DNA from: a bacterium
GTDB lineage: Bacteria; Bacillota; Clostridia; Lachnospirales; Lachnospiraceae
Length of the DNA stretch: 59,000 bases
Assembly (NCBI GenBank): GCA_023664305.1
Contig: JAMPFT010000021.1
Coordinates: 1 to 59,000, forward strand
Reading direction: 5' to 3'
Shown here: one piece after another, positions 1 through 59,000 of the stretch
How the letters are laid out: each line of letters opens with the position of its first letter
How positions within the stretch are numbered: the stretch's first letter is position 1
Position numbers and translations under genes: made by a program
The notes under the pieces: generated by a model
Seen by the model: the letters and a program-made list of their open reading frames with translations, nothing else
Told to the model about the DNA's origin: nothing
The model's database searches: none

Positions 1-55
1 ACAGACTGTAAATCTGCTGCAAATTGCTTCGGTGGTTCGAATCCACCCCCATCCA
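1..55 (+). tRNA. tRNA-Tyr (GTA), 5' part outside window
   Basis: The window opens in the anticodon arm. The loop reads CTGTAAA, giving anticodon GTA. It is followed by a long class II variable arm, a T arm with GGTGG/CCACC and TTCGAAT, and the 3' acceptor strand ending at 55. The long variable arm with GTA fits tRNA-Tyr. The D arm and 5' acceptor strand are missing. Confidence 0.88.
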
Positions 56-114
56 TTTGCTTGATACCATGAATATTTTTCGGGTAAAGGGCATATATAG
101 TTATAATTAAATAT

Positions 115-188
115 CGCGGGGTGGAGCAGTCTGGAAGCTCGTCGGGCTCATAACCCGAAGGTCATAGGTTCAAATCCTATCCCCGCTA
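115..188 (+). tRNA. initiator tRNA-fMet (CAT)
   Basis: The cloverleaf has anticodon loop CTCATAA (CAT). Two initiator marks are visible: three consecutive G-C pairs at the base of the anticodon stem (TCGGG/CCCGA), and a mismatched first acceptor pair (C at 115 against T at 187). No CCA is encoded; the discriminator A is followed by CT. Confidence 0.93.
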
Positions 189-227
189 CTCAGGACTTAT
201 AGAGGAGTTTCCTTTATAAGTCTTTGT

Positions 228-300
<73 letters not shown>

Positions 301-304
301 TCAG

Positions 305-339
305 ACCCTTGCGAATATTGTATTTGCAAGGGTTTTTTT
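305..339 (+). terminator. rho-independent terminator of the tRNA cluster
   Basis: Stem ACCCTTGC/GCAAGGGT with a 12-nt loop, followed by a run of seven T. It starts 5 bases after tRNA-Phe, so it should end the tRNA transcript. Confidence 0.85.
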
Positions 340-396
340 GACTCCCTCTTTGGATTGCGTTCCGGATGAAAACAAATTGCATTTGCGGAGGTCTTT

Positions 397-837
397 ATGA
401 GATATTACGAAATAGAAAATGAGATGTATCGGAGAGCAGTGGAATTGATAGAAAAGAGATATCCTGTCGGTTGGGGCGGCGCGGGTGTTGTCCGCACATC
501 TAAGGGGAATTATTATACAAGCGTATCCATTGAAACTGCCAATGCATCTGCAATCGTATGTATCGAATTGGGAGCTATGCTTGAAGCTCATAAATACAAT
601 GAAAAAGTGACGCATTGTATGTGCCTTATTCGTGATGATGAAAACTCCAAATATAGGGTATTATCACCGTGCGGCATTTGCCAGGAAAGATTGCGGTATT
701 GGGGTGAGGATGTACAAGTGGCTGTCACAACGAAAGAAGATAAAATCAGATTTGTGGAATTAGGGGAATTGCAGCCATATCACTGGACGAAGGCCTACCC
801 GGCTGACGAACTTGAGCACTGGGAAGAAGAAACATAA
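397..837 (+). CDS. cytidine/blasticidin deaminase-like protein
   Basis: A 146-aa protein of the cytidine deaminase fold. The zinc site is visible as V-C-I-E-L near residue 51 (a Cys variant of the usual H/C-A-E) and P-C-G-I-C near residue 92 (the PCxxC motif). The Glu of CIE would be the proton shuttle for hydrolytic deamination of a cytidine-like nucleoside. The size matches single-domain Cdd or blasticidin-S deaminase rather than the tRNA-editing TadA type. GGAGG lies 5 bases upstream of the ATG. It is a single-gene unit between the tRNA cluster and the structured leader at 926. The substrate cannot be told from sequence alone: pyrimidine salvage and detoxification are both possible. Confidence 0.8.
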   Translation: MRYYEIENEMYRRAVELIEKRYPVGWGGAGVVRTSKGNYYTSVSIETANASAIVCIELGAMLEAHKYNEKVTHCMCLIRDDENSKYRVLSPCGICQERLRYWGEDVQVAVTTKEDKIRFVELGELQPYHWTKAYPADELEHWEEET

Positions 838-910
838 GGACGGCAACGTTAAAGTGCTTATTTTTAAACTGATTTTAAGACTTTTAGAGCTATTTTTTTG
901 TATTGAGTCA

Positions 911-919
911 TGATATAAT
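911..919 (+). promoter_or_regulatory. extended -10 promoter of the first leader element
   Basis: TG-A-TATAAT (911-919) is an extended -10 box; no good -35 is visible. Transcription should start near 926, exactly where the repeated leader sequence AAAGGGCAG begins. The same arrangement is seen at 55677-55685, and without the TG at 26110-26115. Confidence 0.65.
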
Positions 920-925
920 GTCCGT

Positions 926-1072
926 AAAGGGCAGAGTCAAGTGCCCGAAGAAACAGCTGCCGTGCTCGCACGAGCAGATGATTCTTCGGGGATTTGACGA
1001 GCGAGAGCGACAAAGGATGCAAAGCATCCTTGGGAAAACCGTAGGTTTTTCGGGGCTCTGCCCGGGATTTGC
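926..1072 (+). ncRNA. dispersed structured leader RNA, copy A (candidate)
   Basis: Not a family I can name. An outer helix P1 pairs 929-936 (GGGCAGAG) with 1056-1063 (CTCTGCCC). A long P2 pairs 937-952 with 982-997 with one G-G mismatch and one G-U pair, capped by a CTGC/GCAG and CGTG/CACG hairpin. Two further hairpins follow: 1013-1031 (AAGGATGC/GCATCCTT, AAA loop) and about 1035-1050 (AAAACC/GGTTTT). A conserved tail CGGGATTTGC follows P1. Copy B at 55692 and short copy C at 26125 share the promoter position, P1 and tail. It sits in the 5' leader of the L,D-transpeptidase gene. Open frames on the minus strand here are by-products of the repeat. Confidence 0.55.
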
Positions 1073-1146
1073 AGCTTCATGACATAATAACCGCAAGAGA
1101 AAACGGTTGAATATGAAAAATCGAAATGTACGGTGGAGAAAGACAT

Positions 1147-3213
1147 ATGAAAACGAGTCCTTTTAACGAAACAGAAGGAAAAGATACGGAGGCGGCGATT
1201 GAGGTGAAACGCACGGATTTGGAGAAGGCTGTCGAGTCGGAGGCAACGAAAGAAGAAGCGACGAATCAGGAAACGGCGGAAGCATCCAAAGAAAACGCGT
1301 CAGATCAGAAAATGCCGGAGAAAGCAGCGCCGGACAAAGAGGCGTCAGATCAGGAAGTGCCGGAGAAAGTAGCGCAGGACGAGAAAGCGTCAGACCAGGA
1401 GATGCCGGAGAAAGCAATGCAGGACGAGAAAGCGTCAGACCAGGAGATGCCGGAGAAAACAGCGTCGGACAAAGAGGTGTCAGATCAGAAGATGCCGGAG
1501 AAAGCAGTGTCGGACAAAGAGACATCAGATCAGGAGATGCCGGAGAAAGCAGCGTCGGACAAGGAAGCATCGGAACAAGGCTCGTCGAAGGAAGAAACCG
1601 CAGCGCAGGAAACGTCAAAAGAAGAAGCGGCCACACAGGACGCCCTTGAAAAACAGGAAGACGGTTCCGGCAAAGGGAAAAGGAAGGCACCTAAAATTAT
1701 TGCTGCGGTGATAGCGGTATTATTGGTTTTGACGGCGGCGGGCTATCTTGGAACGGCTTTTTTCTATCAATCCCGTTTTTTGCCCAACACGGTTATCAAC
1801 GGAGAGGCCTGCGGAAATCTGGAAGCTTCGGAGGTGGTTCTGCTGATCGATGCACAATTGGAGGATTATTCGCTTACGGTGACGGGACGCGACTATGCGA
1901 CATGTGAGCCGGACACCCTGCTGGGCGTGATCGAAGCCGAAGATGTGGCCTTGGCCTATGTGGATACCCTGGGGGCTGTAGAGGATGTATTGACGCAGCA
2001 GAATATGTTTTTATGGCCCCAGGCCTATTTTGGAAAGCAGACGGCGAGCTACTCTATTGTGCAGGGCGTTACCTTTGACGAAGAGCTGCTGAAGAACGTT
2101 GTGAGCGGGTGGGACAGCTGTCGGGTAAAAAATATGGTAAAACCGGCGGATGCCTATATCAGCGAGTATCAGGATGAAATCAACGGGTATGAGATTATCC
2201 CGGAGACGGCGGGAACAGTGCTGAATATGGACGCGGTGTTTGAATATGTGGCGGATTGCCTTTATGCGCACGAGGAGTCCCTTGATCTGGAAGAAATGCA
2301 GTGCTATGCGGAAGCGTCCCGAAAGAGTACGGATGAAAATCTGCGGGAGACGGTGGAGACCGTCAACAAATGGCTCGGAACGAAGATCGTCTATGACTGG
2401 AATGAAAACGAGGTAGTATTGGATGTGGAGACCTTGAAGGACTGGATCTCCATCGACGGGGATGAGGCGACGTTGGACGAGGAGGCTGTGGAAAAGTTTG
2501 TAAAGGCGCAGGCAAAGCAGTACGATACCTATGGAAAAAGAAAGAACTTTGTCACCGCGCTGGGGATCACGCTTAAGCTGCAGAGTCCGAATTACGGCTG
2601 GAAGACAGATACCGCGGCAGAGACGGAGGAGCTGATCAGCCTGATCAGGCAGGGAAGCGAGGAGACGAGGGAGCCCGTATACAGCGTAAAGGCATCCCAA
2701 AAGGGCGCGAATGATGTGGGGAACTCTTACATAGAGGCAGACTTGACGCACCAGCATCTTTATGTGCATGAAAAAGGCGAGATTGTGCTTGAGACGGATT
2801 TTGTCTCGGGAAAAATGAATTCCACTCCCGGCTGCGTGACGCCGGAGGGAATTTTCGGCCTGACTTATAAGACGCTTAACGCGGTACTGAGAGGAGCCGA
2901 CTATGAGACGCCTGTGAGCTACTGGATGCCGTTTTACGGAAACTACGGCATGCATGACGCTACCTGGAGAACCAATTTTGGCGGGACAATTTACAAGGAA
3001 CACGGTTCTCACGGCTGTATTAATCTGCCGGTAGATGCGGCCGCAGCAATTTACGGGTATGTGCATACCGGCTCTCCGGTGATTTGCTATTATTACGAGG
3101 TAGACCCGCTGGAAACGCCCGCGGAGACGCAGACGCTGACGGAGGAGGAATTGTTGAATCAGGAAGAGCCGAGTTTAAGTCAGCAGGCGGAACAGTCGCA
3201 GCAGACGCAATAA
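1147..3213 (+). CDS. membrane-anchored L,D-transpeptidase (YkuD) with repeat-rich N-terminus
   Basis: A 688-aa enzyme predicted to make 3-3 peptidoglycan crosslinks or attach substrates to stem peptides outside the membrane. Order: cytoplasmic acidic low-complexity region (residues 1-175, with six 15-residue repeats at 51-140); one membrane segment at about 183-207; two PG_binding_4-like regions; C-terminal YkuD domain with catalytic motif HGSHGCIN, Cys at about 624. A short acidic tail follows. The start at 1147 is preferred over the in-frame ATG at 1126 because GGAG lies 8 bases upstream of it. Its leader carries structured element copy A. The repeat region on the cytoplasmic side is odd for this family and looks like minisatellite expansion. 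Confidence 0.9.
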   Translation: MKTSPFNETEGKDTEAAIEVKRTDLEKAVESEATKEEATNQETAEASKENASDQKMPEKAAPDKEASDQEVPEKVAQDEKASDQEMPEKAMQDEKASDQEMPEKTASDKEVSDQKMPEKAVSDKETSDQEMPEKAASDKEASEQGSSKEETAAQETSKEEAATQDALEKQEDGSGKGKRKAPKIIAAVIAVLLVLTAAGYLGTAFFYQSRFLPNTVINGEACGNLEASEVVLLIDAQLEDYSLTVTGRDYATCEPDTLLGVIEAEDVALAYVDTLGAVEDVLTQQNMFLWPQAYFGKQTASYSIVQGVTFDEELLKNVVSGWDSCRVKNMVKPADAYISEYQDEINGYEIIPETAGTVLNMDAVFEYVADCLYAHEESLDLEEMQCYAEASRKSTDENLRETVETVNKWLGTKIVYDWNENEVVLDVETLKDWISIDGDEATLDEEAVEKFVKAQAKQYDTYGKRKNFVTALGITLKLQSPNYGWKTDTAAETEELISLIRQGSEETREPVYSVKASQKGANDVGNSYIEADLTHQHLYVHEKGEIVLETDFVSGKMNSTPGCVTPEGIFGLTYKTLNAVLRGADYETPVSYWMPFYGNYGMHDATWRTNFGGTIYKEHGSHGCINLPVDAAAAIYGYVHTGSPVICYYYEVDPLETPAETQTLTEEELLNQEEPSLSQQAEQSQQTQ
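1297..1566 (+). repeat. six 45-bp tandem repeats inside the L,D-transpeptidase gene
   Basis: Six contiguous imperfect 45-bp units encode 15-residue repeats of the form ASDQ(E/K)MPEKAxxDKE. Units differ by scattered substitutions but keep the frame. The encoded segment is charged, low in hydrophobic residues and probably disordered. Confidence 0.9.
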
Positions 3214-3274
3214 AGCTTTATCCCTTACCTGGCATAAAGTGAAGTAAGAGGGTATGAGCAGATGGCGGCATGCC

Positions 3275-3675
3275 GGATTGCAGAGAGATAAAGCAGAGGA
3301 ACCGGGAAAGGCCGGATTGCAGAGAGGCAAGGCAGAGGAACCGGAAAAGGCCGGACTGCAGAGAGGCAAAGCAGGGAACCGGGAAAGGCCGGACTGCAGA
3401 GAGGCAAAGCAGAGGAATCGGGAAAGACCGGATTGCAGAGAGGCAAAGCAGGGGAACTGGGAAAGGCTGGATTGCAGAGGGGCGAAGCAGGGGAACCGGG
3501 AAAGACCGGATTGCAGAGGGGCGAAGCAGGGGAACCGGGAAAGGCCGGATTGCAGAGAGGCAAAGCAGAGGAATCGGGAAAGACCGGATTGCAGAGAGGC
3601 AAAACAGGGAAATCGGGAAAGGCCGGACTGCAGAGAGGCAAAGCAGAGGAACCGGGAAAGGCCGGACTGCAGGGG
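3275..3675 (+). repeat. ten 39-bp tandem repeats upstream of the HD gene
   Basis: Ten units beginning GGA(T/C)TGCAGAG fill 3275-3663, then a partial unit follows. All are 39 bp except the third, which is 38 bp. That one-base loss switches the frame from a GLQRGKAEEPGKA-type peptide to a DCREAKQRNRERP-type peptide. Because 39 is a multiple of three and the units lack stops, several frames on both strands are open; I do not regard them as genes. The array fills most of the 484 bases between the transpeptidase stop and the HD gene start. Confidence 0.92.
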
Positions 3676-3697
3676 TGCAGCAAGGGGAACGGAAAAG

Positions 3698-4258
3698 ATG
3701 AGCGGTAAGAACCACGGACGGCGTTCGAAACGACAGGCCGAGAGATGGCAGAGAAAGCTGAACCGTTTTCGAACCATACAGAAGCGAATAGAAAAGGCGG
3801 CGCCTGATATCCTCAGTTCCCGCAATTTCCGCCGGACGCGGGAACATATTCAGCACGGGAACGTGACGGTAAACGGCCATGTGATGGATGTGGCAAGATA
3901 TAGTCTTGCTTTGAGCGAAAAGCTTCATATCCGGTGCAGTGAGAGGGAGCTGGTGAGAGGCGCTTTGCTTCACGACTATTTTCTCTATGACTGGCATCAG
4001 CCGGATCCGGAGCATCCGCATAAGCTGCACGGGTTTTATCATCCGGGCACGGCGCTCCGAAATGCGGCAAAGGAGTACCGCCTGACCAAAAAGGAGAGAG
4101 ATATTATCAAGCATCACATGTGGCCGCTTACCGTGAAGCCGCCCCGATGCAGGGAAGCCTGGATTGTCACTGCGGCGGATAAGTGGTGCTCTCTGATGGA
4201 AACGATCCATATGCACAAAGGACACGGCGCTTTGCGGCGGCAGATGAGGGAAGAGTGA
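3698..4258 (+). CDS. HD-domain phosphohydrolase
   Basis: A 186-aa protein with a HD superfamily core: an H in the first helix (NGHVMDVA region), then GALLHDYFLYDW with the HD pair near residues 92-93, then HHMWPLT and AADKWCSL. This is the metal-binding order of HD phosphohydrolases, which cleave nucleotides or (p)ppGpp-like substrates; the substrate here is unknown. I place the start at 3698, with AAGGGG 10 bases upstream, which gives the normal family length. The frame is open back to 3254 through the 39-bp array, so an N-terminal repeat extension of 148 residues is possible but unlikely given its frame slip. The decarboxylase gene follows with a 1-base gap. Confidence 0.75.
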   Translation: MSGKNHGRRSKRQAERWQRKLNRFRTIQKRIEKAAPDILSSRNFRRTREHIQHGNVTVNGHVMDVARYSLALSEKLHIRCSERELVRGALLHDYFLYDWHQPDPEHPHKLHGFYHPGTALRNAAKEYRLTKKERDIIKHHMWPLTVKPPRCREAWIVTAADKWCSLMETIHMHKGHGALRRQMREE

Positions 4259-4259
4259 T

Positions 4260-5969
4260 TTGGAGCATTTATTTGATAAACTGGCGGCATACCGCGAAGC
4301 CGACATATATCCCTGTCATATGCCGGGGCACAAGAGAGAGGCGCTGGGAAAGCTGCCTTCTGCTCTGGCGGGAATTGACATCACGGAGATCGAGGGTTTT
4401 GATAATCTGCATCAACCGGAAGGGTTATTGCGGGAGCTGCAGCAAAGGGCGGCTGTGCTTTGCGGGGCGGAGGAAAGCTTTTACCTTGTAAACGGGAGCA
4501 CAGGAGGCGTTTTAAGTGCGGTCAGTGCGGCTCTGCCGCGGGGAGGCCGTATCCTTATGGCCAGAAACTGTCACAAGTCAGCCTATCATGCGGCTTATCT
4601 GAGGGGGCTGAAGATTTCCTATCTGTATCCGGAGTTGCTGGAGGAATATGATATTTATGAAGCGGTGACCGGCGATCAGATCCGTCTTGCTCTGGAGCGG
4701 GAGCCGGACATCGGCGCGGTTCTGATCGTCTCGCCGACCTATGAGGGCAGGATAGCGGACGTCGCCGGTATAGCACGCGTTGTTCATGACAGAGGGATTC
4801 CGCTGATCGTGGACGAGGCTCACGGCGCACATCTGGGGCTGAATCGCAGAGTCCATGAGAACAGCTGCCAGGCCGGGGCGGATCTGGTGATCCAGAGCGT
4901 ACATAAGACGCTTCCCGCGCTGACCCAGACGGCGCTGCTCCATGTGAACGGAAAACGGATAGACAGGGAACTGCTGAGACGTTTTCTGCGCATTTATCAG
5001 TCCAGCAGCCCGTCCTATCTGCTGATGGCGAGCATTGACAGCGCACTGGATTATGTGGAAAGCTGCGGAGAGGAAGTCTATGCCGCTTTTGAAAGACAAT
5101 ATCAGGGAATGCTAAAGAATCTCCGAAAATGCAGGCATTTGAGATTCCTGCCGGAGGATCCGGAAAGACAGGATCTGGGGAAGCTGGTGATCAGCGTGAA
5201 AAACACGACGATTACCGGCAAACGGTTGTATGATATTCTTTTAGATAAGTATCAGATACAGACGGAGATGGCAGCGGAGAGCTATGTGCTGGCCATGTTT
5301 ACCCTGGGCGACGGTTCGGAGGGGTACGCCAGGATGGAGCGGGCGCTGCTGGAGATCGACGGGAAGTTAGGAAAAGATTCCGGGGAGAACAGGGAAAGCG
5401 GGGGCGTATTTTGTATTCGATCGGAACGATTTCGGGAAAGGGGAGAAGAGCCGTCTTCTGCTGTTCAAGCAGAAGCATCCGAAAGCGGAAAGAGAAAGCA
5501 GGCCTCCGAAGCTTTGGCGGAAGTTCCCGGGAACGAAAAGAAAAAGCAGGCATCCGAAGCTTTGGCGGAAGTTCCCGGGAACGGAAAGAAAAAGCAGGCA
5601 TCCGAAGCTTTGGCGGAAGCGCCCTGGAACGGGAAGGAAAAGCAGCTTTCCGAGGCTTTGGCGGAAATGTCCCATGGCGGGCGGAAAGAGACAGATTCCG
5701 TTATCCCTTTGGAAACAGCCTGGGACGGAGAAAGAGAGCTGACACTTCTGTCAGAATGCGCCGGAAGGTATGCGGGAGAGTTTATCAACCTTTATCCGCC
5801 GGGAATCCCGCTGGCTGTGCCGGGAGAGCGGCTGACGGAAGAGATGGTTCGGGATGTTTTCCGCTGGCTGGAGGAAGGCCTGAACATACAGGGGCTGGAG
5901 CGGCGGGGTGGAGAGGATTTTGTTTGGACGCTGCGGAAGGAGAGCGGGAGGAGACACCCTGAAACGTGA
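4260..5969 (+). CDS. Orn/Lys/Arg decarboxylase-family PLP enzyme with repeat insert
   Basis: A 569-aa fold-type I PLP enzyme of the small Gram-positive Orn/Lys/Arg decarboxylase group. Visible: PCHMPGHKRE near the N-terminus, DEAHGAHLG (Asp near 185, cofactor ring contact) and SVHKTLPALTQ with the Schiff-base Lys near 216. The C-terminal decarboxylase domain ends in the YPPGIPL motif. Family members are about 480-490 aa; the surplus is a low-complexity insert at about 385-480, mostly four 16-residue repeats. TTG start at 4260 with AGGGAAGAG just upstream, one base after the HD gene stop, so the two are probably co-transcribed. Which amino acid is used (lysine, arginine or ornithine) cannot be read from the sequence. 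Confidence 0.88.
   Translation: MEHLFDKLAAYREADIYPCHMPGHKREALGKLPSALAGIDITEIEGFDNLHQPEGLLRELQQRAAVLCGAEESFYLVNGSTGGVLSAVSAALPRGGRILMARNCHKSAYHAAYLRGLKISYLYPELLEEYDIYEAVTGDQIRLALEREPDIGAVLIVSPTYEGRIADVAGIARVVHDRGIPLIVDEAHGAHLGLNRRVHENSCQAGADLVIQSVHKTLPALTQTALLHVNGKRIDRELLRRFLRIYQSSSPSYLLMASIDSALDYVESCGEEVYAAFERQYQGMLKNLRKCRHLRFLPEDPERQDLGKLVISVKNTTITGKRLYDILLDKYQIQTEMAAESYVLAMFTLGDGSEGYARMERALLEIDGKLGKDSGENRESGGVFCIRSERFRERGEEPSSAVQAEASESGKRKQASEALAEVPGNEKKKQASEALAEVPGNGKKKQASEALAEAPWNGKEKQLSEALAEMSHGGRKETDSVIPLETAWDGERELTLLSECAGRYAGEFINLYPPGIPLAVPGERLTEEMVRDVFRWLEEGLNIQGLERRGGEDFVWTLRKESGRRHPET
5498..5689 (+). repeat. four 48-bp tandem repeats inside the decarboxylase gene
   Basis: Four 48-bp units starting GCAG(G/C)..TCCGA encode QASEALAEVPGN(E/G)KKK-type 16-mers. 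The first three are nearly identical and the fourth has diverged. A degenerate half-unit precedes them. The frame is kept, and conserved enzyme sequence resumes on the far side. Confidence 0.9.
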
Positions 5970-5984
5970 AGTATAAATGTAAAT

Positions 5985-6082
5985 GACACCAGACGGCACT
6001 GCGAGAGATTTTGACGTCTCTTGCCAAAATTCGAGACAGCGGGCACCAAAACGCCGCCCTATGGCAATCTTTAAGCTGGTGT
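5985..6082 (+). other. possible folded RNA upstream of second HD gene
   Basis: An outer pairing ACACCAG (5986-5992) with CTGGTGT (6075-6081) encloses two local stems: GCGAGAGA/TCTCTTGC with loop TTTTGACG, and GGGC/GCCC around ACCAAAACGCC. TTGCC/GGCAA can pair as an alternative. It lies in the 168-base gap between the decarboxylase and the HD gene. No known riboswitch class recognised; only one copy is present here. Confidence 0.3.
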
Positions 6083-6137
6083 GTGCCAAAGCGCGCAAAA
6101 GGGTATAAAAATCAAAAAGACGGGAGAGAAAATAAAA

Positions 6138-6743
6138 ATGCTTACCCTCATAGAGGCCGACAGAGAGCTTAAGCTGGCGGCAAAATTAAATCCCGGGCCA
6201 TGGGAACAGCACAGTATAAGCGTCGCCAACAACGCCAGGCTGATTGCCGAAAAGACAAACGTTATGGACTGTGATCAGGCGTATGTCATGGGACTGATGC
6301 ACGATATCGGGCGCAGGGCCGGCGTAAAGGGCATCCTGCATATATTTGACGGTTACGATTATATGATGAGTATCGGGCAGGAGGAAATTGCCGCTATTTG
6401 CCTGACGCATTCCTTTCCGGGAAAGGATGTGGATTCCTATTTTGGTAAGTATGATTGCTCTCCCGGACAGAAAGAGTTTCTGCGTCAGTTTTTAGCAACT
6501 AAGCAGTATGATAATTATGATATTCTGATTCAGCTGTGCGATGCGATTTCGCTGCCGAACGGGGCGTGCATTATGGAGAAGCGTCTGGTGGATGTGGCGT
6601 TAAGATACGGCCTGCCGGACTTTACCGTAGAGAAGTGGAAAGCGTTTATGAATACCAAAAAGTATTTTGATGAATTATGCGGCTGCAATATTTATACGCT
6701 CCTGCCGAATGTCCTTGAAAATTCTTCCGTAAACCTTATTTAG
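6138..6743 (+). CDS. HD-domain protein (second)
   Basis: A 201-aa HD-domain protein, different from the one at 3698. The start of the domain reads NPGPWEQHSISVANNA, the HD pair lies in MGLMHDIGRR near residue 55, and CLTHSFPG supplies a further His. The pattern matches short HD phosphohydrolases common in clostridia whose substrate is not established. Start at 6138 chosen because GGGAGAG lies 9 bases upstream; the frame is open upstream to 6081 but through non-conserved sequence. It sits after the possible folded RNA at 5985-6082. Confidence 0.8.
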   Translation: MLTLIEADRELKLAAKLNPGPWEQHSISVANNARLIAEKTNVMDCDQAYVMGLMHDIGRRAGVKGILHIFDGYDYMMSIGQEEIAAICLTHSFPGKDVDSYFGKYDCSPGQKEFLRQFLATKQYDNYDILIQLCDAISLPNGACIMEKRLVDVALRYGLPDFTVEKWKAFMNTKKYFDELCGCNIYTLLPNVLENSSVNLI

Positions 6744-6812
6744 TTGAAGATACCGGACGGAATGCAACGGATGGAAAATATTGTAATAGTCTGATTTCAG
6801 GGGGCGTTTCCT

Positions 6813-7325
6813 ATGAACATAGTATTATATCCCTTAGAAAAAATCGAGGTTGACGGTATTCCGATTTTTTTGGGAATGAGTCAGGCTGCGGTTGAAGCGG
6901 CAATCGGCAAAGGGCAGTCTGTCAGGAACAGGCAGTATTATTATAACAATGAGATGGCAATTGACTATAACGAAGACAAGAGGGTTGAATTTATTGAGTT
7001 TTTGGGCGGGATAGACGGTTCTCTGCGCCCTGTAATTTATGGGGCTTCCGTATTTGATATCTGCGCCGATGAATTGGCGGATCTGCTGCAGCAGAAGAAC
7101 GGCGGAGGGGCGGTTGATTCAGAACAGGGCTATTCTTTTTTCTTCCTGAATATCAGCGTGGGCGTTTACCGGGAGATAAGGCCGGTCGATGTGACCGAGA
7201 TGATAGAAGAAATGAAAGCGGACGGAATATCTGTCGAAAACAATGCAGATATAGCCGCGGAAATGCGGAAGGCAAATCATTGGGCTACGATTGGGCTCGG
7301 GGCTCTTGGGTATTATCAGCGGTAA
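6813..7325 (+). CDS. uncharacterised 170-aa protein
   Basis: Not recognised with confidence. The N-terminus (IPIFLGMSQAAVEAAIGKGQ) resembles the 'GMS/TxxEVxxxLG' opening of small clostridial proteins often found beside immunity or SMI1-like genes, followed by a beta-rich acidic domain. No signal peptide or membrane segment is visible. AGGGGG lies a few bases upstream of the ATG. It lies between the second HD gene and pyruvate kinase, whose start is 31 bases downstream of its stop, so it may be co-transcribed with either neighbour. Confidence 0.6.
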   Translation: MNIVLYPLEKIEVDGIPIFLGMSQAAVEAAIGKGQSVRNRQYYYNNEMAIDYNEDKRVEFIEFLGGIDGSLRPVIYGASVFDICADELADLLQQKNGGGAVDSEQGYSFFFLNISVGVYREIRPVDVTEMIEEMKADGISVENNADIAAEMRKANHWATIGLGALGYYQR

Positions 7326-7356
7326 AGCAGAAAACAAAAAAGAGAGGGGAAGCGCT

Positions 7357-8772
7357 ATGAGAAAAACAAAAATTGTATGCACGATCGGTCCGGCCAGCGA
7401 GACGGAGGAGAAGCTCCGCGAGCTTATGCTTGCGGGTATGAATGTGGCGAGATTCAATTTTTCCCACGGAACCCATGAGGAGCAGAAGGTAAAGTATCAG
7501 CGCGTTTTAAAGGTCAGGGAGGAGTTAGGGATTCCGGTGGCTACGCTTCTGGATACCAAGGGGCCGGAGATCCGCCTTCGGGATTTTGAGGGAGGGAAGG
7601 CTGAGCTGACGGCGGGGAGCCAGTTTATCCTCACTACGGAGGAGGTGCTGGGAACTGCGCAGAGGGCGTCCATTTCCTATAAAAACCTGAAAAATGACAT
7701 AAGTGTCGGAACGACGATCCTGATCGACGACGGGTTGATTGAAATGAATGTGGAGAAGATCGAGGGAGAGGAAATCGTCTGCCGCGTGATAAACGGCGGC
7801 GCCGTGTCGAATCACAAGGGAGTCAATGTGCCGGGAGCGGTTCTCTCGATGCCTTATATCAGCGAGACAGACAGAGCGGACATCCTGTTCGGAATTGAAA
7901 TGGGCTACGAGTACATCGCGGCTTCCTTTGCAAGATGCAAGGAGGATATCCTGGAGGTTCGGCAGATTCTGAAGAGTCACGGCAGCAATATGAAGATCAT
8001 TGCAAAGATCGAAAACATGCAGGGCATTGAGAATCTGGAGGAGATTATAGCCGTGTCTGACGGCATTATGGTAGCCAGAGGCGACATGGGGGTTGAGATT
8101 CCCTTAGAAGAGGTGCCGATACTGCAGAAGAAAATGATCAAGCTGGCCAACGCGCAGGGCAAGCATGTGATCACGGCGACGCAGATGCTGGAATCCATGA
8201 TTAAAAATCCGCGCCCCACCAGGGCGGAGACGACGGATATCGCCAATGCGATTTACGACGGAACTACGGCGATTATGCTTTCCGGAGAGAGCGCGGCGGG
8301 AAAATATCCCGTGGAGGCCGTAAAAACTATGGCGAGAATCGCGGAATGTGCCGAAAAAGATATTGATTACCGTTCCAGAATGATTGACGGCAGCAGTAAG
8401 GACAGGACGGATATCACGACGGCGATCGCCTACGCGACCTGTACGGCGGCGATGGATCTGCAGGCGGCGGCCATTATTACGGTTACCATGTCCGGCTTTA
8501 CGGCGGAGGCGATCTCGCGGTTTAAGCCCAAGAGCCAGATTATCGGCTGTACCGTCAACGACAGGGTATGTAAGCAGCTGAATCTGCTCTGGGGCGTAAA
8601 TCCGCTGATGATCCGGAAGAAGGAGAGCACGGACGAGCTGTTTGCGGAGGCGGTGGAAGAGGCTAAGAAAGCCGGTTATATCAAGTCCGGGGACCGGGTC
8701 GTAATCACGGCGGGGGTTCCGCTGGGGACGGCCGGAACGACAAATATGATTCATGTGGTAGAGGTAGAGTAG
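7357..8772 (+). CDS. pyk: pyruvate kinase
   Basis: A 471-aa enzyme catalysing phosphoenolpyruvate + ADP to pyruvate + ATP, the last step of glycolysis. Visible: N-terminal KIVCTIGPAS, active-site NFSHG, DTKGPEIR, the metal and substrate motif IAKIENMQG, VARGDMGVEIP, and ATQMLESM with PTRAE. The C-terminal allosteric domain is present; the length matches the short form without an extra PEP-utiliser domain. The start at 7357 has AGAGGGG upstream and matches the family N-terminus, so the in-frame codon at 7291 is rejected. A guanylate-kinase-like gene starts 5 bases after its stop. Confidence 0.97.
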   Translation: MRKTKIVCTIGPASETEEKLRELMLAGMNVARFNFSHGTHEEQKVKYQRVLKVREELGIPVATLLDTKGPEIRLRDFEGGKAELTAGSQFILTTEEVLGTAQRASISYKNLKNDISVGTTILIDDGLIEMNVEKIEGEEIVCRVINGGAVSNHKGVNVPGAVLSMPYISETDRADILFGIEMGYEYIAASFARCKEDILEVRQILKSHGSNMKIIAKIENMQGIENLEEIIAVSDGIMVARGDMGVEIPLEEVPILQKKMIKLANAQGKHVITATQMLESMIKNPRPTRAETTDIANAIYDGTTAIMLSGESAAGKYPVEAVKTMARIAECAEKDIDYRSRMIDGSSKDRTDITTAIAYATCTAAMDLQAAAIITVTMSGFTAEAISRFKPKSQIIGCTVNDRVCKQLNLLWGVNPLMIRKKESTDELFAEAVEEAKKAGYIKSGDRVVITAGVPLGTAGTTNMIHVVEVE

Positions 8773-8777
8773 GGTAC

Positions 8778-9374
8778 ATGGGAAAGATCATCTGTCTTAT
8801 GGGGAAAAGCTCCACGGGAAAGGATACTTTATTTAAGAGGCTTCTGGAGGAACCGAAGCTGGGGCTGAAAAAGATTGTACCCTATACGACCAGGCCGATC
8901 CGGGACGGCGAGCGGGACGGAGTAGAGTATTTCTTTACGGATGAGGCGGGCTTTCAGCGGTTTCAAAAGCAGAATAAAATCATTGAGGCACGGAAATATG
9001 ATACCTTTTACGGTTTGTGGAGATACTTTGTGGCGGACGACGGTCAGATCGAAGATGATCGGGATTATTTAATGATCGGGACGCTGGAGGCTTACCGTAA
9101 TCTACAGGAATATTTTGGAGCGGGACGAATCGTGCCGTTGCTGATAGAATTAGATGACGGCCTCAGACTGCAGCGGGCGCTGGATCGGGAAAGACAGCAG
9201 GAGAGTCCCAGGTACGAGGAGATGTGCCGGAGATTCCTTGCGGACAGCGAGGATTTCTCGGAGGAAAAGATCCGGGAGGCGGGAATAAGCAGACGGTTTG
9301 TCAATGACGAGCTGGAAGGGTGCCTGAAGGAAATCCGCGGGTATCTGGCTGAGAAGTGTGAGAAGAATTTCTAA
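8778..9374 (+). CDS. guanylate kinase-like protein
   Basis: A 198-aa P-loop kinase of the guanylate kinase family, expected to phosphorylate GMP to GDP with ATP. The P-loop GKSSTGKDT is at about residues 9-17, PYTTRPIRDGERDGVEY is the GMP-binding segment, and FFTDEAGF follows. The P-loop and C-terminal half differ from canonical Gmk (usually GPSGxGKxT), so this may be a paralogue and not the only guanylate kinase. It follows pyruvate kinase by 5 bases and ends before a strong hairpin at 9383. Confidence 0.78.
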   Translation: MGKIICLMGKSSTGKDTLFKRLLEEPKLGLKKIVPYTTRPIRDGERDGVEYFFTDEAGFQRFQKQNKIIEARKYDTFYGLWRYFVADDGQIEDDRDYLMIGTLEAYRNLQEYFGAGRIVPLLIELDDGLRLQRALDRERQQESPRYEEMCRRFLADSEDFSEEKIREAGISRRFVNDELEGCLKEIRGYLAEKCEKNF

Positions 9375-9382
9375 CCGCTCAG

Positions 9383-9416
9383 CAGCCAAAGGCCTGATTC
9401 TCAGGCCTGGCTGTTT
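9383..9416 (+). terminator. strong hairpin after the guanylate-kinase-like gene
   Basis: CAGCC plus AGGCCTGA pairs with TCAGGCCT plus GGCTG around a TTC loop, followed by only three T. The stem is long and GC-rich, 9 bases after the stop codon. A second short hairpin (TGCCGAC/GTCGGCA) lies at about 9450-9467. The weak T-run makes termination partial at best; mRNA stabilisation is an alternative. Confidence 0.5.
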
Positions 9417-9504
9417 CGCGGAGAAATTCTAAGTCTCACGAATTGTTTGTGCCGACTGCGTCGGCATGACGAGAAGTGTGCTGACAGGAAGGGAATGAAG
9501 CAAA

Positions 9505-9945
9505 ATGGATATCAAGGTAAATCAGGTCAGTCAGGCCCCGCAGATAGAGCCTGCGCAGAATACGCAGCCTACGGACGGCACCTTTAAATTTATGCTTGCC
9601 AGCCACATCGAGGAGGCGGAGCTGCAGAGCAGACTGCAGGGGCTCATGGAAGAAATCACCATGCAGGGCGAAAGACTTGCAAAGCGCCGGGACGTCAAGG
9701 ATATGAAGCATTACCGCGGCCTGGTGAAGGAATTTTTAAATGAAGTGGTGACCCGCTCACATTCCTTTTCCCGGGAAAATTTTCTGGACCGGAGAGGACG
9801 GCACAGGGTGTACGGTATCATCCGGCTGGTGGATGAAAATCTGGATCAGCTGGCGCAGGAGCTGATGAAGGATGAAAAGGACAATCTGGCGATCTTAAAC
9901 AAGATCGGGGAGATCAGGGGATTGCTGCTGGATATTTTCACTTGA
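9505..9945 (+). CDS. yaaR: YaaR family protein (DUF327)
   Basis: A 146-aa helical protein with the DUF327 signature: [21 protein letters not shown] and the [17 protein letters not shown] block, ending in a [15 protein letters not shown] helix. Its molecular function is unknown. In Bacillus the same gene lies between darA and holB; here holB also follows, which supports the assignment. AGGAAGGGAA lies upstream of the ATG. Confidence 0.9.
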
Positions 9946-10090
9946 TTCCAGGACAATAAAGGTGCAAAAGCGGAAGATAAACCGCAGAGGAAACGCACGG
10001 GAAGCAAAGGGAAGCGATAAACCAGCGGAGGAAGCGCAAAAGAGCCGGGGAGTACGCCGCGGCGGAAAACCTTTGGCATGGAGGGGCAGT

Positions 10091-11080
10091 ATGGCAGGAT
10101 TTCGGGACATTATCGGGCAGGAGCAGATCAAGGAGCATCTGACAAACGCAATATCGGCGGGAAAGATTTCCCATGCCTATATCATAAACGGGGAAAAGTC
10201 CTCCGGCAAGGAATTTATCGCCAGAGTATTTGCCATGGCGCTGCAGTGCGAAAAGGGCGGCCCGGAGCCGTGTCAGGAATGCCGTTCCTGTAAACAGGCG
10301 TTGTCGAACAATCATCCGGACATTATCCGGGTGATGCATGAGAAGCCCAATACGGTAAGCGTAGACGATATCCGCGCACAGGTGAACAACGATGTGGCGA
10401 TTAAGCCTTACAGCAGTCCGCACAAGGTTTACATCATAAGCGAGGCGGAGAAGATGACCGTTCAGGCGCAGAACGCGCTTTTGAAAACGTTGGAGGAGCC
10501 GCCGGAATATGCGGTGATTCTGCTGCTGACGGCTAATGTGGACTCGCTGTTGCCCACGATTTTGAGCCGCTGTGTGGTGTTGAACATGAAGCCCGTGCCG
10601 GATGCGCTTGTGAAAAAATATCTGATGGAGCAGCTGAAGGTTCCGGATTACAAGGCGGACATCTGCGTGGCCTTCGCCAGAGGAAATATCGGGAAGGCAA
10701 AGCTTTTGGCTTCCAGCGAGGATTTTGAAAATGTCAAGGCCGAGGCGCTGTCGCTTTTAAAATACATACAGGACATGGAATTGAACGAGATTATCGCGGC
10801 GGTAAAGAAGATCAACGAATATAAGCTGGAGATCAACGACTATCTGGATATCTGTTCCATCTGGTATCGGGATGTGCTCCTGTTCAAAGCGACAAACGAC
10901 GCAAACCATCTTGTGTTCCGGGAGGAGATTCAGACGCTCCGCAAGATTGCCCAGAAAAGCAGTTATGAGGGAATTGAGCGGATTATCAAGGCTCTTGACA
11001 CGGCGAAGCACAGACTGGACGCCAATGTGAACTTTGAGCTTACCATGGAGCTGTTGATGATGACGCTTCAGGAAAACTGA
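10091..11080 (+). CDS. holB: DNA polymerase III delta' subunit
   Basis: A 329-aa clamp-loader subunit. The N-terminus FRDIIGQEQIKEHL and GEKSSGKEF (degenerate P-loop, near residues 34-42) are followed by a four-cysteine zinc module (CEKGGPEPCQECRSC), the SEAEKMTVQAQNALLKTLEEPP motif region and SRC. It stabilises the tau/gamma clamp loader that places the sliding clamp on DNA. I chose ATG 10091 with AGGGG just upstream; the frame is open to 9962, but that stretch is Lys/Arg/Gly-rich low-complexity and not conserved. The partner dnaX is at 50621. Confidence 0.93.
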   Translation: MAGFRDIIGQEQIKEHLTNAISAGKISHAYIINGEKSSGKEFIARVFAMALQCEKGGPEPCQECRSCKQALSNNHPDIIRVMHEKPNTVSVDDIRAQVNNDVAIKPYSSPHKVYIISEAEKMTVQAQNALLKTLEEPPEYAVILLLTANVDSLLPTILSRCVVLNMKPVPDALVKKYLMEQLKVPDYKADICVAFARGNIGKAKLLASSEDFENVKAEALSLLKYIQDMELNEIIAAVKKINEYKLEINDYLDICSIWYRDVLLFKATNDANHLVFREEIQTLRKIAQKSSYEGIERIIKALDTAKHRLDANVNFELTMELLMMTLQEN

Positions 11081-11210
11081 GTCCGGGCGACAGTGAGTAA
11101 GCGTCTGCTGTGCGACGGAGAACGATGCAATAAAAAGAAGGGCAGCAGCCGCGTGATTACGGAGGAAAAATTGCTGCCGAAATGTAACAGTAGCATTTTC
11201 AAAAGGTTTA

Positions 11211-11256
11211 TGTTAAAATAGCAGTTGTGGTGCAGGATGCACTGCAGCTGCTGTTT
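11211..11256 (+). promoter_or_regulatory. extended -10 overlapping a long hairpin upstream of ricT
   Basis: TG-T-TAAAAT (11211-11219) is a possible extended -10. Directly after it, 11221-11234 pairs with 11238-11251 (14 pairs, three of them G-U) around a GGA loop, followed by TGTTTT. It could be the holB terminator, the ricT promoter, or both. The rest of the 256-base holB-ricT gap shows nothing clear. Confidence 0.4.
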
Positions 11257-11336
11257 TAAAGACAGAAAAGACCTGATTTTTGCGGGGCGCGGAGCGTTTG
11301 GGCTAAAGCCTGCAGGACAGGCAGATGGGAGTATAG

Positions 11337-12977
11337 ATGGTAAAAGTAATAGGAGTAAGATTCAGAACCGCGGGCAAAATTTATTTTTTTGATCCTCTGA
11401 ACCTTGAGATAAAGCGGGGAGATCATGTTATCGTAGAGACGGCCCGGGGCATCGAGTTCGGCACGGTAATGACCGGCGTTACCGAGGTGGAGGATGAGAA
11501 GGTCGTTCAGCCGCTGAAGCCTGTAATCCGCCTTGCCAACGCGAGAGATATGGAGCAGGAGGCCGGCAACAAGGTAAAGGAAAAGGAGGCCTTTCGGGTA
11601 TGCCTTGAGAAAATCCGCAAGCATGAGCTGGATATGAAGCTGATCGACGCGGAGTACACCTTTGACAACAATAAGGTTTTGTTTTATTTTACCGCGGACG
11701 GCCGAATTGATTTCAGGGAGCTCGTCAAGGATCTGGCGAGCGTGTTCAAGACGAGAATCGAACTGCGCCAGATCGGTGTGCGGGACGAGACGAAGATTGT
11801 CGGCGGAATCGGAATCTGCGGGCGGGCGTTATGCTGTCACAGCTATCTGGCCGATTTCATCCCCGTATCCATCAAAATGGCAAAGGAGCAGAATCTGTCC
11901 CTGAATCCGACCAAAATATCGGGTGTATGCGGCAGGCTGATGTGCTGCCTGAAGAATGAGGAGGAGACTTATGAGGAACTGAACCGCAGACTGCCCGGTA
12001 TCGGCGACTATGTGACCACCGAGGACGGACTGAAAGGCGAGGTGCAGAGCGTCAATGTGTTGCGGCAGCTGGTGAAGGTTGTCGTGGAGGACGGGGACGC
12101 AAAGGAAATCAAGGAATATCCGGTGGAAAAGCTTCAGTTCAGGCGCAAGCACGGCAAGAAGGAGAAAATGGATCTCTCCCGGGAAGAAATGAAGGAACTG
12201 GAAAAGCTGGAGGAAGAGGAAAAGCAGGGAGGCGAAGGCGCCGGGCAGCAGGAGGGTCAAAGGCAGACAGATAAAGCCCGCGGCCGTCAGGAAGGCGAAC
12301 AGCGCCGTGAAAACCGCCGCCGTCAGAAAAAGGAAGAATATGTCCGGCGGGAGGACGAGCAGGAGGGCAGAAATCACCGCCGCCCGGAGGGCGAGGAGCG
12401 CAGCCGCCGTGAAGACGGGCAGGACGGAAGAGAGCGGGACCGCCGTGAGAGCGAGCAGCGCCGCGAAAACCGCCGCCGTCAGAAGAAGGAAGATTATACC
12501 CACCGAGAGGACGGGCAGGAGAGCAGGGATCGCCGCCATCCGGAGGGAACGGAGTATACACGTCAGGAGGACGGGCAGGAGAGCCGTGACCGCCGCCGTC
12601 CGGAGGGAGAGGAGCGCACTCGGCAGGAAGGCGGACAGTACCGCGAAAACCGCAGCCGCCGTGAAAATCGAAATCGCCGTCAGAGAAATGAAGAATATAA
12701 TTCCCAGGAAGACGGACAGCCTCACGAAATCCGAAATCGCCGTCAGAGAAACGAGGAATATAATTCTCAGGAAGACGGGCAGCTTCGTGAGAACCGCAGC
12801 CGCCGCTTAGAGGGAGAAGAGTACACCGGCTTAGACGGAGCTTCGGACAGCAGGGACCGTACCCGTCAGGACGGCGAACAGAGGCAGCGCCGCAGGCGCA
12901 GGAACCAGTACAACAGACAAAGGCAGGACGGACAGGAAGGACAGACAAAGCGCAATGACGATCAGCCTGAAGGATAA
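11337..12977 (+). CDS. ricT: RicT (YaaT, PSP1 domain) with long charged repeat tail
   Basis: A 546-aa member of the Y-complex (RicA-RicF-RicT), which in Bacillus carries [4Fe-4S] clusters and assists RNase Y in mRNA maturation. Residues 1-270 form the PSP1 core, with the cysteine motifs CGRALCC and CGRLMCC intact. Family proteins end near residue 275. Here a 270-residue tail rich in Arg, Glu, Gln and Asp follows, with in-frame repeats of 20 and 21 residues. The tail is probably disordered and could bind RNA or protein; that is inference. The last 23 bases overlap the next gene. Confidence 0.93.
   Translation: MVKVIGVRFRTAGKIYFFDPLNLEIKRGDHVIVETARGIEFGTVMTGVTEVEDEKVVQPLKPVIRLANARDMEQEAGNKVKEKEAFRVCLEKIRKHELDMKLIDAEYTFDNNKVLFYFTADGRIDFRELVKDLASVFKTRIELRQIGVRDETKIVGGIGICGRALCCHSYLADFIPVSIKMAKEQNLSLNPTKISGVCGRLMCCLKNEEETYEELNRRLPGIGDYVTTEDGLKGEVQSVNVLRQLVKVVVEDGDAKEIKEYPVEKLQFRRKHGKKEKMDLSREEMKELEKLEEEEKQGGEGAGQQEGQRQTDKARGRQEGEQRRENRRRQKKEEYVRREDEQEGRNHRRPEGEERSRREDGQDGRERDRRESEQRRENRRRQKKEDYTHREDGQESRDRRHPEGTEYTRQEDGQESRDRRRPEGEERTRQEGGQYRENRSRRENRNRRQRNEEYNSQEDGQPHEIRNRRQRNEEYNSQEDGQLRENRSRRLEGEEYTGLDGASDSRDRTRQDGEQRQRRRRRNQYNRQRQDGQEGQTKRNDDQPEG
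12507..12788 (+). repeat. 60-bp and 63-bp tandem repeats in the ricT tail
   Basis: A 60-bp unit begins at 12507, 12567 and (diverged) 12627. A 63-bp unit begins at 12663 and 12726, with a decayed third from 12789. Both periods are multiples of three. Shorter R-R-E/Q-rich echoes extend from about 12300 to 12930. Confidence 0.85.
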
Positions 12978-13692
12978 CGAGAGAGTGGATGATCTGCAGC
13001 GGAACGGATATCGGATCATTCAGAACCCGAAAAAGTTCTGCTTCGGAATGGACGCAGTATTGCTGACAGGCTTTGCGCACGCTGATCCGGAGGATCTGCT
13101 GTTGGATCTGGGTACAGGAACGGGCATTATTCCGATTCTTATGGAGGCAAAGTATCACTGTGCGCATCTAACGGGTCTGGAGATCCAGCCGGAGAGCGCG
13201 GATATGGCGTCCAGAAGCGTGGCTTTAAACGGCCTGACAGAAAAGATCGATATTGTAACGGGAGATATCAAAGAGGCAGACAATATTTTTAAGTCTGCTT
13301 CTTTTGATTGCATTACCTGTAATCCGCCCTACATGATCGGGCGGCACGGCATCGCCAATCCGGAGGAGCCAAAGGCCATTGCGCGCCATGAGGTGCTTTG
13401 TACCTTTGAGGATGTGGCCTGTCAGACGGAGAAGCTCTTGAAGCCGGGAGGACGTTTTTTTCTGGTACACCGCCCTTTCCGTCTTGCGGAGATCATAACG
13501 GTTCTGGTAAGCAGACATCTGGAGCCGAAGCGGATGCAGCTCGTCTACCCCTATGTGGATAAAGAGCCGAATATGGTTCTGATCGAGGCCGTCCGGGGCG
13601 GAAAGCCGCACATGACGGTGGAAAAGCCGCTGATCGTATTTCGGGAGCCGGGCGTTTATATGCCGGAGATCAGGGATACCTACGGTTATTAA
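12955..13692 (+). CDS. yabB: tRNA1(Val) adenine-N6 methyltransferase family (YabB)
   Basis: A 245-aa class I SAM-dependent methyltransferase. DLGTGTGIIPI is the SAM-binding motif I, and NPPYM is the N6-adenine or N5-glutamine methylation motif. The family methylates A37 of tRNA1(Val). ATG at 12955 overlaps ricT by 23 bases in another frame, so the two are translationally linked. In Bacillus and many clostridia rsmI follows yabB closely; here rsmI is 12.5 kb away. An AT-rich inverted repeat follows the stop. Confidence 0.92.
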   Translation: MTISLKDNERVDDLQRNGYRIIQNPKKFCFGMDAVLLTGFAHADPEDLLLDLGTGTGIIPILMEAKYHCAHLTGLEIQPESADMASRSVALNGLTEKIDIVTGDIKEADNIFKSASFDCITCNPPYMIGRHGIANPEEPKAIARHEVLCTFEDVACQTEKLLKPGGRFFLVHRPFRLAEIITVLVSRHLEPKRMQLVYPYVDKEPNMVLIEAVRGGKPHMTVEKPLIVFREPGVYMPEIRDTYGY

Positions 13693-13761
13693 GGAAATGT
13701 AAGAAAGATGTAAGAAAATACCCCGCTGATTTGTAAGGAAAGGCGGATATTCTGATTTATG

Positions 13762-13799
13762 ACAATAGAATTTTCGTGAAACATAAATTCTATTGTTTC
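13762..13799 (+). terminator. AT-rich inverted repeat after yabB
   Basis: Perfect 12-bp arms ACAATAGAATTT and AAATTCTATTGT around an 11-base loop, followed by TTTC. Probably the terminator of the yaaR-yabB unit, though the stem is AT-rich and the T-run short. Confidence 0.5.
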
Positions 13800-13841
13800 A
13801 GCCTTTGGATTCAGCGAAAGACTGCGGGACGGACGAAAATC

Positions 13842-13949
13842 GATTGCGGTGTGCCGCCTGACAAGGTAAGCGGAAGCGATTGCAATGTGCCGTCTGACAA
13901 GGTAAGCGGAAGCGATTGCGGTGTGCCGTCTGACGGAGATGAGCGGGAT
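13842..13949 (+). repeat. three 36-bp tandem repeats before the two-component genes
   Basis: Units start at 13842, 13878 and 13914 with GATTGC(G/A)(G/A)TGTGCC; the third decays in its second half. The array is open in one frame, but no ribosome site or conserved protein supports a gene. The rest of the 345-base gap shows only the preceding inverted repeat and the ribosome site at 14025. Confidence 0.85.
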
Positions 13950-14038
13950 TATGGCGGCAATCCATACATGTGAGGAACCAGGAAGACCATTTTCCCGGTT
14001 TCTGACAGGAACGGCAGGGATACCGGGAGAGGATGATC

Positions 14039-14737
14039 ATGAGCGACTGTATCTTGGTAGTAGATGACGACAGGGAGATTGTGAAGGCTATCGCAATCCT
14101 GTTGGAAGGGGAAGGGTATGAGGTGCTGAAAGCCTATGACGGACTGGAAGCCCTGGATATTCTGGCCTCCCGACAGGTGCGGCTGGTGCTGATCGACGTG
14201 ATGATGCCAAAGCTGGACGGTCTGTCGGCGCTGATGCGCATCCGGGAGAAGCAGAATATTCCGGTGATCGTCCTGAGCGCAAAGAGCGAGGATACGGACA
14301 AGATTCTGGGCTTATCCATGGGGGCGGATGACTATGTGTCGAAGCCCTACAATCCCCAAGAGCTGGCGGCCCGGGTGAAAAGCCAGCTCCGCCGGTATAC
14401 CAGTCTGGGCGACATCCACGCGGGAAGCCGGATTGGCGAGATTCGAAACGGCAGGCTCCTGTACCGCACGGACGAGAAAATTCTCTACGCGGACGGCGAG
14501 CCGATCAGGCTGACCGCGAAGGAAACCGGTATCGTCGAGCTGCTGATGCGCAATCTCGGTCGAGTCTTCCCGGCGGAGGAGATTTATCGCCGCGTCTGGG
14601 ACGAGGAGGCTTTTTCCTCGGAAAATACGGTGATGGTGCATATCCGGCGCATCCGCGAAAAGCTGGAGCTGAATCCCAAAGAGCCAGAATATTTAAAGGT
14701 GGTGTGGGGAATTGGATACAAAATGGAAAAGCATTAA
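14039..14737 (+). CDS. OmpR/PhoB-type response regulator
   Basis: A 232-aa regulator. The receiver domain has the acidic pair DDD near residue 8, the phospho-acceptor Asp near 51 in LIDVMMPKLDG, conserved S in VLSAKSE and K in SKPYNP. A winged-helix DNA-binding domain ends in TVMVHIRRIREKLE and VVWGIGYKM. The start is 14039: GGGAGAGG is 6 bases away, while the in-frame ATG at 14033 abuts the ribosome site. The kinase gene overlaps its 3' end by 26 bases. Confidence 0.94.
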   Translation: MSDCILVVDDDREIVKAIAILLEGEGYEVLKAYDGLEALDILASRQVRLVLIDVMMPKLDGLSALMRIREKQNIPVIVLSAKSEDTDKILGLSMGADDYVSKPYNPQELAARVKSQLRRYTSLGDIHAGSRIGEIRNGRLLYRTDEKILYADGEPIRLTAKETGIVELLMRNLGRVFPAEEIYRRVWDEEAFSSENTVMVHIRRIREKLELNPKEPEYLKVVWGIGYKMEKH

Positions 14738-17336
14738 AAGATTTTTCAGTTTTGCGGTCTTTTTTCTGGGCGTCAGCCTGACGCTCTGGAATCTGCCCGG
14801 GGTGCTTCGGAACGCGTCGGGGATGACCTTTGGAAGCGGGGAAAAGCCGTGGGAGGACTATCAGCAGAGCCGGAGCTTCCGGCGGTATATTTCCGAGCGG
14901 CTGGAGAATTTTCTTTCCGTCGCGGTGAACGGCTTCCCGGCCTGGAATTATTACAGCTATAACGACGGCGTCTACTTCGGCGCAGGGAGTGTGCTGTATC
15001 CGGAATGGTGGTTTGAGGAGCAGGCGCTGCAGGCGGAAGAGACCTTTGTGCTGCAGGCGGAGGTCGATACCGGGGTGTGTGTGGAGATGGAAAGCGACAT
15101 GTCCGGGGCGGAGCGGGAATGGTACCTGGAGCATGGGCTGGATCCCAATTACGGCTGGGAGGACTCGGAGGATTGGGAGGAGCGGCTGACCGAGGAGGAA
15201 AAGGAGCGGATCCGGAAGCGGAAGGAAGCTATGACCCGGGCGTTTTTTGACGGGATCGCGGAGGACAAAAATCTGCTCTACTCTGTTTCTTACGACGGAG
15301 AGCTGCTGTATTCCAACGGGGAGCTGGAGGCGACTGGCGGCAAGGCGCAGGCGCCGGAGGGCTATAATTTTCTTCTGTATTTTGACGGGGAAAAGGTCAG
15401 TATCACAAAGGACGGGCAGGAGACGGACGTCTATGGGGACGGCTATTACCGCGAGGCGGATAGGCAGTGGTGTGTGCCGGGCTACCGCAACTTCCCGGTC
15501 AGCGACGAGATGAAGAAGGCTGTGATCTGTATCGCGGCGGCGAAGGAGCCCGTAAAGTATACTATAGGGCCGACGAACCGGGAGAACGGATATCGGGAGC
15601 AGGGCAATGACCTGTACTGGATTCAGTATAATCTTCTGGCGGAGCGGGAGGAGCTGCGCCGGAGGGTGGCGTGGCTTTGCCTGGGGCTGGCGCTTCTGGT
15701 TCTCTCCTTCTTTTTCCGAAAGGCCGGACGGGAGGCGGCGGAACGACTTGCCGTCTTTCAGGGAAAAATCTGGGTGGAATGCAAAATATTGCTGATCGGA
15801 GGGGTCATTTTCGGGGCACTGTGTATTTTCATGGAAAACGGCAGAATCTACGGCAGCTGGGACGGCTATTATTGGGCCGTCCGGGAGGGCGGTCTGACGG
15901 CAGCTGCAGAGTATGGAAAATATCTGCTCTCCGAGTCTGCGCTGCTTTATCTGCCGGGACTCTTCTGGATTCTGCTGTTTTGGACGGCCTATCTGATCCG
16001 GAATGACCTGCGGCACAATAAAAAGGGGTGGAGCAGGGGACTGATCAGCCGATGCCGGGAGACTTTTTCTGCAAAAGAGCTGAAGCTGCCGCTTGTACGC
16101 AGGATGGTTCACAGGAACGCTTTTCTCTTTGGCACGATGGGCTTTTTGGGACTTTTGCTGCTGGCGATGACGGCTTGGGTAATAAGCTACGTCGAAGCGT
16201 GGCAGTATGAGGAGGTGCTGCCGGTCTTTGCGGTCTGTATTTTGCTTTTTGCCGGAGCCCTGTTTGCGGTCTGGCGGATCGCGCGGAAGAATGCGGCAAC
16301 CGCCAGGGAGGTAGAGGCGCTGACGGAGCGGATCAGCGAAATCTGCAGCGGAGATTACAGCGAGAGGGGCGGAGACGGAACGGACGGGAACCGTGGATAT
16401 TTTAGCGGGAGGATTGGAAGAACGAGCGCAGACGCCGGGAAGTCCGGTGCGGGCGGCAGCGGAAAGAGCGAAGACAGTGGAAGCCTCAACGGGAAGGACT
16501 CTGGAACGGGCGCAGACGCCGGAAGCCTCTACAGAAAAGACTTTGGAACGGGCGGAGCCAGCCGGAAACCGGGCGGAAGCGGCGAAGGGCTGGAGACGGC
16601 CATGAGCCAGCTGGAAAACATCCGGCAGGGCATGGCGGGGGCTGTGGACGAGCAGATGAAGAGTGAGCGCATGAAGGTGGAGCTGATCGCCAACGTGTCC
16701 CACGACCTGAAGACGCCGCTGACCTCGATCATCAGCTATGTGCAGTTTTTGAAGGATGAGGAGGGACTTCCGGAGCATGTAAAGGACTATGTCCGGATTC
16801 TGGACGATAAGTCCCAGCGGCTGAACCAGATGGTGCAGGATGTTTTCGCGGTGAGCAAGGCCGCTTCCGGCGAATTGCCCATGAATATGGAGGAGCTTGA
16901 CTTTGGGAAGCTGCTGCGGCAGACGCTGGCGGATATGGATGAGGAGATCCGGGGCAGCAGGGTATCCTTCCGGACGGAGCTGCCGGAGAAGCCGGTGATG
17001 ATTACGGCAGACGGACAGAGGATGTACCGTGTCTTCCAGAATCTGTTCCAGAACGCGCTGAAATATTCTCTGGACGGCTCCAGAGTGTATGTGACGCTGA
17101 AGACGGAAGGCGGTCTGGCGGTGGCGAGCGTTAAAAACACCTCGCATATGGAGCTGGACGAGGATCAAAGCTTTACGGAGCGGTTCTTCCGGGGGGACAA
17201 GAGCCGCACGGACAGCGGAAGCGGGCTGGGGCTTTCTATCGCGCAGAGCTTTACGGAGGCGTGCGGCGGGCAGTTTGCGCTGAAGTTTAACGCGGATCTG
17301 TTTATTGTGGAGATTTCCTTTGCGTGCGAGGGGTAA
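14712..17336 (+). CDS. sensor histidine kinase with large N-terminal sensing part
   Basis: An 874-aa membrane kinase, partner of the preceding regulator. Order: N-terminal membrane segment (about 12-30), a long extracytoplasmic region to about 315, several membrane segments between about 320 and 520, a Gly/Ser/Asp-rich repeat linker (about 555-620), HisKA with the phospho-His near 664 (SHDLKTPLTS), and HATPase ending GLGLSIAQSF. The TTG start at 14712 has GTGGGG upstream and overlaps the regulator gene, implying coupled translation. The signal is unknown. The linker between the membrane part and HisKA, where a HAMP usually sits, contains minisatellite sequence. Confidence 0.92.
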   Translation: MDTKWKSIKRFFSFAVFFLGVSLTLWNLPGVLRNASGMTFGSGEKPWEDYQQSRSFRRYISERLENFLSVAVNGFPAWNYYSYNDGVYFGAGSVLYPEWWFEEQALQAEETFVLQAEVDTGVCVEMESDMSGAEREWYLEHGLDPNYGWEDSEDWEERLTEEEKERIRKRKEAMTRAFFDGIAEDKNLLYSVSYDGELLYSNGELEATGGKAQAPEGYNFLLYFDGEKVSITKDGQETDVYGDGYYREADRQWCVPGYRNFPVSDEMKKAVICIAAAKEPVKYTIGPTNRENGYREQGNDLYWIQYNLLAEREELRRRVAWLCLGLALLVLSFFFRKAGREAAERLAVFQGKIWVECKILLIGGVIFGALCIFMENGRIYGSWDGYYWAVREGGLTAAAEYGKYLLSESALLYLPGLFWILLFWTAYLIRNDLRHNKKGWSRGLISRCRETFSAKELKLPLVRRMVHRNAFLFGTMGFLGLLLLAMTAWVISYVEAWQYEEVLPVFAVCILLFAGALFAVWRIARKNAATAREVEALTERISEICSGDYSERGGDGTDGNRGYFSGRIGRTSADAGKSGAGGSGKSEDSGSLNGKDSGTGADAGSLYRKDFGTGGASRKPGGSGEGLETAMSQLENIRQGMAGAVDEQMKSERMKVELIANVSHDLKTPLTSIISYVQFLKDEEGLPEHVKDYVRILDDKSQRLNQMVQDVFAVSKAASGELPMNMEELDFGKLLRQTLADMDEEIRGSRVSFRTELPEKPVMITADGQRMYRVFQNLFQNALKYSLDGSRVYVTLKTEGGLAVASVKNTSHMELDEDQSFTERFFRGDKSRTDSGSGLGLSIAQSFTEACGGQFALKFNADLFIVEISFACEG
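16439..16575 (+). repeat. 42-bp tandem repeats in the kinase linker
   Basis: Two clear 42-bp units at 16480-16521 and 16522-16563 begin GAAGCCTC and share TGGAACGGGCG. A degenerate unit precedes them and a partial one follows. They encode a Gly/Ser/Asp-rich disordered segment in frame. Confidence 0.75.
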
Positions 17337-17382
17337 GCGGCATTCTTATACGGATGCGCTCTCGCCTGGAGGCAAACGAAAC

Positions 17383-17426
17383 GGTGCGTAAGCAAGCGGA
17401 GTATGCTTGTTTACGCACCGACATTT
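17383..17426. terminator. bidirectional terminator between convergent genes
   Basis: A 15-bp stem (GGTGCGTAAGCAAGC with GCTTGTTTACGCACC, one G-U pair) around a 7-base loop, followed on the plus strand by GACATTTTG. It lies between the plus-strand kinase and the minus-strand peptidase. Confidence 0.7.
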
Positions 17427-17428
17427 TG

Positions 17429-18109
17429 TTAGAAACCTTCTTTATGCGCGGCCTTACAGGCTCTGACCGCCTTTTGCTCAAAATCGCAGTCAATCAACGG
17501 ACCGACTTCGATTTCGCCTCTGTAAACGGCAAGAAACTGCTCCATGCCATATCGCTGAATCAGATACCGGACATAAATTCCGGCATAATCATATCCGCCG
17601 TTATCGGCAAATCCAATCTCATTTCCAATTCCCGAAATATCCGCCACCCGGGGACATTCCGTTTCCGACACATAAGATAAATCGATCTGCCCGGCACAGT
17701 ACAAGGCGATGCCTTCCGCCAGCCAGATTTCACATTTTTCCGGATCGCATAGCCGGTCAAAAACGATATGTACTACCTCATGCAGTATGACACGAATCAG
17801 GTAATCTGTGTAGGATTGCGACAGATTATTGCGGGCACGCGGGGAGAGGATACAGAGCCTTTTTCGGGACAGATCGGTATTTCCTACCATCCATTCCTGA
17901 TACGTTTCCCTGCTCTTTCCGGTAAGGGCAATAAATTCCTCTTCCGTCCTGCAGATGTAAAGATCGTAGCTGTCATCACCGGAAGGAAGGGAAGCTTTTT
18001 CGCAGATTTCCAGATAAAACGGCTCTATCTGATGGATAAATTCCCCGGCGAAATCGCTGTCTTCCCTGTGATAAAGGATATGAAAGTGTGCGGTGTTTTC
18101 CTGTAGCAT
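17429..18109 (-). CDS. gluzincin-type metallopeptidase
   Basis: A 226-aa protein with the zinc motif HEVVH at residues 110-114 and a downstream Glu in WLAEGIALY at 132, the spacing of gluzincins (peptidase MA-like). It may cleave peptides, but no substrate can be inferred. There is no signal peptide, so it is probably cytoplasmic. GAGG lies 8 bases upstream of the ATG. The gene overlaps the antitoxin-like gene upstream by 85 bases, so the two form one minus-strand unit at the start of the AT-rich block. Confidence 0.78.
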   Translation of the reverse strand: MLQENTAHFHILYHREDSDFAGEFIHQIEPFYLEICEKASLPSGDDSYDLYICRTEEEFIALTGKSRETYQEWMVGNTDLSRKRLCILSPRARNNLSQSYTDYLIRVILHEVVHIVFDRLCDPEKCEIWLAEGIALYCAGQIDLSYVSETECPRVADISGIGNEIGFADNGGYDYAGIYVRYLIQRYGMEQFLAVYRGEIEVGPLIDCDFEQKAVRACKAAHKEGF

Positions 18110-18327
18110 ATGTTTTTCCTCATGTTGCGCAACTCTTTTAGCATTGTTCTGCTTTCGTTCGGGTTCCGGGCTGTCAACTGTTCTACGATTGCATCTTCAG
18201 TAAGTAGTTCTGCTATCGGGTTCTCTGTATCACGGAACATGATATACTGAATATAGCGCTGAACCTCTTTTAACTTTTCTTCCGGTATAGCTTCCAGCAT
18301 GGAAACTGTATATTCTAATGTACTCAT
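18025..18327 (-). CDS. antitoxin-like small protein
   Basis: A 100-aa protein. MSTLEYTVSMLEAIPEEKLKEVQ..YIQYI is the N-terminal pattern of small clostridial antitoxin-type proteins that begin with a helix of the form 'MLExIPEEKLxEVxxYI'. The usual acidic C-terminus is replaced by a Lys/Arg-rich stretch that runs into the overlapping metallopeptidase gene, which suggests 3' remodelling. GAGGAGG lies upstream of the ATG; the longer frame from 18396 has no ribosome site. No toxin gene is adjacent, so the role is uncertain. Confidence 0.55.
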   Translation of the reverse strand: MSTLEYTVSMLEAIPEEKLKEVQRYIQYIMFRDTENPIAELLTEDAIVEQLTARNPNESRTMLKELRNMRKNICYRKTPHTFISFITGKTAISPGNLSIR

Positions 18328-18725
18328 AAGCACCTCCTCGGCAATTTCAACCTTAACTCTCTTACTAATTATAATATGCAATACCTTAAAATTCAATCTG
18401 CTATTTCACTGAGTATGTTATTAATAACCTTATTCAGGGCGGGAAACGGCCGAATGGCCATCCATACCGTGATTGCGGAGCAATCATAGTATAATGTTGA
18501 CACGGAAATTCATCGTGTCAACTTTTGATGCCATGTGCGCCCAGCTTCAGATCAGCTACGAGAAACTGACGAAAAGGAGCGGGCCGGTTTGAAAAACGTG
18601 ATGAAAAAATCCGGCTTCTTTAAGGGTTTCCCCCTGGGTGGCCGGAAACAGAGATAGGTTATCGGAATGTTAGTTTTTCTTTTTTACGACAAACGTGGCG
18701 GTCATAATGACCGCCATGCCAATCT
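18328..18725. other. 398-base non-coding gap with promoter-like dyad
   Basis: TATAAT at 18490-18495 is followed by a perfect 8-bp dyad TTGACACG (18497-18504) / CGTGTCAA (18514-18521), an operator-like arrangement for a plus-strand transcript. A 19-codon ORF beginning near 18531 follows but is not recognisable. A decayed gene remnant is possible. Confidence 0.35.
18696..18716 (-). terminator. palindrome after the solute-binding-like lipoprotein gene
   Basis: Arms TGGCGGTCAT and ATGACCGCCA pair almost without a loop, 10 bases beyond the stop on the minus strand. The following minus-strand sequence is CGTTTGTCG, then an A-run, so the T-run is poor. Confidence 0.45.
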
Positions 18726-21017
18726 TCATTTGTTTTCATCCACATATAGCTGAACACGGTTCTGTATGATACTCACTACATCAACTATTCCTTTCTGTCC
18801 GCTATAATAAGCTCTCGCATCTTCATTGATGATTGTAATAATTTGATCATCATTTACAGAAAAGAAAGGGGTTGCTTCCGGAACTAACTCCAATATTGCA
18901 TTGATCTCGTCCCATGTCACAGCATGGGAAGTAAAACTCCACCCATCACTATAGTGTCTTGTGGAAAACTTGTTGGCTTTATCGATCTCCATTATATAAT
19001 CTGTTATTGCCGCCAATGCCTTTTTCATGGTAGGGAATTGACTGGGTTCATGATAGTAATAGGCATGATAGATTTCCTCGTTGTCCATACCCTCCGTATT
19101 CTTCCGTTTCAGAACGTTCTCAATAAAATCCCACGCTCCTTTTTTATTTTCTGAACCGGCAACAATTCCAAACGCATTGTCAGCAAACAGCAATGTACCT
19201 CCCTTTCCATCCATGGTGGGAAATCCTACAAAAGCAGCATTTTCACCAAATATCTCCTCATAAAGCTGGAATGCTTTCACCCCCTTCATATCCGCTATGG
19301 CAAACAATACATCACCATTTTGTATTTTACTGGGCAGAGAAACATCTTCACGTCCACTTTCTATAGAATCCGGAAAGCGATTTACAAATTCCAATACTTC
19401 TTTGAATTGCGCCGAGTCAAAATGACACTCGCCTGACTCCCAATCAATAAAAGCATCCTCGTTGAACATCATAATATACTGCATCATTTCTTCTTTTGTG
19501 ATTTCACCAAAAGGCATCGCTCCGGGATTATGCTCGGCAATTGTCAGCAGTCCTTCTAAGGTCAGTCCGGCATCGTTTCCTATTTTATTCCCGTCTCCCA
19601 CGACCGTCCGCAACCTGAAAGATTCCGGAATGCCTACCAAAGTGTCCCCAAAGGTATATACATCCAATATTCCGTCTAAAAAATCAGCACAGGTAAAGGT
19701 TTCTGATGATTCCAAATAGGGGTTCAAGTCCTCAAAGATACCCTGATTGGAAAGATTTTTTACATTTACCCCAGACAGGTCAATAATATCTATAGTTTCC
19801 TTCGCCAGAATGGCATTGTATAAGTCTGTCAGGGAACCATACTCTTTCAAAGTGATATGATACTGGTTGTTATTCCTGTTATATCCTACGGCCAACGCAG
19901 TCAGTTCACTCCCTCCATTCACAGTAGCAAGTACTAAATTAAGGCGCTGCGGAGCCTCCTCCGAACTTGTCTTGGTGAAAAGCACGACACTCCTGTCACC
20001 ATTTATCCAGTCGTCCACTGTACAAAAATATCTTCCATCCCCTAACAGACTCAAGTGTTTTACGAAATAGCCATTGACATCACTGTCCCCCCAAATAAAT
20101 AACTCCTCTTTTTTCTGCGTAGAAAGATCATATCCACAGGCAGCAATATCATCACACAACAGGAAGTCATACCTCCCAGTTGGATCTTTGCAAATCCCAT
20201 TGACAGCCGGAAAATCCTTTAGGGACGCTGTAAGCTGTTTACTCTCAAAATCCACTTCTGCTAACGTACAATATGTATTCTCCTCTTTACTAATGCAGAC
20301 GAAAAATTTGCCGTCATTTCCGTCTACAGCCCCCTTGATCTGAACTTCTTCCGAATATCCATATGATATGGCGCCATAATAGATTCCTTCATTGGTATAC
20401 AACCAAATGCCGGTTTCCGGGTTAAAAACATATATCCGTCCTTGTCCATCAACAGCCATGCCATCCACGGAAGTACCACTCCCCAACTGCTCCGAAATAT
20501 CTTTGAAAAACAGGTTTTTCCCTTCTGAATCAAACTTATATAAAAAGCGCCGAAACCGACTAAAACCGGCAGAATAAACATTGACTATCAGCCATGTATT
20601 GCCGTTTTCATCAAAAGTATAACAACTGATTTCCCGAATACTCCCGTCATCCTTCCAATCAATGGGAATACTTGTCAATTCTTTGTCGATCAAGGAATAC
20701 TGACAGATATCTTGTGTATTACTTTCCGTTTCTCCATTTATCGAGATATAGCAGACGGTATCCCCAACCAGTTGCATCCCACCATAATCAGCACATTTAT
20801 CCTTAATCTCAATCCTTTCAGGCACATAAACCCACTCTTTTCCCTGTGTCATGTGGACTGCATTGTCTGCGTTTTGCAAGTTATATTCATTGGATACATT
20901 CCCCTTACTACATGCTGTCAGAAACAAGGATACACACATCATCAAACAGCTTACAAAATAATTTGTTCTATTATGCTTATGACGAATCTGAAATTCAGTT
21001 CTCCTTAAATTTTTCAT
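18726..21017 (-). CDS. lipoprotein: propeller-like domain fused to a solute-binding domain
   Basis: A 763-aa exported lipoprotein. The signal sequence ends in the lipobox LTAC (Cys near 36). Residues about 45-350 form repeated short beta blades (DGxGRIYVFN, GDGRYFCTV types) like a propeller. Residues about 360-740 resemble family 1 extracellular solute-binding proteins (TLEGLLTIAEHNP, ENKKGAWDFIENVL). No permease genes are adjacent, so it may sense rather than feed a transporter. GAGGAG lies upstream of the ATG, and the preceding lipoprotein gene ends 18 bases before, implying one operon. A GHKL kinase and LytTR regulator lie upstream. Confidence 0.75.
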   Translation of the reverse strand: MKNLRRTEFQIRHKHNRTNYFVSCLMMCVSLFLTACSKGNVSNEYNLQNADNAVHMTQGKEWVYVPERIEIKDKCADYGGMQLVGDTVCYISINGETESNTQDICQYSLIDKELTSIPIDWKDDGSIREISCYTFDENGNTWLIVNVYSAGFSRFRRFLYKFDSEGKNLFFKDISEQLGSGTSVDGMAVDGQGRIYVFNPETGIWLYTNEGIYYGAISYGYSEEVQIKGAVDGNDGKFFVCISKEENTYCTLAEVDFESKQLTASLKDFPAVNGICKDPTGRYDFLLCDDIAACGYDLSTQKKEELFIWGDSDVNGYFVKHLSLLGDGRYFCTVDDWINGDRSVVLFTKTSSEEAPQRLNLVLATVNGGSELTALAVGYNRNNNQYHITLKEYGSLTDLYNAILAKETIDIIDLSGVNVKNLSNQGIFEDLNPYLESSETFTCADFLDGILDVYTFGDTLVGIPESFRLRTVVGDGNKIGNDAGLTLEGLLTIAEHNPGAMPFGEITKEEMMQYIMMFNEDAFIDWESGECHFDSAQFKEVLEFVNRFPDSIESGREDVSLPSKIQNGDVLFAIADMKGVKAFQLYEEIFGENAAFVGFPTMDGKGGTLLFADNAFGIVAGSENKKGAWDFIENVLKRKNTEGMDNEEIYHAYYYHEPSQFPTMKKALAAITDYIMEIDKANKFSTRHYSDGWSFTSHAVTWDEINAILELVPEATPFFSVNDDQIITIINEDARAYYSGQKGIVDVVSIIQNRVQLYVDENK

Positions 21018-21035
21018 TTAAGACTCCTCTCCGAA

Positions 21036-21731
21036 TCAAAACGCATTATTAATATTTTCATTGCTGAACTCATGCCACTCTGCATTTTGTTTCTGATCCT
21101 GCCGGGAAACCGCATCCAGATATTCTTCTTCCGTAACAGGCTGATGGTCTGCGACAAAAGCGTTCCACCCCTCATACGTCCCGGTTGCATAAGTAATTTT
21201 GTCCACTGTATACCCGGCCTCAGAAAAATCAGCAACTGCAGCAATTCCCGCCTCGGTCAACCCCGTTGGATCGGAATAACTATAGGTTCCATCCATTTTT
21301 AGGTTCACCAGGGTTCTGTTGTCTGTAATGTACCCGCAAACCTTATCGCCGATTTGATGAAGAATCACTTTTCCACCAGCATCACCAGCCGCGCCAACTA
21401 CAGAAAGAATCACTTCTTCGTCCCCGTCCTTATCCATATCCACCAAGGAGAAATCAAAAATCTTCATAAAAGGATCATCTGCATCAAAAAGTGCCGGTAC
21501 ATCTGTGATAACCACAGTTTTCGCATTCCCTTCAAGATAATAGACAAATGAAGAATTTCCAAGAAGAACCGCCTTAAAAATCCCGTTCCGGTCAGAACCG
21601 GAAGTTTCCCCGCCTTCAGCAGGATGCCCTGCCCCGCAGCCAACACAGCTAAAAACAAGTAAAACCGTCATAACCAATATCAGGATATTTTTCATTATCC
21701 TTTTCCGCCCCGATTTTCTTTTCGTATACAT
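21036..21731 (-). CDS. uncharacterised lipoprotein
   Basis: A 231-aa exported lipoprotein. A positively charged N-terminus and hydrophobic stretch (ILILVMTVLLVFS) lead to the lipobox CVGC. The mature part contains SLVDMDKDGDEEVILSVVGAAGD, a calcium-binding-like DxDxDG loop as in FG-GAP/VCBS proteins. I keep the start at 21731 because GGGAGG lies 9 bases upstream; an internal Met at 21695 has a weaker site. It sits 18 bases before the solute-binding-like lipoprotein gene and after the terminator that follows the kinase gene. Confidence 0.75.
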   Translation of the reverse strand: MYTKRKSGRKRIMKNILILVMTVLLVFSCVGCGAGHPAEGGETSGSDRNGIFKAVLLGNSSFVYYLEGNAKTVVITDVPALFDADDPFMKIFDFSLVDMDKDGDEEVILSVVGAAGDAGGKVILHQIGDKVCGYITDNRTLVNLKMDGTYSYSDPTGLTEAGIAAVADFSEAGYTVDKITYATGTYEGWNAFVADHQPVTEEEYLDAVSRQDQKQNAEWHEFSNENINNAF

Positions 21732-21820
21732 TCCTTTTCCTCCCGCTTTTTGATAGGAACTATATCACAAAAAGATGTGTCCTGCCGGATCATGTCATAA
21801 CTTGTATATATTTTTGTCAA
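21695..21820 (-). CDS. possible 41-aa peptide downstream of the GHKL kinase
   Basis: AGGAGG at 21830-21835 lies 9 bases before a TTG that opens a 41-codon frame. The product contains TSFCDIVPIKKREEKE: one Cys followed by hydrophobic residues and then a charged tail, loosely like an AgrD thiolactone precursor. Against it: the TTG start, a 37-base overlap with the next gene, no agrB nearby, and the same bases (TTGACA) can be read as a -35 box for the lipoprotein operon. Confidence 0.2.
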   Translation of the reverse strand: MTKIYTSYDMIRQDTSFCDIVPIKKREEKECIRKENRGGKG

Positions 21821-21845
21821 AACTGAAAGCCTCCTATACAATGTC

Positions 21846-21882
21846 ATGAATAAAAGCATGGCACCTGCAAACCATGCTTTCC
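21846..21882 (-). terminator. terminator after the GHKL kinase gene
   Basis: Perfect 9-bp stem AAAGCATGG/CCATGCTTT with a 10-base loop, followed on the minus strand by TATTC. It starts just past the kinase stop and separates the regulator-kinase transcript from the lipoprotein operon. Confidence 0.65.
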
Positions 21883-21888
21883 AAAAAT

Positions 21889-23166
21889 CTATATTCTGTT
21901 TTCCACCTTTGACATATACAGGATCAGGCTCACACAAAACAATTCATTCTGCGATGTAACTTCCATTGTTCCGTTATATGTCTCCACAATTTTTTTCACG
22001 CTTTTCAGCCCGATACCATGCTGTCCGTTTGCTTTCTTTGTGGTTAAAAATCTGCTGTTCTCCTGCTTTCCCTCTTTTACCAGCCCTGCAGGTAAAAAGC
22101 TGTTCTCAATCCTGATCTTCAGCACCCCTTTTTTTAATGCCATGTTGACATTCAGGTACTTTTGTTTTGTCTGTCTGGCCGCTTCGATCGCATTTTCCAG
22201 CAGATTTCCGATCATGACATTGATATCAAAGGTATGCTTGATTTTTTCCGGAAGTATTACCTTTACGATGACTGTTTCCAGTTCGTCTCTGGCCTTTTGC
22301 AGCATATAGTTCAGCACACTGTCAATTTCCATGTTTCCGGAGGCAACTATTTCATTCGGATTTCGGATATAATCTTCCATATGATCGATATATTGCTGTA
22401 TATCCGCCACATTATGCCTGTTTGCCAACAGCTTCAGTTCATTCAGATGATGCTTCATGTCATGGCGCAGGGTTTTCACCTGCTCTTCACTTTGTGCGAT
22501 CAGGCCAAGCTGGTTTGCATAAATCTGCATCTTCTGCCGTAACATCTCTGTCTCAAACTTTTGTGAAATGGAATGAAGCAGCATATTGTACAAATACAGC
22601 ATAAGGAAATTAATAACCAGCAGCCCGATGCTCACAATGGCAACTCCCCTGCTGGCACAGGCACCTGAATATATTAAAAGCACAATCACCGCAATACTGC
22701 ATATGGGTACAATCATCAGCGGGAAATTCGGGGCAGTTTCCACATTCTTGTGCATGGTAATTATTTTCTCCGCAAAAAGTTCACATACCAAAATCAGAAA
22801 GAATGATATCACTGCATAGACCTGACTATGCATTTCTCCCTCCTGATAATCCGCAGACGATAAAAAAACTGCCGCATCACATCCGCAATTTATCATATAA
22901 ATCGAGCATGTTACAAATAAATTTGTTTTAACAGATTTCGTATATAGCCTCACGATTGCGCTGATTCCGATAAGGTTGCTGATGACATTAATCCATACGG
23001 TATGAAATTCCCAGAACAATATGGTATTGATGATAAAAAAGCCGGCGCAGACAAGTATTCTCCTGTTCTTTTTATCTTCGTCTTTTCCCAGAAATACTGC
23101 CGCAAACCTGTCAATTAAAAAAATCCGAAAAAAATTGGTCGATGCGCACATAATAAAATCAAGCAT
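21889..23166 (-). CDS. GHKL-domain sensor kinase (AgrC-like)
   Basis: A 425-aa membrane sensor. The N-terminal half holds about six or seven hydrophobic segments (to about residue 200). A helix with LRHDMKHHLNELK carries the phospho-His, and the ATPase has NLLENAIEA (N box) and HGIGLKSVKK (G box), the GHKL form used by AgrC/ComD peptide receptors. It follows the LytTR regulator with a 2-base gap, so the two form a transcription unit. The signal is unknown; a secreted peptide is typical for this class. Confidence 0.9.
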   Translation of the reverse strand: MLDFIMCASTNFFRIFLIDRFAAVFLGKDEDKKNRRILVCAGFFIINTILFWEFHTVWINVISNLIGISAIVRLYTKSVKTNLFVTCSIYMINCGCDAAVFLSSADYQEGEMHSQVYAVISFFLILVCELFAEKIITMHKNVETAPNFPLMIVPICSIAVIVLLIYSGACASRGVAIVSIGLLVINFLMLYLYNMLLHSISQKFETEMLRQKMQIYANQLGLIAQSEEQVKTLRHDMKHHLNELKLLANRHNVADIQQYIDHMEDYIRNPNEIVASGNMEIDSVLNYMLQKARDELETVIVKVILPEKIKHTFDINVMIGNLLENAIEAARQTKQKYLNVNMALKKGVLKIRIENSFLPAGLVKEGKQENSRFLTTKKANGQHGIGLKSVKKIVETYNGTMEVTSQNELFCVSLILYMSKVENRI

Positions 23167-23168
23167 AT

Positions 23169-23873
23169 TTAATCTTCCCTCAAAATCCTTTCCCTGACCT
23201 GTCTCCGGTTTGCCGGGCTGATCGTTAATATTGTCCCATTCACCAACTCCACCATTTCATAGGTATACCGGAAAATATATTCTTTATTTACAATATAGGA
23301 TTTATGTATGACAATAAAATCGTCTGTCAACTGTTTTGCGGCCTCCTTTAGCTTGCCGTAAAATTCAAAAGTTTCTTTCGGGGTCACTATTTTTACTTTT
23401 CTTCCCTCGCTTCCGAAATAAACAATGTCTCCCATGGGAACATAATAGTAATCTTTCCCTTGCTGAAATTCAAACCTTTCCTTTTTCTTTTTCATCACCC
23501 TGAGCGCCATCTCAAGCACCTCTTTGATCTGGCTTTGGGAAATGGGTTTCACCAAAAAGTCCAGGGGCTGTGTCTTAAATAACTGCTGCGCATAGGATGC
23601 CTTTCCTGAAATATATATGATCTGCATCCCCATATCATCCAGCTGATTTCTGATATAGCTTCCCACCTCTATCCCTGTCATTTGAAACAATTCTATATCC
23701 AGAAACAAAATGTCCAAAGGATTACCTTTCTCCAGATAATCCTTCAACCCCTCTCCTGTATACCAAATATTTGTATCCATCTGAATGTTCATTTCCTTAG
23801 CGCATTGTATGAGCATGTTTTCAATGGAGGCACAAATATTTTCCCCATCATCACAAATTCCTATATTGTACAT
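23169..23873 (-). CDS. LytTR-type response regulator
   Basis: A 234-aa regulator. The receiver has CDDG near residue 7 and DILFLDIEL with the phospho-Asp. The C-terminal LytTR DNA-binding domain includes YYYVPMGDIVYFGSEGRKVKI and FIVIHKSYIVN. The start at 23873 has GAGG 6 bases upstream; the frame is open further upstream to 23930 without support. Two tandem ATAGTTACA/ACAGTTACA elements upstream (23957-23973) could be its own binding site. Confidence 0.9.
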   Translation of the reverse strand: MYNIGICDDGENICASIENMLIQCAKEMNIQMDTNIWYTGEGLKDYLEKGNPLDILFLDIELFQMTGIEVGSYIRNQLDDMGMQIIYISGKASYAQQLFKTQPLDFLVKPISQSQIKEVLEMALRVMKKKKERFEFQQGKDYYYVPMGDIVYFGSEGRKVKIVTPKETFEFYGKLKEAAKQLTDDFIVIHKSYIVNKEYIFRYTYEMVELVNGTILTISPANRRQVRERILRED

Positions 23874-23956
23874 GACACACCTCATAATATCTTTTTGCTC
23901 AATAATACAGCTTTCATATTTATATTGCAATTTTAAATATTTGATTTTTCTTTTTT

Positions 23957-23975
23957 TGTAACTGTTGTAACTATC
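23957..23975 (-). promoter_or_regulatory. possible LytTR binding repeat
   Basis: On the minus strand two direct 9-base repeats ATAGTTACA and ACAGTTACA abut. They resemble half of the LytTR consensus, but the repeat spacing (9 bases) is shorter than the usual 21-base period. They lie 84-102 bases upstream of the regulator start. Confidence 0.3.
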
Positions 23976-23984
23976 AATGAAACT

Positions 23985-24004
23985 CCCCGCAGCAAGCTGC
24001 GGGG
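23985..24004. other. GC-rich hairpin in the regulator-nucleotidyltransferase gap
   Basis: CCCCGCAGC pairs with GCTGCGGGG. There is no T-run on either side. The 445-base gap otherwise holds the promoter at 24233 and no gene. Confidence 0.4.
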
Positions 24005-24232
24005 AACTAAACCTTGAGAGATTATATGTAGATCATCTCATCCCACGCTCCACCAGTGTATGCCGGAGCCGTTTGTAATTGACATACATATCGTTCCCTG
24101 CCTTTCCTTCCTCTGCCGGGGATGCACTTATTACACTATGCTTCTTGCCATTCCACAAATATTTCTTGACTTTGCCGCTTTCGTCTGGGCGGTGCTTTTC
24201 CTTTCCGCATTGTCAAGCGGTAAATTTAATAA

Positions 24233-24261
24233 TTGACAAATATCGGCTTTATCGCTATAAT
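24233..24261 (+). promoter_or_regulatory. consensus sigma-A promoter
   Basis: TTGACA (24233-24238), 17-base spacer, TATAAT (24256-24261): a full consensus match 57 bases upstream of the nucleotidyltransferase-like gene. Confidence 0.88.
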
Positions 24262-24318
24262 AAAACGATTTAGTACTGGAATGCTAAATGGAGGTATGGG
24301 CGGAAAGGATAAATACCT

Positions 24319-24975
24319 ATGATCAGAATTGTTGATGAAGCAGAGTGTAAAAGATATCGTTCAGACTGTTCAATTACACTCAAAAAAGTATGCTCCCTGC
24401 TTAAAAAAAGGGGGATAAGCGCTCAATTTACTCTCGTTGGTAGTGGTGCAAGAAATATGGTCACGAGAAACGGAAACGGCCCGTTTGACCTTGATTATAA
24501 TCTCGAAATCATCAAAGCTCCAGACGAGTATTGGAATGATTTGCGCCATTTGAAAGATACCGTTCGTGTTTTGCTTGATAATGCAGCGGGTCTACAATGC
24601 TTTTCTGAATCAAGTGATTCAACTTCTTGTCTGACATCACTGTTGTATTTCAAGGATGAGCCAACAATTGAGTTCAGCTTTGATGTTGCGATTGTTGCCA
24701 GAAATTCCGATGGAACACTATGTAGGCTAATTCATAATAAAAATGCATGGGGATATGGGCGGGATCAATATGTTTGGAATGAAATCCCCAATTCTCGTAA
24801 TGTGGCAATAAAGGCAAAACGAATTAAAGCAGAGGGATTGTGGCTTGATGTAAGAGACCAATATGTCATTCTAAAAGAAAAGTATCTATCCCATTGGTGG
24901 GATAGGGATGATCATCCATCATTTATTGTATATATTGAGGCTGTTAATAATGTCTACAATAAATATTTTGCATGA
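24319..24975 (+). CDS. nucleotidyltransferase-superfamily protein
   Basis: A 218-aa protein with a polymerase-beta-like nucleotidyltransferase core: LVGSGARNM, then GPFDLDYNLEI (the DxD metal pair) and IEFSFDVAIV (third acidic residue). These are the hG[GS]...DhD marks of the superfamily. It may adenylylate a small molecule, RNA or protein; the partner is unknown. It has a perfect sigma-A promoter. A frameshifted small gene follows after 19 bases. The AT-rich codon use differs from the core genes and fits acquired DNA. Confidence 0.75.
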   Translation: MIRIVDEAECKRYRSDCSITLKKVCSLLKKRGISAQFTLVGSGARNMVTRNGNGPFDLDYNLEIIKAPDEYWNDLRHLKDTVRVLLDNAAGLQCFSESSDSTSCLTSLLYFKDEPTIEFSFDVAIVARNSDGTLCRLIHNKNAWGYGRDQYVWNEIPNSRNVAIKAKRIKAEGLWLDVRDQYVILKEKYLSHWWDRDDHPSFIVYIEAVNNVYNKYFA

Positions 24976-24994
24976 CCACAGGAGGAATAATATC

Positions 24995-25178
24995 ATGGGA
25001 AAACATATTTTTGATTTCGAAGATGGCAATTTTATATTCTCTATGTCCGATGATGTGGCCATAGACACTGATGGGCATTTAATGATGCGTTGGTGGAAAC
25101 ATGGCAATGGAAATCGATTCAGGTGAATTACATATTGTTTCAGGCTCAACTAAAAAGATTTTATTCCTATATCAATAA
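24995..25178 (+). pseudogene. frameshifted small Asp/Met-rich protein gene
   Basis: AGGAGG precedes ATG 24995. The intact frame reads 43 codons to 25126, but its sense is lost after MMR: the next frame continues as VGGNMAMEIDSGELHIVSGS to a TAA at 25176-25178. Joined, this gives a roughly 60-residue acidic protein of a type repeatedly seen in Lachnospiraceae (FDFxxGxxFxSMSDxxAIDxDGxxMMR pattern). A loss of two bases or gain of one near 25088 explains it. A sequencing error is possible. Confidence 0.55.
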
Positions 25179-25214
25179 AAGAGTCTGGCATAAATAGCTC
25201 AAAAAATTTTTTAA

Positions 25215-25535
25215 TCATTTATCTTCCAGAAGACGTTTGCTAAGGTCGGAGGCACTATAAAGCACTCTGGCAACAATCACTCTTTCTTCTCTGACAACAT
25301 AAAACACAGAATAATTGTCTACAGGCAATTGCCTTAAGCCCATTGTATGCTCCGGTTCAGATTCCATAATCCTGACACGCTCCGGAAACACATTCAGCCC
25401 CTCAATGACTTCTGCAATCCGATTATATTGACCCAAAGCAGTTTCAGGTGCCTGAAGCTTTATGGCAATATATTCATAAATTTCATCCATATCTGCCAAT
25501 GCCTTGTCTGCAATCTGCACGGTATAATGCTTCAT
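25215..25535 (-). CDS. RelE/ParE-family toxin
   Basis: A 106-aa toxin. The N-terminus (YTVQIADKALADMDEIYEYIA) and the C-terminal LRQLPVDNYSVFYVVREERVIVARVLYSASD show the RelE/ParE fold. RelE-type toxins cut ribosome-bound mRNA and ParE types poison gyrase; this sequence does not settle which. It begins 1 base after the antitoxin stop, the standard arrangement. The short start (25535) matches the family N-terminus. Confidence 0.88.
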   Translation of the reverse strand: MKHYTVQIADKALADMDEIYEYIAIKLQAPETALGQYNRIAEVIEGLNVFPERVRIMESEPEHTMGLRQLPVDNYSVFYVVREERVIVARVLYSASDLSKRLLEDK

Positions 25536-25536
25536 G

Positions 25537-25839
25537 TCAATGTCTCTCCCTGAACTTTGCAAATGCAGATGCCGCTTCCTGTACTTTACCCGCTTCTATG
25601 TCCTCGTAACCTTCCTGCAATTTGGCATGAACCTCAGCCGCATCCATTAAGTCCGCATTGACTGCAGGGGGAACTTTCGGCAAAGATACCGCAAAAGGGA
25701 TTCCTCCGGTCAGAGATATCTGGTTGAGATACATATCGATAGCGGTTGACATAGGTATTCCTAATTGTGCCAGTACACTCTCTGCCCGTTGTTTTACCGC
25801 TGGATTTACTCTTAAATTTAATGTAGCTGTTTTTTCCAT
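25537..25839 (-). CDS. RelB/DinJ-family antitoxin
   Basis: A 100-aa antitoxin. The start MEKTATLNLRVNPAVKQRAE is the ribbon-helix-helix DNA-binding domain of RelB/DinJ proteins, followed by MSTAIDMYLNQISLTGGIPF. The C-terminal tail would wrap the toxin. AGGAGA lies 7 bases upstream of the ATG. It precedes the toxin in the same operon and should autorepress it. Confidence 0.9.
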   Translation of the reverse strand: MEKTATLNLRVNPAVKQRAESVLAQLGIPMSTAIDMYLNQISLTGGIPFAVSLPKVPPAVNADLMDAAEVHAKLQEGYEDIEAGKVQEAASAFAKFRERH

Positions 25840-26109
25840 AACAATCATCTCCTTCGCTTTTATTGTAACGCATTTGTTGTTACATTTCAACCCTTCATTT
25901 TCGCTACAGTTTCTCTTTATTTCATTTTTCTTTAATAAATAGCTCTTTCAGATTTTTACCATCTGAATATCAATCTTCCGATTTGTTTTGCTGGTTTATG
26001 TTTTTGCAATGTTTGCTAAATAATTCATCGATCTGTCATATTCACAAAAAGCTATCCCGTAAAAGCACGACTTACCGGAAAACGAGTTGTGCGGCCAGGA
26101 AAGATAAGG
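25840..26109. other. AT-rich gap before rsmI
   Basis: Base composition changes from AT-rich to GC-richer at about 26060-26100. This fits the end of inserted DNA, just before the promoter and leader element of rsmI. No gene, attachment repeat or integrase is visible. Confidence 0.4.
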
Positions 26110-26170
26110 TATAATAATGTGCGTAAAGGGCAGGCGACAGGAGTTTTGGGGGCTCTGCCCGGGACTTGCC
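26110..26170 (+). ncRNA. dispersed leader element, short copy C, with -10 box
   Basis: TATAAT at 26110-26115, then AAAGGGCAG from 26125. P1 pairs GGGCAG (26128-26133) with CTGCCC (26155-26160) and the conserved tail CGGGACTTGCC follows. Everything that forms P2 and the later hairpins in copies A and B is missing, leaving a 21-base loop. It is the leader of rsmI. Confidence 0.5.
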
Positions 26171-26203
26171 GCCGTTTACACGGCCGGGCGGGAAGGAGAG
26201 AAT

Positions 26204-27043
26204 ATGCCGGGAACCCTTTATTTATGCGCGACTCCGATCGGAAATCTGCAGGATATGACGCCGCGGGCGGTGGAGACGCTGCGGGCGGTGGATTTGATTG
26301 CGGCGGAGGATACCCGCAACAGTATCAGGCTTTTAAACCATTTTGACATTCATACGCCGATGACCAGCTATCATGAGTATAATAAGATAGAGAAGGCCAG
26401 GCAGTTGGTCGGACAGCTGCAGACGGGGATGGATATCGCGTTGATTACGGACGCGGGAACGCCGGCCATTTCGGATCCGGGGGAGGTGCTTGTCCGCATG
26501 TGTCAGGAAAACGACATATCTGTCACAAGCCTTCCGGGGGCGGCAGCCTGTATTACGGCGTTGACTCTGTCAGGGCTCTCTACAAGGCGTTTTTGCTTTG
26601 AGGGCTTCCTTCCCGCGGACAAAAAGGAGAAAAAACAGATTTTGGAGGAACTGTCGGAGGAGAGCCGCACGATGATTCTTTACGAGGCCCCTCATCATCT
26701 GACGCGCACGCTGGAGGAGCTTTATGGAGCGCTGGGACAGCGCAAAATTACGCTGTGCCGGGAGCTGACAAAAAAGTTTGAAACCGTCATGCCGACGACG
26801 TTGGAAGAGGCGTTGGAATACTACCGGGACGAGGAACCGCGGGGCGAATATGTGCTTGTGATAGAAGGAAAAAGCAGAGAGGAAAAGCGCCGGGAGGAAA
26901 TTGCCTCCTGGGAAAGCATGACTGTCGCGGAACATATGGCGCTGTATGAGGGACAGGGCATGGACCGCAAGACGGCGATGAAGCAGGTGGCGAAGGACCG
27001 GGGCGTGGGGAAGCGGGAGATTTACGCAAGCCTGCAGGACTGA
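26204..27043 (+). CDS. rsmI: 16S rRNA (cytidine-1402-2'-O)-methyltransferase
   Basis: A 279-aa tetrapyrrole-methylase-fold enzyme that adds 2'-O-methyl to C1402 in the ribosomal decoding centre. Visible: GTLYLCATPIGNLQDMTPRA, AAEDTRNS, ITDAGTPAISDPG, SLPGAAACITALTLSG, FEGFLP and the C-terminal GVGKREIY helix. The start 26204 (GGAAGGAG upstream) gives the family N-terminus. Normally a close neighbour of yabB; here separated from it by the accessory block. Its leader carries element copy C. Confidence 0.96.
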   Translation: MPGTLYLCATPIGNLQDMTPRAVETLRAVDLIAAEDTRNSIRLLNHFDIHTPMTSYHEYNKIEKARQLVGQLQTGMDIALITDAGTPAISDPGEVLVRMCQENDISVTSLPGAAACITALTLSGLSTRRFCFEGFLPADKKEKKQILEELSEESRTMILYEAPHHLTRTLEELYGALGQRKITLCRELTKKFETVMPTTLEEALEYYRDEEPRGEYVLVIEGKSREEKRREEIASWESMTVAEHMALYEGQGMDRKTAMKQVAKDRGVGKREIYASLQD

Positions 27044-27190
27044 ATGATAACGGAGCATGGGAAGGCAGAGGACTTCCGCCTGCTTACAGGAAATCGGAAA
27101 CGGTTCAACGGCTTAACTGTTACGGAAACGGTTTATTTGCGCAGAGCGGAAAGATCAGAACAGTAAACCGGCAGATAAGGGGAGAAATGT

Positions 27191-27370
27191 ATGGCAGCTT
27201 CAAATTGTGACGCGTGTGTCAATTATGTATACGATGAAGAGGATGAATGCTATTACTGCATGATAAATCTGGATGAGGACGAGATGTACCGCTTTTTAAC
27301 CGGAAATCAACAGGCATGTCCGTATTTTCGGCTGGACGACGAGTACAGCGTCGTGCGGCATCAAATTTAA
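27191..27370 (+). CDS. DUF6472-like small cysteine-rich protein
   Basis: A 59-aa protein with CDACVNY, CYYC and a further Cys in QQACPYF: a likely zinc-binding four- or five-cysteine layout, with an acidic stretch MINLDEDEMYRFL between. This pattern I recognise from DUF6472 proteins of Lachnospiraceae; function unknown. AAGGGGAGA lies upstream of the ATG. A clear terminator follows. Confidence 0.8.
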   Translation: MAASNCDACVNYVYDEEDECYYCMINLDEDEMYRFLTGNQQACPYFRLDDEYSVVRHQI

Positions 27371-27389
27371 ACGGTTTTGGCAGACCAGG

Positions 27390-27426
27390 AAACGCCGCTT
27401 CCCGTAAAACGGAAACGGCGTTTTTC
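27390..27426 (+). terminator. rho-independent terminator
   Basis: AACGCCG pairs with CGGCGTT (plus inner TTCC/GGAA), followed by TTTTT. It begins 20 bases after the DUF6472-like stop. Confidence 0.85.
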
Positions 27427-27502
27427 GTGTATATTTTTTGGGAGATCCGCGCACACTGTTTTTGCAGTGACAGAGTATGAGGCGAAAAGGAGGCCAGGAA
27501 AC

Positions 27503-27688
27503 ATGAGCAATATTTCAGAACTGGATTTACAGAATCTGCGGCATCTGATCGGCGGTTTTGACACCACCCACTGTAAGATGCAGGCCTATGCGCAGGAAGC
27601 GACTGATCCCCAGATCAGGCAGTTTTTCGAAAAAGGAGCACAGTCGGCCAAAAACAATAAGCAGCAGCTTATGAAATTTTTAGGGTAA
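27503..27688 (+). CDS. small CotF-related protein
   Basis: A 61-aa helical protein: LRHLIGGFDTTHCKMQAYAQEATDPQIRQFFEKGAQSAKNNKQQL. It resembles the first half of Coat F spore proteins and lies 14 bases upstream of a second such gene, so the two probably form a pair of subunits or a split coat protein. AAAGGAGG lies 9 bases before the ATG, which decides against the longer frame from 27377. Confidence 0.7.
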   Translation: MSNISELDLQNLRHLIGGFDTTHCKMQAYAQEATDPQIRQFFEKGAQSAKNNKQQLMKFLG

Positions 27689-27702
27689 GGAGAAGAGAGA
27701 AG

Positions 27703-27957
27703 ATGCAGGAAAAAACGATGGTGGCAGATACCCTTGCCGGTATCAACGGAGAGCTGACCCGCTACGCCGGAATGATCGCGCAGTCGGAGAACAAGGAGCT
27801 GAAGGCGACTTTGAAGCAGATGCGCAACGCCTGTGAGCAGTCGCAGGAGGAGCTGTACAACATTGCCAGAGAAAAGTCTTACTATGTACCCGCCAGCAAG
27901 GCGACACAGGAAGAAGTAGAGCATGTAAAGAGTCTGTTTACGCAGGGAACCCTGTAA
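27703..27957 (+). CDS. CotF-family spore coat protein
   Basis: An 84-aa helical protein with the Coat F pattern: ADTLAGINGELTRYAGMIAQSENKELKATLKQMRNACEQSQEELYNIA and YYVPA. Family members are structural coat proteins or are induced in sporulation. AAGGAGAAGAG lies upstream of the ATG. A strong terminator follows 26 bases after the stop, closing the two-gene unit. Confidence 0.82.
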   Translation: MQEKTMVADTLAGINGELTRYAGMIAQSENKELKATLKQMRNACEQSQEELYNIAREKSYYVPASKATQEEVEHVKSLFTQGTL

Positions 27958-27983
27958 AGAACGCGGGATTGCGACGAAACGGA

Positions 27984-28017
27984 AACCGGGCAGAGGGAAT
28001 ATGCTGCCCGGTTTTTT
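27984..28017 (+). terminator. rho-independent terminator after the coat genes
   Basis: ACCGGGCAG pairs with CTGCCCGGT around a 10-base loop, followed by TTTTTT. Confidence 0.9.
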
Positions 28018-28020
28018 ATT

Positions 28021-28111
28021 CTATAGGAAACTTCGTCGTAGCAAGGGAAGAATGCGAAGCATTCTTCTAAGTGCCCATATGGGCGCTTTGTGCCGCTTGC
28101 GGCACTTTTTT
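28021..28111. repeat. hairpin-rich interspersed repeat
   Basis: The segment GGAAACTTCGTCGTAGCAA (28027-28045) recurs with one change at 32859-32877. Here it is followed by three consecutive hairpins: GAAGAATGC/GCATTCTTC, GCCCATATGGGC, and GTGCCGC/GCGGCAC with TTTTTT. The last is also a good plus-strand terminator (28090-28111). Confidence 0.6.
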
Positions 28112-28123
28112 GCAGGCGCGGGA

Positions 28124-28651
28124 TTATAGCGGGGCTTCCTCCAGGTAGACAAACTCCATGCCGTAGCTTTGGTCGTCCGGTTCATTCTGCAGATAATCGT
28201 ATCCGCCGTTCTCAGAGATTTTGAAGCCGCATTTTAAATGGGTTGCGACAGATGCGGCGTTCTTTTTATGGACGCAGTCGCAGACCGTAAACGGGCCTTG
28301 CTTTTTCAGTAGCTCCAGAACGCCGGAAAGCAGCTGTGAAGCGTAGCCCCTTTTTCGATGATCGGGATGCGTCTCCAGCGCTTCTATGTAGTAAAATCTG
28401 TCTTTTACATAATATAATCTCAAAGCGCTGATCCAGAGGCCGTCATGCTCTGACACCATGTAACGGTTCCTGCCGTCCAGAAAATCATTTCTGATATATT
28501 CCAGAAAGTCATGCTCGATTTTCTGTAAAGCGCCGTCTCTGTCCGATGTGCCGGGATAAAAATAATCTATATTTTCCAGATTGCCTTCCTGATAGAGATC
28601 CATTAGTTTTCTTCCGTCGATGTCCCGCCACTCGCTGATTTCGATGATCAT
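28124..28651 (-). CDS. GNAT-family acetyltransferase
   Basis: A 175-aa GNAT protein. The acetyl-CoA-binding motif is visible as ALETHPDHRKRGYASQLLSG (the R-x-x-G-x-G/A element), followed by a C-terminal strand with NAASVATHLKCGFK. Substrate unknown. The start at 28651 has AAAGGGG upstream and matches the conserved MIIEISEWRDID opening; the longer frame to 28726 has no support. It is a single minus-strand gene between terminators. Confidence 0.85.
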   Translation of the reverse strand: MIIEISEWRDIDGRKLMDLYQEGNLENIDYFYPGTSDRDGALQKIEHDFLEYIRNDFLDGRNRYMVSEHDGLWISALRLYYVKDRFYYIEALETHPDHRKRGYASQLLSGVLELLKKQGPFTVCDCVHKKNAASVATHLKCGFKISENGGYDYLQNEPDDQSYGMEFVYLEEAPL

Positions 28652-28948
28652 TCTGCACCCCTTTGCGCACTCCGCACATATACCGATCAAAATTTGAAAA
28701 TCTGTTTTTAAGCTTATTTTCCGCAAGGCTCAATTTGAGCCGCCTGTCCTGCAAAACATTATAGTACATGCGGAAGGCGGATGCAAGATGCGTTTTGACA
28801 AAAGAAATCTCCTCCGTTTCCGGCCTTTTCCGCGTCTCGTTTCGAATAACAATTTTTCTATATAATTGTGCAGAAAACAGCAAGAAACGGGAAGCGCCGA
28901 CAGGTATAATGTGTTTTATAGAAACATTATATATCGGAGGTGGGGGAG
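28652..28948 (+). promoter_or_regulatory. upstream region of the sugar ABC operon
   Basis: TATAAT at 28861-28866 lies 88 bases upstream of the first permease; a TTTCGA at 28838-28843 is a weak -35 at 17-base spacing. No other structure is evident in these 297 bases. Confidence 0.4.
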
Positions 28949-29902
28949 ATGGGAAAGGCCATCGTTTCACAAAAAGGAACCGCAAAAAAGAAGAAAAACT
29001 TCTGGCTCCAGGTCAGAAAAAATCATCAGCTGCTTACGATGCTGATTCCGGCCCTGATTCTGGTGATCCTGTTCAGCTACATACCGATGGGCGGAATTGT
29101 GATCGCGTTCAAGAAGTACAATTACGGGGCGGGGATATTCGGCAGCGCATGGAACGGAATTGACAATTTCCGCTTCCTTTTTATCTCCGGTAAAATCTGG
29201 ACGCTGACCCGGAACACGCTTTTGTACAACATTGCTTTTATCAGCGTCGGTCTTGTCTTCGAAGTGGGATTTGCCGTGATGCTGAACGAAATGCGGGGTG
29301 TTGCGTTTAAAAAGGTCGCGCAGTCCTTCATGTTCCTGCCGCACTTTATTTCCTGGGTTGTGGCGGCGACGATTATGCTGAATATTTTCGGCACCCACGG
29401 CGTTCTGAACTCCATCATTAAGTCGCTGGGAGGCGAATCCTTCAATATCTACGCGCAGACGAAGCAATGGCCGATCGTGATGATTCTCTTAAAGGTCTGG
29501 AAGAGCGCAGGGTACGGATGCGTCGTATATCTGGCGGCGATCGTGGGCATCAATCCCGAGATCTACGAGGCCGCAAAAATCGACGGCGCAAATATCTGGC
29601 AGCGGATTTTCCGCATTATTCTGCCGAACTTAAAGCCCACCATTATCATCATGACTCTGTTGGCGGTCGGCGGAATCTTCCGCGGGGATTTCGGTATGTT
29701 TTACCAGATTGTGGGAAGCAACCAGCTGCTTTTGGAATCCTCGGATATCATCGACACCTTTGTGTATCGCTCCATGATGTCTAACTCGAACATGGGAATG
29801 ACGGCGGCTGCCGGGCTTTATCAGTCGGTTCTCTGCTTTATCACGATCAACCTGGTGAACTTTACCGTAAAAAAGATCGACCCGGATTATTCCCTGTATT
29901 GA
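28949..29902 (+). CDS. sugar ABC transporter permease (LplB type)
   Basis: A 317-aa inner-membrane permease with about six membrane segments. The cytoplasmic EAA loop that contacts the ATPase reads EIYEAAKIDGANIWQRIFRIILP. The N-terminus with LTMLIPALILVILFSYIPMGGIVIAFKKY is typical of LplB permeases, which import oligosaccharides. GGAGG lies 8 bases before ATG 28949; the GTG at 28940 is less likely. It is the first gene of a transport unit with the next permease and the solute-binding gene. No ATPase gene is present, as usual for this type. Confidence 0.95.
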   Translation: MGKAIVSQKGTAKKKKNFWLQVRKNHQLLTMLIPALILVILFSYIPMGGIVIAFKKYNYGAGIFGSAWNGIDNFRFLFISGKIWTLTRNTLLYNIAFISVGLVFEVGFAVMLNEMRGVAFKKVAQSFMFLPHFISWVVAATIMLNIFGTHGVLNSIIKSLGGESFNIYAQTKQWPIVMILLKVWKSAGYGCVVYLAAIVGINPEIYEAAKIDGANIWQRIFRIILPNLKPTIIIMTLLAVGGIFRGDFGMFYQIVGSNQLLLESSDIIDTFVYRSMMSNSNMGMTAAAGLYQSVLCFITINLVNFTVKKIDPDYSLY

Positions 29903-30029
29903 TGGAGGCGCAGATTGAAAAATCGGACATTTCTCAATCGCAGATTTGCGCCTGCGGCAGTATACAACAAAAAGCCGGTGTGCTTCGTTGTCGAGAGTTC
30001 GCGGGCTGCGGAAAGGCATGGTTATTAAA

Positions 30030-30932
30030 ATGACAAAGAGTAAAATCAGAATGTCGTCGGACGAAAAAGTATTTGGGGTCATCAGTTATCTGATTATCGG
30101 CTTCTTCGCAATCTGCTGCGTGATTCCGTTTTACCTGATACTGATCGGATCGTTCACCGACGAAAAATGGATTATCACAAAGGGATATAACTTTTTCGTG
30201 GCATTTGAAAATCTTTCCCTGGAGGGATATGCGACGGTGTTTAAGAACCCGAAGGCGATTTTATCCGCCTACGGCATCACGACGTTTGTCACGGTGGTGG
30301 GGACGGTGTTGTCGATCCTGATTACGACCATGACGGGCTATGTGCTGTCGAGACAGTCCTTCCCCTGGAGAAATCAGATTTCCTTTTTCTTCTTCTTTAC
30401 GACTCTGTTCAGCGGAGGACTGGTTCCCTATTATCTGCTCTGTACCAGATTTTTGAGCTTTACCAACCATCTGTACGCGCTGATCGTCCCGGGACTGTTT
30501 TCCGTGTGGAACATGATTATTTCCAAAAGCTTTATGAAGGGGATTCCGGGAGAGATGGTAGAGTGCGCGAAGATTGACGGGGCCTCGGAGTACCAGATTT
30601 ATTTCAGGGTGATGCTCCCGCTGTCAAAGCCCCTGATCGCGACCCTTTCCCTGTTTACCGCCCTGGGCTATTGGAACGACTGGTATAACTGTATGCTGTT
30701 TATTTCCGACAGATCAAAATGGAATCTGCAGTATACGCTTCAGGATATTTTGAGCACCTCGGCTGCCCTTACGGAGATTGCGAATAAGACGGGCCTACAG
30801 GTTTCCACACTTCCGGCGGAGAGCATGAAGATGGCTATGTGTATTGTGGCGGTGGGGCCGATTATCCTGCTTTACCCGTTCCTGCAGAAGTATTTTGTAA
30901 AGGGCATGACCATCGGTGCGGTAAAGGGCTGA
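30030..30932 (+). CDS. sugar ABC transporter permease (YtcP type)
   Basis: A 300-aa permease with six membrane segments and the EAA loop GEMVECAKIDGASEYQIYFRVMLPLSKP. It pairs with the LplB-type subunit to form the membrane channel. The start is uncertain: ATG 30030 has GGAAAGG 13 bases upstream, and ATG 30018 (MVIKM...) has the same site only 1 base away. The frame is open to 29946 but not conserved. A short intergenic region with tandem repeats separates it from the solute-binding gene. Confidence 0.93.
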   Translation: MTKSKIRMSSDEKVFGVISYLIIGFFAICCVIPFYLILIGSFTDEKWIITKGYNFFVAFENLSLEGYATVFKNPKAILSAYGITTFVTVVGTVLSILITTMTGYVLSRQSFPWRNQISFFFFFTTLFSGGLVPYYLLCTRFLSFTNHLYALIVPGLFSVWNMIISKSFMKGIPGEMVECAKIDGASEYQIYFRVMLPLSKPLIATLSLFTALGYWNDWYNCMLFISDRSKWNLQYTLQDILSTSAALTEIANKTGLQVSTLPAESMKMAMCIVAVGPIILLYPFLQKYFVKGMTIGAVKG

Positions 30933-31020
30933 TGCGCTGAGAATGCAGATGCGGGAGCGTATGCCGCCTTGGGCGCACGCCGCTATGAGTACACGCCGCT
31001 ATAAGCGGAGGGAAGATAAA

Positions 31021-31125
31021 GGAGAACTCAGGCGTTTGAGGGCTTGAGGAGAAAGGCAGAACTCAGGCGTTTGAGGGCTTGAGGAGAAAGACGGAGCTTA
31101 GGCGTCTCAGACGCTTGAGGATAAA
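31021..31125 (+). repeat. three 35-36-bp hairpin-forming repeats before the solute-binding gene
   Basis: Two nearly identical units containing ACTCAGGCGTTTGAGGGCTT and a diverged third. The third forms GGCGTCT/AGACGCT. They lie between the permease stop and the ribosome site (AGGAAGGAG) of the solute-binding gene, in the same transcript. Confidence 0.75.
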
Positions 31126-31142
31126 TAGGAAGGAGAAAGTTT

Positions 31143-32768
31143 ATGAAAAAGAAAAGTATGCTGAAAAAGCTTGCGGCGCTGGGACTGACGGCGGCGATGA
31201 CGCTGTCGCTGGCGGCCTGCGGGGACACGGGAAATCCGTCCGGCGAGGGAGGCGGCAGTCAGAGCGGAGGCCAGAGCGGCGCAGCAGGGACATCCGACAA
31301 TGCGGACGCGGGTATTTCCGCAGACAGTCCTTATGCCGGAAAAGGGTACGATCTCTCGGAGCACAAGGATGTCGTAATGTATGTTCTGTGAGACGCGCCG
31401 GCCGATATGGATAAGGTGATGGAAAAGGTGAATAAGGAGTATCTGGAGCCCTGGCTGAATACTACCCTGCAGGTGAACTTCCTGGCATGGGGCGAGTCCG
31501 GCACAAAATATCCCCTGCTGCTTTCCGGCGGAGATCCGGTAGATCTGCTGTACGCGGCGGACTGGATGGGCTATACCTCTCATGTGAGCAGCGGCGGTTA
31601 TACGGAGCTGACGCCGGAATTTCTGCAGCAGTATCTGCCCTACAGCTATGATTTACAGACAGAGGCGGCTTGGAAACAGGTATCCATCGACGGCAAGATT
31701 TATGCGATTCCCTCTCCTGCGGCGGAGTTTAACTCCTACGACATGATCGTAATCCGTCAGGATCTGCTGGATAAGTACAAGATCGAAGGCGCTATTGACA
31801 ACTGGGACAAGTTGAAGGACGCGCTGATCACGATCGCCGGAAACGAGGAGGGTGTATACGGAATCGGCCAGAGAAGCAATAACGAGCTGCTTTGGACCTG
31901 GTGGCAGAGCCACGGAATGTGGTATCTGGATCAGAGCGCGGCAATTATGTACCAGACCCACGGAAACGAAGATCTGCCCGACTGGGACACGGATGTTTCC
32001 TATCTGTACACCTGTCCTGAGTTTTACGAGTTCTGTGTGGAGATGAACGAGATGGCGGCGAAGGGTGTTTGGGATCCCAACGTGGTCAACGACAACTCCA
32101 GCGTGGAGACATTGTTTGAAAACGGGCGTCTTGCCTGTGTGGCGTGGAACTCCACCATCAATACCATCGGCAAAAACATGGAGGAGCAGGGAACCGGAAC
32201 CTACGCAATCTACGACGTGACACCGGAGCAGAAAGCGCAGCGCGCAAAGGCTACCAACAATATGTATACCATCCCCAACAACTGTAAGGATCCCGCCAGG
32301 GCCGCGTTGGTTCTGGACTGCCTGAGAGGCTTTCAGGAGGTTAGTCTGCTTGTGGTAGGCGGTATCGAGGGAGAGCATTATGTGCTCCGTGAGGACGGCT
32401 ACAGAGATCCCGGACCCAACGCGGCAAATTACGGCTGGGCGGCTTGGGCATGGGCGCTCAACCGCGCAGATCTGCCGAAGCTTTACGACGAGGATCCCAG
32501 ACAGCAGATTTATATGGAGACGCTGGAGGGCAAGGAATACTCGCCGCTGGCTTCCGGCTTTACCTTCAATCCCGCGCCTGTGGAGACAGAGATTGCGGTT
32601 ATCAACGATGTTATCGGTACATACGGAAGCAGTCTGACCCTGGGTATGTACGGAGCGGATCTGGACGCAAAGTATCAGGAATTTGTGGAAAAGCTGAATC
32701 AGGCCGGTCTGGAAAAGGTGATGGAGGAAGCGAAGAGACAGTGGGATGAGTATTGCGCCGGTCTGTAA
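31143..32768 (+). pseudogene. solute-binding lipoprotein (LplA type) interrupted by in-frame TGA
   Basis: The gene starts MKKKSMLKKLAALG with signal peptide and lipobox SLAAC. At codon 83 (31389-31391) a TGA interrupts the frame; the next codons continue in the same frame as DAPADMDKV and run to 32768. Relatives have Gly at this place (VLGDxP), so GGA to TGA is the simplest change. Residues 84-541 are complete, with a DUF3502-like C-terminus (SGFTFNPAPVETEIA...). If the stop is real the binding protein is lost and the two permeases have no feeder; an internal restart at 31407 would lack a signal peptide. A sequencing error is the main alternative. Confidence 0.85.
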
Positions 32769-32804
32769 GAATTACAGGCTTCGAAATGAATATCGTTTTG
32801 AAAC

Positions 32805-32850
32805 GGGAAGGGGAGGATGCGGATGCTCGCGTCCTTCCCTATTCTTTTAT
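32805..32850 (+). terminator. terminator of the ABC transport operon
   Basis: GGGAAGG pairs with CCTTCCC, followed by TATTCTTTT. The second copy of the GGAAACTTCGTCG repeat comes right after it at 32859-32877. No gene is visible in the rest of the gap to 33030. Confidence 0.7.
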
Positions 32851-33030
32851 CATATTGGAAACTTCGTCGCAGCAAAAAGTGTCCGACAGGACGTTTTATT
32901 CCCGCAGCCAATGAGCGAAAGACTGTGCTTGTACGGTCAGTTGGCGAATGCAGGGAATTGGGTTACAGGCAGAAAAGCAAAAACAGTTTCTCTGAAACAG
33001 GCAGGAAGGAAGACAGAAAAGAGGTATGAG

Positions 33031-35481
33031 ATGAGCTATCGGTTGGATTTGAGCAATATCGGACAAAAAAACATTTATGATCTGGATGAAAGGTTCTGCG
33101 GCAGGGGGCAGAACGGGGAGGAGATTTCTTTTACAAACTACTATATGCAGCGGGATCGCGAGCCTTTCTTCGGCGTGGGCGGGGAGTTCCATTTTTCGAG
33201 GACGAGCGCCGCGCGCTGGGAACAAGAGATCCTGAAGATGAAGGCCTGCGGGATCAATACAATCTCCACCTATCTGTTTTGGATTCACCACGAGGAGGAA
33301 GAAGGGGTTTTTGATTTCACGGGCTGCCGGGATCTGCGGAAATTCCTGACCCTCTGCAAAAAACATTCGGTAAACGTTATCCTTCGGATCGGCCCCTTTT
33401 CCCACGGGGAATGCAGAAACGGCGGCTTCCCGGACTGGCTGTTTGCGGAGCCCTTTGAGATGCGCAAGCTCAGCGAGGGCTACCTGTATTACGTCAGAAG
33501 ATATTTTACGGAAATCGGAAAGCAGACAAAGGGTCTTTATTTTAAAGACGGCGGTCCTGTGATCGCCGTTCAGATCGACAATGAATATATGCATTCTTCT
33601 TCCCTCTGGAGCTTTTCCTGGACGGTGAACCATGAGTTTGTCTTCGGCGGGGACGAGGGCGACGAATATATGATCGGAATCCGGGATGTGGCGCTCTCCT
33701 GCGGAATTGAGCCGGTGTTTTTTACCGCTACCGGCTGGGGCGGCGCGATTACGCCGGAGTGCATGATACCCATGTGGGGCGGGTATTGCTACCGTCCCTG
33801 GATGCCTATGCCGGACGGGATTCATCCCCCGACGGATGAGTTTATCTATCAGGATTTCCACCGCAACGGCGTGGAGACGGCCTACGATTTCCATCCTGCC
33901 TATGAGCCGGAGACAAAGCCCTACGGCTGCTGCGAAATCGGCGCGGGAATCATGGTCGGCTATACCTACCGGGCGCAGTACCCTTACAAAAGCGTAGACG
34001 CCATCGCCAATGTCAAGATTGCGTCCGGCTGCAATTTTCTGGGATACTATATGTACCACGGCGGCAGTCATCCTCTGGGAAAGCACGGCGGCTACACCAA
34101 CGACGGAAGCCTGCCGAAGATTTCCTACGATTATCAGGCGGCGATCGGCGAGTACGGACAGGTGCGGGAGTCCGCCAAAAGGTCCAAAAACGTCCACTAT
34201 TTTGCAAATACCTTCCGGAAAGAGCTCTGTCCTCTGCAGACCGTGCTTCCACCGGGGGCCTCGCAGATTTCCCCGGAGGATAGGAACACGCTCCGCTTTG
34301 CGGTGAGGACAGACGGAAAGAGAGGATTCCTCTTTGTAAATAATTTCCAGGATCACGCCGAGATGCCGGACAGGGCAGGGGAAGAAATTCTTCTGCGGAC
34401 GGAAGGGGGAGAGCTTTCCTTTTCCATCGATCTGGCAGGGGATGAAAACGCCATTCTGCCCTTTCACCTTGATCTGGACGGGATCGAACTGATCAAGGCG
34501 ACGGCGCAGCCGGTCACGGTTCTGGAGGGAGAGGTAAAAACCTATGTTTTCTTTGTGCCGACGGGACTTGGCGGCGAATTTACGCTGGAGGAGGGCGCGA
34601 AAGCGGAAGAGACGGGGAGTAACAGGTTTTCCTTTACCGCGGGAAGGAAAGCGCAGCTGTTTACCGCGGTAAAGGCGGACAGCAGGGTGCGGATTCTTGT
34701 GATAAGCCGCAAAATGGCCGACAATATGTACCTGGTAAAGGAAGGGCTTGTCTTCACGGACGCGGTGGCGCTGCAGGATGAGAACGGTATCCGGCTGGAG
34801 ACGGAGCGGCATGAAAATTTTGTTTATACATATCCGGAGACCCTTCGGTGTACGGCCGAAAACTGCAGGGAGATCAGGGAGGAGAAAATCTCAGAGGGAG
34901 GAAGTCCTGAAAGCGGAGCCCCGAAAGAAGGAACCTCGAAAGAAGGAACCTCGAAAGAAGGAGCCCCGAAAGAAGGAGCCCCGAAAGAAGGGACCTCGAA
35001 AGAAGGAACCTCAGGGGAAAGAAGCCTTCAGAAGGAAATCCCGGCGGAAGGAAATTTTGAGAGAGGAATCCCAAAGGAGATGAGAGCCTGGCTGGTTTCC
35101 TGCGAAAAAAGGGAGATTACTCCTGTCTTGCGGGAGGCCGTGCCGCATCGGTATCTTCTCACGGTTCCGAAGGGATGCTTTGAGGGACTGAGGGACGTTA
35201 TGCTGCGAATCGATTACGTCGGAGATATCGGCAACGCCTTTTTGAACCATCGCCTGATCAACGACAATTATTCCAACGGAAAAACATGGGAGGTAGGACT
35301 TTCGGACTTTCGCGAAGAACTGGCAGAGAAAGATATCCTGCTGTACATTTCCCCGATCAAGGAGGGAGCAAAAATTGTCGTCAACAATCAGATGGCGGCG
35401 GTAAACGAGACGGTGGAGAAGGTTTCCGAGAAGATTGGCTCGGTCCGTCTGGATCCGGTTTACGATATTCGGATTTGCTGA
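33031..35481 (+). CDS. GH35-like beta-galactosidase
   Basis: An 816-aa glycosidase, apparently cytoplasmic (no signal peptide). The TIM barrel starts with YYMQRDREPFFGVGGEFHFSR and INTISTYLFWIHHEEEEGVFDFTG, the standard GH35 opening. Acid/base Glu is at 185 in IAVQIDNEY; the second Glu may be in CCEIGAGI. Beta-rich domains follow. Residues 631-660 are a five-residue repeat insert. The start at 33031 has AAAGAGG upstream; the frame opens earlier without conservation. It follows the transporter and shares a bidirectional terminator with the convergent araC-type gene, so it probably cleaves the imported galactoside. Confidence 0.88.
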   Translation: MSYRLDLSNIGQKNIYDLDERFCGRGQNGEEISFTNYYMQRDREPFFGVGGEFHFSRTSAARWEQEILKMKACGINTISTYLFWIHHEEEEGVFDFTGCRDLRKFLTLCKKHSVNVILRIGPFSHGECRNGGFPDWLFAEPFEMRKLSEGYLYYVRRYFTEIGKQTKGLYFKDGGPVIAVQIDNEYMHSSSLWSFSWTVNHEFVFGGDEGDEYMIGIRDVALSCGIEPVFFTATGWGGAITPECMIPMWGGYCYRPWMPMPDGIHPPTDEFIYQDFHRNGVETAYDFHPAYEPETKPYGCCEIGAGIMVGYTYRAQYPYKSVDAIANVKIASGCNFLGYYMYHGGSHPLGKHGGYTNDGSLPKISYDYQAAIGEYGQVRESAKRSKNVHYFANTFRKELCPLQTVLPPGASQISPEDRNTLRFAVRTDGKRGFLFVNNFQDHAEMPDRAGEEILLRTEGGELSFSIDLAGDENAILPFHLDLDGIELIKATAQPVTVLEGEVKTYVFFVPTGLGGEFTLEEGAKAEETGSNRFSFTAGRKAQLFTAVKADSRVRILVISRKMADNMYLVKEGLVFTDAVALQDENGIRLETERHENFVYTYPETLRCTAENCREIREEKISEGGSPESGAPKEGTSKEGTSKEGAPKEGAPKEGTSKEGTSGERSLQKEIPAEGNFERGIPKEMRAWLVSCEKREITPVLREAVPHRYLLTVPKGCFEGLRDVMLRIDYVGDIGNAFLNHRLINDNYSNGKTWEVGLSDFREELAEKDILLYISPIKEGAKIVVNNQMAAVNETVEKVSEKIGSVRLDPVYDIRIC
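34921..35010 (+). repeat. six 15-bp tandem repeats inside the GH35 gene
   Basis: Six contiguous units of (C/T)CGAAAGAAGGA(A/G)CC type encode (P/S)KEG(T/A) pentapeptides. They lie between two beta-domains of the enzyme and keep the frame; diverged copies extend a little further each way. Confidence 0.92.
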
Positions 35482-35483
35482 AT

Positions 35484-35519
35484 AAAAAGGGATCGCCTTT
35501 AGGAGACGATCCCTTTTTT
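35484..35519. terminator. bidirectional terminator, overlaps end of araC-type gene
   Basis: AAAAGGGATCG pairs with CGATCCCTTTTTT around a 12-base loop; T-runs lie on both strands. The last codons of the minus-strand regulator gene lie within the stem and its stop codon in the loop. Confidence 0.9.
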
Positions 35520-36350
35520 CCGGTATGCAGTGGGCGTTGTCCCCACGTTTTTCTTAAAGGCCGCGCAGAATACGCTCTCCGAGGAGAAGCCTGATTTGTA
35601 GCAGATATCGCTGACGGAAAGACTGCTTTCCAAAAGAAGCATCTTGGCCAGACGGATCCGTGCATTGACAATATATTCATGAGGGGACATGCCCGTCTCG
35701 TTTTTAAAGACCCGGATAAAATAATAGGTGCTCATAAAGGCCTGCTTTGCCAGATCGTCAATCTTCAGATTCTCCTCCAGATGATTCTGGATGTATACCT
35801 TGCAGTTTTCCACGGCGGCGATGCGCTGCACGATTTTAATCTGCTGGGGCGTGTAAATAATAAATTCCGTCAGGATATCGTTGAGATATTTTGCGATCAG
35901 AACCTCCCAGATATCCTCCTGCTTCGCGAAGGGCTGGTAGACATAAGCCATCCGGTTTAAGAGAGGAAGCGGGTCGGACAGGGTAAAAACATTCCCCAGC
36001 TTGTCTACAGCCATCTGATACATTTTTCGGGCCGGAGGACCGTCGAAAAGGATCCAGGTAGCTTCCCAGCCGGTGTCCGAATAATAACAGTACTCCTGAT
36101 AGCAGTCCAGCAGCACAAAGCTGTTCTTTTCCACAGTCTGTTTCTTGTTCCCGAACTCCAGCGTAAAGGAGCCGTCAAATACATACACCAGAAGAAAGCT
36201 GTCGAAGCTCAGTCGATGCTGGCGGTAGCCTGGCAGATAAATAAAATGTCCCAGGTATGTCGGATAGAGAAAGGTTTCCGCAATTTTTGCGCTGGGCGTA
36301 TTGACAAAGTAGTCGGATCTCGGATCTACATATTTATCAGTCGATTTCAT
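35499..36350 (-). CDS. AraC-family transcriptional regulator
   Basis: A 283-aa regulator with an N-terminal cupin-like sugar-sensing domain (LLVYVFDGSFTLEFGNKKQTV) and a C-terminal double helix-turn-helix (NLKIDDLAKQAFMSTYYFIRVFKNETGMSPHEYI ... DICYKSGFSSESVFCAAFKKNVGTTPTAYR). It is likely to control the flanking glycosidase genes on sensing the released sugar. ATG 36350 has GCGAGG upstream; GTG 36359 is less likely. A dyad centred on the -10 box lies directly upstream. Confidence 0.93.
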   Translation of the reverse strand: MKSTDKYVDPRSDYFVNTPSAKIAETFLYPTYLGHFIYLPGYRQHRLSFDSFLLVYVFDGSFTLEFGNKKQTVEKNSFVLLDCYQEYCYYSDTGWEATWILFDGPPARKMYQMAVDKLGNVFTLSDPLPLLNRMAYVYQPFAKQEDIWEVLIAKYLNDILTEFIIYTPQQIKIVQRIAAVENCKVYIQNHLEENLKIDDLAKQAFMSTYYFIRVFKNETGMSPHEYIVNARIRLAKMLLLESSLSVSDICYKSGFSSESVFCAAFKKNVGTTPTAYRKKGIVS

Positions 36351-36358
36351 GACAAACA

Positions 36359-36397
36359 CCTCGCCTTCTCTCCATTATAATCGGAGAAAAAGCGAGG
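36359..36397 (-). promoter_or_regulatory. dyad centred on the -10 box of the araC-type gene
   Basis: Arms CCTCGC (36359-36364) and TCTCC (36369-36373) mirror GGAGA (36383-36387) and GCGAGG (36392-36397) with equal 4-base gaps. The minus-strand TATAAT (36379-36374) sits at the centre. One arm also contains the gene's ribosome site. This could be an operator; in RNA it could fold only if transcription starts upstream. Confidence 0.5.
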
Positions 36398-36494
36398 CGC
36401 AAGACAAAATTGCTATCAACGGTAGGGCTTAGTCAGGCGGCATGGCGAAAACGTAAGTGTGTTCCCGCGCAGCTTTTTGGCCCTTGCGGGTAAG

Positions 36495-38864
36495 CTATGC
36501 AGTTACGGTGAGTTCCACGGAGGCGGATTTCAGCCCCTCCGCCGAAAAAGTGACCGTCACCCTGCCCGGCGCGTCTGCGGCAAGAGCCGCAAACAGCTTT
36601 CCGGAGAAAAGCCTTCGGGAAGAGACGCTGCAGAGCGTCCGGTCGGTTACGCTGCCGTTATCCAGACCGAGGAGACGGGCAGGACCTTCCACGGTACAGG
36701 TGACTTCCGCTTCCGCGTCCGGCACGAAGCGGCCGGATGCATCGAAGGCCGCCGTCTCCAGCTGTAGGATGCCGCCTGCGGGAACGGCTGTTTTCCAGGC
36801 CGCTGCCTGCAGGGCTGCGGGAGCGCCGGTAGTAAAAATGCTGTATTCCAGCTTCTTCTCGCCGCCCACATAGCCGATGGCCTTCAGCTCTCCCGGCTCA
36901 TAGGGCACATCCCAGGTCAGGTGAAGATCGTTGGTGGTGGCGTGTCTCCCGGAGTGCTCGTACCAGTTGTTTTCCGCGCCGTAGCGGGGGCAGGCCAAGC
37001 CCTTTTTGCCGATCAGTCGTCCGTTGAGATACAGCTCCACTTCCTCGCAGCCGGTGTAGCATACCACCTGCTTAAACTGCCCCTCCTGTCCGGGCCAGTT
37101 CCAGTGCGGCAGAAGGTGAAGAGTGTAGTCCTCTTTGTTCCAGATGGAGCGGAAATAATAATAGGAATCCTTTTCCAGACCGGCTAAGTCCAGGGGGCCG
37201 CAGGAAGCGCCCTTTCTCGGCCAGCGGCATTCTCCCAGATAGTCGATACCGGTCCAGAGATAGTCTCCCGCCACAAAATCCCGGCTGACGGTGTAGCGCC
37301 AGAGGGCTTCGTGATGAAGGGTAGCCTTCGCATAGCTTCCCCAGAAGGGGTCGTCCCCGTAAATGCCGCGGTCTCCGCCCACGGAAGGGTTCTCGGAGCC
37401 GCACATACGCCGCTTCGGGAAAAGCTGCCGGTCCTCATCGTAGAAGGTTTCCGCCCGGCCGCGCCATCTTCCCACATAATTGTACCCGACCACATCCAGA
37501 ACATTTTCAAACTCCCGCAGAGTCCGGCCGGTGCTGTTGGCGGCAATGTTATCGCAGGCGCTGGTTACCATGCGCGTGCAGTCCTCCTCATGGCAGATAT
37601 CCTGAAGGTATTTTGCGATTGCAGGGCCGTCGATGGAGGACTGCTCCGGGATTTCGTTTCCGATGCTCCAAAGAATCACGGAAGGGTGGTTAAAATCCCT
37701 GCGCAGCATGGCGACAAGGTTCGTCTTTGCCTCCGCCGCAAAGAACATACTGGAGCCGTAGGCAAAGCTCTGGGAGTAATAATTGTTGTTCTTGTGTTTG
37801 GTCAGCAGCCATTCGTCAAAAATTTCATCCATGACGAGAAAGCCCAGCTCGTCGCAGAGATCCAGAAAAGCGGGATCAGGAGGGTTGTGGGCGCAGCGGA
37901 TGGCGTTGCAGCCCATATCTTTCAGCTTTGTAAGACGCCTCTCCCAGACGTCCCGGTAGCCCACGGCGCCGAAGAGCCCGCAGTCGTGATGCAGGCACAT
38001 CCCTTTCAGCTTGACCGAAGCTCCGTTCAGCAGAAAGCCCCTGTCGCAGTCAAAGACAGCCGTTCGGATTCCCACAGGAGTGGAGAGCTCGTCCACGGTT
38101 TCTCCGTCCGCCTGTAGAGTCGTCACGAGAGTGTACAGATAAGGATCCTCCGCAGACCACAGATGCGGCGCATCGATCTCCGGGCGCACCTCGCAGTCGG
38201 TGCAGGAGTCCTTTTTTAGGGACAGGGACGTGCCTGCGAAAGCCGCTTCGTTTCCGTCCCGGTCCAGCAGACGGTAGAGCACGCCGACGGTCTGTCTGCT
38301 TTGGCCCCTGTTTTCCACAAGAGTCCGAATCGTCAGACTTGCTTTGCCATACTCCGGGAACAGGCTGCTTGTAGTACAGCGGACGCCGTGAAGGGCGATG
38401 CGGATGTCGTCCGTGACGGTGAGATGTACGTTCCGATAAATGCCGGAGCCGGTGTACCAGCGGGAATTGGGCTGATGACTGTTGTCTACCCGTACCGAAA
38501 TCAGATTCTCGCCGGGCAGGAGGCCGTCCAAAGACACCTCGAAGGGAGTATAGCCGTAGCCGTGATGTCCGATTTCCTTACCGTTCAGATAGACCGTGGC
38601 GTCCATATAGACGCCGTCGAACAGAAGACTGACATGCTTTCCGGGCGAAAGGAAATCCGCATCCGGCGTAAACAGCCTGCGATACCAGCCGATGCCGGCC
38701 CGGGCGTATCCGCCGCCTCCCCCTGTGGGGGCGTCCTCCCGTAATTCGTATTCCGTGCTCCAGTCGTGGGGGAGCCGGACGGGTCTCCATTCGGCCTCCG
38801 GCCCGGGGGCATCGTCCGATAAAATGAACTGCCAGTCTTGGTTAAACAGTTGATGGATTCGCAT
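36495..38864 (-). CDS. GH2-family glycosidase (beta-galactosidase-like)
   Basis: A 789-aa GH2 enzyme: N-terminal sugar-binding domain (WQFILSDD, LPHDW, GIGWYRR), immunoglobulin-like domains, a catalytic barrel with acid/base Glu near 404 in LWSIGNEIPEQ and a candidate nucleophile in MCGSEN, then a C-terminal Ig-like domain of the type in DUF4982-bearing enzymes. Beta-galactosidase is the best guess; other beta-glycosides are possible. The start 38864 has AGGAGG 8 bases upstream. No signal peptide. The esterase gene lies upstream on the same strand, so the two may share a transcript. Confidence 0.9.
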   Translation of the reverse strand: MRIHQLFNQDWQFILSDDAPGPEAEWRPVRLPHDWSTEYELREDAPTGGGGGYARAGIGWYRRLFTPDADFLSPGKHVSLLFDGVYMDATVYLNGKEIGHHGYGYTPFEVSLDGLLPGENLISVRVDNSHQPNSRWYTGSGIYRNVHLTVTDDIRIALHGVRCTTSSLFPEYGKASLTIRTLVENRGQSRQTVGVLYRLLDRDGNEAAFAGTSLSLKKDSCTDCEVRPEIDAPHLWSAEDPYLYTLVTTLQADGETVDELSTPVGIRTAVFDCDRGFLLNGASVKLKGMCLHHDCGLFGAVGYRDVWERRLTKLKDMGCNAIRCAHNPPDPAFLDLCDELGFLVMDEIFDEWLLTKHKNNNYYSQSFAYGSSMFFAAEAKTNLVAMLRRDFNHPSVILWSIGNEIPEQSSIDGPAIAKYLQDICHEEDCTRMVTSACDNIAANSTGRTLREFENVLDVVGYNYVGRWRGRAETFYDEDRQLFPKRRMCGSENPSVGGDRGIYGDDPFWGSYAKATLHHEALWRYTVSRDFVAGDYLWTGIDYLGECRWPRKGASCGPLDLAGLEKDSYYYFRSIWNKEDYTLHLLPHWNWPGQEGQFKQVVCYTGCEEVELYLNGRLIGKKGLACPRYGAENNWYEHSGRHATTNDLHLTWDVPYEPGELKAIGYVGGEKKLEYSIFTTGAPAALQAAAWKTAVPAGGILQLETAAFDASGRFVPDAEAEVTCTVEGPARLLGLDNGSVTDRTLCSVSSRRLFSGKLFAALAADAPGRVTVTFSAEGLKSASVELTVTA

Positions 38865-38976
38865 AATGAAGCCTCCTATTGAATTTGTGGGGCAATGTAG
38901 GCGGCCTGAACAATGGTTAGTTGTAAGTGCAACCGCTTGCCCTATGTGTAACAAATTTGTGTTTCAGCGTTTTGTC

Positions 38977-40533
38977 TTAATGCTGAATTTTATCCCGATT
39001 CTTCGCCAGCATCTCCTCGAAAAGCGAGTTCATCTTGTCCTGCAGAAGCGGCAGCAGCTCGTGATCGTGGTTGGTCAGCAGTCTGGTATCGGCGTCAAAG
39101 ATCATGGTGTGCTCTTCGTCCGGCGTGCAGGCGGGCCAATGGGGGACAGCCGGATTGTCGGGGCTGCCGGTTTTGGCAAAGGCCATAACGCTGTCGAAAA
39201 TCTGCTTTTCCAGCTTCTCCGTAATTCCTTTTTCCTGTGTCACCGGGGTGAAGGAGGTGTTGTGGAACACAAAGGGGATATCGATACAGTGCCAGGGTGT
39301 TTTGCCGCCGTTTACGGAGAAATCCTGGTTAAACAGGTAGGCGTAGGTGCAGGAATTAAGCTCCGCGCGCCGCCGGATAAATTCCACGGTAGGGCGGCGG
39401 AAGCGGAAGTCCATGCTCAGCAGATGGAGGGGCTTCCGCTTTGGGTAAGCCTTCTTAAACATCGGCATGAGACGGTTGTAGGAGTCCTCGCCCACGGTAG
39501 ACTTTACCAGCTGAAGCTCCTGCTCCGGGGTCAGATCCTCTTCCACGTTCATATAGTCAAAGAAGGTGCCAAATTCCCCGAACACCGTTCCGATCATCAT
39601 GGGGATTTGGGAGGTTTCCTTTCGGAAGCCCCGGTTTAAGCCGTCGCCCAGATAATAGTGGTTGGGAACGGGATGCCATCCGTGGTAACCGGCCTGGCCG
39701 CTCTGCCTGCTGCTTATTTTCTGAAAGGCCTCGGAAAGGGCCGCGTAGGAAACCTGCTCCAGTATCTTGACGTCGTCCGAGCCAAAGCTGCGGATCATCT
39801 CTTTTACCATGTCCGTGTTGCAGGGCATGGCCGCCTCGTCGCGCTTATCCAGAATCCCGCTCATGTTCAGCGCCTTTGCGTAAAGACCGTCGGCGGCGGG
39901 AGTCTGCAGCAGGGCGTCGATCTTGCCGCCTCCGCCGGACTGGCCGAACAAGGTCACGTTTTTCGGATCTCCGCCGAAAGCGGCGATATTGTCGTGGATC
40001 CATTCCAGAGACGCGACGAGATCGGCGAGGCCGGCGTTGACGGAGTTGGCGTATTCCTCGCCGAAGTCCGAAAGATCCAGATGTCCCAGGATGTTCAACC
40101 GGTGATTGACGGACACCACGACGACCTGACCCTCCCGGCACATGTTTTCTCCCTCATAGGCGATGTGATCCATGGAAGCGCCCACGTCGAAGCCGCCGCC
40201 GTGGAACCATACCATGACGGGACGGGCGTTGGAATCGCAGGCGGGCGTCCAGATATTTAAGTTCAGGCAGTCCTCGTCCATAGGCCAGAAGCGGTGAGGC
40301 ACCATCAGCTCGCCGACGGGTTTGGATACCGGCTGGGGGCAGATATAGCCGAAGCTGGTGGCGTCCAGGACCCCGTCCCAGGGTTCCGCAGGCTCCGGCG
40401 CGTGGAAGCGTGCCGCCTTTGCATAGGGGATGCCCTTAAAGATAGAAATTCCGTCCAGTTCAAAGCCTTTTACCCTGCCCCGGGTTGTCTGCACAAGCGC
40501 CGTTTTGCCGTCGCATCGAAAAGTGTGTTCCAT
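38977..40533 (-). CDS. type B carboxylesterase
   Basis: A 518-aa alpha/beta hydrolase of the carboxylesterase type B family. The oxyanion loop is WFHGGGFDVGAS near 109-120, and the nucleophile Ser is at 199 in FGQSGGGG (family GESAG). No signal peptide. It would remove acyl groups from sugars or other esters in the cytoplasm. Start at 40533 with AAAGGAAG just upstream; upstream codons to 40641 are not conserved. It is divergent from the tandem esterase gene at 40808, so the gap 40534-40807 should hold both promoters. Confidence 0.9.
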   Translation of the reverse strand: MEHTFRCDGKTALVQTTRGRVKGFELDGISIFKGIPYAKAARFHAPEPAEPWDGVLDATSFGYICPQPVSKPVGELMVPHRFWPMDEDCLNLNIWTPACDSNARPVMVWFHGGGFDVGASMDHIAYEGENMCREGQVVVVSVNHRLNILGHLDLSDFGEEYANSVNAGLADLVASLEWIHDNIAAFGGDPKNVTLFGQSGGGGKIDALLQTPAADGLYAKALNMSGILDKRDEAAMPCNTDMVKEMIRSFGSDDVKILEQVSYAALSEAFQKISSRQSGQAGYHGWHPVPNHYYLGDGLNRGFRKETSQIPMMIGTVFGEFGTFFDYMNVEEDLTPEQELQLVKSTVGEDSYNRLMPMFKKAYPKRKPLHLLSMDFRFRRPTVEFIRRRAELNSCTYAYLFNQDFSVNGGKTPWHCIDIPFVFHNTSFTPVTQEKGITEKLEKQIFDSVMAFAKTGSPDNPAVPHWPACTPDEEHTMIFDADTRLLTNHDHELLPLLQDKMNSLFEEMLAKNRDKIQH

Positions 40534-40726
40534 AAGCTTCCTTTCTGTACCGAGAGGTACGACCGTTTCCGGTAAATTTTCTATATTCTTAGATTCATTA
40601 TAAGAAACAAACACAGTATTGGCAAGGACAAGTAATCGCAAAAACAGAGCAAGAAATCTATATACACAGGATTGCGGTTTCGGTAAAATTTTAAATAAGT
40701 GCTAAAGAATTTCCAAATTACACACT

Positions 40727-40772
40727 GAAGAATCGTCAGATGGGCTTTGCGCACCTTGAGAAACGATTCTTC
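40727..40772 (+). promoter_or_regulatory. 10-bp inverted repeat upstream of the tandem esterase gene
   Basis: GAAGAATCGT (40727-40736) and ACGATTCTTC (40763-40772) flank a 26-base loop containing GGGCTTTGCGCACC. It ends 36 bases before the ATG and can form a leader hairpin or operator. The rest of the 274-base divergent gap is AT-rich and probably promoter DNA. Confidence 0.45.
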
Positions 40773-40807
40773 GCACATACGGGTATCAGCAGGAAAGGCG
40801 GAAGATT

Positions 40808-43123
40808 ATGAAAAAAGTAACGAACGCAGCAATACTGTCCCATCCTCTGGCGTACGCGCCGGTGGCGAAACAGGTAGTCGGCGGAGAGGGAGGAATCGAT
40901 TCCCTGCGCTATGTTGACAGGCCTCAGGCGGTGGACGTCTATGAAAACGGAGACGTGGAATTTCGTTTTTACGCGCCGTCTGCAGAAATTGTTGAGGTGG
41001 CAGGGATGACAGGATCCTTTAAAGGTGATAAAATAGCTTTGGAAAGACGGGAGGACGGGTATTTTACGAAGCGGGTAAGCGGGATCCCGGGAGGCTTCCA
41101 CTATTGCGACTGGTATGTGGACGGCGTCCGCGTGGCGAATCCGGACGGGCGCTTTTACGGCGGTTTCCGCATGATGAATTTCTTTGATATCCCGGAGGAG
41201 GCGGACGACTTTTATTTCCGGCGGGAGGTTCCCCACGGGACGGTGCGGATCGAGCTTTACTCCTCTTCCGTAAACGGGCGGACAAAGTACGCTTATGTGT
41301 ACACGCCGCCCTCCTATGAGCGGGAGTCTCAAAGACAGTACCCGGTTCTCTATCTGCAGCACGGCGTATGCGAGAATGAGACCAGCTGGCTTTGGAGCGG
41401 CAGGGCGAATTTCATTCTGGATAATCTGATCGCGGAGGGAAAATGCGAGGAGATGATTCTGGTGATGAACAGCGGATACGCTTTCCGAAAAGGAGAGGAT
41501 CCCGTCTTTTATCCCGGGGATTTCGACAGCGAGCTGGTCTATGACTGTATTCCCTTTATCGGGAAAAATTTCCGGGTGAAGGGCGGCCGGGCGAACCGGG
41601 CCGTGGCGGGGCTTTCCCTGGGGGCGGCCCAGGCGGCTTTCTCCGCGGCCAGGCATCCGGACCTGTTCGGGTATCTGGGCGTGTTCAGCGGCGCGGCCTC
41701 GGACGGGCTGGAAAAGATCATACGCGAGGGACTGACCTACGGGCATATTTTTCTTTCGTCAGGCGCTTTTGAGGGCATGGCGGAGGGACTTAAGTCCCTG
41801 AAGGAGCGGCTGGAGAAAGCGGGAAATCCTGTGTCGGTAGATACTTACCCCGGGTTTCATGAGTGGAGCCCCTGGCGTCACAGCCTCCATGATTTTGTGC
41901 AGAGGATTTTCCGGCCGGAGACGGTATGCCGGGAGTATCCCTCCAGCTTACGGGAGGACAGAGAAGCCGGGGAGGTTTATGACGGCCCGAACCAGGCGCT
42001 GAACCTGAACCCCCTGTTTAACGATCCCTTTTACAAGACGGTGGTCTTTGAGGTGGACGAGAACGGCAGGCCCGCGGGACGGTATGTGGATATCCGGACG
42101 GGAATCGAGGTGCTGGGGCCGGGGAGCGTCCGGTTTTCCATGGAGGCGGCCGGGGCGAAGCGGGTTACGGTCAGGTTCAGCGGCAGGGAGCTGGAGCTTG
42201 CGAGAGAAGCGGACGGCGTCTGGCGGTCTGTGACGGCGGAGGGCGTGGAGCCGGGCTTCCATTATGTGTACTTTTATGTGGACGGCGTACAGGTGGTGCA
42301 TCCGTTTACGCAATGCTGTAACGGAGGTTTTTGCGTTTCAAACTACTTCGAGATGGAGGATCCGGGCTTTACGGACTATCTCCTGAAGGATGTCCCTCAC
42401 GGCAGTATCCGGCTGCTCTCCTATCGCTCCTCTATCGACGGGCGGGATAAGCCGCTGTATGTGTATACTCCGGCAGGATATGACCAAAGCGGGAAAGCGT
42501 ACCCGACGCTTTATCTGCAGCACGGCGGGGGCGAAAACGAGACGGGCTGGATCTGGCACGGAAAAGTGCAGAACCTGATGGATAACCTGATCGCGGAGGG
42601 AAGGTGCCCTGAGATGCTGGTGGTCATGGCGGAGGGGTACAGCTTTCGGCCGGACGGAAGCAGCCATCACGCCCTGGGCTCCTTCGAGGAGGAGATGATC
42701 TCAGATATCGTGCCCTTTGCGGACGCGCGGTTTCGGACTATTCCGCAGAGGGAATACCGGGCTATGGCGGGGCTATCCATGGGAGCCATGCAGGCTCACA
42801 GGACGGTATTTGACCACCCGGAGGTTTTTGCCAACGGAGGCTTTTTCTCGGGGGTCTTTTACATAAAGGACAACGAGGTGGATAACACCGCGGTGCTGTT
42901 TGACCGGGAGAAGTTTGAAGAGACCTATCGGCTGATCTTTGTGGGATGCGGGGAGCAGGACGAGCGGCTGTATCAGGGCAACCTGGAGGCGATGGAGCTG
43001 TTAAAAGGGAAATATCGGTTACCCATCGAGTTTTTCCATGTGCCGGGAGTACACAACTGGACCTTCTGGCGGAAAGCGCTGAAGGAGTTTGTGGAGAGGC
43101 TGTGGCGGGAGAAGGATGGCTGA
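40808..43123 (+). CDS. esterase with two tandem CBM48-esterase modules
   Basis: A 771-aa protein built from two copies of one unit. Module 1 (about 35-375): CBM48-like domain (VEFRFYAPSAEIVEVAGMTGSF...GFHYCDWYVDGV), then an esterase D-type hydrolase with Ser 270 in AGLSLGAAQ and His in GFHEWSPW. Module 2 (about 395-765): the same order (VRFSMEAAGAKRVTVRF...GFHYVYFYVDGV), Ser 657 in AGLSMGAMQ and His in GVHNWTFW. Both nucleophiles and histidines are present, so both may be active. Relatives remove acetyl or feruloyl groups from hemicellulose. No signal peptide is visible, so the substrate would be imported oligosaccharides. Confidence 0.9.
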   Translation: MKKVTNAAILSHPLAYAPVAKQVVGGEGGIDSLRYVDRPQAVDVYENGDVEFRFYAPSAEIVEVAGMTGSFKGDKIALERREDGYFTKRVSGIPGGFHYCDWYVDGVRVANPDGRFYGGFRMMNFFDIPEEADDFYFRREVPHGTVRIELYSSSVNGRTKYAYVYTPPSYERESQRQYPVLYLQHGVCENETSWLWSGRANFILDNLIAEGKCEEMILVMNSGYAFRKGEDPVFYPGDFDSELVYDCIPFIGKNFRVKGGRANRAVAGLSLGAAQAAFSAARHPDLFGYLGVFSGAASDGLEKIIREGLTYGHIFLSSGAFEGMAEGLKSLKERLEKAGNPVSVDTYPGFHEWSPWRHSLHDFVQRIFRPETVCREYPSSLREDREAGEVYDGPNQALNLNPLFNDPFYKTVVFEVDENGRPAGRYVDIRTGIEVLGPGSVRFSMEAAGAKRVTVRFSGRELELAREADGVWRSVTAEGVEPGFHYVYFYVDGVQVVHPFTQCCNGGFCVSNYFEMEDPGFTDYLLKDVPHGSIRLLSYRSSIDGRDKPLYVYTPAGYDQSGKAYPTLYLQHGGGENETGWIWHGKVQNLMDNLIAEGRCPEMLVVMAEGYSFRPDGSSHHALGSFEEEMISDIVPFADARFRTIPQREYRAMAGLSMGAMQAHRTVFDHPEVFANGGFFSGVFYIKDNEVDNTAVLFDREKFEETYRLIFVGCGEQDERLYQGNLEAMELLKGKYRLPIEFFHVPGVHNWTFWRKALKEFVERLWREKDG

Positions 43124-43185
43124 AATGCAGATATTCTGGAAGCGTTGGAAACCGTGGAAACGCCGGATTTAAGAAGCGTTCGATT

Positions 43186-43311
43186 CCGCGGATATCAGGC
43201 TCTGCGGGGAAGTCAGACCTGCAGGAATGTTTGATTTTGTGGAATTGTCAGATCTTACAGGAGAGCCAGGTTTCGTGGGAATGTCGGATTTCATGAAAAT
43301 GGTTTGTGACG
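43186..43311 (+). repeat. degenerate 18-bp tandem repeats
   Basis: About seven diverged 18-bp units, clearest at 43204, 43222, 43240, 43258, 43276 and 43294, of type (C/T)(A/G)GGAATGTCxGATTT. They fill most of the gap between the tandem esterase and MATE genes. A hexapeptide periodicity is open on both strands, but no ribosome site supports a gene. Confidence 0.7.
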
Positions 43312-43357
43312 GCAGGGCGGGAACGACAAAATAAATATCAGGAAAGCGAAGGAAGAA

Positions 43358-44728
43358 ATGAGAGAATTGCTGCGGAAACTGGTGATCAGGGACAAAAATT
43401 TTTATAAAGAGGCGGCCCTTGTGGGGATCCCGATCTCGCTGCAGAGCCTGATTACGGTGGGCGTCAACATGATGGATACCATCATGGTCGGGAGCCTCGG
43501 GGAGACGTCCCTTTCCGCCGTGTCCCTGGCTAATTCCTTCATCCATATTTATCAGATCATGTGCATGGGTATCTCCATGGGCGCGTCGGTTCTGGTTTCC
43601 CGGTATTACGGCATGAACGATCAGAAGGATATGCGAAAGAGCGTGGCAATCATGCTGCGCCTGACCCTTGGGATTGCGGCGGTCTTTGCCCTGGTCACGC
43701 TTCTTGCGCCGACTCAGATTATGAAGCTTTATACGCCGGAGATTCCGATTGTCGAGCAGGGGATCGTCTATCTGGAGTGGTCTGTCGTCACTTACTTTTT
43801 CCTCGGTCTGTCGCTGACCTGTACCATCGTCCTGCGCAGCGTGGGAAAGAGTCGGTTTGCGCTGTATGTCTCGATCGCGGCGTTCTTTATCAACGTAGGG
43901 GCAAACTATATGTTTATCTACGGAAGCTGGGGAGCGCCGAGAATGGGCGTGGCAGGAGCGGCGCTGGGCACGCTGATCGCCCGGATCTTTGAATTTGCAC
44001 TGATCTGCGGGTATCTGTTCCTGTTTGAGGAGAAGATCGGATTTAAGGTAAAGCATTTCTTCATGCATACAAAGGATCTGGCGGGGGAATATCTTCGGAT
44101 CAGCATCCCTGTGCTGGTAAGCGACAGCATTTTAGCCATCGGCGCAAACTCCGTCGCCATGCTGATCGGCAGGCTGGGAGAGCAGTTCGTAGCGGCGAAC
44201 GCGGTCACCACGGTGACCCAGCAGCTCAGCAATGTGCTTGCCTCGGGCTTTGCTCAGGCCGGGACGATCGTCACGGGCAAGACCATGGGCGAGGGCGACA
44301 GGCAGAAGGCCCAGGATCAGGGCTACGCCTTCCTGGGGCTGGGACTGGCGATGGGGCTGCTGGCAGCAGGGATCATTCTGGCGATCAGCGAACCGGTGAT
44401 CCGCTCTTATCATCTCACGGCGGGGACGGCGGAGATTGCCCGCCAGCTGATGCGGGCGATCAGTATCATCATGGTATTCCAGTCCGCCAACAGTATCCTG
44501 ACCAAGGGAGTCCTGCGGGGCGGCGGGGATACGAAGGTGCTCATGGTGGCGGACAATGTGTTCCTCTGGGTGTTTTCCCTGCCTCTCGGTATTCTGGCGG
44601 GCTTTGTGTTTCATCTTCCTGCATTTTGGATTTATTTCTTTTTGAAGATCGATCAGGTTGCAAAGACCTTCTGGGCGGTTCTGCGGCTGCACAGCGGGAA
44701 GTGGCTGAAAAAGATCAGGACGTCGTAG
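43358..44728 (+). CDS. MATE-family efflux transporter
   Basis: A 456-aa membrane protein with about 12 hydrophobic segments in two related halves. VGVNMMDTIMVGSLGETSLSAVSLAN near the N-terminus is the MATE signature; the second half has NAVTTVTQQLSNVLASGFAQAGTIVTGKTMGEGD. These use ion gradients to export drugs or metabolites. GAAGGAAG lies upstream of the ATG. A hairpin terminator follows. Confidence 0.93.
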   Translation: MRELLRKLVIRDKNFYKEAALVGIPISLQSLITVGVNMMDTIMVGSLGETSLSAVSLANSFIHIYQIMCMGISMGASVLVSRYYGMNDQKDMRKSVAIMLRLTLGIAAVFALVTLLAPTQIMKLYTPEIPIVEQGIVYLEWSVVTYFFLGLSLTCTIVLRSVGKSRFALYVSIAAFFINVGANYMFIYGSWGAPRMGVAGAALGTLIARIFEFALICGYLFLFEEKIGFKVKHFFMHTKDLAGEYLRISIPVLVSDSILAIGANSVAMLIGRLGEQFVAANAVTTVTQQLSNVLASGFAQAGTIVTGKTMGEGDRQKAQDQGYAFLGLGLAMGLLAAGIILAISEPVIRSYHLTAGTAEIARQLMRAISIIMVFQSANSILTKGVLRGGGDTKVLMVADNVFLWVFSLPLGILAGFVFHLPAFWIYFFLKIDQVAKTFWAVLRLHSGKWLKKIRTS

Positions 44729-44751
44729 ATTGAAAAATAAGCTTGATGGCG

Positions 44752-44782
44752 GACGAGAAATCGCCTTCGCGAATTTCTCGTC
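44752..44782 (+). terminator. hairpin after the MATE gene
   Basis: GACGAGAAAT pairs with ATTTCTCGTC around an 11-base loop that can add CGC/GCG. The T-run is poor. The rest of the gap to 45024 holds a small GCCGCC/GGCGGC hairpin and no gene. Confidence 0.5.
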
Positions 44783-45024
44783 GCTTCTTCGCGATAGGTC
44801 GCGCGGAAATGGGGATTGGCGCGGGAAGCGGGCAGAAAGGAAAAGTGCGCTCGGTGGTGTACGGATGTATTGATTAGTGCGGGAAGAATATTGAAACGGC
44901 GACGGTAATTTTGTATGCGGTACAGGCCGATTTGCATAGACTTGAGTCCTGCCCTTGCAGGCGCAATTTGAAGGACTTGGGGCAGGTTTGGGCCGCCGGA
45001 CAGGCGGCGGAATGGAGCGTTAAT

Positions 45025-46083
45025 ATGAAAAGAGAAGATTTGGAAAAACAGATGAAAGCGTTGAATCACAGGGCGGTTCCGTATTTTGACGACGCCCCCT
45101 GTTATCCCACGGAGGAGTTAATCCGCCTGTTTCGGTTGGAACGGGATTTCCGGGAGCAGGAAGACCTGCCCGCCCGGGAGGGGATTGCGGAGGAATACCG
45201 GCGGATTTTGGAAGCCTTACGGAAGATTCCGGACGCGCCGGAAAAGGTCTGGCTCTGGCCGGAGGGGAAAATGCCCCAAAAGACGGCGTACACGGAAAAT
45301 CCGGAGGAAAGGTACAATCATGATCCGGGCTATCGGCCCTATTTGTTTGAGATGCTTGTGCCGGAGGACGTCAATCCGAAAGGGGCGGTCGTCGTGTGCG
45401 CCGGGGGAGACCACGGGGAGGCCTCCTTCCACGAAGGGTACTTTTCCTGTCTGGATTTGAACCGGCTGGGTTACCAGTGCTTTTTGCTGTTGAACCGCGT
45501 AAACATGAATCCCTGGAGCAGGGAGGAGTGCGGCGCGGACGCCGCCCGGGCGATCCGTTTTGTCCGGGCAAACGCGGAAAAGTATCGCATTTCGCCGGAT
45601 CGCGTCGCCTTTGCAGGATTTTCCAACGGCGGACTGACCGGAGAGGCCTGTATCGAGGGCTATTCCGGCAGCCATACCGTCAAAGAGCATTTCCCGGACT
45701 ATGAGCCGGACGGGCTGGACGGCTATAAGGGAGCGCCGGACGCGTTTTTATGCGTCTACGGGCCGAGGTTTGTCGGCGCACCCTTCTGCTACGAGGGCGT
45801 GGAATATCCGCCGGTCTTCTTTGCCGTGGGCCGGGAGGACTCCGCCCTGCAGAACCTGAACGCGACCTATTTCGATCTGCTGAAGGCCGGGGTGAAGACG
45901 GAGGTTCACACCTTTGCGGGCGTCCCCCACGGACAGGCCGGGATGCAGCATCTGGGGGAGGAGAGGTTTTGGAATTTTCAGCTCTGGCTGCCGCTGGCGG
46001 ACGCGTTTCTGCAGGATGTTTACGGGGAGATGAGGAAGGAGACTGCGTGCGGGGAGCGTTTTGCCGCATTTCAGGGGAAATAA
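45025..46083 (+). CDS. alpha/beta hydrolase (acyl esterase-like)
   Basis: A 352-aa alpha/beta hydrolase. AVVVCAGGDHGEASFHEGYFSC is the oxyanion-loop region; nucleophile Ser 200 lies in AFAGFSNGGLTG; acid Asp is probably in AVGREDSALQ and His in AGVPHGQAG. It resembles cytoplasmic sugar-ester hydrolases. The start at 45025 has GGAG upstream; the frame from 44911 lacks a site. It ends the esterase/glycosidase region. Confidence 0.85.
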   Translation: MKREDLEKQMKALNHRAVPYFDDAPCYPTEELIRLFRLERDFREQEDLPAREGIAEEYRRILEALRKIPDAPEKVWLWPEGKMPQKTAYTENPEERYNHDPGYRPYLFEMLVPEDVNPKGAVVVCAGGDHGEASFHEGYFSCLDLNRLGYQCFLLLNRVNMNPWSREECGADAARAIRFVRANAEKYRISPDRVAFAGFSNGGLTGEACIEGYSGSHTVKEHFPDYEPDGLDGYKGAPDAFLCVYGPRFVGAPFCYEGVEYPPVFFAVGREDSALQNLNATYFDLLKAGVKTEVHTFAGVPHGQAGMQHLGEERFWNFQLWLPLADAFLQDVYGEMRKETACGERFAAFQGK

Positions 46084-46165
46084 TTATTCACTGTAAAAAA
46101 TGTAATAGCATTACAGTTTTTCGTTGTATTTTCTGCAATTCTGTGCCATACTGTAATTGAAACCG

Positions 46166-46214
46166 TTTAGAACCCGACCGATATTTTCAGGAGGGTTCTA
46201 AATTATTATTTTTT
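46166..46214 (+). terminator. inverted repeat with T-rich tail
   Basis: TTTAGAACCC (46166-46175) pairs perfectly with GGGTTCTAAA (46193-46202), followed by TTATTATTTTTT. It lies between the hydrolase gene and the ATPase gene. Confidence 0.65.
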
Positions 46215-46234
46215 CAATCTACGGAGGCAGATTT

Positions 46235-47566
46235 ATGTACCGGATGGCAATTGAAAAGCTGAACCGATGGAAACAGAGCAGACACCGTAAGCCGTTGCTT
46301 ATCGAGGGAGCCAGACAGGTGGGAAAGACCTGGCTGATGAAGGAGTTCGGCAGGCAGGCTTATGCGGATACCGTATATATCAACTTCGATTCCAATTCGA
46401 GAATGGCGGAGTTGTTTGCGTCCGATTTGGATGTAGACCGATTGTTGATGGGGTTAGAGCTGTATGCAGGTAAAAAAATCGACCCGGACAATACGCTGCT
46501 CATTTTCGACGAGGTGCAGGAGGTCCCGCGGGCCCTGACCTCTCTCAAGTATTTTTATGAAAACGCTCCGCAGTATCATATTGTCTGCGCCGGTTCCCTT
46601 CTGGGAATTGCGTTGCACAGGGGAACCTCTTTTCCGGTAGGCAAGGTGGATTTTTTAAAGCTTTATCCGTTGTCGTTTCGGGAGTTTTTGACCGCAACCG
46701 GGAAGGAGCGTTTTGCCGCGCTTCTTGACAGCCGGGATTTTAGTATGATTACCGGTTTTAAACAGACCTATATCGACGCGCTGAGATATTATTATTTCGT
46801 CGGTGGGATGCCGGAGGCGGTACAGAGTTTTAGTGAGAACAAAGATTTTAATGAGGTCCGCGAAATACAAAAGCGGATTCTTGCCGCATATGAACAGGAT
46901 TTTTCCAAGCACGCGCCCAACGAGATCGTTCCGAAGCTCCGTATGCTTTGGAACAGTATTCCTTCCCAGCTGGCGAAGGAGAACAAGAAGTTTCTTTACG
47001 GACTGGTTCGGGAAGGAGCCCGTGCCAAAGATTATGAAATTGCGATTATGTGGCTTGCCGACTGCGGGCTGATCCATAAGGTCTGCCGTGTCAATGCACC
47101 CGGGATTCCGCTGAAGGCATACGAAGACTTAAAGGCGTTTAAGCTGTTCCTTCTTGATGTAGGGCTTCTCGGCTGTATGGCCGGTCTGCGGCAGCACACC
47201 CTGCTTGACGGCAACGATCTGTTCACAGAGTTTAAGGGTGCTCTTACCGAGCAGTATGTGTGCCAGCAGCTGAAAACCGTCGAGGATTTGGGCCTTTGTT
47301 ACTATACGAACGACAGGGGCTCCTGTGAGGTGGATTTTGTCGTGGATACCGGAGAGCGGGTTGTCCCGCTGGAGGTAAAGGCGGAGGTGAACCTGAAAGC
47401 GAAAAGTCTGAAAACCTACCGGGAGAAATTCCGTCCGGAGCTTTCGGTCCGTTCGTCCATGGCGGATTATAAAAAAGAGGAATGGCTTGTGAATCTGCCT
47501 CTGTATGCGATCGAGGAGATAGCGAGGCTTGAGGAAGGAGACGGATATTCGTCGGTTTTGCGATAG
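46235..47566 (+). CDS. AAA/DUF4143 ATPase
   Basis: A 443-aa protein of the AAA_14 plus DUF4143 type. The P-loop EGARQVGKTW is at about 24-33, LLIFDEVQEVP is the Walker B region, LKYFYENAPQYHIVCAGSLLG sensor I, and the C-terminal part has the nuclease-like YYTNDRGSCEVDFVVDTGERVVPLEVKAE (D-E-K of a PD-(D/E)XK fold). Function is not established for the family, which is common and mobile in gut bacteria. GGAGG lies upstream of the ATG. Confidence 0.92.
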   Translation: MYRMAIEKLNRWKQSRHRKPLLIEGARQVGKTWLMKEFGRQAYADTVYINFDSNSRMAELFASDLDVDRLLMGLELYAGKKIDPDNTLLIFDEVQEVPRALTSLKYFYENAPQYHIVCAGSLLGIALHRGTSFPVGKVDFLKLYPLSFREFLTATGKERFAALLDSRDFSMITGFKQTYIDALRYYYFVGGMPEAVQSFSENKDFNEVREIQKRILAAYEQDFSKHAPNEIVPKLRMLWNSIPSQLAKENKKFLYGLVREGARAKDYEIAIMWLADCGLIHKVCRVNAPGIPLKAYEDLKAFKLFLLDVGLLGCMAGLRQHTLLDGNDLFTEFKGALTEQYVCQQLKTVEDLGLCYYTNDRGSCEVDFVVDTGERVVPLEVKAEVNLKAKSLKTYREKFRPELSVRSSMADYKKEEWLVNLPLYAIEEIARLEEGDGYSSVLR

Positions 47567-47607
47567 GATGACAGAGCTTGCAGTCCGGACGCTCTGATTG
47601 AAAAGGT

Positions 47608-47994
47608 TTAGTCCTCCAAGCCCTGCAATCTGCGCAGAATATCCTTGTCTGCGGGGCAAAACTGATATTGCGGAATCTCGGCAGGGGTAATCCAGCGAAT
47701 GTCGTTGTGCTCCAGTTTTTGCGGTGTACCCGCCGCGATCTGTGCTTCGAACAGGGTCAGGTGTACAGTCAGGTCCGGATATTCATGAGTGACATCCATA
47801 TAAATCCTGCCCACCGACAACTCGACGGCCAGTTCTTCCCGGCACTCCCGGATCAAAGCCTGCTCTTTCGTCTCGCCGGGTTCAACTTTGCCGCCGACGA
47901 ACTCCCATAAGAGACCTCTTGCTTTGTCGGCCGGTCTCTGGCAGATCATAAACTTGCCGTCTTTCCAAATCAGTGCCGCTACTACTTCAGTCAT
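47608..47994 (-). CDS. MutT-like Nudix hydrolase
   Basis: A 128-aa Nudix protein with the complete Nudix box GGKVEPGETKEQALIRECREELAVEL (x5-EX7-REUXEEXGU form). Length and VVAALIWKDGKFMICQRP opening match 8-oxo-dGTP diphosphatase, which cleanses oxidised nucleotides; other NTPs are possible. It lies 41 bases from the convergent ATPase gene and downstream of the Fic gene on the same strand. Confidence 0.92.
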   Translation of the reverse strand: MTEVVAALIWKDGKFMICQRPADKARGLLWEFVGGKVEPGETKEQALIRECREELAVELSVGRIYMDVTHEYPDLTVHLTLFEAQIAAGTPQKLEHNDIRWITPAEIPQYQFCPADKDILRRLQGLED

Positions 47995-48032
47995 AAAAAT
48001 TCCCCCTTTGTTATTTGACAGGCAGATTTAAC

Positions 48033-49118
48033 TCATACCGACAGTTCCCATTTGCCGTACCGTTTGCCGCCTTCCCGGCGGATGTAGTTCTTTTTCTGTA
48101 AGGATTTCATGATCCTTTTTACGGTGCTGACTGATTTCCCGGCCGCATCCCCTATCTCCTGCTGTTTGATAGAAGGGTTCTTTGCAATAAGCTCCAAAAC
48201 TGCCAATTCCTCCAAGGTGCAGTCCAAAGTATCAAATTGAGACTTTGAAGCTTTAGGGCTGATCCTTTGAGAATTATCGGCGGTCATGTAATCAATATGC
48301 ATATACCGATTCTTTAGTTCATGGTGGGCGCCTAAAAGAAAATTTTCAAAGAACATCTCCAAAAATTTTGTTGTGGAATGAACGCCTTTTTGCAGATTGT
48401 TATAATTCGCCCGCACTAACGCATTGCGGAAAAACCAGGAGTTTTTCTCGAAAGCGTTGTTATTCACACGGAAGCCAAGAGTTTTCATGTATTTAATCAT
48501 AAAAACGGCGACGGCCCGGGTATTCCCTTCGCAAAAAGGATGGATTTGCCAAATGTCAGAGGCAAACTTTGTTAAATGCTTTATAGAGGCCTCCACGGTC
48601 AAGCCTTCATATGAAAACTGTTTTTCGGTGGCAAAGTCATAATCTAAAGTGTCTTTGATACTGTTCCAATCCGCATAAACGACTGTATCGCCATTCAATA
48701 TCCATTCTTTTTTTGTGATATTGTATTGACGGAACTGCCCGGCGTGGCTGAATACACCTCCAAATAATCTGCGATGAATCGTAAGCCATTCGGCAGGAGA
48801 AAACTGAAAAGCCTTTTCGCCTAAAAGCTTTGCAATTCTTGCCGAAACGATATCCGCTTCTTTGGCTTCGCTTTCAATTTCAGCGCGGTCCGTCCTTTGC
48901 TCGTAATAGCTTTGGATACGTCTTTGCGCTTCATCGATGGTGATTTTGCCTTCAATATGTTCTTTGGCGGTATCCAACAAATATGCCGAAGTATTCAGCC
49001 CGTCAACAGCCTGCAAGCCGATAGCGGTCTGCCATGCCTGACTTTTTTCAGTCCTGTCGGGTTCGGCCTGCTTTATATATTCTTCAAGTTCAAGTTGCCA
49101 CTTCTTCTCTTTCGGCAT
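48033..49118 (-). CDS. Fic-family AMP transferase with built-in VbhA-like domain
   Basis: A 361-aa protein. Residues 25-75 (AWQTAIGLQAVDGLNTSAYLL..AKEHIEGKITIDEAQRRI) resemble the VbhA antitoxin, here fused. The Fic core has the motif HPFCEGNTRA with catalytic His 193 and a flap region upstream. A winged helix-turn-helix ends the protein (NPSIKQQEIGDAAGKSVSTVKRIMKSL). Fic enzymes AMPylate target proteins. An inhibitory Glu-Gly at 56-57 is present, though Lys replaces the usual Ser/Thr four residues earlier. Start at 49118 because GAGGAAAGG lies upstream of it; the ATG at 49136 lacks a site. Confidence 0.92.
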   Translation of the reverse strand: MPKEKKWQLELEEYIKQAEPDRTEKSQAWQTAIGLQAVDGLNTSAYLLDTAKEHIEGKITIDEAQRRIQSYYEQRTDRAEIESEAKEADIVSARIAKLLGEKAFQFSPAEWLTIHRRLFGGVFSHAGQFRQYNITKKEWILNGDTVVYADWNSIKDTLDYDFATEKQFSYEGLTVEASIKHLTKFASDIWQIHPFCEGNTRAVAVFMIKYMKTLGFRVNNNAFEKNSWFFRNALVRANYNNLQKGVHSTTKFLEMFFENFLLGAHHELKNRYMHIDYMTADNSQRISPKASKSQFDTLDCTLEELAVLELIAKNPSIKQQEIGDAAGKSVSTVKRIMKSLQKKNYIRREGGKRYGKWELSV

Positions 49119-49172
49119 TTTTTTACCTTTCCTCATGCATTAAAACAGCATATTCGGAGGCTTTCCGAATAA

Positions 49173-49208
49173 AAGATAAGCCCACAAACGGCAAAGCCGC
49201 CTGTGGGC
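49173..49208 (-). terminator. terminator of the tRNA-Ser gene
   Basis: GCCCACA pairs with TGTGGGC with inner GCGGC/GCCG, followed on the minus strand by TTATCTTTT. It begins 9 bases after the tRNA CCA end. Confidence 0.85.
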
Positions 49209-49217
49209 ACAAACTTC

Positions 49218-49307
49218 TGGCGGAGAGTGTGGGATTCGAACCCACGCGCCCGTAATGGACGACTGCATTTCGAGTGCAGCTCGTTATGACCGCTTCGATA
49301 ACTCTCC
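49218..49307 (-). tRNA. tRNA-Ser (CGA)
   Basis: On the minus strand: acceptor GGAGAGT/ACTCTCC, anticodon loop CTCGAAA (anticodon CGA), a long variable arm, T loop TTCGAAT, discriminator G and an encoded CCA at 49218-49220. Confidence 0.93.
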
Positions 49308-49394
49308 GTGTCATGCACTTTTACATTTTATAGTATTGCGCGCCTTTTTGCAAGATCAACTTTGCTGTTTTTTTGAAAATGAAGCCTCTTTCGG

Positions 49395-49423
49395 TTGCAA
49401 ATTTAGTCTGGAAAGGGTAAACT
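49395..49423 (+). promoter_or_regulatory. possible promoter of the phosphofructokinase gene
   Basis: TTGCAA (49395-49400), 17-base spacer, TAAACT (49418-49423). The -10 is weak; a TATATAT lies 6 bases further on. It is 105 bases upstream of the ATG. Confidence 0.4.
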
Positions 49424-49528
49424 TTTATATATATGGTGAAACTGTTTTTACCGTTCCGATTTCATGCCGGCCTAAGGAGGCGGGCATAGATCGGCGGAGT
49501 ACAGGAAAAACGACAGGAGGGAAAGTAC

Positions 49529-50602
49529 ATGAAAAGAATCGGGATGTTGACCAGCGGGGGAGACTGTCAGGCGCTGAACGCGGCGATGAGAGGCGTTGTG
49601 AAAACGCTGGACGCCAGCGGGGAGAAGGTGGAGATTTACGGATTTCTGGACGGATACAAAGGATTGATCTACAGCAAGTTTCAGATGCTGACGGGCAGGG
49701 ATTTTTCCGGCATACTGACAAAAGGCGGCACGATTCTGGGGACTTCCAGAACGCCTTTTAAGACCATACAGGATCCTGACGAGAACGGTCTGAATAAAGT
49801 GGAGGCCATGAAGCAGAATTATTATAAGCTGCAGCTGGACTGCCTAGTGATTCTCGGCGGAAACGGAACCCACAAGACGGCGAATCTGCTGCGCAAGGAA
49901 GGGCTGAATGTGGTTACGCTTCCCAAGACTATCGATAACGATCTGTGGGGCACGGACATGACCTTCGGCTTCCAGAGCGCGGTCGATATTGCCACGGACG
50001 CGATCGACTGTATCCATACTACCGCGGCTTCTCACGGGAGAGTGTTTATCGTTGAGGTCATGGGCCATAAGGTAGGCTGGCTTACGTTAAATGCCGGTAT
50101 GGCGGGCGGCGCGGATATTATTCTGCTGCCTGAGATCCCGTATGACATTGACAAGGTGATAGAGAAGATTGAGGAGAGAGACCAGCGGGGAAGCCGGTTT
50201 ACCATCATCGCGGTGGCAGAGGGAGCGATCTCCAAGAAGGACGCTGCGCTTTCCAAGAAAGAGTATAAGAAAAAGCTGGAAAAGAGGACCTATCCTTCCG
50301 TGTCTTATGAGGTGGCAGACGCGATCCAGAAGAAGACGGGGAGAGAGGTGCGTGTCACCGTGCCCGGCCATATGCAGAGAGGCGGGAGCCCCTGCCCGTA
50401 TGACCGTGTGTTTGCCAGCCGTCTGGGCGCGGAAGCGGGCAGGCTGATTCTGGCGGGAGAGTACGGATTTATGGTGGGCTACAAAAACCGCGAGATTGTC
50501 AGGGTCCCGCTGGAGGATGTGGCAGGTAAGCTGAAGATGGTGGAGCCGGATGCGACGATCGTGCAGGAGGCCAAGCTTCTGGGAATCAGTTTTGGAGATT
50601 AG
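49529..50602 (+). CDS. pfkA: 6-phosphofructokinase
   Basis: A 357-aa enzyme that phosphorylates fructose 6-phosphate, committing it to glycolysis. Visible: MLTSGGDCQALNAAM, GGNGT (residues 110-114), PKTIDND (132-138) and the C-terminal PGHMQRGGSP. Key sites are mixed: Gly at 113 is the ATP-type residue, whereas Lys at 133 is the residue of pyrophosphate-type enzymes, and Asn 112 replaces the usual Asp. The phosphoryl donor is therefore open. GGAGGGAAAG lies upstream of the ATG. dnaX follows 18 bases after the stop. Confidence 0.93.
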   Translation: MKRIGMLTSGGDCQALNAAMRGVVKTLDASGEKVEIYGFLDGYKGLIYSKFQMLTGRDFSGILTKGGTILGTSRTPFKTIQDPDENGLNKVEAMKQNYYKLQLDCLVILGGNGTHKTANLLRKEGLNVVTLPKTIDNDLWGTDMTFGFQSAVDIATDAIDCIHTTAASHGRVFIVEVMGHKVGWLTLNAGMAGGADIILLPEIPYDIDKVIEKIEERDQRGSRFTIIAVAEGAISKKDAALSKKEYKKKLEKRTYPSVSYEVADAIQKKTGREVRVTVPGHMQRGGSPCPYDRVFASRLGAEAGRLILAGEYGFMVGYKNREIVRVPLEDVAGKLKMVEPDATIVQEAKLLGISFGD

Positions 50603-50620
50603 TTCGGAAAGGTTTGTCAC

Positions 50621-52195
50621 ATGTCATATACAGCGCTATACAGAAAATTCCGCCCAGGTACCTTTGCGGATGTGAAGGGGCAGGATCATATTGTGACCAC
50701 GCTGAAAAATCAGCTGAGGGCAAAGCGTATCGGCCATGCCTATCTTTTTACGGGGACCAGGGGGACCGGAAAGACCACCGTCGCGAAAATTTTTGCGCGC
50801 ACGGTGAACTGCGAGAATCCGGCCCCGGAGGGTCCCTGCGGGGAATGCCGTATCTGCAGGGCGATCGCAGCCGGTGCCAGCATGAATGTGATCGAGATAG
50901 ACGCGGCTTCCAATAACAGCGTTGACAATATCCGGGAGATCGTGGACGAGGTGTCTTATTCGCCGGCGGAGGGAAATTACAAGGTTTATATCATAGACGA
51001 GGTGCATATGCTTTCCACGGGAGCCTTTAACGCTCTGCTGAAGACTCTGGAGGAGCCGCCCTCTTATGTGATTTTTATTCTGGCTACCACCGAGGTGCAT
51101 AAGCTTCCCGTGACGATCCTTTCCAGGTGTCAGCGGTATGATTTTAAGCGGATTTCCATAGATACCATCACGGCCAGGCTGCAGGAACTGACAGAGACCG
51201 AGGGGGTGCAGGCGGAGGAGAAGGCGCTGCGTTATATTGCAAAGACGGCGGACGGCTCCATGCGCGATGCCTTAAGTCTTCTGGATCAATGCATCGCGTT
51301 TCATCTGGGCCGGGAACTGACCTATGATAATGTACTGGACGTATTGGGAGCGGTGGATACGGAGGTATTCAGCAGGCTGCTTGTCTGTGTGCTGGATCGG
51401 GACGTGCTGGGATGTATCCGGCTGCTGGAGGAGATCGTGATGCAGGGCCGGGAGTTGACCCGGTTTGTCACGGACTTTACCTGGTATCTGCGCAATCTGA
51501 TGCTGGTGCAGGCCTCGGACAGGCTGGAGGACGTTATCGACATGTCTACGGAAAATCTGAAGCGCCTCAAGGAGGAGGCGGCGCGGGTGGATATGGATCA
51601 GGCGGTGCGCTATATTCGGATTTTTTCCGAGCTGGCGGGACAGATCCGCTATGCGTCTCAGAAGCGTATTCTGGTGGAGATCGCGCTGATCAAGCTTTGC
51701 AAGCCGCAGATGGAGACGGACGGGGAAGCCGTGCTGGATCGGCTCAGGCAGGTGGAGGATACTCTGGCGAAGGGTGTGATACCGGCGGCGCCTGCGGCGA
51801 GCGTAAAGCCGCAGGCCGGGGACGGGGAAAACAGGCCGAAACCGGAGATACCGAAGGCAATTCCGGAGGATGTAAAGCAGATTGTCGCAAAGTGGCCGGC
51901 AATTGTCGGAAGCGCGGAAAATCCCATGAGGATCTATTTAAAATCCGCAAATTTAAGTCTGGGGGGAGACAACAGACTGACGGTGGTGCTGGAGGACGGA
52001 ATCCCTTCCGATTATTTTCAGCAGCATCCGGAGAATAAAAAACAATTGGAGCTGCTTTTGAGCGATTTTTCCGGGAAAGAGATCGAGGTGGAAATTCGGA
52101 CGGTCAGCGGGCAGCAGGAGTTTGAGCAAAATTATGTGGATCTTTCCCAGATCGTCCGGATGGAGATCGAGGAGGAAGAGGACGGGGAAGGCTGA
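50621..52195 (+). CDS. dnaX: DNA polymerase III gamma/tau subunit
   Basis: A 524-aa clamp-loader ATPase. Walker A GTRGTGKTT near 45-53; four-cysteine zinc module in CENPAPEGPCGECRIC; IIDEVHML Walker B; LKTLEEPPSYVIFILATTE; SRCQRYDF sensor. A C-terminal extension (about 380-520) is present. It loads the sliding clamp with HolB. I see no slippery A-run that would make a shorter gamma form. Standard clostridial order: dnaX-ybaB-recR. Confidence 0.96.
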   Translation: MSYTALYRKFRPGTFADVKGQDHIVTTLKNQLRAKRIGHAYLFTGTRGTGKTTVAKIFARTVNCENPAPEGPCGECRICRAIAAGASMNVIEIDAASNNSVDNIREIVDEVSYSPAEGNYKVYIIDEVHMLSTGAFNALLKTLEEPPSYVIFILATTEVHKLPVTILSRCQRYDFKRISIDTITARLQELTETEGVQAEEKALRYIAKTADGSMRDALSLLDQCIAFHLGRELTYDNVLDVLGAVDTEVFSRLLVCVLDRDVLGCIRLLEEIVMQGRELTRFVTDFTWYLRNLMLVQASDRLEDVIDMSTENLKRLKEEAARVDMDQAVRYIRIFSELAGQIRYASQKRILVEIALIKLCKPQMETDGEAVLDRLRQVEDTLAKGVIPAAPAASVKPQAGDGENRPKPEIPKAIPEDVKQIVAKWPAIVGSAENPMRIYLKSANLSLGGDNRLTVVLEDGIPSDYFQQHPENKKQLELLLSDFSGKEIEVEIRTVSGQQEFEQNYVDLSQIVRMEIEEEEDGEG

Positions 52196-52215
52196 CAGAG
52201 AGCAGGAGGAGTAAA

Positions 52216-52557
52216 ATGGCGAAAAGAGGCGGGTTTCCCGGCGGAATGCCCGGGAATATGGCAAATTTGATGAAGCAGGCCCAGAGAATGCAGCGGCAGA
52301 TGGAAGAGGGGCAGAAGGAGCTGGAGACGAAGGAATTTGTGGCAAAGACCGGCGGCGGAGCCGTGGAGGCTGCGGTGAACGGCAAAAAAGAGCTGCTGCG
52401 GCTCGTCCTGGCGGAGGAGATTGTGGATCCCGAGGATATTGAGACCCTGCAGGACGCTATTGTGGCGGCGGTGAATGAAGCGATGCGTCAGGCGGACGAT
52501 GCCAATACGGAGCTGATGGGCAAGATGACCGGGGGACTGGGAGGTATGCCCTTCTGA
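52216..52557 (+). CDS. YbaB/EbfC nucleoid-associated protein
   Basis: A 113-aa protein with the family pattern NMANLMKQAQRMQRQMEEGQKEL and a Gly/Met-rich start and end (GGFPGGMPG, GGLGGMPF). Members bind DNA and lie between dnaX and recR, as here. Its TGA stop overlaps the recR ATG by one base (TGATG), indicating coupled translation. AGGAGGAG lies upstream of its start. Confidence 0.95.
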   Translation: MAKRGGFPGGMPGNMANLMKQAQRMQRQMEEGQKELETKEFVAKTGGGAVEAAVNGKKELLRLVLAEEIVDPEDIETLQDAIVAAVNEAMRQADDANTELMGKMTGGLGGMPF

Positions 52558-53153
52558 TGGAGCTGTACAGCGGACATATCAACAAGTTAATAGAGGAGCT
52601 TGCCGCGCTTCCGGGCATCGGCAGCAAATCGGCGCAGAGGCTGGCTTTTCATCTGATCAATATGCCCCAGGATAAGGTGAACAGACTGGCAAACGCCATG
52701 ATCGATGCAAAGAGCAATGTGCGGTACTGCAGGGAATGCTATACGCTGACGGATAAGGATATCTGTCCTGTCTGCGCCAACCGGAACCGCAATCACAAAA
52801 TGATCATGGTGGTGGAAAATGCCAGAGACCTGGCAGCTTATGAGAAGACCGGGCGGTACGAAGGGGTATATCATGTGCTCCACGGTGCAATATCCCCGAT
52901 GCTTGGGATCGGCCCCGGAGATATCAAGCTGAAGGAGCTGATAGAACGTCTCCAGGGCGAGGTGGAAGAGGTTATTATCGCCACAAACTCCAGTCTGGAG
53001 GGAGAGACCACGGCAATGTACATCAGCAAGATGATAAAGCCTACAGGGATCAAAGTGACCCGGATCGCCAGCGGTGTGCCGGTGGGCGGAGATCTGGAAT
53101 ATATCGACGAAGTGACGCTGCTGCGCGCGCTGGAGGGGCGCGTGGAGATGTAG
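52557..53153 (+). CDS. recR: recombination mediator RecR
   Basis: A 198-aa RecR. The helix-hairpin-helix LPGIGSKSAQRLAFHL starts it, then the zinc site CRECYTLTDKDICPVC, then a Toprim domain (IMVVENARDLAAYEKTGRYEGVYHVL). Works with RecO to load RecA on gaps. It is the last gene of the dnaX unit. Confidence 0.97.
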   Translation: MELYSGHINKLIEELAALPGIGSKSAQRLAFHLINMPQDKVNRLANAMIDAKSNVRYCRECYTLTDKDICPVCANRNRNHKMIMVVENARDLAAYEKTGRYEGVYHVLHGAISPMLGIGPGDIKLKELIERLQGEVEEVIIATNSSLEGETTAMYISKMIKPTGIKVTRIASGVPVGGDLEYIDEVTLLRALEGRVEM

Positions 53154-53252
53154 GAACCGCCGTAAGGAAGGATTTGGGCCGCAGGCCTGCCGGGAACCCG
53201 TAAACAGGATTATAAAGAAGAAGCGCCCTGCGGAGGGCGAGGAGGTATCGAA

Positions 53253-54311
53253 ATGGCAGTCAGGATAGAGAAGGAAATCTGGGCACAGCTTCCCGGTCAG
53301 GGAGAGATTCTGTGTTATACGCTTTCCAACGGTAAGGGGATGAAGGTGACGGTGAGCAGTCTGGGCGCGGCGATTCTGAAGGTGACCGTGCCGGACAGGG
53401 AAGGCCGGGAGGCGGACGTAGTGCTGGGCTTCGACAGGGCGGAGGATTATCTGAATAACCCCAGCTTTTTCGGAATCGTGATCGGACCCAGCGCAAACAG
53501 GATCGGCGGCGCGGAATATACGATTGACGGAACCCGCTATCAGGCGGATGTAAACGACGGGCCGAACAATCTGCACAGTCATAAGGAAACAGGGTATCAC
53601 AAAAGGAATTGGACGGGCAAAGAGACGGAAGACGGCGTAACCTTTGAGCTGCAGGACGAAGACGGAAGTATGGGATTCCCCGGCAACAAGCATATTACGG
53701 TTACTTACCGGCTGGGAGAGGACAACAGCCTTCACCTTTTATACCGCGGAAAAAGTGATAAAAGAACGGTTTTGAATCTGACCAATCACACATATTTTAA
53801 TCTTAACGGTCATGACAGCGGCAGTATAGAGGGGCATGAGCTTTGGCTTGCGGCTTCTTGCTATACTCCGGCGGACGCAGGTTCCATTCCTACGGGAGAG
53901 ATCGCGGCCGTGTCCGGGACGCCGATGGATTTTACCGTTCCGAAAGCGGTAGGCCGGGATATCAGGGCTGATTTTGAGCAGCTTCATTTTGCCGGAGGGT
54001 ACGATCATAACTGGGTGATCGACGGATGGCAGAACGACGGGAAGCTGCGCCATTTTGCGACGCTGAAGGCTCCGGAGAGCGGTCGGGTGATGAAGGCTTA
54101 TACGACGCTGCCCGGCGTGCAGTTTTACGCGGGGAACTGTATCGGAGAGGAGACAGGGAAGGGGGGCGCGTCCTACGGTCCCCGGATGGGAATGTGTCTG
54201 GAGACCCAGTATTTCCCGGATTCTGTAAATAAGCCTCAGTTCCCTTCCTGTATTTTTGGCGGGGATGCGGAGTACGTCTCCGAGACGGTATATCGGTTTG
54301 AAAACTGCTGA
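53253..54311 (+). CDS. galactose mutarotase (aldose 1-epimerase)
   Basis: A 352-aa epimerase that interconverts alpha and beta anomers of galactose or glucose. Visible: GPSANRIGGAEYTIDG, NNLHSHKETGYHKRNW (His), NLTNHTYFNL (catalytic His), GGYDHNWV and the base Glu in CLETQYFPD. GAGGAGGT lies upstream of the ATG, after a small CGCCCT/AGGGCG hairpin. It could serve the galactosides released by the glycosidases. Downstream is a terminator-promoter overlap. Confidence 0.95.
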   Translation: MAVRIEKEIWAQLPGQGEILCYTLSNGKGMKVTVSSLGAAILKVTVPDREGREADVVLGFDRAEDYLNNPSFFGIVIGPSANRIGGAEYTIDGTRYQADVNDGPNNLHSHKETGYHKRNWTGKETEDGVTFELQDEDGSMGFPGNKHITVTYRLGEDNSLHLLYRGKSDKRTVLNLTNHTYFNLNGHDSGSIEGHELWLAASCYTPADAGSIPTGEIAAVSGTPMDFTVPKAVGRDIRADFEQLHFAGGYDHNWVIDGWQNDGKLRHFATLKAPESGRVMKAYTTLPGVQFYAGNCIGEETGKGGASYGPRMGMCLETQYFPDSVNKPQFPSCIFGGDAEYVSETVYRFENC

Positions 54312-54356
54312 CAGAAAAAGATTGTCGAATATTTCTCTGTTTGACGTGACAAAGAA

Positions 54357-54420
54357 TGCTAAAATACCTCCATATGCAGGTGCTAATATCTAAGGTATCT
54401 GCATAGGAGGTGTTTTTTTA
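54357..54420 (+). promoter_or_regulatory. overlapping terminator, promoter and ribosome site before the LysM gene
   Basis: An extended -10, TG-C-TAAAAT, is at 54357-54365; start of transcription is expected near 54371-54373. A 13-bp stem with one bulged A pairs 54366-54379 (ACCTCC.A.TATGCAG) with 54399-54411 (CTGCATAGGAGGT), followed by seven T (54413-54419) and then the ATG at 54420. The 3' arm contains the ribosome site. Transcripts from upstream can form the full terminator; transcripts from the embedded promoter lack about half of the 5' arm. Confidence 0.6.
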
Positions 54421-55667
54421 TGGATTTACCGAAAAATGTAACACAGATTGGCGAAACAAATCATAACTGCAAAATTTATGTGGAAGATTATGTCATTTCC
54501 TATGTAAAGCAGTTAAACGGACACGCGATGGATAAAGGGCTGGCGGTGGGGCTGTACGGTGTGCGCAAGGAGGAGGCGGGAATTACCTATTTGTTTTTCT
54601 ACGGCGCGGGAAAGCTCAATTTCCTGCAGCGTGAGGCAAGGCATCTGTCCCAGGCGGTCTTGCAGGAGGCGGAAAAGCTGCGGAAGAGATATTTCGGGGA
54701 GTATACCTTTCTGGGATACTGCATGCTGGACGGGGAGATGGTCGAAGGGTTTCATGTCTATGAGCAGGGAGTCTGCCGATACATAGCGGGGTACGCGCAG
54801 TTTTACGAAAAGAACGACAGTATGCTTCGATTCATGCTGGAGGAGCGCCGGGAGGAGGCGAAGCCGGAGGAATTTAATCAGGAGAAATACGACGCGGTAA
54901 AGCGCAGACAGGAGGAACGCAGAAGCATTGCGGAGGAGCACGGGAAAGGCCTGCGCAGCATCTATCGGGAACGCGGGGAAAGAGAAAAGCCCGGAGACAT
55001 GAGGCTGCGCCGGATGAAGACGGCTGCAGCGGCGGTTTTCGTACTGCTGTGTGTGGGCGGCCTGGCCTCCGTGAGCGGCGGCCAGGGATTGGGGCAGCTG
55101 CGGACGGCAATAGGAGAGTGGGTGGCAGGGCTTACGGAAAAACAGCTGCCGGATGCCGTGGCGGTTTCCAACGGGACGGCGCAGGTGGGAACGATTGTGG
55201 CGGAGGACAAGCTTACGGAGGCCATTCGCAGGGAAAATCAGGAGGCTGTGGAAAACCGGGATGCCACGGAAGACCGGAACGATACGGAATCGGGCGAAGA
55301 GAGTGAACCGTCGGACAGTCTGCAGCCGTCTGCGGACAGCGAGCCGGAACCGCCCGAAAGCGGGGAAGCCGGGGAGTCGGCGGGAGAGTCCGATGCTTCC
55401 GGGAATTTTGAGCAGACGCCGTCTTCCGCTCCGGAGAGCTCGGAGCCGTCCGAAGCTCAATCCGAGAGCCAGCCCGAGTCCCGGCTGCCGCAGACTGAGC
55501 CTGCCGCAGAACCCGTATCCTACACCGTAAAACGGGGCGATACCCTGATTGGAATATGTCTTGCCAGATATGGCAGCGATGCCAGGGTGGCGGAGATCTG
55601 TTCCTTAAATAACATTGAGAATCCGGACGATATTAAGGTGGGTGAAAAAATATTGTTACCGCAATAG
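54420..55667 (+). CDS. membrane protein with C-terminal LysM domain
   Basis: A 415-aa protein. The N-terminal 150 residues form a folded cytoplasmic domain (INGETNHNCKIYVEDYVISYV-like opening, YTFLGYCMLDGEMVEGFHVYEQG) followed by a charged coiled-coil-like stretch. One membrane segment is at about 200-218, then an acidic Pro/Ser/Glu-rich spacer (about 265-365), then LysM (YTVKRGDTLIGICLARYG...NPDDIKVGEKILLP), which binds peptidoglycan. It may link a cytoplasmic process to the wall. The ATG directly follows a T-run; GGAGG is 9 bases upstream. Confidence 0.85.
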   Translation: MDLPKNVTQIGETNHNCKIYVEDYVISYVKQLNGHAMDKGLAVGLYGVRKEEAGITYLFFYGAGKLNFLQREARHLSQAVLQEAEKLRKRYFGEYTFLGYCMLDGEMVEGFHVYEQGVCRYIAGYAQFYEKNDSMLRFMLEERREEAKPEEFNQEKYDAVKRRQEERRSIAEEHGKGLRSIYRERGEREKPGDMRLRRMKTAAAAVFVLLCVGGLASVSGGQGLGQLRTAIGEWVAGLTEKQLPDAVAVSNGTAQVGTIVAEDKLTEAIRRENQEAVENRDATEDRNDTESGEESEPSDSLQPSADSEPEPPESGEAGESAGESDASGNFEQTPSSAPESSEPSEAQSESQPESRLPQTEPAAEPVSYTVKRGDTLIGICLARYGSDARVAEICSLNNIENPDDIKVGEKILLPQ

Positions 55668-55676
55668 GGATGACTA

Positions 55677-55820
55677 TGGTATAATATCCGCAAAGGGCAG
55701 AGTCAAGTGCCCGAAAAAACAGCTGCCGTGCTTGCACGAGTAGATGATTCTTCGGGCATTTGACGAGCGAAGCGGCCCCGGAAAACCAACGGTTTTTCGG
55801 GGCTCTGCCCGGGACTTGCC
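55677..55820 (+). ncRNA. dispersed structured leader RNA, copy B, with extended -10
   Basis: TG-G-TATAAT (55677-55685) precedes AAAGGGCAGAG from 55692. P1 pairs 55695-55702 with 55803-55810. P2 pairs 55703-55718 with 55748-55763; the G-G mismatch of copy A is a G-C pair here, while another pair becomes A-C. The P2 hairpin keeps CGTG/CACG and has G-U where copy A has G-C. The third helix is one long hairpin (CCCCG.AAAACC / GGTTTT.CGGGG) instead of two. The tail CGGGACTTGCC is conserved. It precedes the DUF5711-like gene. Confidence 0.6.
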
Positions 55821-55880
55821 AATAACCTTATTCGGGACAACAGACAGCCGTCCGGCGTTATAAAATGATGTGGAGGCAGC

Positions 55881-57077
55881 ATGGCGGACATCAAAAGCTA
55901 CATGAAGGAAAGAGAGAAGAGAGAACGAAAGCAGAGTGATTACAAAGAGAAGATCATAAAGCACAAGCTGACAAATATCTATCGGATTCTTCTGGTGATT
56001 GCCGCTGCGGCGGCGCTTGTCGCTCTGATTGCCGTTCAATATAAAAGGCATATTTATACGGGATACGATATTGTCTCCTCTGTGAAACGGGACAGGGCTT
56101 CCGGCGCACAGGATCTCAGGCTGGGGAATGCGATACTGACCTATAGTAAGGATGGCGCTCACTGTACGGATGCAAAGGGAAAAGTTTTCTGGAATCAGAC
56201 ATATGAAATGCAGGATATCAAGCTGGCAATGTGCGACGGCACGGTGGCTATCGGCGCCTATAACGGCAGAAGTATTTATGTCTATAATACGGAACGGCAG
56301 CTTTCTCAGATTACCACTAACATGCCGATACGCAATCTGACGGTTTCCAGGGAAGGGTATGTGACGGCGGTGCTTGACGGAACGAACGAAATGCTGATCA
56401 CCACCTATGACCCCGACGGGAAGAACATTTACAACGGCATGGCGCGCATGACGGGTTCTGGATACCCGGCGGCGGTTTGCCTTTCGCCGAACGGCGAGCT
56501 GCTGTGCGCGGCCTATTGGTATGTTGACGCAGGCGTGATCAAGACGAATGTGGCATTTTATAATTTCGGCCCGGTAGGGGAAAACGTAAATGACGGAATG
56601 GTTTCGATTTACACTTACACGGATATGCTGATTCCGCAGGTGCAGTTCATGGACGACAGTACCTCCTTTGCGGTGGGGGATAACAGGCTGTGCTTTTACA
56701 GCGGACAGCATACCCCAAAGGAATCGACATGGTATATGATTCAGGAAGAGATTCAGGCTGTCTTCTACAGTGACAGATATGTCGGGCTGGTGTTCCGGGC
56801 GGAGGCCGGAGAAAAGCTGTATCGGATGGACGTCTACAATGTATCCGCAGAACAGGTTGGGAGCTTCGATATAGACATAGAATATACGGATATTTTGTTC
56901 TGCAAGGACAGCTTTGTGGCATACAATGAGACAGAATGTGTTATTATGACCATGGACGGAATCGAAAAGTTCCGAGGGGAATTTTCAAAGCCGGTGCGCC
57001 TTGTGCTGTCGGCGGGAAGCGCTTACAGATATCTGTTGGTGACGGATGATACGATAGATACGATACAGTTAAAATAA
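55881..57077 (+). CDS. DUF5711-family membrane-anchored beta-propeller protein
   Basis: A 398-aa protein: basic N-terminus, one membrane segment at about residues 35-53 (ILLVIAAAAALVALIAV), then repeated beta blades with the aromatic-rich turns of a propeller (GKVFWNQTYEMQDI, GRSIYVYNTE). I recognise the pattern as DUF5711, found with cvpA in Lachnospiraceae; function unknown. It starts 60 bases after leader copy B, with a GTGGAGG site upstream. The CvpA-like gene follows by 15 bases. Confidence 0.82.
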   Translation: MADIKSYMKEREKRERKQSDYKEKIIKHKLTNIYRILLVIAAAAALVALIAVQYKRHIYTGYDIVSSVKRDRASGAQDLRLGNAILTYSKDGAHCTDAKGKVFWNQTYEMQDIKLAMCDGTVAIGAYNGRSIYVYNTERQLSQITTNMPIRNLTVSREGYVTAVLDGTNEMLITTYDPDGKNIYNGMARMTGSGYPAAVCLSPNGELLCAAYWYVDAGVIKTNVAFYNFGPVGENVNDGMVSIYTYTDMLIPQVQFMDDSTSFAVGDNRLCFYSGQHTPKESTWYMIQEEIQAVFYSDRYVGLVFRAEAGEKLYRMDVYNVSAEQVGSFDIDIEYTDILFCKDSFVAYNETECVIMTMDGIEKFRGEFSKPVRLVLSAGSAYRYLLVTDDTIDTIQLK

Positions 57078-57092
57078 TGAAGGAGGATACAA

Positions 57093-57617
57093 ATGAACAT
57101 TAATATTCTTTTGATCGCAGTGATCGTTGCGGCTGTGGTAAAGGCGGTTGACGGATATAAGAAGGGAATGGTAAAAGAGATTGTTTCCCTGGTATCCATG
57201 GCAATCCTCTGCGCGGTGATCGCGCTGCTGGCGGGAGGTATCAGCAGCTACCACGACGGAAAGATTTTTCATGTGGTGGTCACAGTGCTGCTTCTGGGAG
57301 TGCTGGGGGTCGTGCATCATCTGCTGGGACTGGTATTCTTTTCGGCAAAGCTGCTCTCAAAGCTGCCGGTAGTAAGCTTTGTGAATAAGTTCCTCGGTAT
57401 TGTGTTCGGCGTGGTTGAGGTGGTGCTCATTCTCTGGACGGTGTATACCTTTGTGATGATGATGAATCTCGGAGCTATCGGTCAGATGATTCTTTCCTAC
57501 ACACAGGAGAGTGAGTTTCTTGCATTCCTCTACAGACACAATTATCTGGCGTACGGTATCGAGCGGCTGCTGGATAAATTTCAGTTTATTCCGCTGATCT
57601 CGGAGGGATTGCTTTAA
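57093..57617 (+). CDS. CvpA-family membrane protein
   Basis: A 174-aa protein with four hydrophobic segments and the CvpA opening (INILLIAVIVAAVVKAVDGYKKGMVKEIVSLVSM). Members are linked to colicin V production and to envelope stress in other bacteria; the exact role is unknown. GAAGGAGG lies upstream of the ATG. It forms a two-gene unit with the DUF5711-like gene. Confidence 0.85.
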   Translation: MNINILLIAVIVAAVVKAVDGYKKGMVKEIVSLVSMAILCAVIALLAGGISSYHDGKIFHVVVTVLLLGVLGVVHHLLGLVFFSAKLLSKLPVVSFVNKFLGIVFGVVEVVLILWTVYTFVMMMNLGAIGQMILSYTQESEFLAFLYRHNYLAYGIERLLDKFQFIPLISEGLL

Positions 57618-57647
57618 AGAGAACAGCGGAATGCGGGAACGAACGCT

Positions 57648-58580
57648 TTAATCTGTCCGGCGGGAGGCGTGGCTGCCGATCCGGTCAAAGGACATGGGAT
57701 AGACGGCGACAATCACGAAAAGAATCACTGCGTACCTGATTACGCGGATGCCGTAGGCGAGGGGCGTAGCGGAAGCCAAAAGCGCCGGGTCGAAGGGAAG
57801 CTTCAGCAGCGTATTCAGCCCGAAATAGATCACGCCGCCCACAGCCAAGCGGAGGATACATTTCACGACGTTTCCGGTATTGCGGAACCGTACATATTTT
57901 TCCTCGAACAGATTGCCGGCAAAAAAGCCGATCGACATACCGAGAGCCGTGTAATAGTCGGTGGTTTTGCAGTAAAAGCATCCCGGCAGAGCGAGAAGAA
58001 TCATCGTCAGATAAAACAGCCACTTTCTGGAGAATTTTTTCTGCAGCCAGGGAATAAAGAAGATAACGAACAGTCCAAGAAGCCAGCCGCACAGCACATC
58101 CGTAGGATAGTGTACGCCGAGACAGAAACGGGAGACGCCTACGAGGACTGTAATCAGCGTCGCAACAATGACCGCTGTGCGGCTTCCGGAAAATCTGGCG
58201 ATAGAGCCGTACACTGTGGCGGAGTTGCTGGAATGACCGCTGGGGAAGGAGAAGCCCTGCGCGTTTATGTCATAGATGTCCGCTTTGGCGTCTACCGGCT
58301 TCAGACATTTCACATTGGGATTGTCAAAATAGGGCCGACGGCGCACAAATATGTTTTTGAGCATGGGATTCCAGATGCCGGCCATGCAGAAATTGGTTCC
58401 GAGGTAAATTCCCATATCTTTGTTGTAGCACCAATATACAAACCCGAGTACAACAACCATTGCAATTTCTTCGCCGAACAGGGTGACGAAGGATGCAAGT
58501 CCCACGGCAAACGCGCCCATGTGCTGCTGCAGCCAGGACATTAATGCAGGCTCCCATGTAAAATAAAATGTATTTCCCAT
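57648..58580 (-). CDS. PAP2-family phosphatase
   Basis: A 310-aa integral membrane phosphatase. The three PAP2 motifs are in order: KNIFVRRRPY (KxxxxxxRP), SFPSGHSS (PSGH) and SRFCLGVHYPTD (SRxxxxxHxxxD). At least six membrane segments. It would dephosphorylate lipid phosphates such as undecaprenyl diphosphate or phosphatidate. Start at 58580 with AAAGG upstream. It is convergent with the CvpA-like gene with a 30-base gap and no clear terminator. Confidence 0.9.
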   Translation of the reverse strand: MGNTFYFTWEPALMSWLQQHMGAFAVGLASFVTLFGEEIAMVVVLGFVYWCYNKDMGIYLGTNFCMAGIWNPMLKNIFVRRRPYFDNPNVKCLKPVDAKADIYDINAQGFSFPSGHSSNSATVYGSIARFSGSRTAVIVATLITVLVGVSRFCLGVHYPTDVLCGWLLGLFVIFFIPWLQKKFSRKWLFYLTMILLALPGCFYCKTTDYYTALGMSIGFFAGNLFEEKYVRFRNTGNVVKCILRLAVGGVIYFGLNTLLKLPFDPALLASATPLAYGIRVIRYAVILFVIVAVYPMSFDRIGSHASRRTD

Positions 58581-58806
58581 ACCGATACCTTTCTGCGTGT
58601 TCAAAACACGCGTCACTCTTCTATTATCTATTCTATAACAAATCCCGGATGCAGTAAACAGGATTCTTTTGTGCGGGGCGGGTAAACCGTTACGCCAAAT
58701 CCGTAACAGTCCAGCCATGCCATTCATAATTTGCCAGAATATACATTATGCGGAAAGGATTTACAGGCTGGCTGGCAAATTATTCATGTCGGGCGTCCGC
58801 CCTATA

Positions 58807-58869
58807 GAAATGATTATACAATTTACCCTTAGTGAACAAGCTCCCACGGTCAAATTGTATAATCATTTC
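58807..58869. repeat. perfect 18-bp inverted repeat with outward -10 boxes
   Basis: Arms at 58807-58824 and 58852-58869 are perfect complements (GAAATGATTATACAATTT and its reverse) around a 27-base spacer. Each arm contains TATAAT reading outward, on opposite strands. No transposase, T-run or flanking duplication is seen. Confidence 0.75.
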
Positions 58870-58917
58870 TGCATGGCTGAGCTGTTACTCAAATCCGTAT
58901 AATTCGGGAAAACCGCA

Positions 58918-58947
58918 TTGACAAAGGGAAAATACCGATGTTATAAT
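58918..58947 (+). promoter_or_regulatory. sigma-A promoter for a gene beyond the window
   Basis: TTGACA (58918-58923), 18-base spacer, TATAAT (58942-58947). Downstream sequence to 59000 holds no start codon with a ribosome site. Confidence 0.75.
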
Positions 58948-59000
58948 AAAAATCCACCGCCCGGTTTTGTGGAACGGGGAGATGGGAAACAAAAAAAGTT

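Follow-up and report, generated by a model that had tools for sequence, protein, structure and literature searches.

Many unrelated genes of gut Lachnospiraceae are preceded, at a set distance from the promoter, by a structured RNA for which Rfam gives no match at threshold. We consider it somewhat more probable than not that this is a putatively non-coding, MITE-like leader repeat that inserts 3' of -10 boxes and would act as a gene-independent cap or boundary of the mRNA. In the window, by which we mean the whole stretch of DNA analysed (positions 1 to 59,000 of the forward strand of contig JAMPFT010000021.1, assembly GCA_023664305.1, Lachnospiraceae), one structured repeat family unites the segments 911-1074 (copy A), 26110-26171 (copy B) and 55677-55821 (copy C).

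Three copies of the repeat in the window

An earlier note on this DNA had described a TGnTATAAT box followed by a structured RNA at 911 and at 55677, together with a stripped version at 26110, each leading into a different gene. All three units are as described, and Pfam identifies the genes as a YkuD L,D-transpeptidase, a DUF5711 gene and an RsmI-type TP_methylase. All features given here lie on the plus strand. Copy A carries the extended -10 box TGATATAAT (TGaTATAAT) at 911..919, which has a single counterpart in an orthologous empty site (see below), and transcription is predicted to start near 926. Its structured element spans 929..1063 (158.8 bits) and folds into P1 (929-936 with 1056-1063), P2 (936-998), a mini-hairpin (999-1010), an extra hairpin (1013-1031) and P3 (about 1032-1051). 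A second -10-like box, TGACATAAT at 1080..1088, lies 16 nt after P1' and is a direct repeat of 911-919 with one mismatch. The L,D-transpeptidase gene (PF03734) follows at 1147..3213, the start at 1147 being our choice within an ORF that opens at 1126.

Copy C has its extended -10 box TGGTATAAT at 55677..55685, the place at which empty orthologous sites carry a native -10. Transcription would start at about 55692, and the element itself occupies 55695..55810 (170.1 bits), with P1 at 55695-55702 paired with 55803-55810 and P2 at 55702-55764, upstream of the DUF5711 gene (PF18975, 55881..57077). Copy B (26110..26171) is a deletion derivative in which P2 is gone while the -10, P1/P1' (26128-26133 with 26155-26160) and a 3' tail with CGGGACTTGCC are kept, and it scores 31.3 bits with model R1. 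It precedes the methylase gene (PF00590, 26204..27043), and the same stripped form is found before the same gene at another locus (L018). Copies A and C are predicted to fold far more stably than their shuffles (z -7.1 and -7.8, respectively), which the stripped copy B does not (z -1.3). A consensus scan for -35 boxes gave no promoter pair in the two regions tried.

Family size and distribution

The family is not confined to the three copies first reported. Two pattern searches of the own genome, whose patterns contained no promoter sequence, revealed further copies, and a scan of named assemblies located copies in Roseburia sp. NALB_7963_7, Lachnoclostridium sp. NALB_7823_23 and Lachnospiraceae ABMPRH_260_1; a match in UBA7784 from the same scan had no element in the surrounding sequence. 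When the own genome was searched with model R1, built from 14 copies, 23 matches came up. Ten of these reach 107 bits or more, copies A and C included; five score lower and lie on the element's coding strand, copy B among them; and eight are reverse-strand readings of the palindromic P2. Besides A, B and C, the genome has eight strong and about four weaker copies. Inspection by eye showed one of the weaker matches, L047, to be a class II copy downstream of a terminator.

Beyond the own genome, R1 matched at least 32 of 200 genomes of the bacterial family (31 of 199 genera) and 23 of 40 genomes of the genus, some of the genomes so counted matching through a P2-like hairpin alone. The flank-free model R2, which runs from P1 to P1', detected the element at E up to 1e-6 in at least 61 of 397 genomes of the family (56 of 334 genera) and in at least two of 398 genomes drawn from the phylum, both members of the own family. 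For sets of more than 40 genomes, strict filters limited scoring to 9 or 15 candidates per genome, so that the genome and copy counts there are lower bounds.

The copy set used below comprises 98 copies, that is, 103 matches minus five reverse-strand or truncated ones. One of them, L021, is the same DNA as L100; it was dropped from the 97-copy placement, flank-identity, -10-repeat and trimming sets and is still within the 98 of the P2-length and the downstream- and upstream-gene counts. Elsewhere, L276 and L305 (G1061 C1:1720 and C1:3637066), near opposite ends of one contig, are identical in element and flanks.

A fold with a fixed-length arm

In the fold, P1 (GGGCAGAG/CTCTGCCC) closes a junction that bears P2, a mini-hairpin GC(GAA)GC and P3. 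The unit enclosed by the P1 arms is about 116 nt long, and the whole unit measures 116-165 nt. The helix first read as a 16-base P2 does exist, but those 16 bp are merely one stretch of a 29-bp arm with one bulge and a CUUG tip, whose sequence is almost free and whose length is fixed. Indeed, P2 is exactly 63 nt long in 59 of the 98 copies and 62-66 nt in 85, three copies giving no value. Extra hairpins of about 22 nt are inserted at the P2 tip of L006, L027 and L037, and P2 reaches 118 nt in L058, so insertions seem to be accommodated mainly at the end of the arm. Seven copies (L055, L057, L082, L083, L106, L110 and L113) are followed on the 3' side by partial tandem duplications, either of the 3' half or from the P2 tip to the end, which create several alternative P1' strands.

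In alignment A6 (27 diverse rows, out of 29 trimmed copies), the cells of P1, P2, the mini-hairpin and P3 are paired in 91.2% of cases, versus 71.5% in shuffles and 31-45% in slid versions, and 264 cells carry double changes, versus 70 in shuffles; none of 500 shuffles reaches either value. A separate count on P2, with 30 arms of less than 80% identity taken from the 59 arms of exactly 63 nt, gives 92% paired versus 66% shuffled, and 230 double changes versus 62. The earlier note had held that a lack of covariation would speak against its element; covariation lies above every shuffle, and at the level of sequence it shows a fold kept by selection. Furthermore, mispairs on the sense strand are 61 G-U versus 22 A-C, the ratio in shuffles being 142:105 (sign test over columns, p = 0.04), an asymmetry that moderately favours structure in the RNA.

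Two further structures were considered and rejected. For a pseudoknot between the P2 loop and the mini-hairpin, loop and hairpin are without matching variation. In class II copies, the string CUGACGA-GC-NNN-GC-GAAC resembles a hammerhead core, but the bases concerned covary as plain P2 pairs, changing from U-A to C-G at P2 pair 2-62 (compare L157).

Placement at transcript boundaries

The spacing between the end of an exact TATAAT and P1 is 9 nt in 57 of 97 copies; any other distance within 60 nt occurs at most three times. We defined a boundary as a -10 box with at most one mismatch, a T-tract, or the stop codon of an open frame of at least 100 codons. By this rule, 94 of the 97 copies start at a boundary, versus 9 to 35 of 93-96 at five shifted positions (the highest at -60). 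The boundaries are of three kinds, namely 9 nt after a TATAAT, just past a leader terminator, often that of a T-box, and at an upstream stop codon. In the flank-free R2 set, which is partly independent as eight of its 48 copies were already in the first set, 41 of 48 start at a boundary, versus 4 to 8 of 47-48 at shifted positions. The copies are thus far from randomly placed, and random placement had been the other finding expected to weigh against the element.

Six of the ten T-tract copies in the first set lie behind a T-box leader (L038, L110, L112, L115, L138 and L157) and a seventh, L099, behind an L10 leader; for the remaining three (L062, L142 and L151) no such leader matched at E up to 0.1. 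Copies L044, L049 and L158 also lie after T-box leaders.

By a crude ORF call on the 98 copies, the downstream gene is on the same strand for 77, on the opposite strand for 19 and absent for two (of the opposite calls, those for copy C and L038 at least are wrong); the upstream gene is on the same strand for 53, opposite for 44 and absent for one. The genes downstream look unrelated and share no metabolic context. Judging by their starts, we take the proteins to be aminoacyl-tRNA synthetases, DeoB, MutS2, LepA, kinases, regulators and others. This diversity bears on two readings of the leader. A metabolite riboswitch or attenuator, which would account for a structured 5' leader, appears most improbable, given that the downstream genes have no pathway in common, that the sequence of P2 is free, and that the sole terminator-like hit in each of copies A and C falls inside P2. 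In processive antitermination, the RNA would load onto RNA polymerase and resist downstream termination; the position of the copies at the start of untranslated segments would suit such a role, and the mixture of downstream genes argues against it, leaving it very unlikely. The original suggestion of a mobile or duplicated leader, or of a new structured RNA family outside the known riboswitches, is in keeping with the sequence evidence.

Probable insertion at -10 boxes

Copies A, L001 and L007 share 98.7-99.3% identity within the element and 24-33% in their flanks. Identity of the P2 arm averages 0.67 within genomes (223 pairs) versus 0.49 between genomes (4241 pairs), a difference reached in none of 500 permutations. 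This likeness is carried by some genomes, since several others show little or no excess: within-genome identity is high in the own genome (0.80), NALB7963 (0.89), G218 (0.85), G219 (0.73) and G099 (0.88), it is 0.52-0.57 in G022, G225, G229, G230, G237 and G204, and it is about 0.4 in G200 and G208 (one pair each).

Orthologous loci provide filled and empty sites. At the DUF5711 locus, R2 found the element in at least four of 30 fetched orthologues (L198, L208, L210 and L226), all with the order LysM gene stop, -10 and element start; the -10 is TGGTATAAT in three and TGATATACT in L226 (TATACT). Most other DUF5711 loci are empty, the TGnTATAAT-like box there leading into a short native leader. 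At the YkuD locus of copy A, at least two of 30 orthologues carry the element (L310 and L337), a lower bound as 12 of the 30 loci were read by eye and some fetched loci are cut upstream. L337 has the same upstream promoter region as the copy A locus and a different P2 sequence. The empty relative L312 reads CATGCTATAATAAC, whereas the window reads CATGATATAAT, element, CATGACATAATAAC, as expected from duplication of the -10. At the valS locus, at least two of 30 loci are filled (L228 and L242), again a lower bound, since several of the 30 had a misplaced start codon; in L229, with a 99% identical valS fragment, a remnant of the element is all that is left.

Among the 59 class I copies, 15 have a -10-like hexamer 16-17 nt after P1', other offsets occurring at most twice each, and in the other 44 no second -10 is recognisable. 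A stricter test for the repeated -10 gives 11 of 59 versus 0 to 1 of 57-59. Of the 15 second boxes, 12 agree with the first at the third base, a figure inflated by related copies. No direct repeat was seen in the few T-tract and stop-codon copies read by eye. Taken together, empty orthologous sites, the repeated -10 and near-identical copies in unrelated flanks indicate insertion. For orthologous loci that in different species are filled with elements of different sequence, an old insertion followed by change is indistinguishable from repeated insertion.

Other repeats use the same places. At four DUF5711 loci (L199, L203, L216 and L219), other repeats sit at the same -10, between two TGnTATAAT-like boxes. 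At least three unrelated hairpin repeats share this insertion point, as would be seen if -10 boxes served generally as insertion sites in this genus. The position behind the valS T-box terminator that the element fills in L228 and L242 is taken up by other hairpin-rich repeats in L235, L243 and L248. The window itself holds, at 18426-18521, a different repeat (CCTTATTCAGGGCGGGAAACGGCCGAATGGCCATCCATACCGTGATTGC..GCAATCATAGTATAATG) and then a second hairpin (TTGACACGGAAATTCATCGTGTCAA); the former of the two also occurs at the DUF5711 -10 in L199 and at a contig start upstream of YkuD in L311, both from the same related genome.

As in MITEs, the unit is short, has inverted repeats near its ends (the P1 arms) and presents filled and empty sites; the copies are not A+T-rich, their G+C content being mostly about 0.45-0.6 (range 0.38-0.64). 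A purely selfish MITE would also fit these data. Its hairpins would serve transposition as single-stranded or cruciform DNA, the -10 would be the target and alone fix the orientation, and the RNA would be inert. Empty sites, -10 duplication, recent dispersal and the other repeat kinds at the same -10 all agree with this, as does the orientation, which a directional target would explain. However, the excess of G-U over A-C moderately favours structure in the sense strand, the length of P2 is kept while its sequence is free, and placement at stop codons and T-tracts does not follow from a -10 target, so that we regard this reading as possible but unlikely. Were it correct, the element would be a mobile one tuned to harmless landing at promoters.

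A possible role in mRNA stability or processing

Under the explanation we favour, that of an mRNA cap or boundary, a putatively non-coding repeat of about 150 bp would be moved by a transposase in trans and insert directly 3' of -10 boxes or, in subfamilies, immediately past a leader terminator or at the stop codon upstream. The repeat would thereby form the 5'-most segment of an unrelated gene's untranslated leader and be transcribed with it, the RNA closing on itself through P1 about 3 nt from the predicted 5' end and bearing the rigid 29-bp arm. Acting in cis, this cap or boundary would set the stability or processing of the downstream mRNA, possibly by blocking 5'-to-3' decay or through an RNase III cut in P2. 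An RNase III site alone was rejected as the full explanation, for it accounts for the long helix and not for the conserved tip and junction, and it is kept as one possible action. The role in decay or processing is drawn from analogy with Correia/NEMIS and ERIC elements, in whose mRNAs RNase cuts are reported in the accessible text of the papers cited (PMC2229807, PMC10969869), and with BOX elements, one of which is found between T-box leaders; by this analogy, the element probably protects or processes mRNAs. If decay of the mRNA is indeed under its control, the element would amount to a regulator tied to no particular gene and spread by insertion.

Relation to Clostridiales-1 RNA

The nearest Rfam family is Clostridiales-1 (RF01699, gathering cut-off 48 bits). 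Rfam gave no above-threshold match to the element in the window, copy A had none to RF01699 at E up to 5, and a search of the whole own genome with RF01699 was likewise negative at E up to 1. Below threshold, RF01699 does match class II copies and other divergent ones, the best at 47.6 bits. These scores are partly a hairpin effect, since long hairpins raise microRNA families too; the Rfam score alone was rejected as proof of kinship, microRNA families scoring on the same hairpins.

True copies of Clostridiales-1 exceed the cut-off in at least 41 of 295 genomes of the order. In 28 of its loci (two of 30 were cut by contig ends and dropped), P2 is 56-65 nt long, a GCUUGC loop occurs in 19 and the start lies at a boundary in 21, versus 1 to 5 of 28 at shifted positions. 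The reciprocal search with R2 gave weak hits in seven of the 28 loci, the best at 28.9 bits, of which four cover P2 only and four lie on the opposite strand. Both families have a junction closed by P1, a long covarying P2 with a GCUUGC-type tip, many copies per genome and starts at boundaries. They differ in that the P3/P4 domains of RF01699, with their conserved internal loops, are missing or reduced in our repeat: the window copies yield no RF01699 alignment at all, and in the alignments obtained the P3/P4 positions are mostly empty (L044, L049 and L054) or partly so (L063 and L070).

That our repeat is a divergent branch of Clostridiales-1 with the function of that family, a question of kinship compatible with the other readings, strikes us as rather doubtful. 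The sub-threshold matches up to 47.6 bits, the CUUG-type P2 of 56-65 nt and the common placement rule speak for it, and the lack of any own-genome match at E up to 1, the weak reciprocal hits and the hairpin share in the scores speak against it. Owing to the shared architecture and placement and the weak reciprocal R2 hits, the two are treated here as related in build and placement only, and the repeat is not filed under RF01699. In the accessible part of its description, Clostridiales-1 was listed by Weinberg et al. in 2010 as probably an RNA and probably not cis-regulatory (PMC2864571). Its boundary placement calls the latter statement into question, and the boundary rule suggests how this RNA, listed without a function, may act.

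A broader idea, to which we give little credence, is that the architecture common to both families defines a portable mRNA boundary element, which inserts at -10 boxes and whose fixed-length helix blocks or directs decay. If true, such an element would sit genome-wide at the transcription start, after the leader terminator and after the stop codon, as a bacterial counterpart of decay-resistant viral RNAs.

Comparison with other structured repeats

A search of openly accessible article text, supplements apart, gave no description of this repeat family or of the boundary rule, and the comparisons below follow the accessible text of the papers cited. The Correia/NEMIS elements of Neisseria are short mobile repeats that carry or create promoters, fold in mRNA and are cut by RNase III (PMC2229807, PMC10969869; cf. 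PMC2649163). Like our repeat, they are mobile, lie upstream of genes and fold in the transcript; unlike it, they belong to different bacteria, differ in sequence, have no fixed distance to a native -10 as far as these sources describe, and appear there without a multi-helix junction bearing a fixed-length arm of free sequence. ERIC/IRU and YPAL of Yersinia are structured repeats tied to mRNA stability, YPAL with target duplications of 3-26 bp (PMC2229807), and as presented in that source they act mainly on upstream transcripts and have no promoter link, in contrast to the present element. The BOX elements of Streptococcus pneumoniae are structured repeats, likewise dispersed, that are transcribed along with genes as 5' or 3' extensions, and one of them sits between two T-box leaders (PMC3049150); they differ from the repeat described here in their modular A-B-C build with variable B copies and, in the same account, in having no single start rule.
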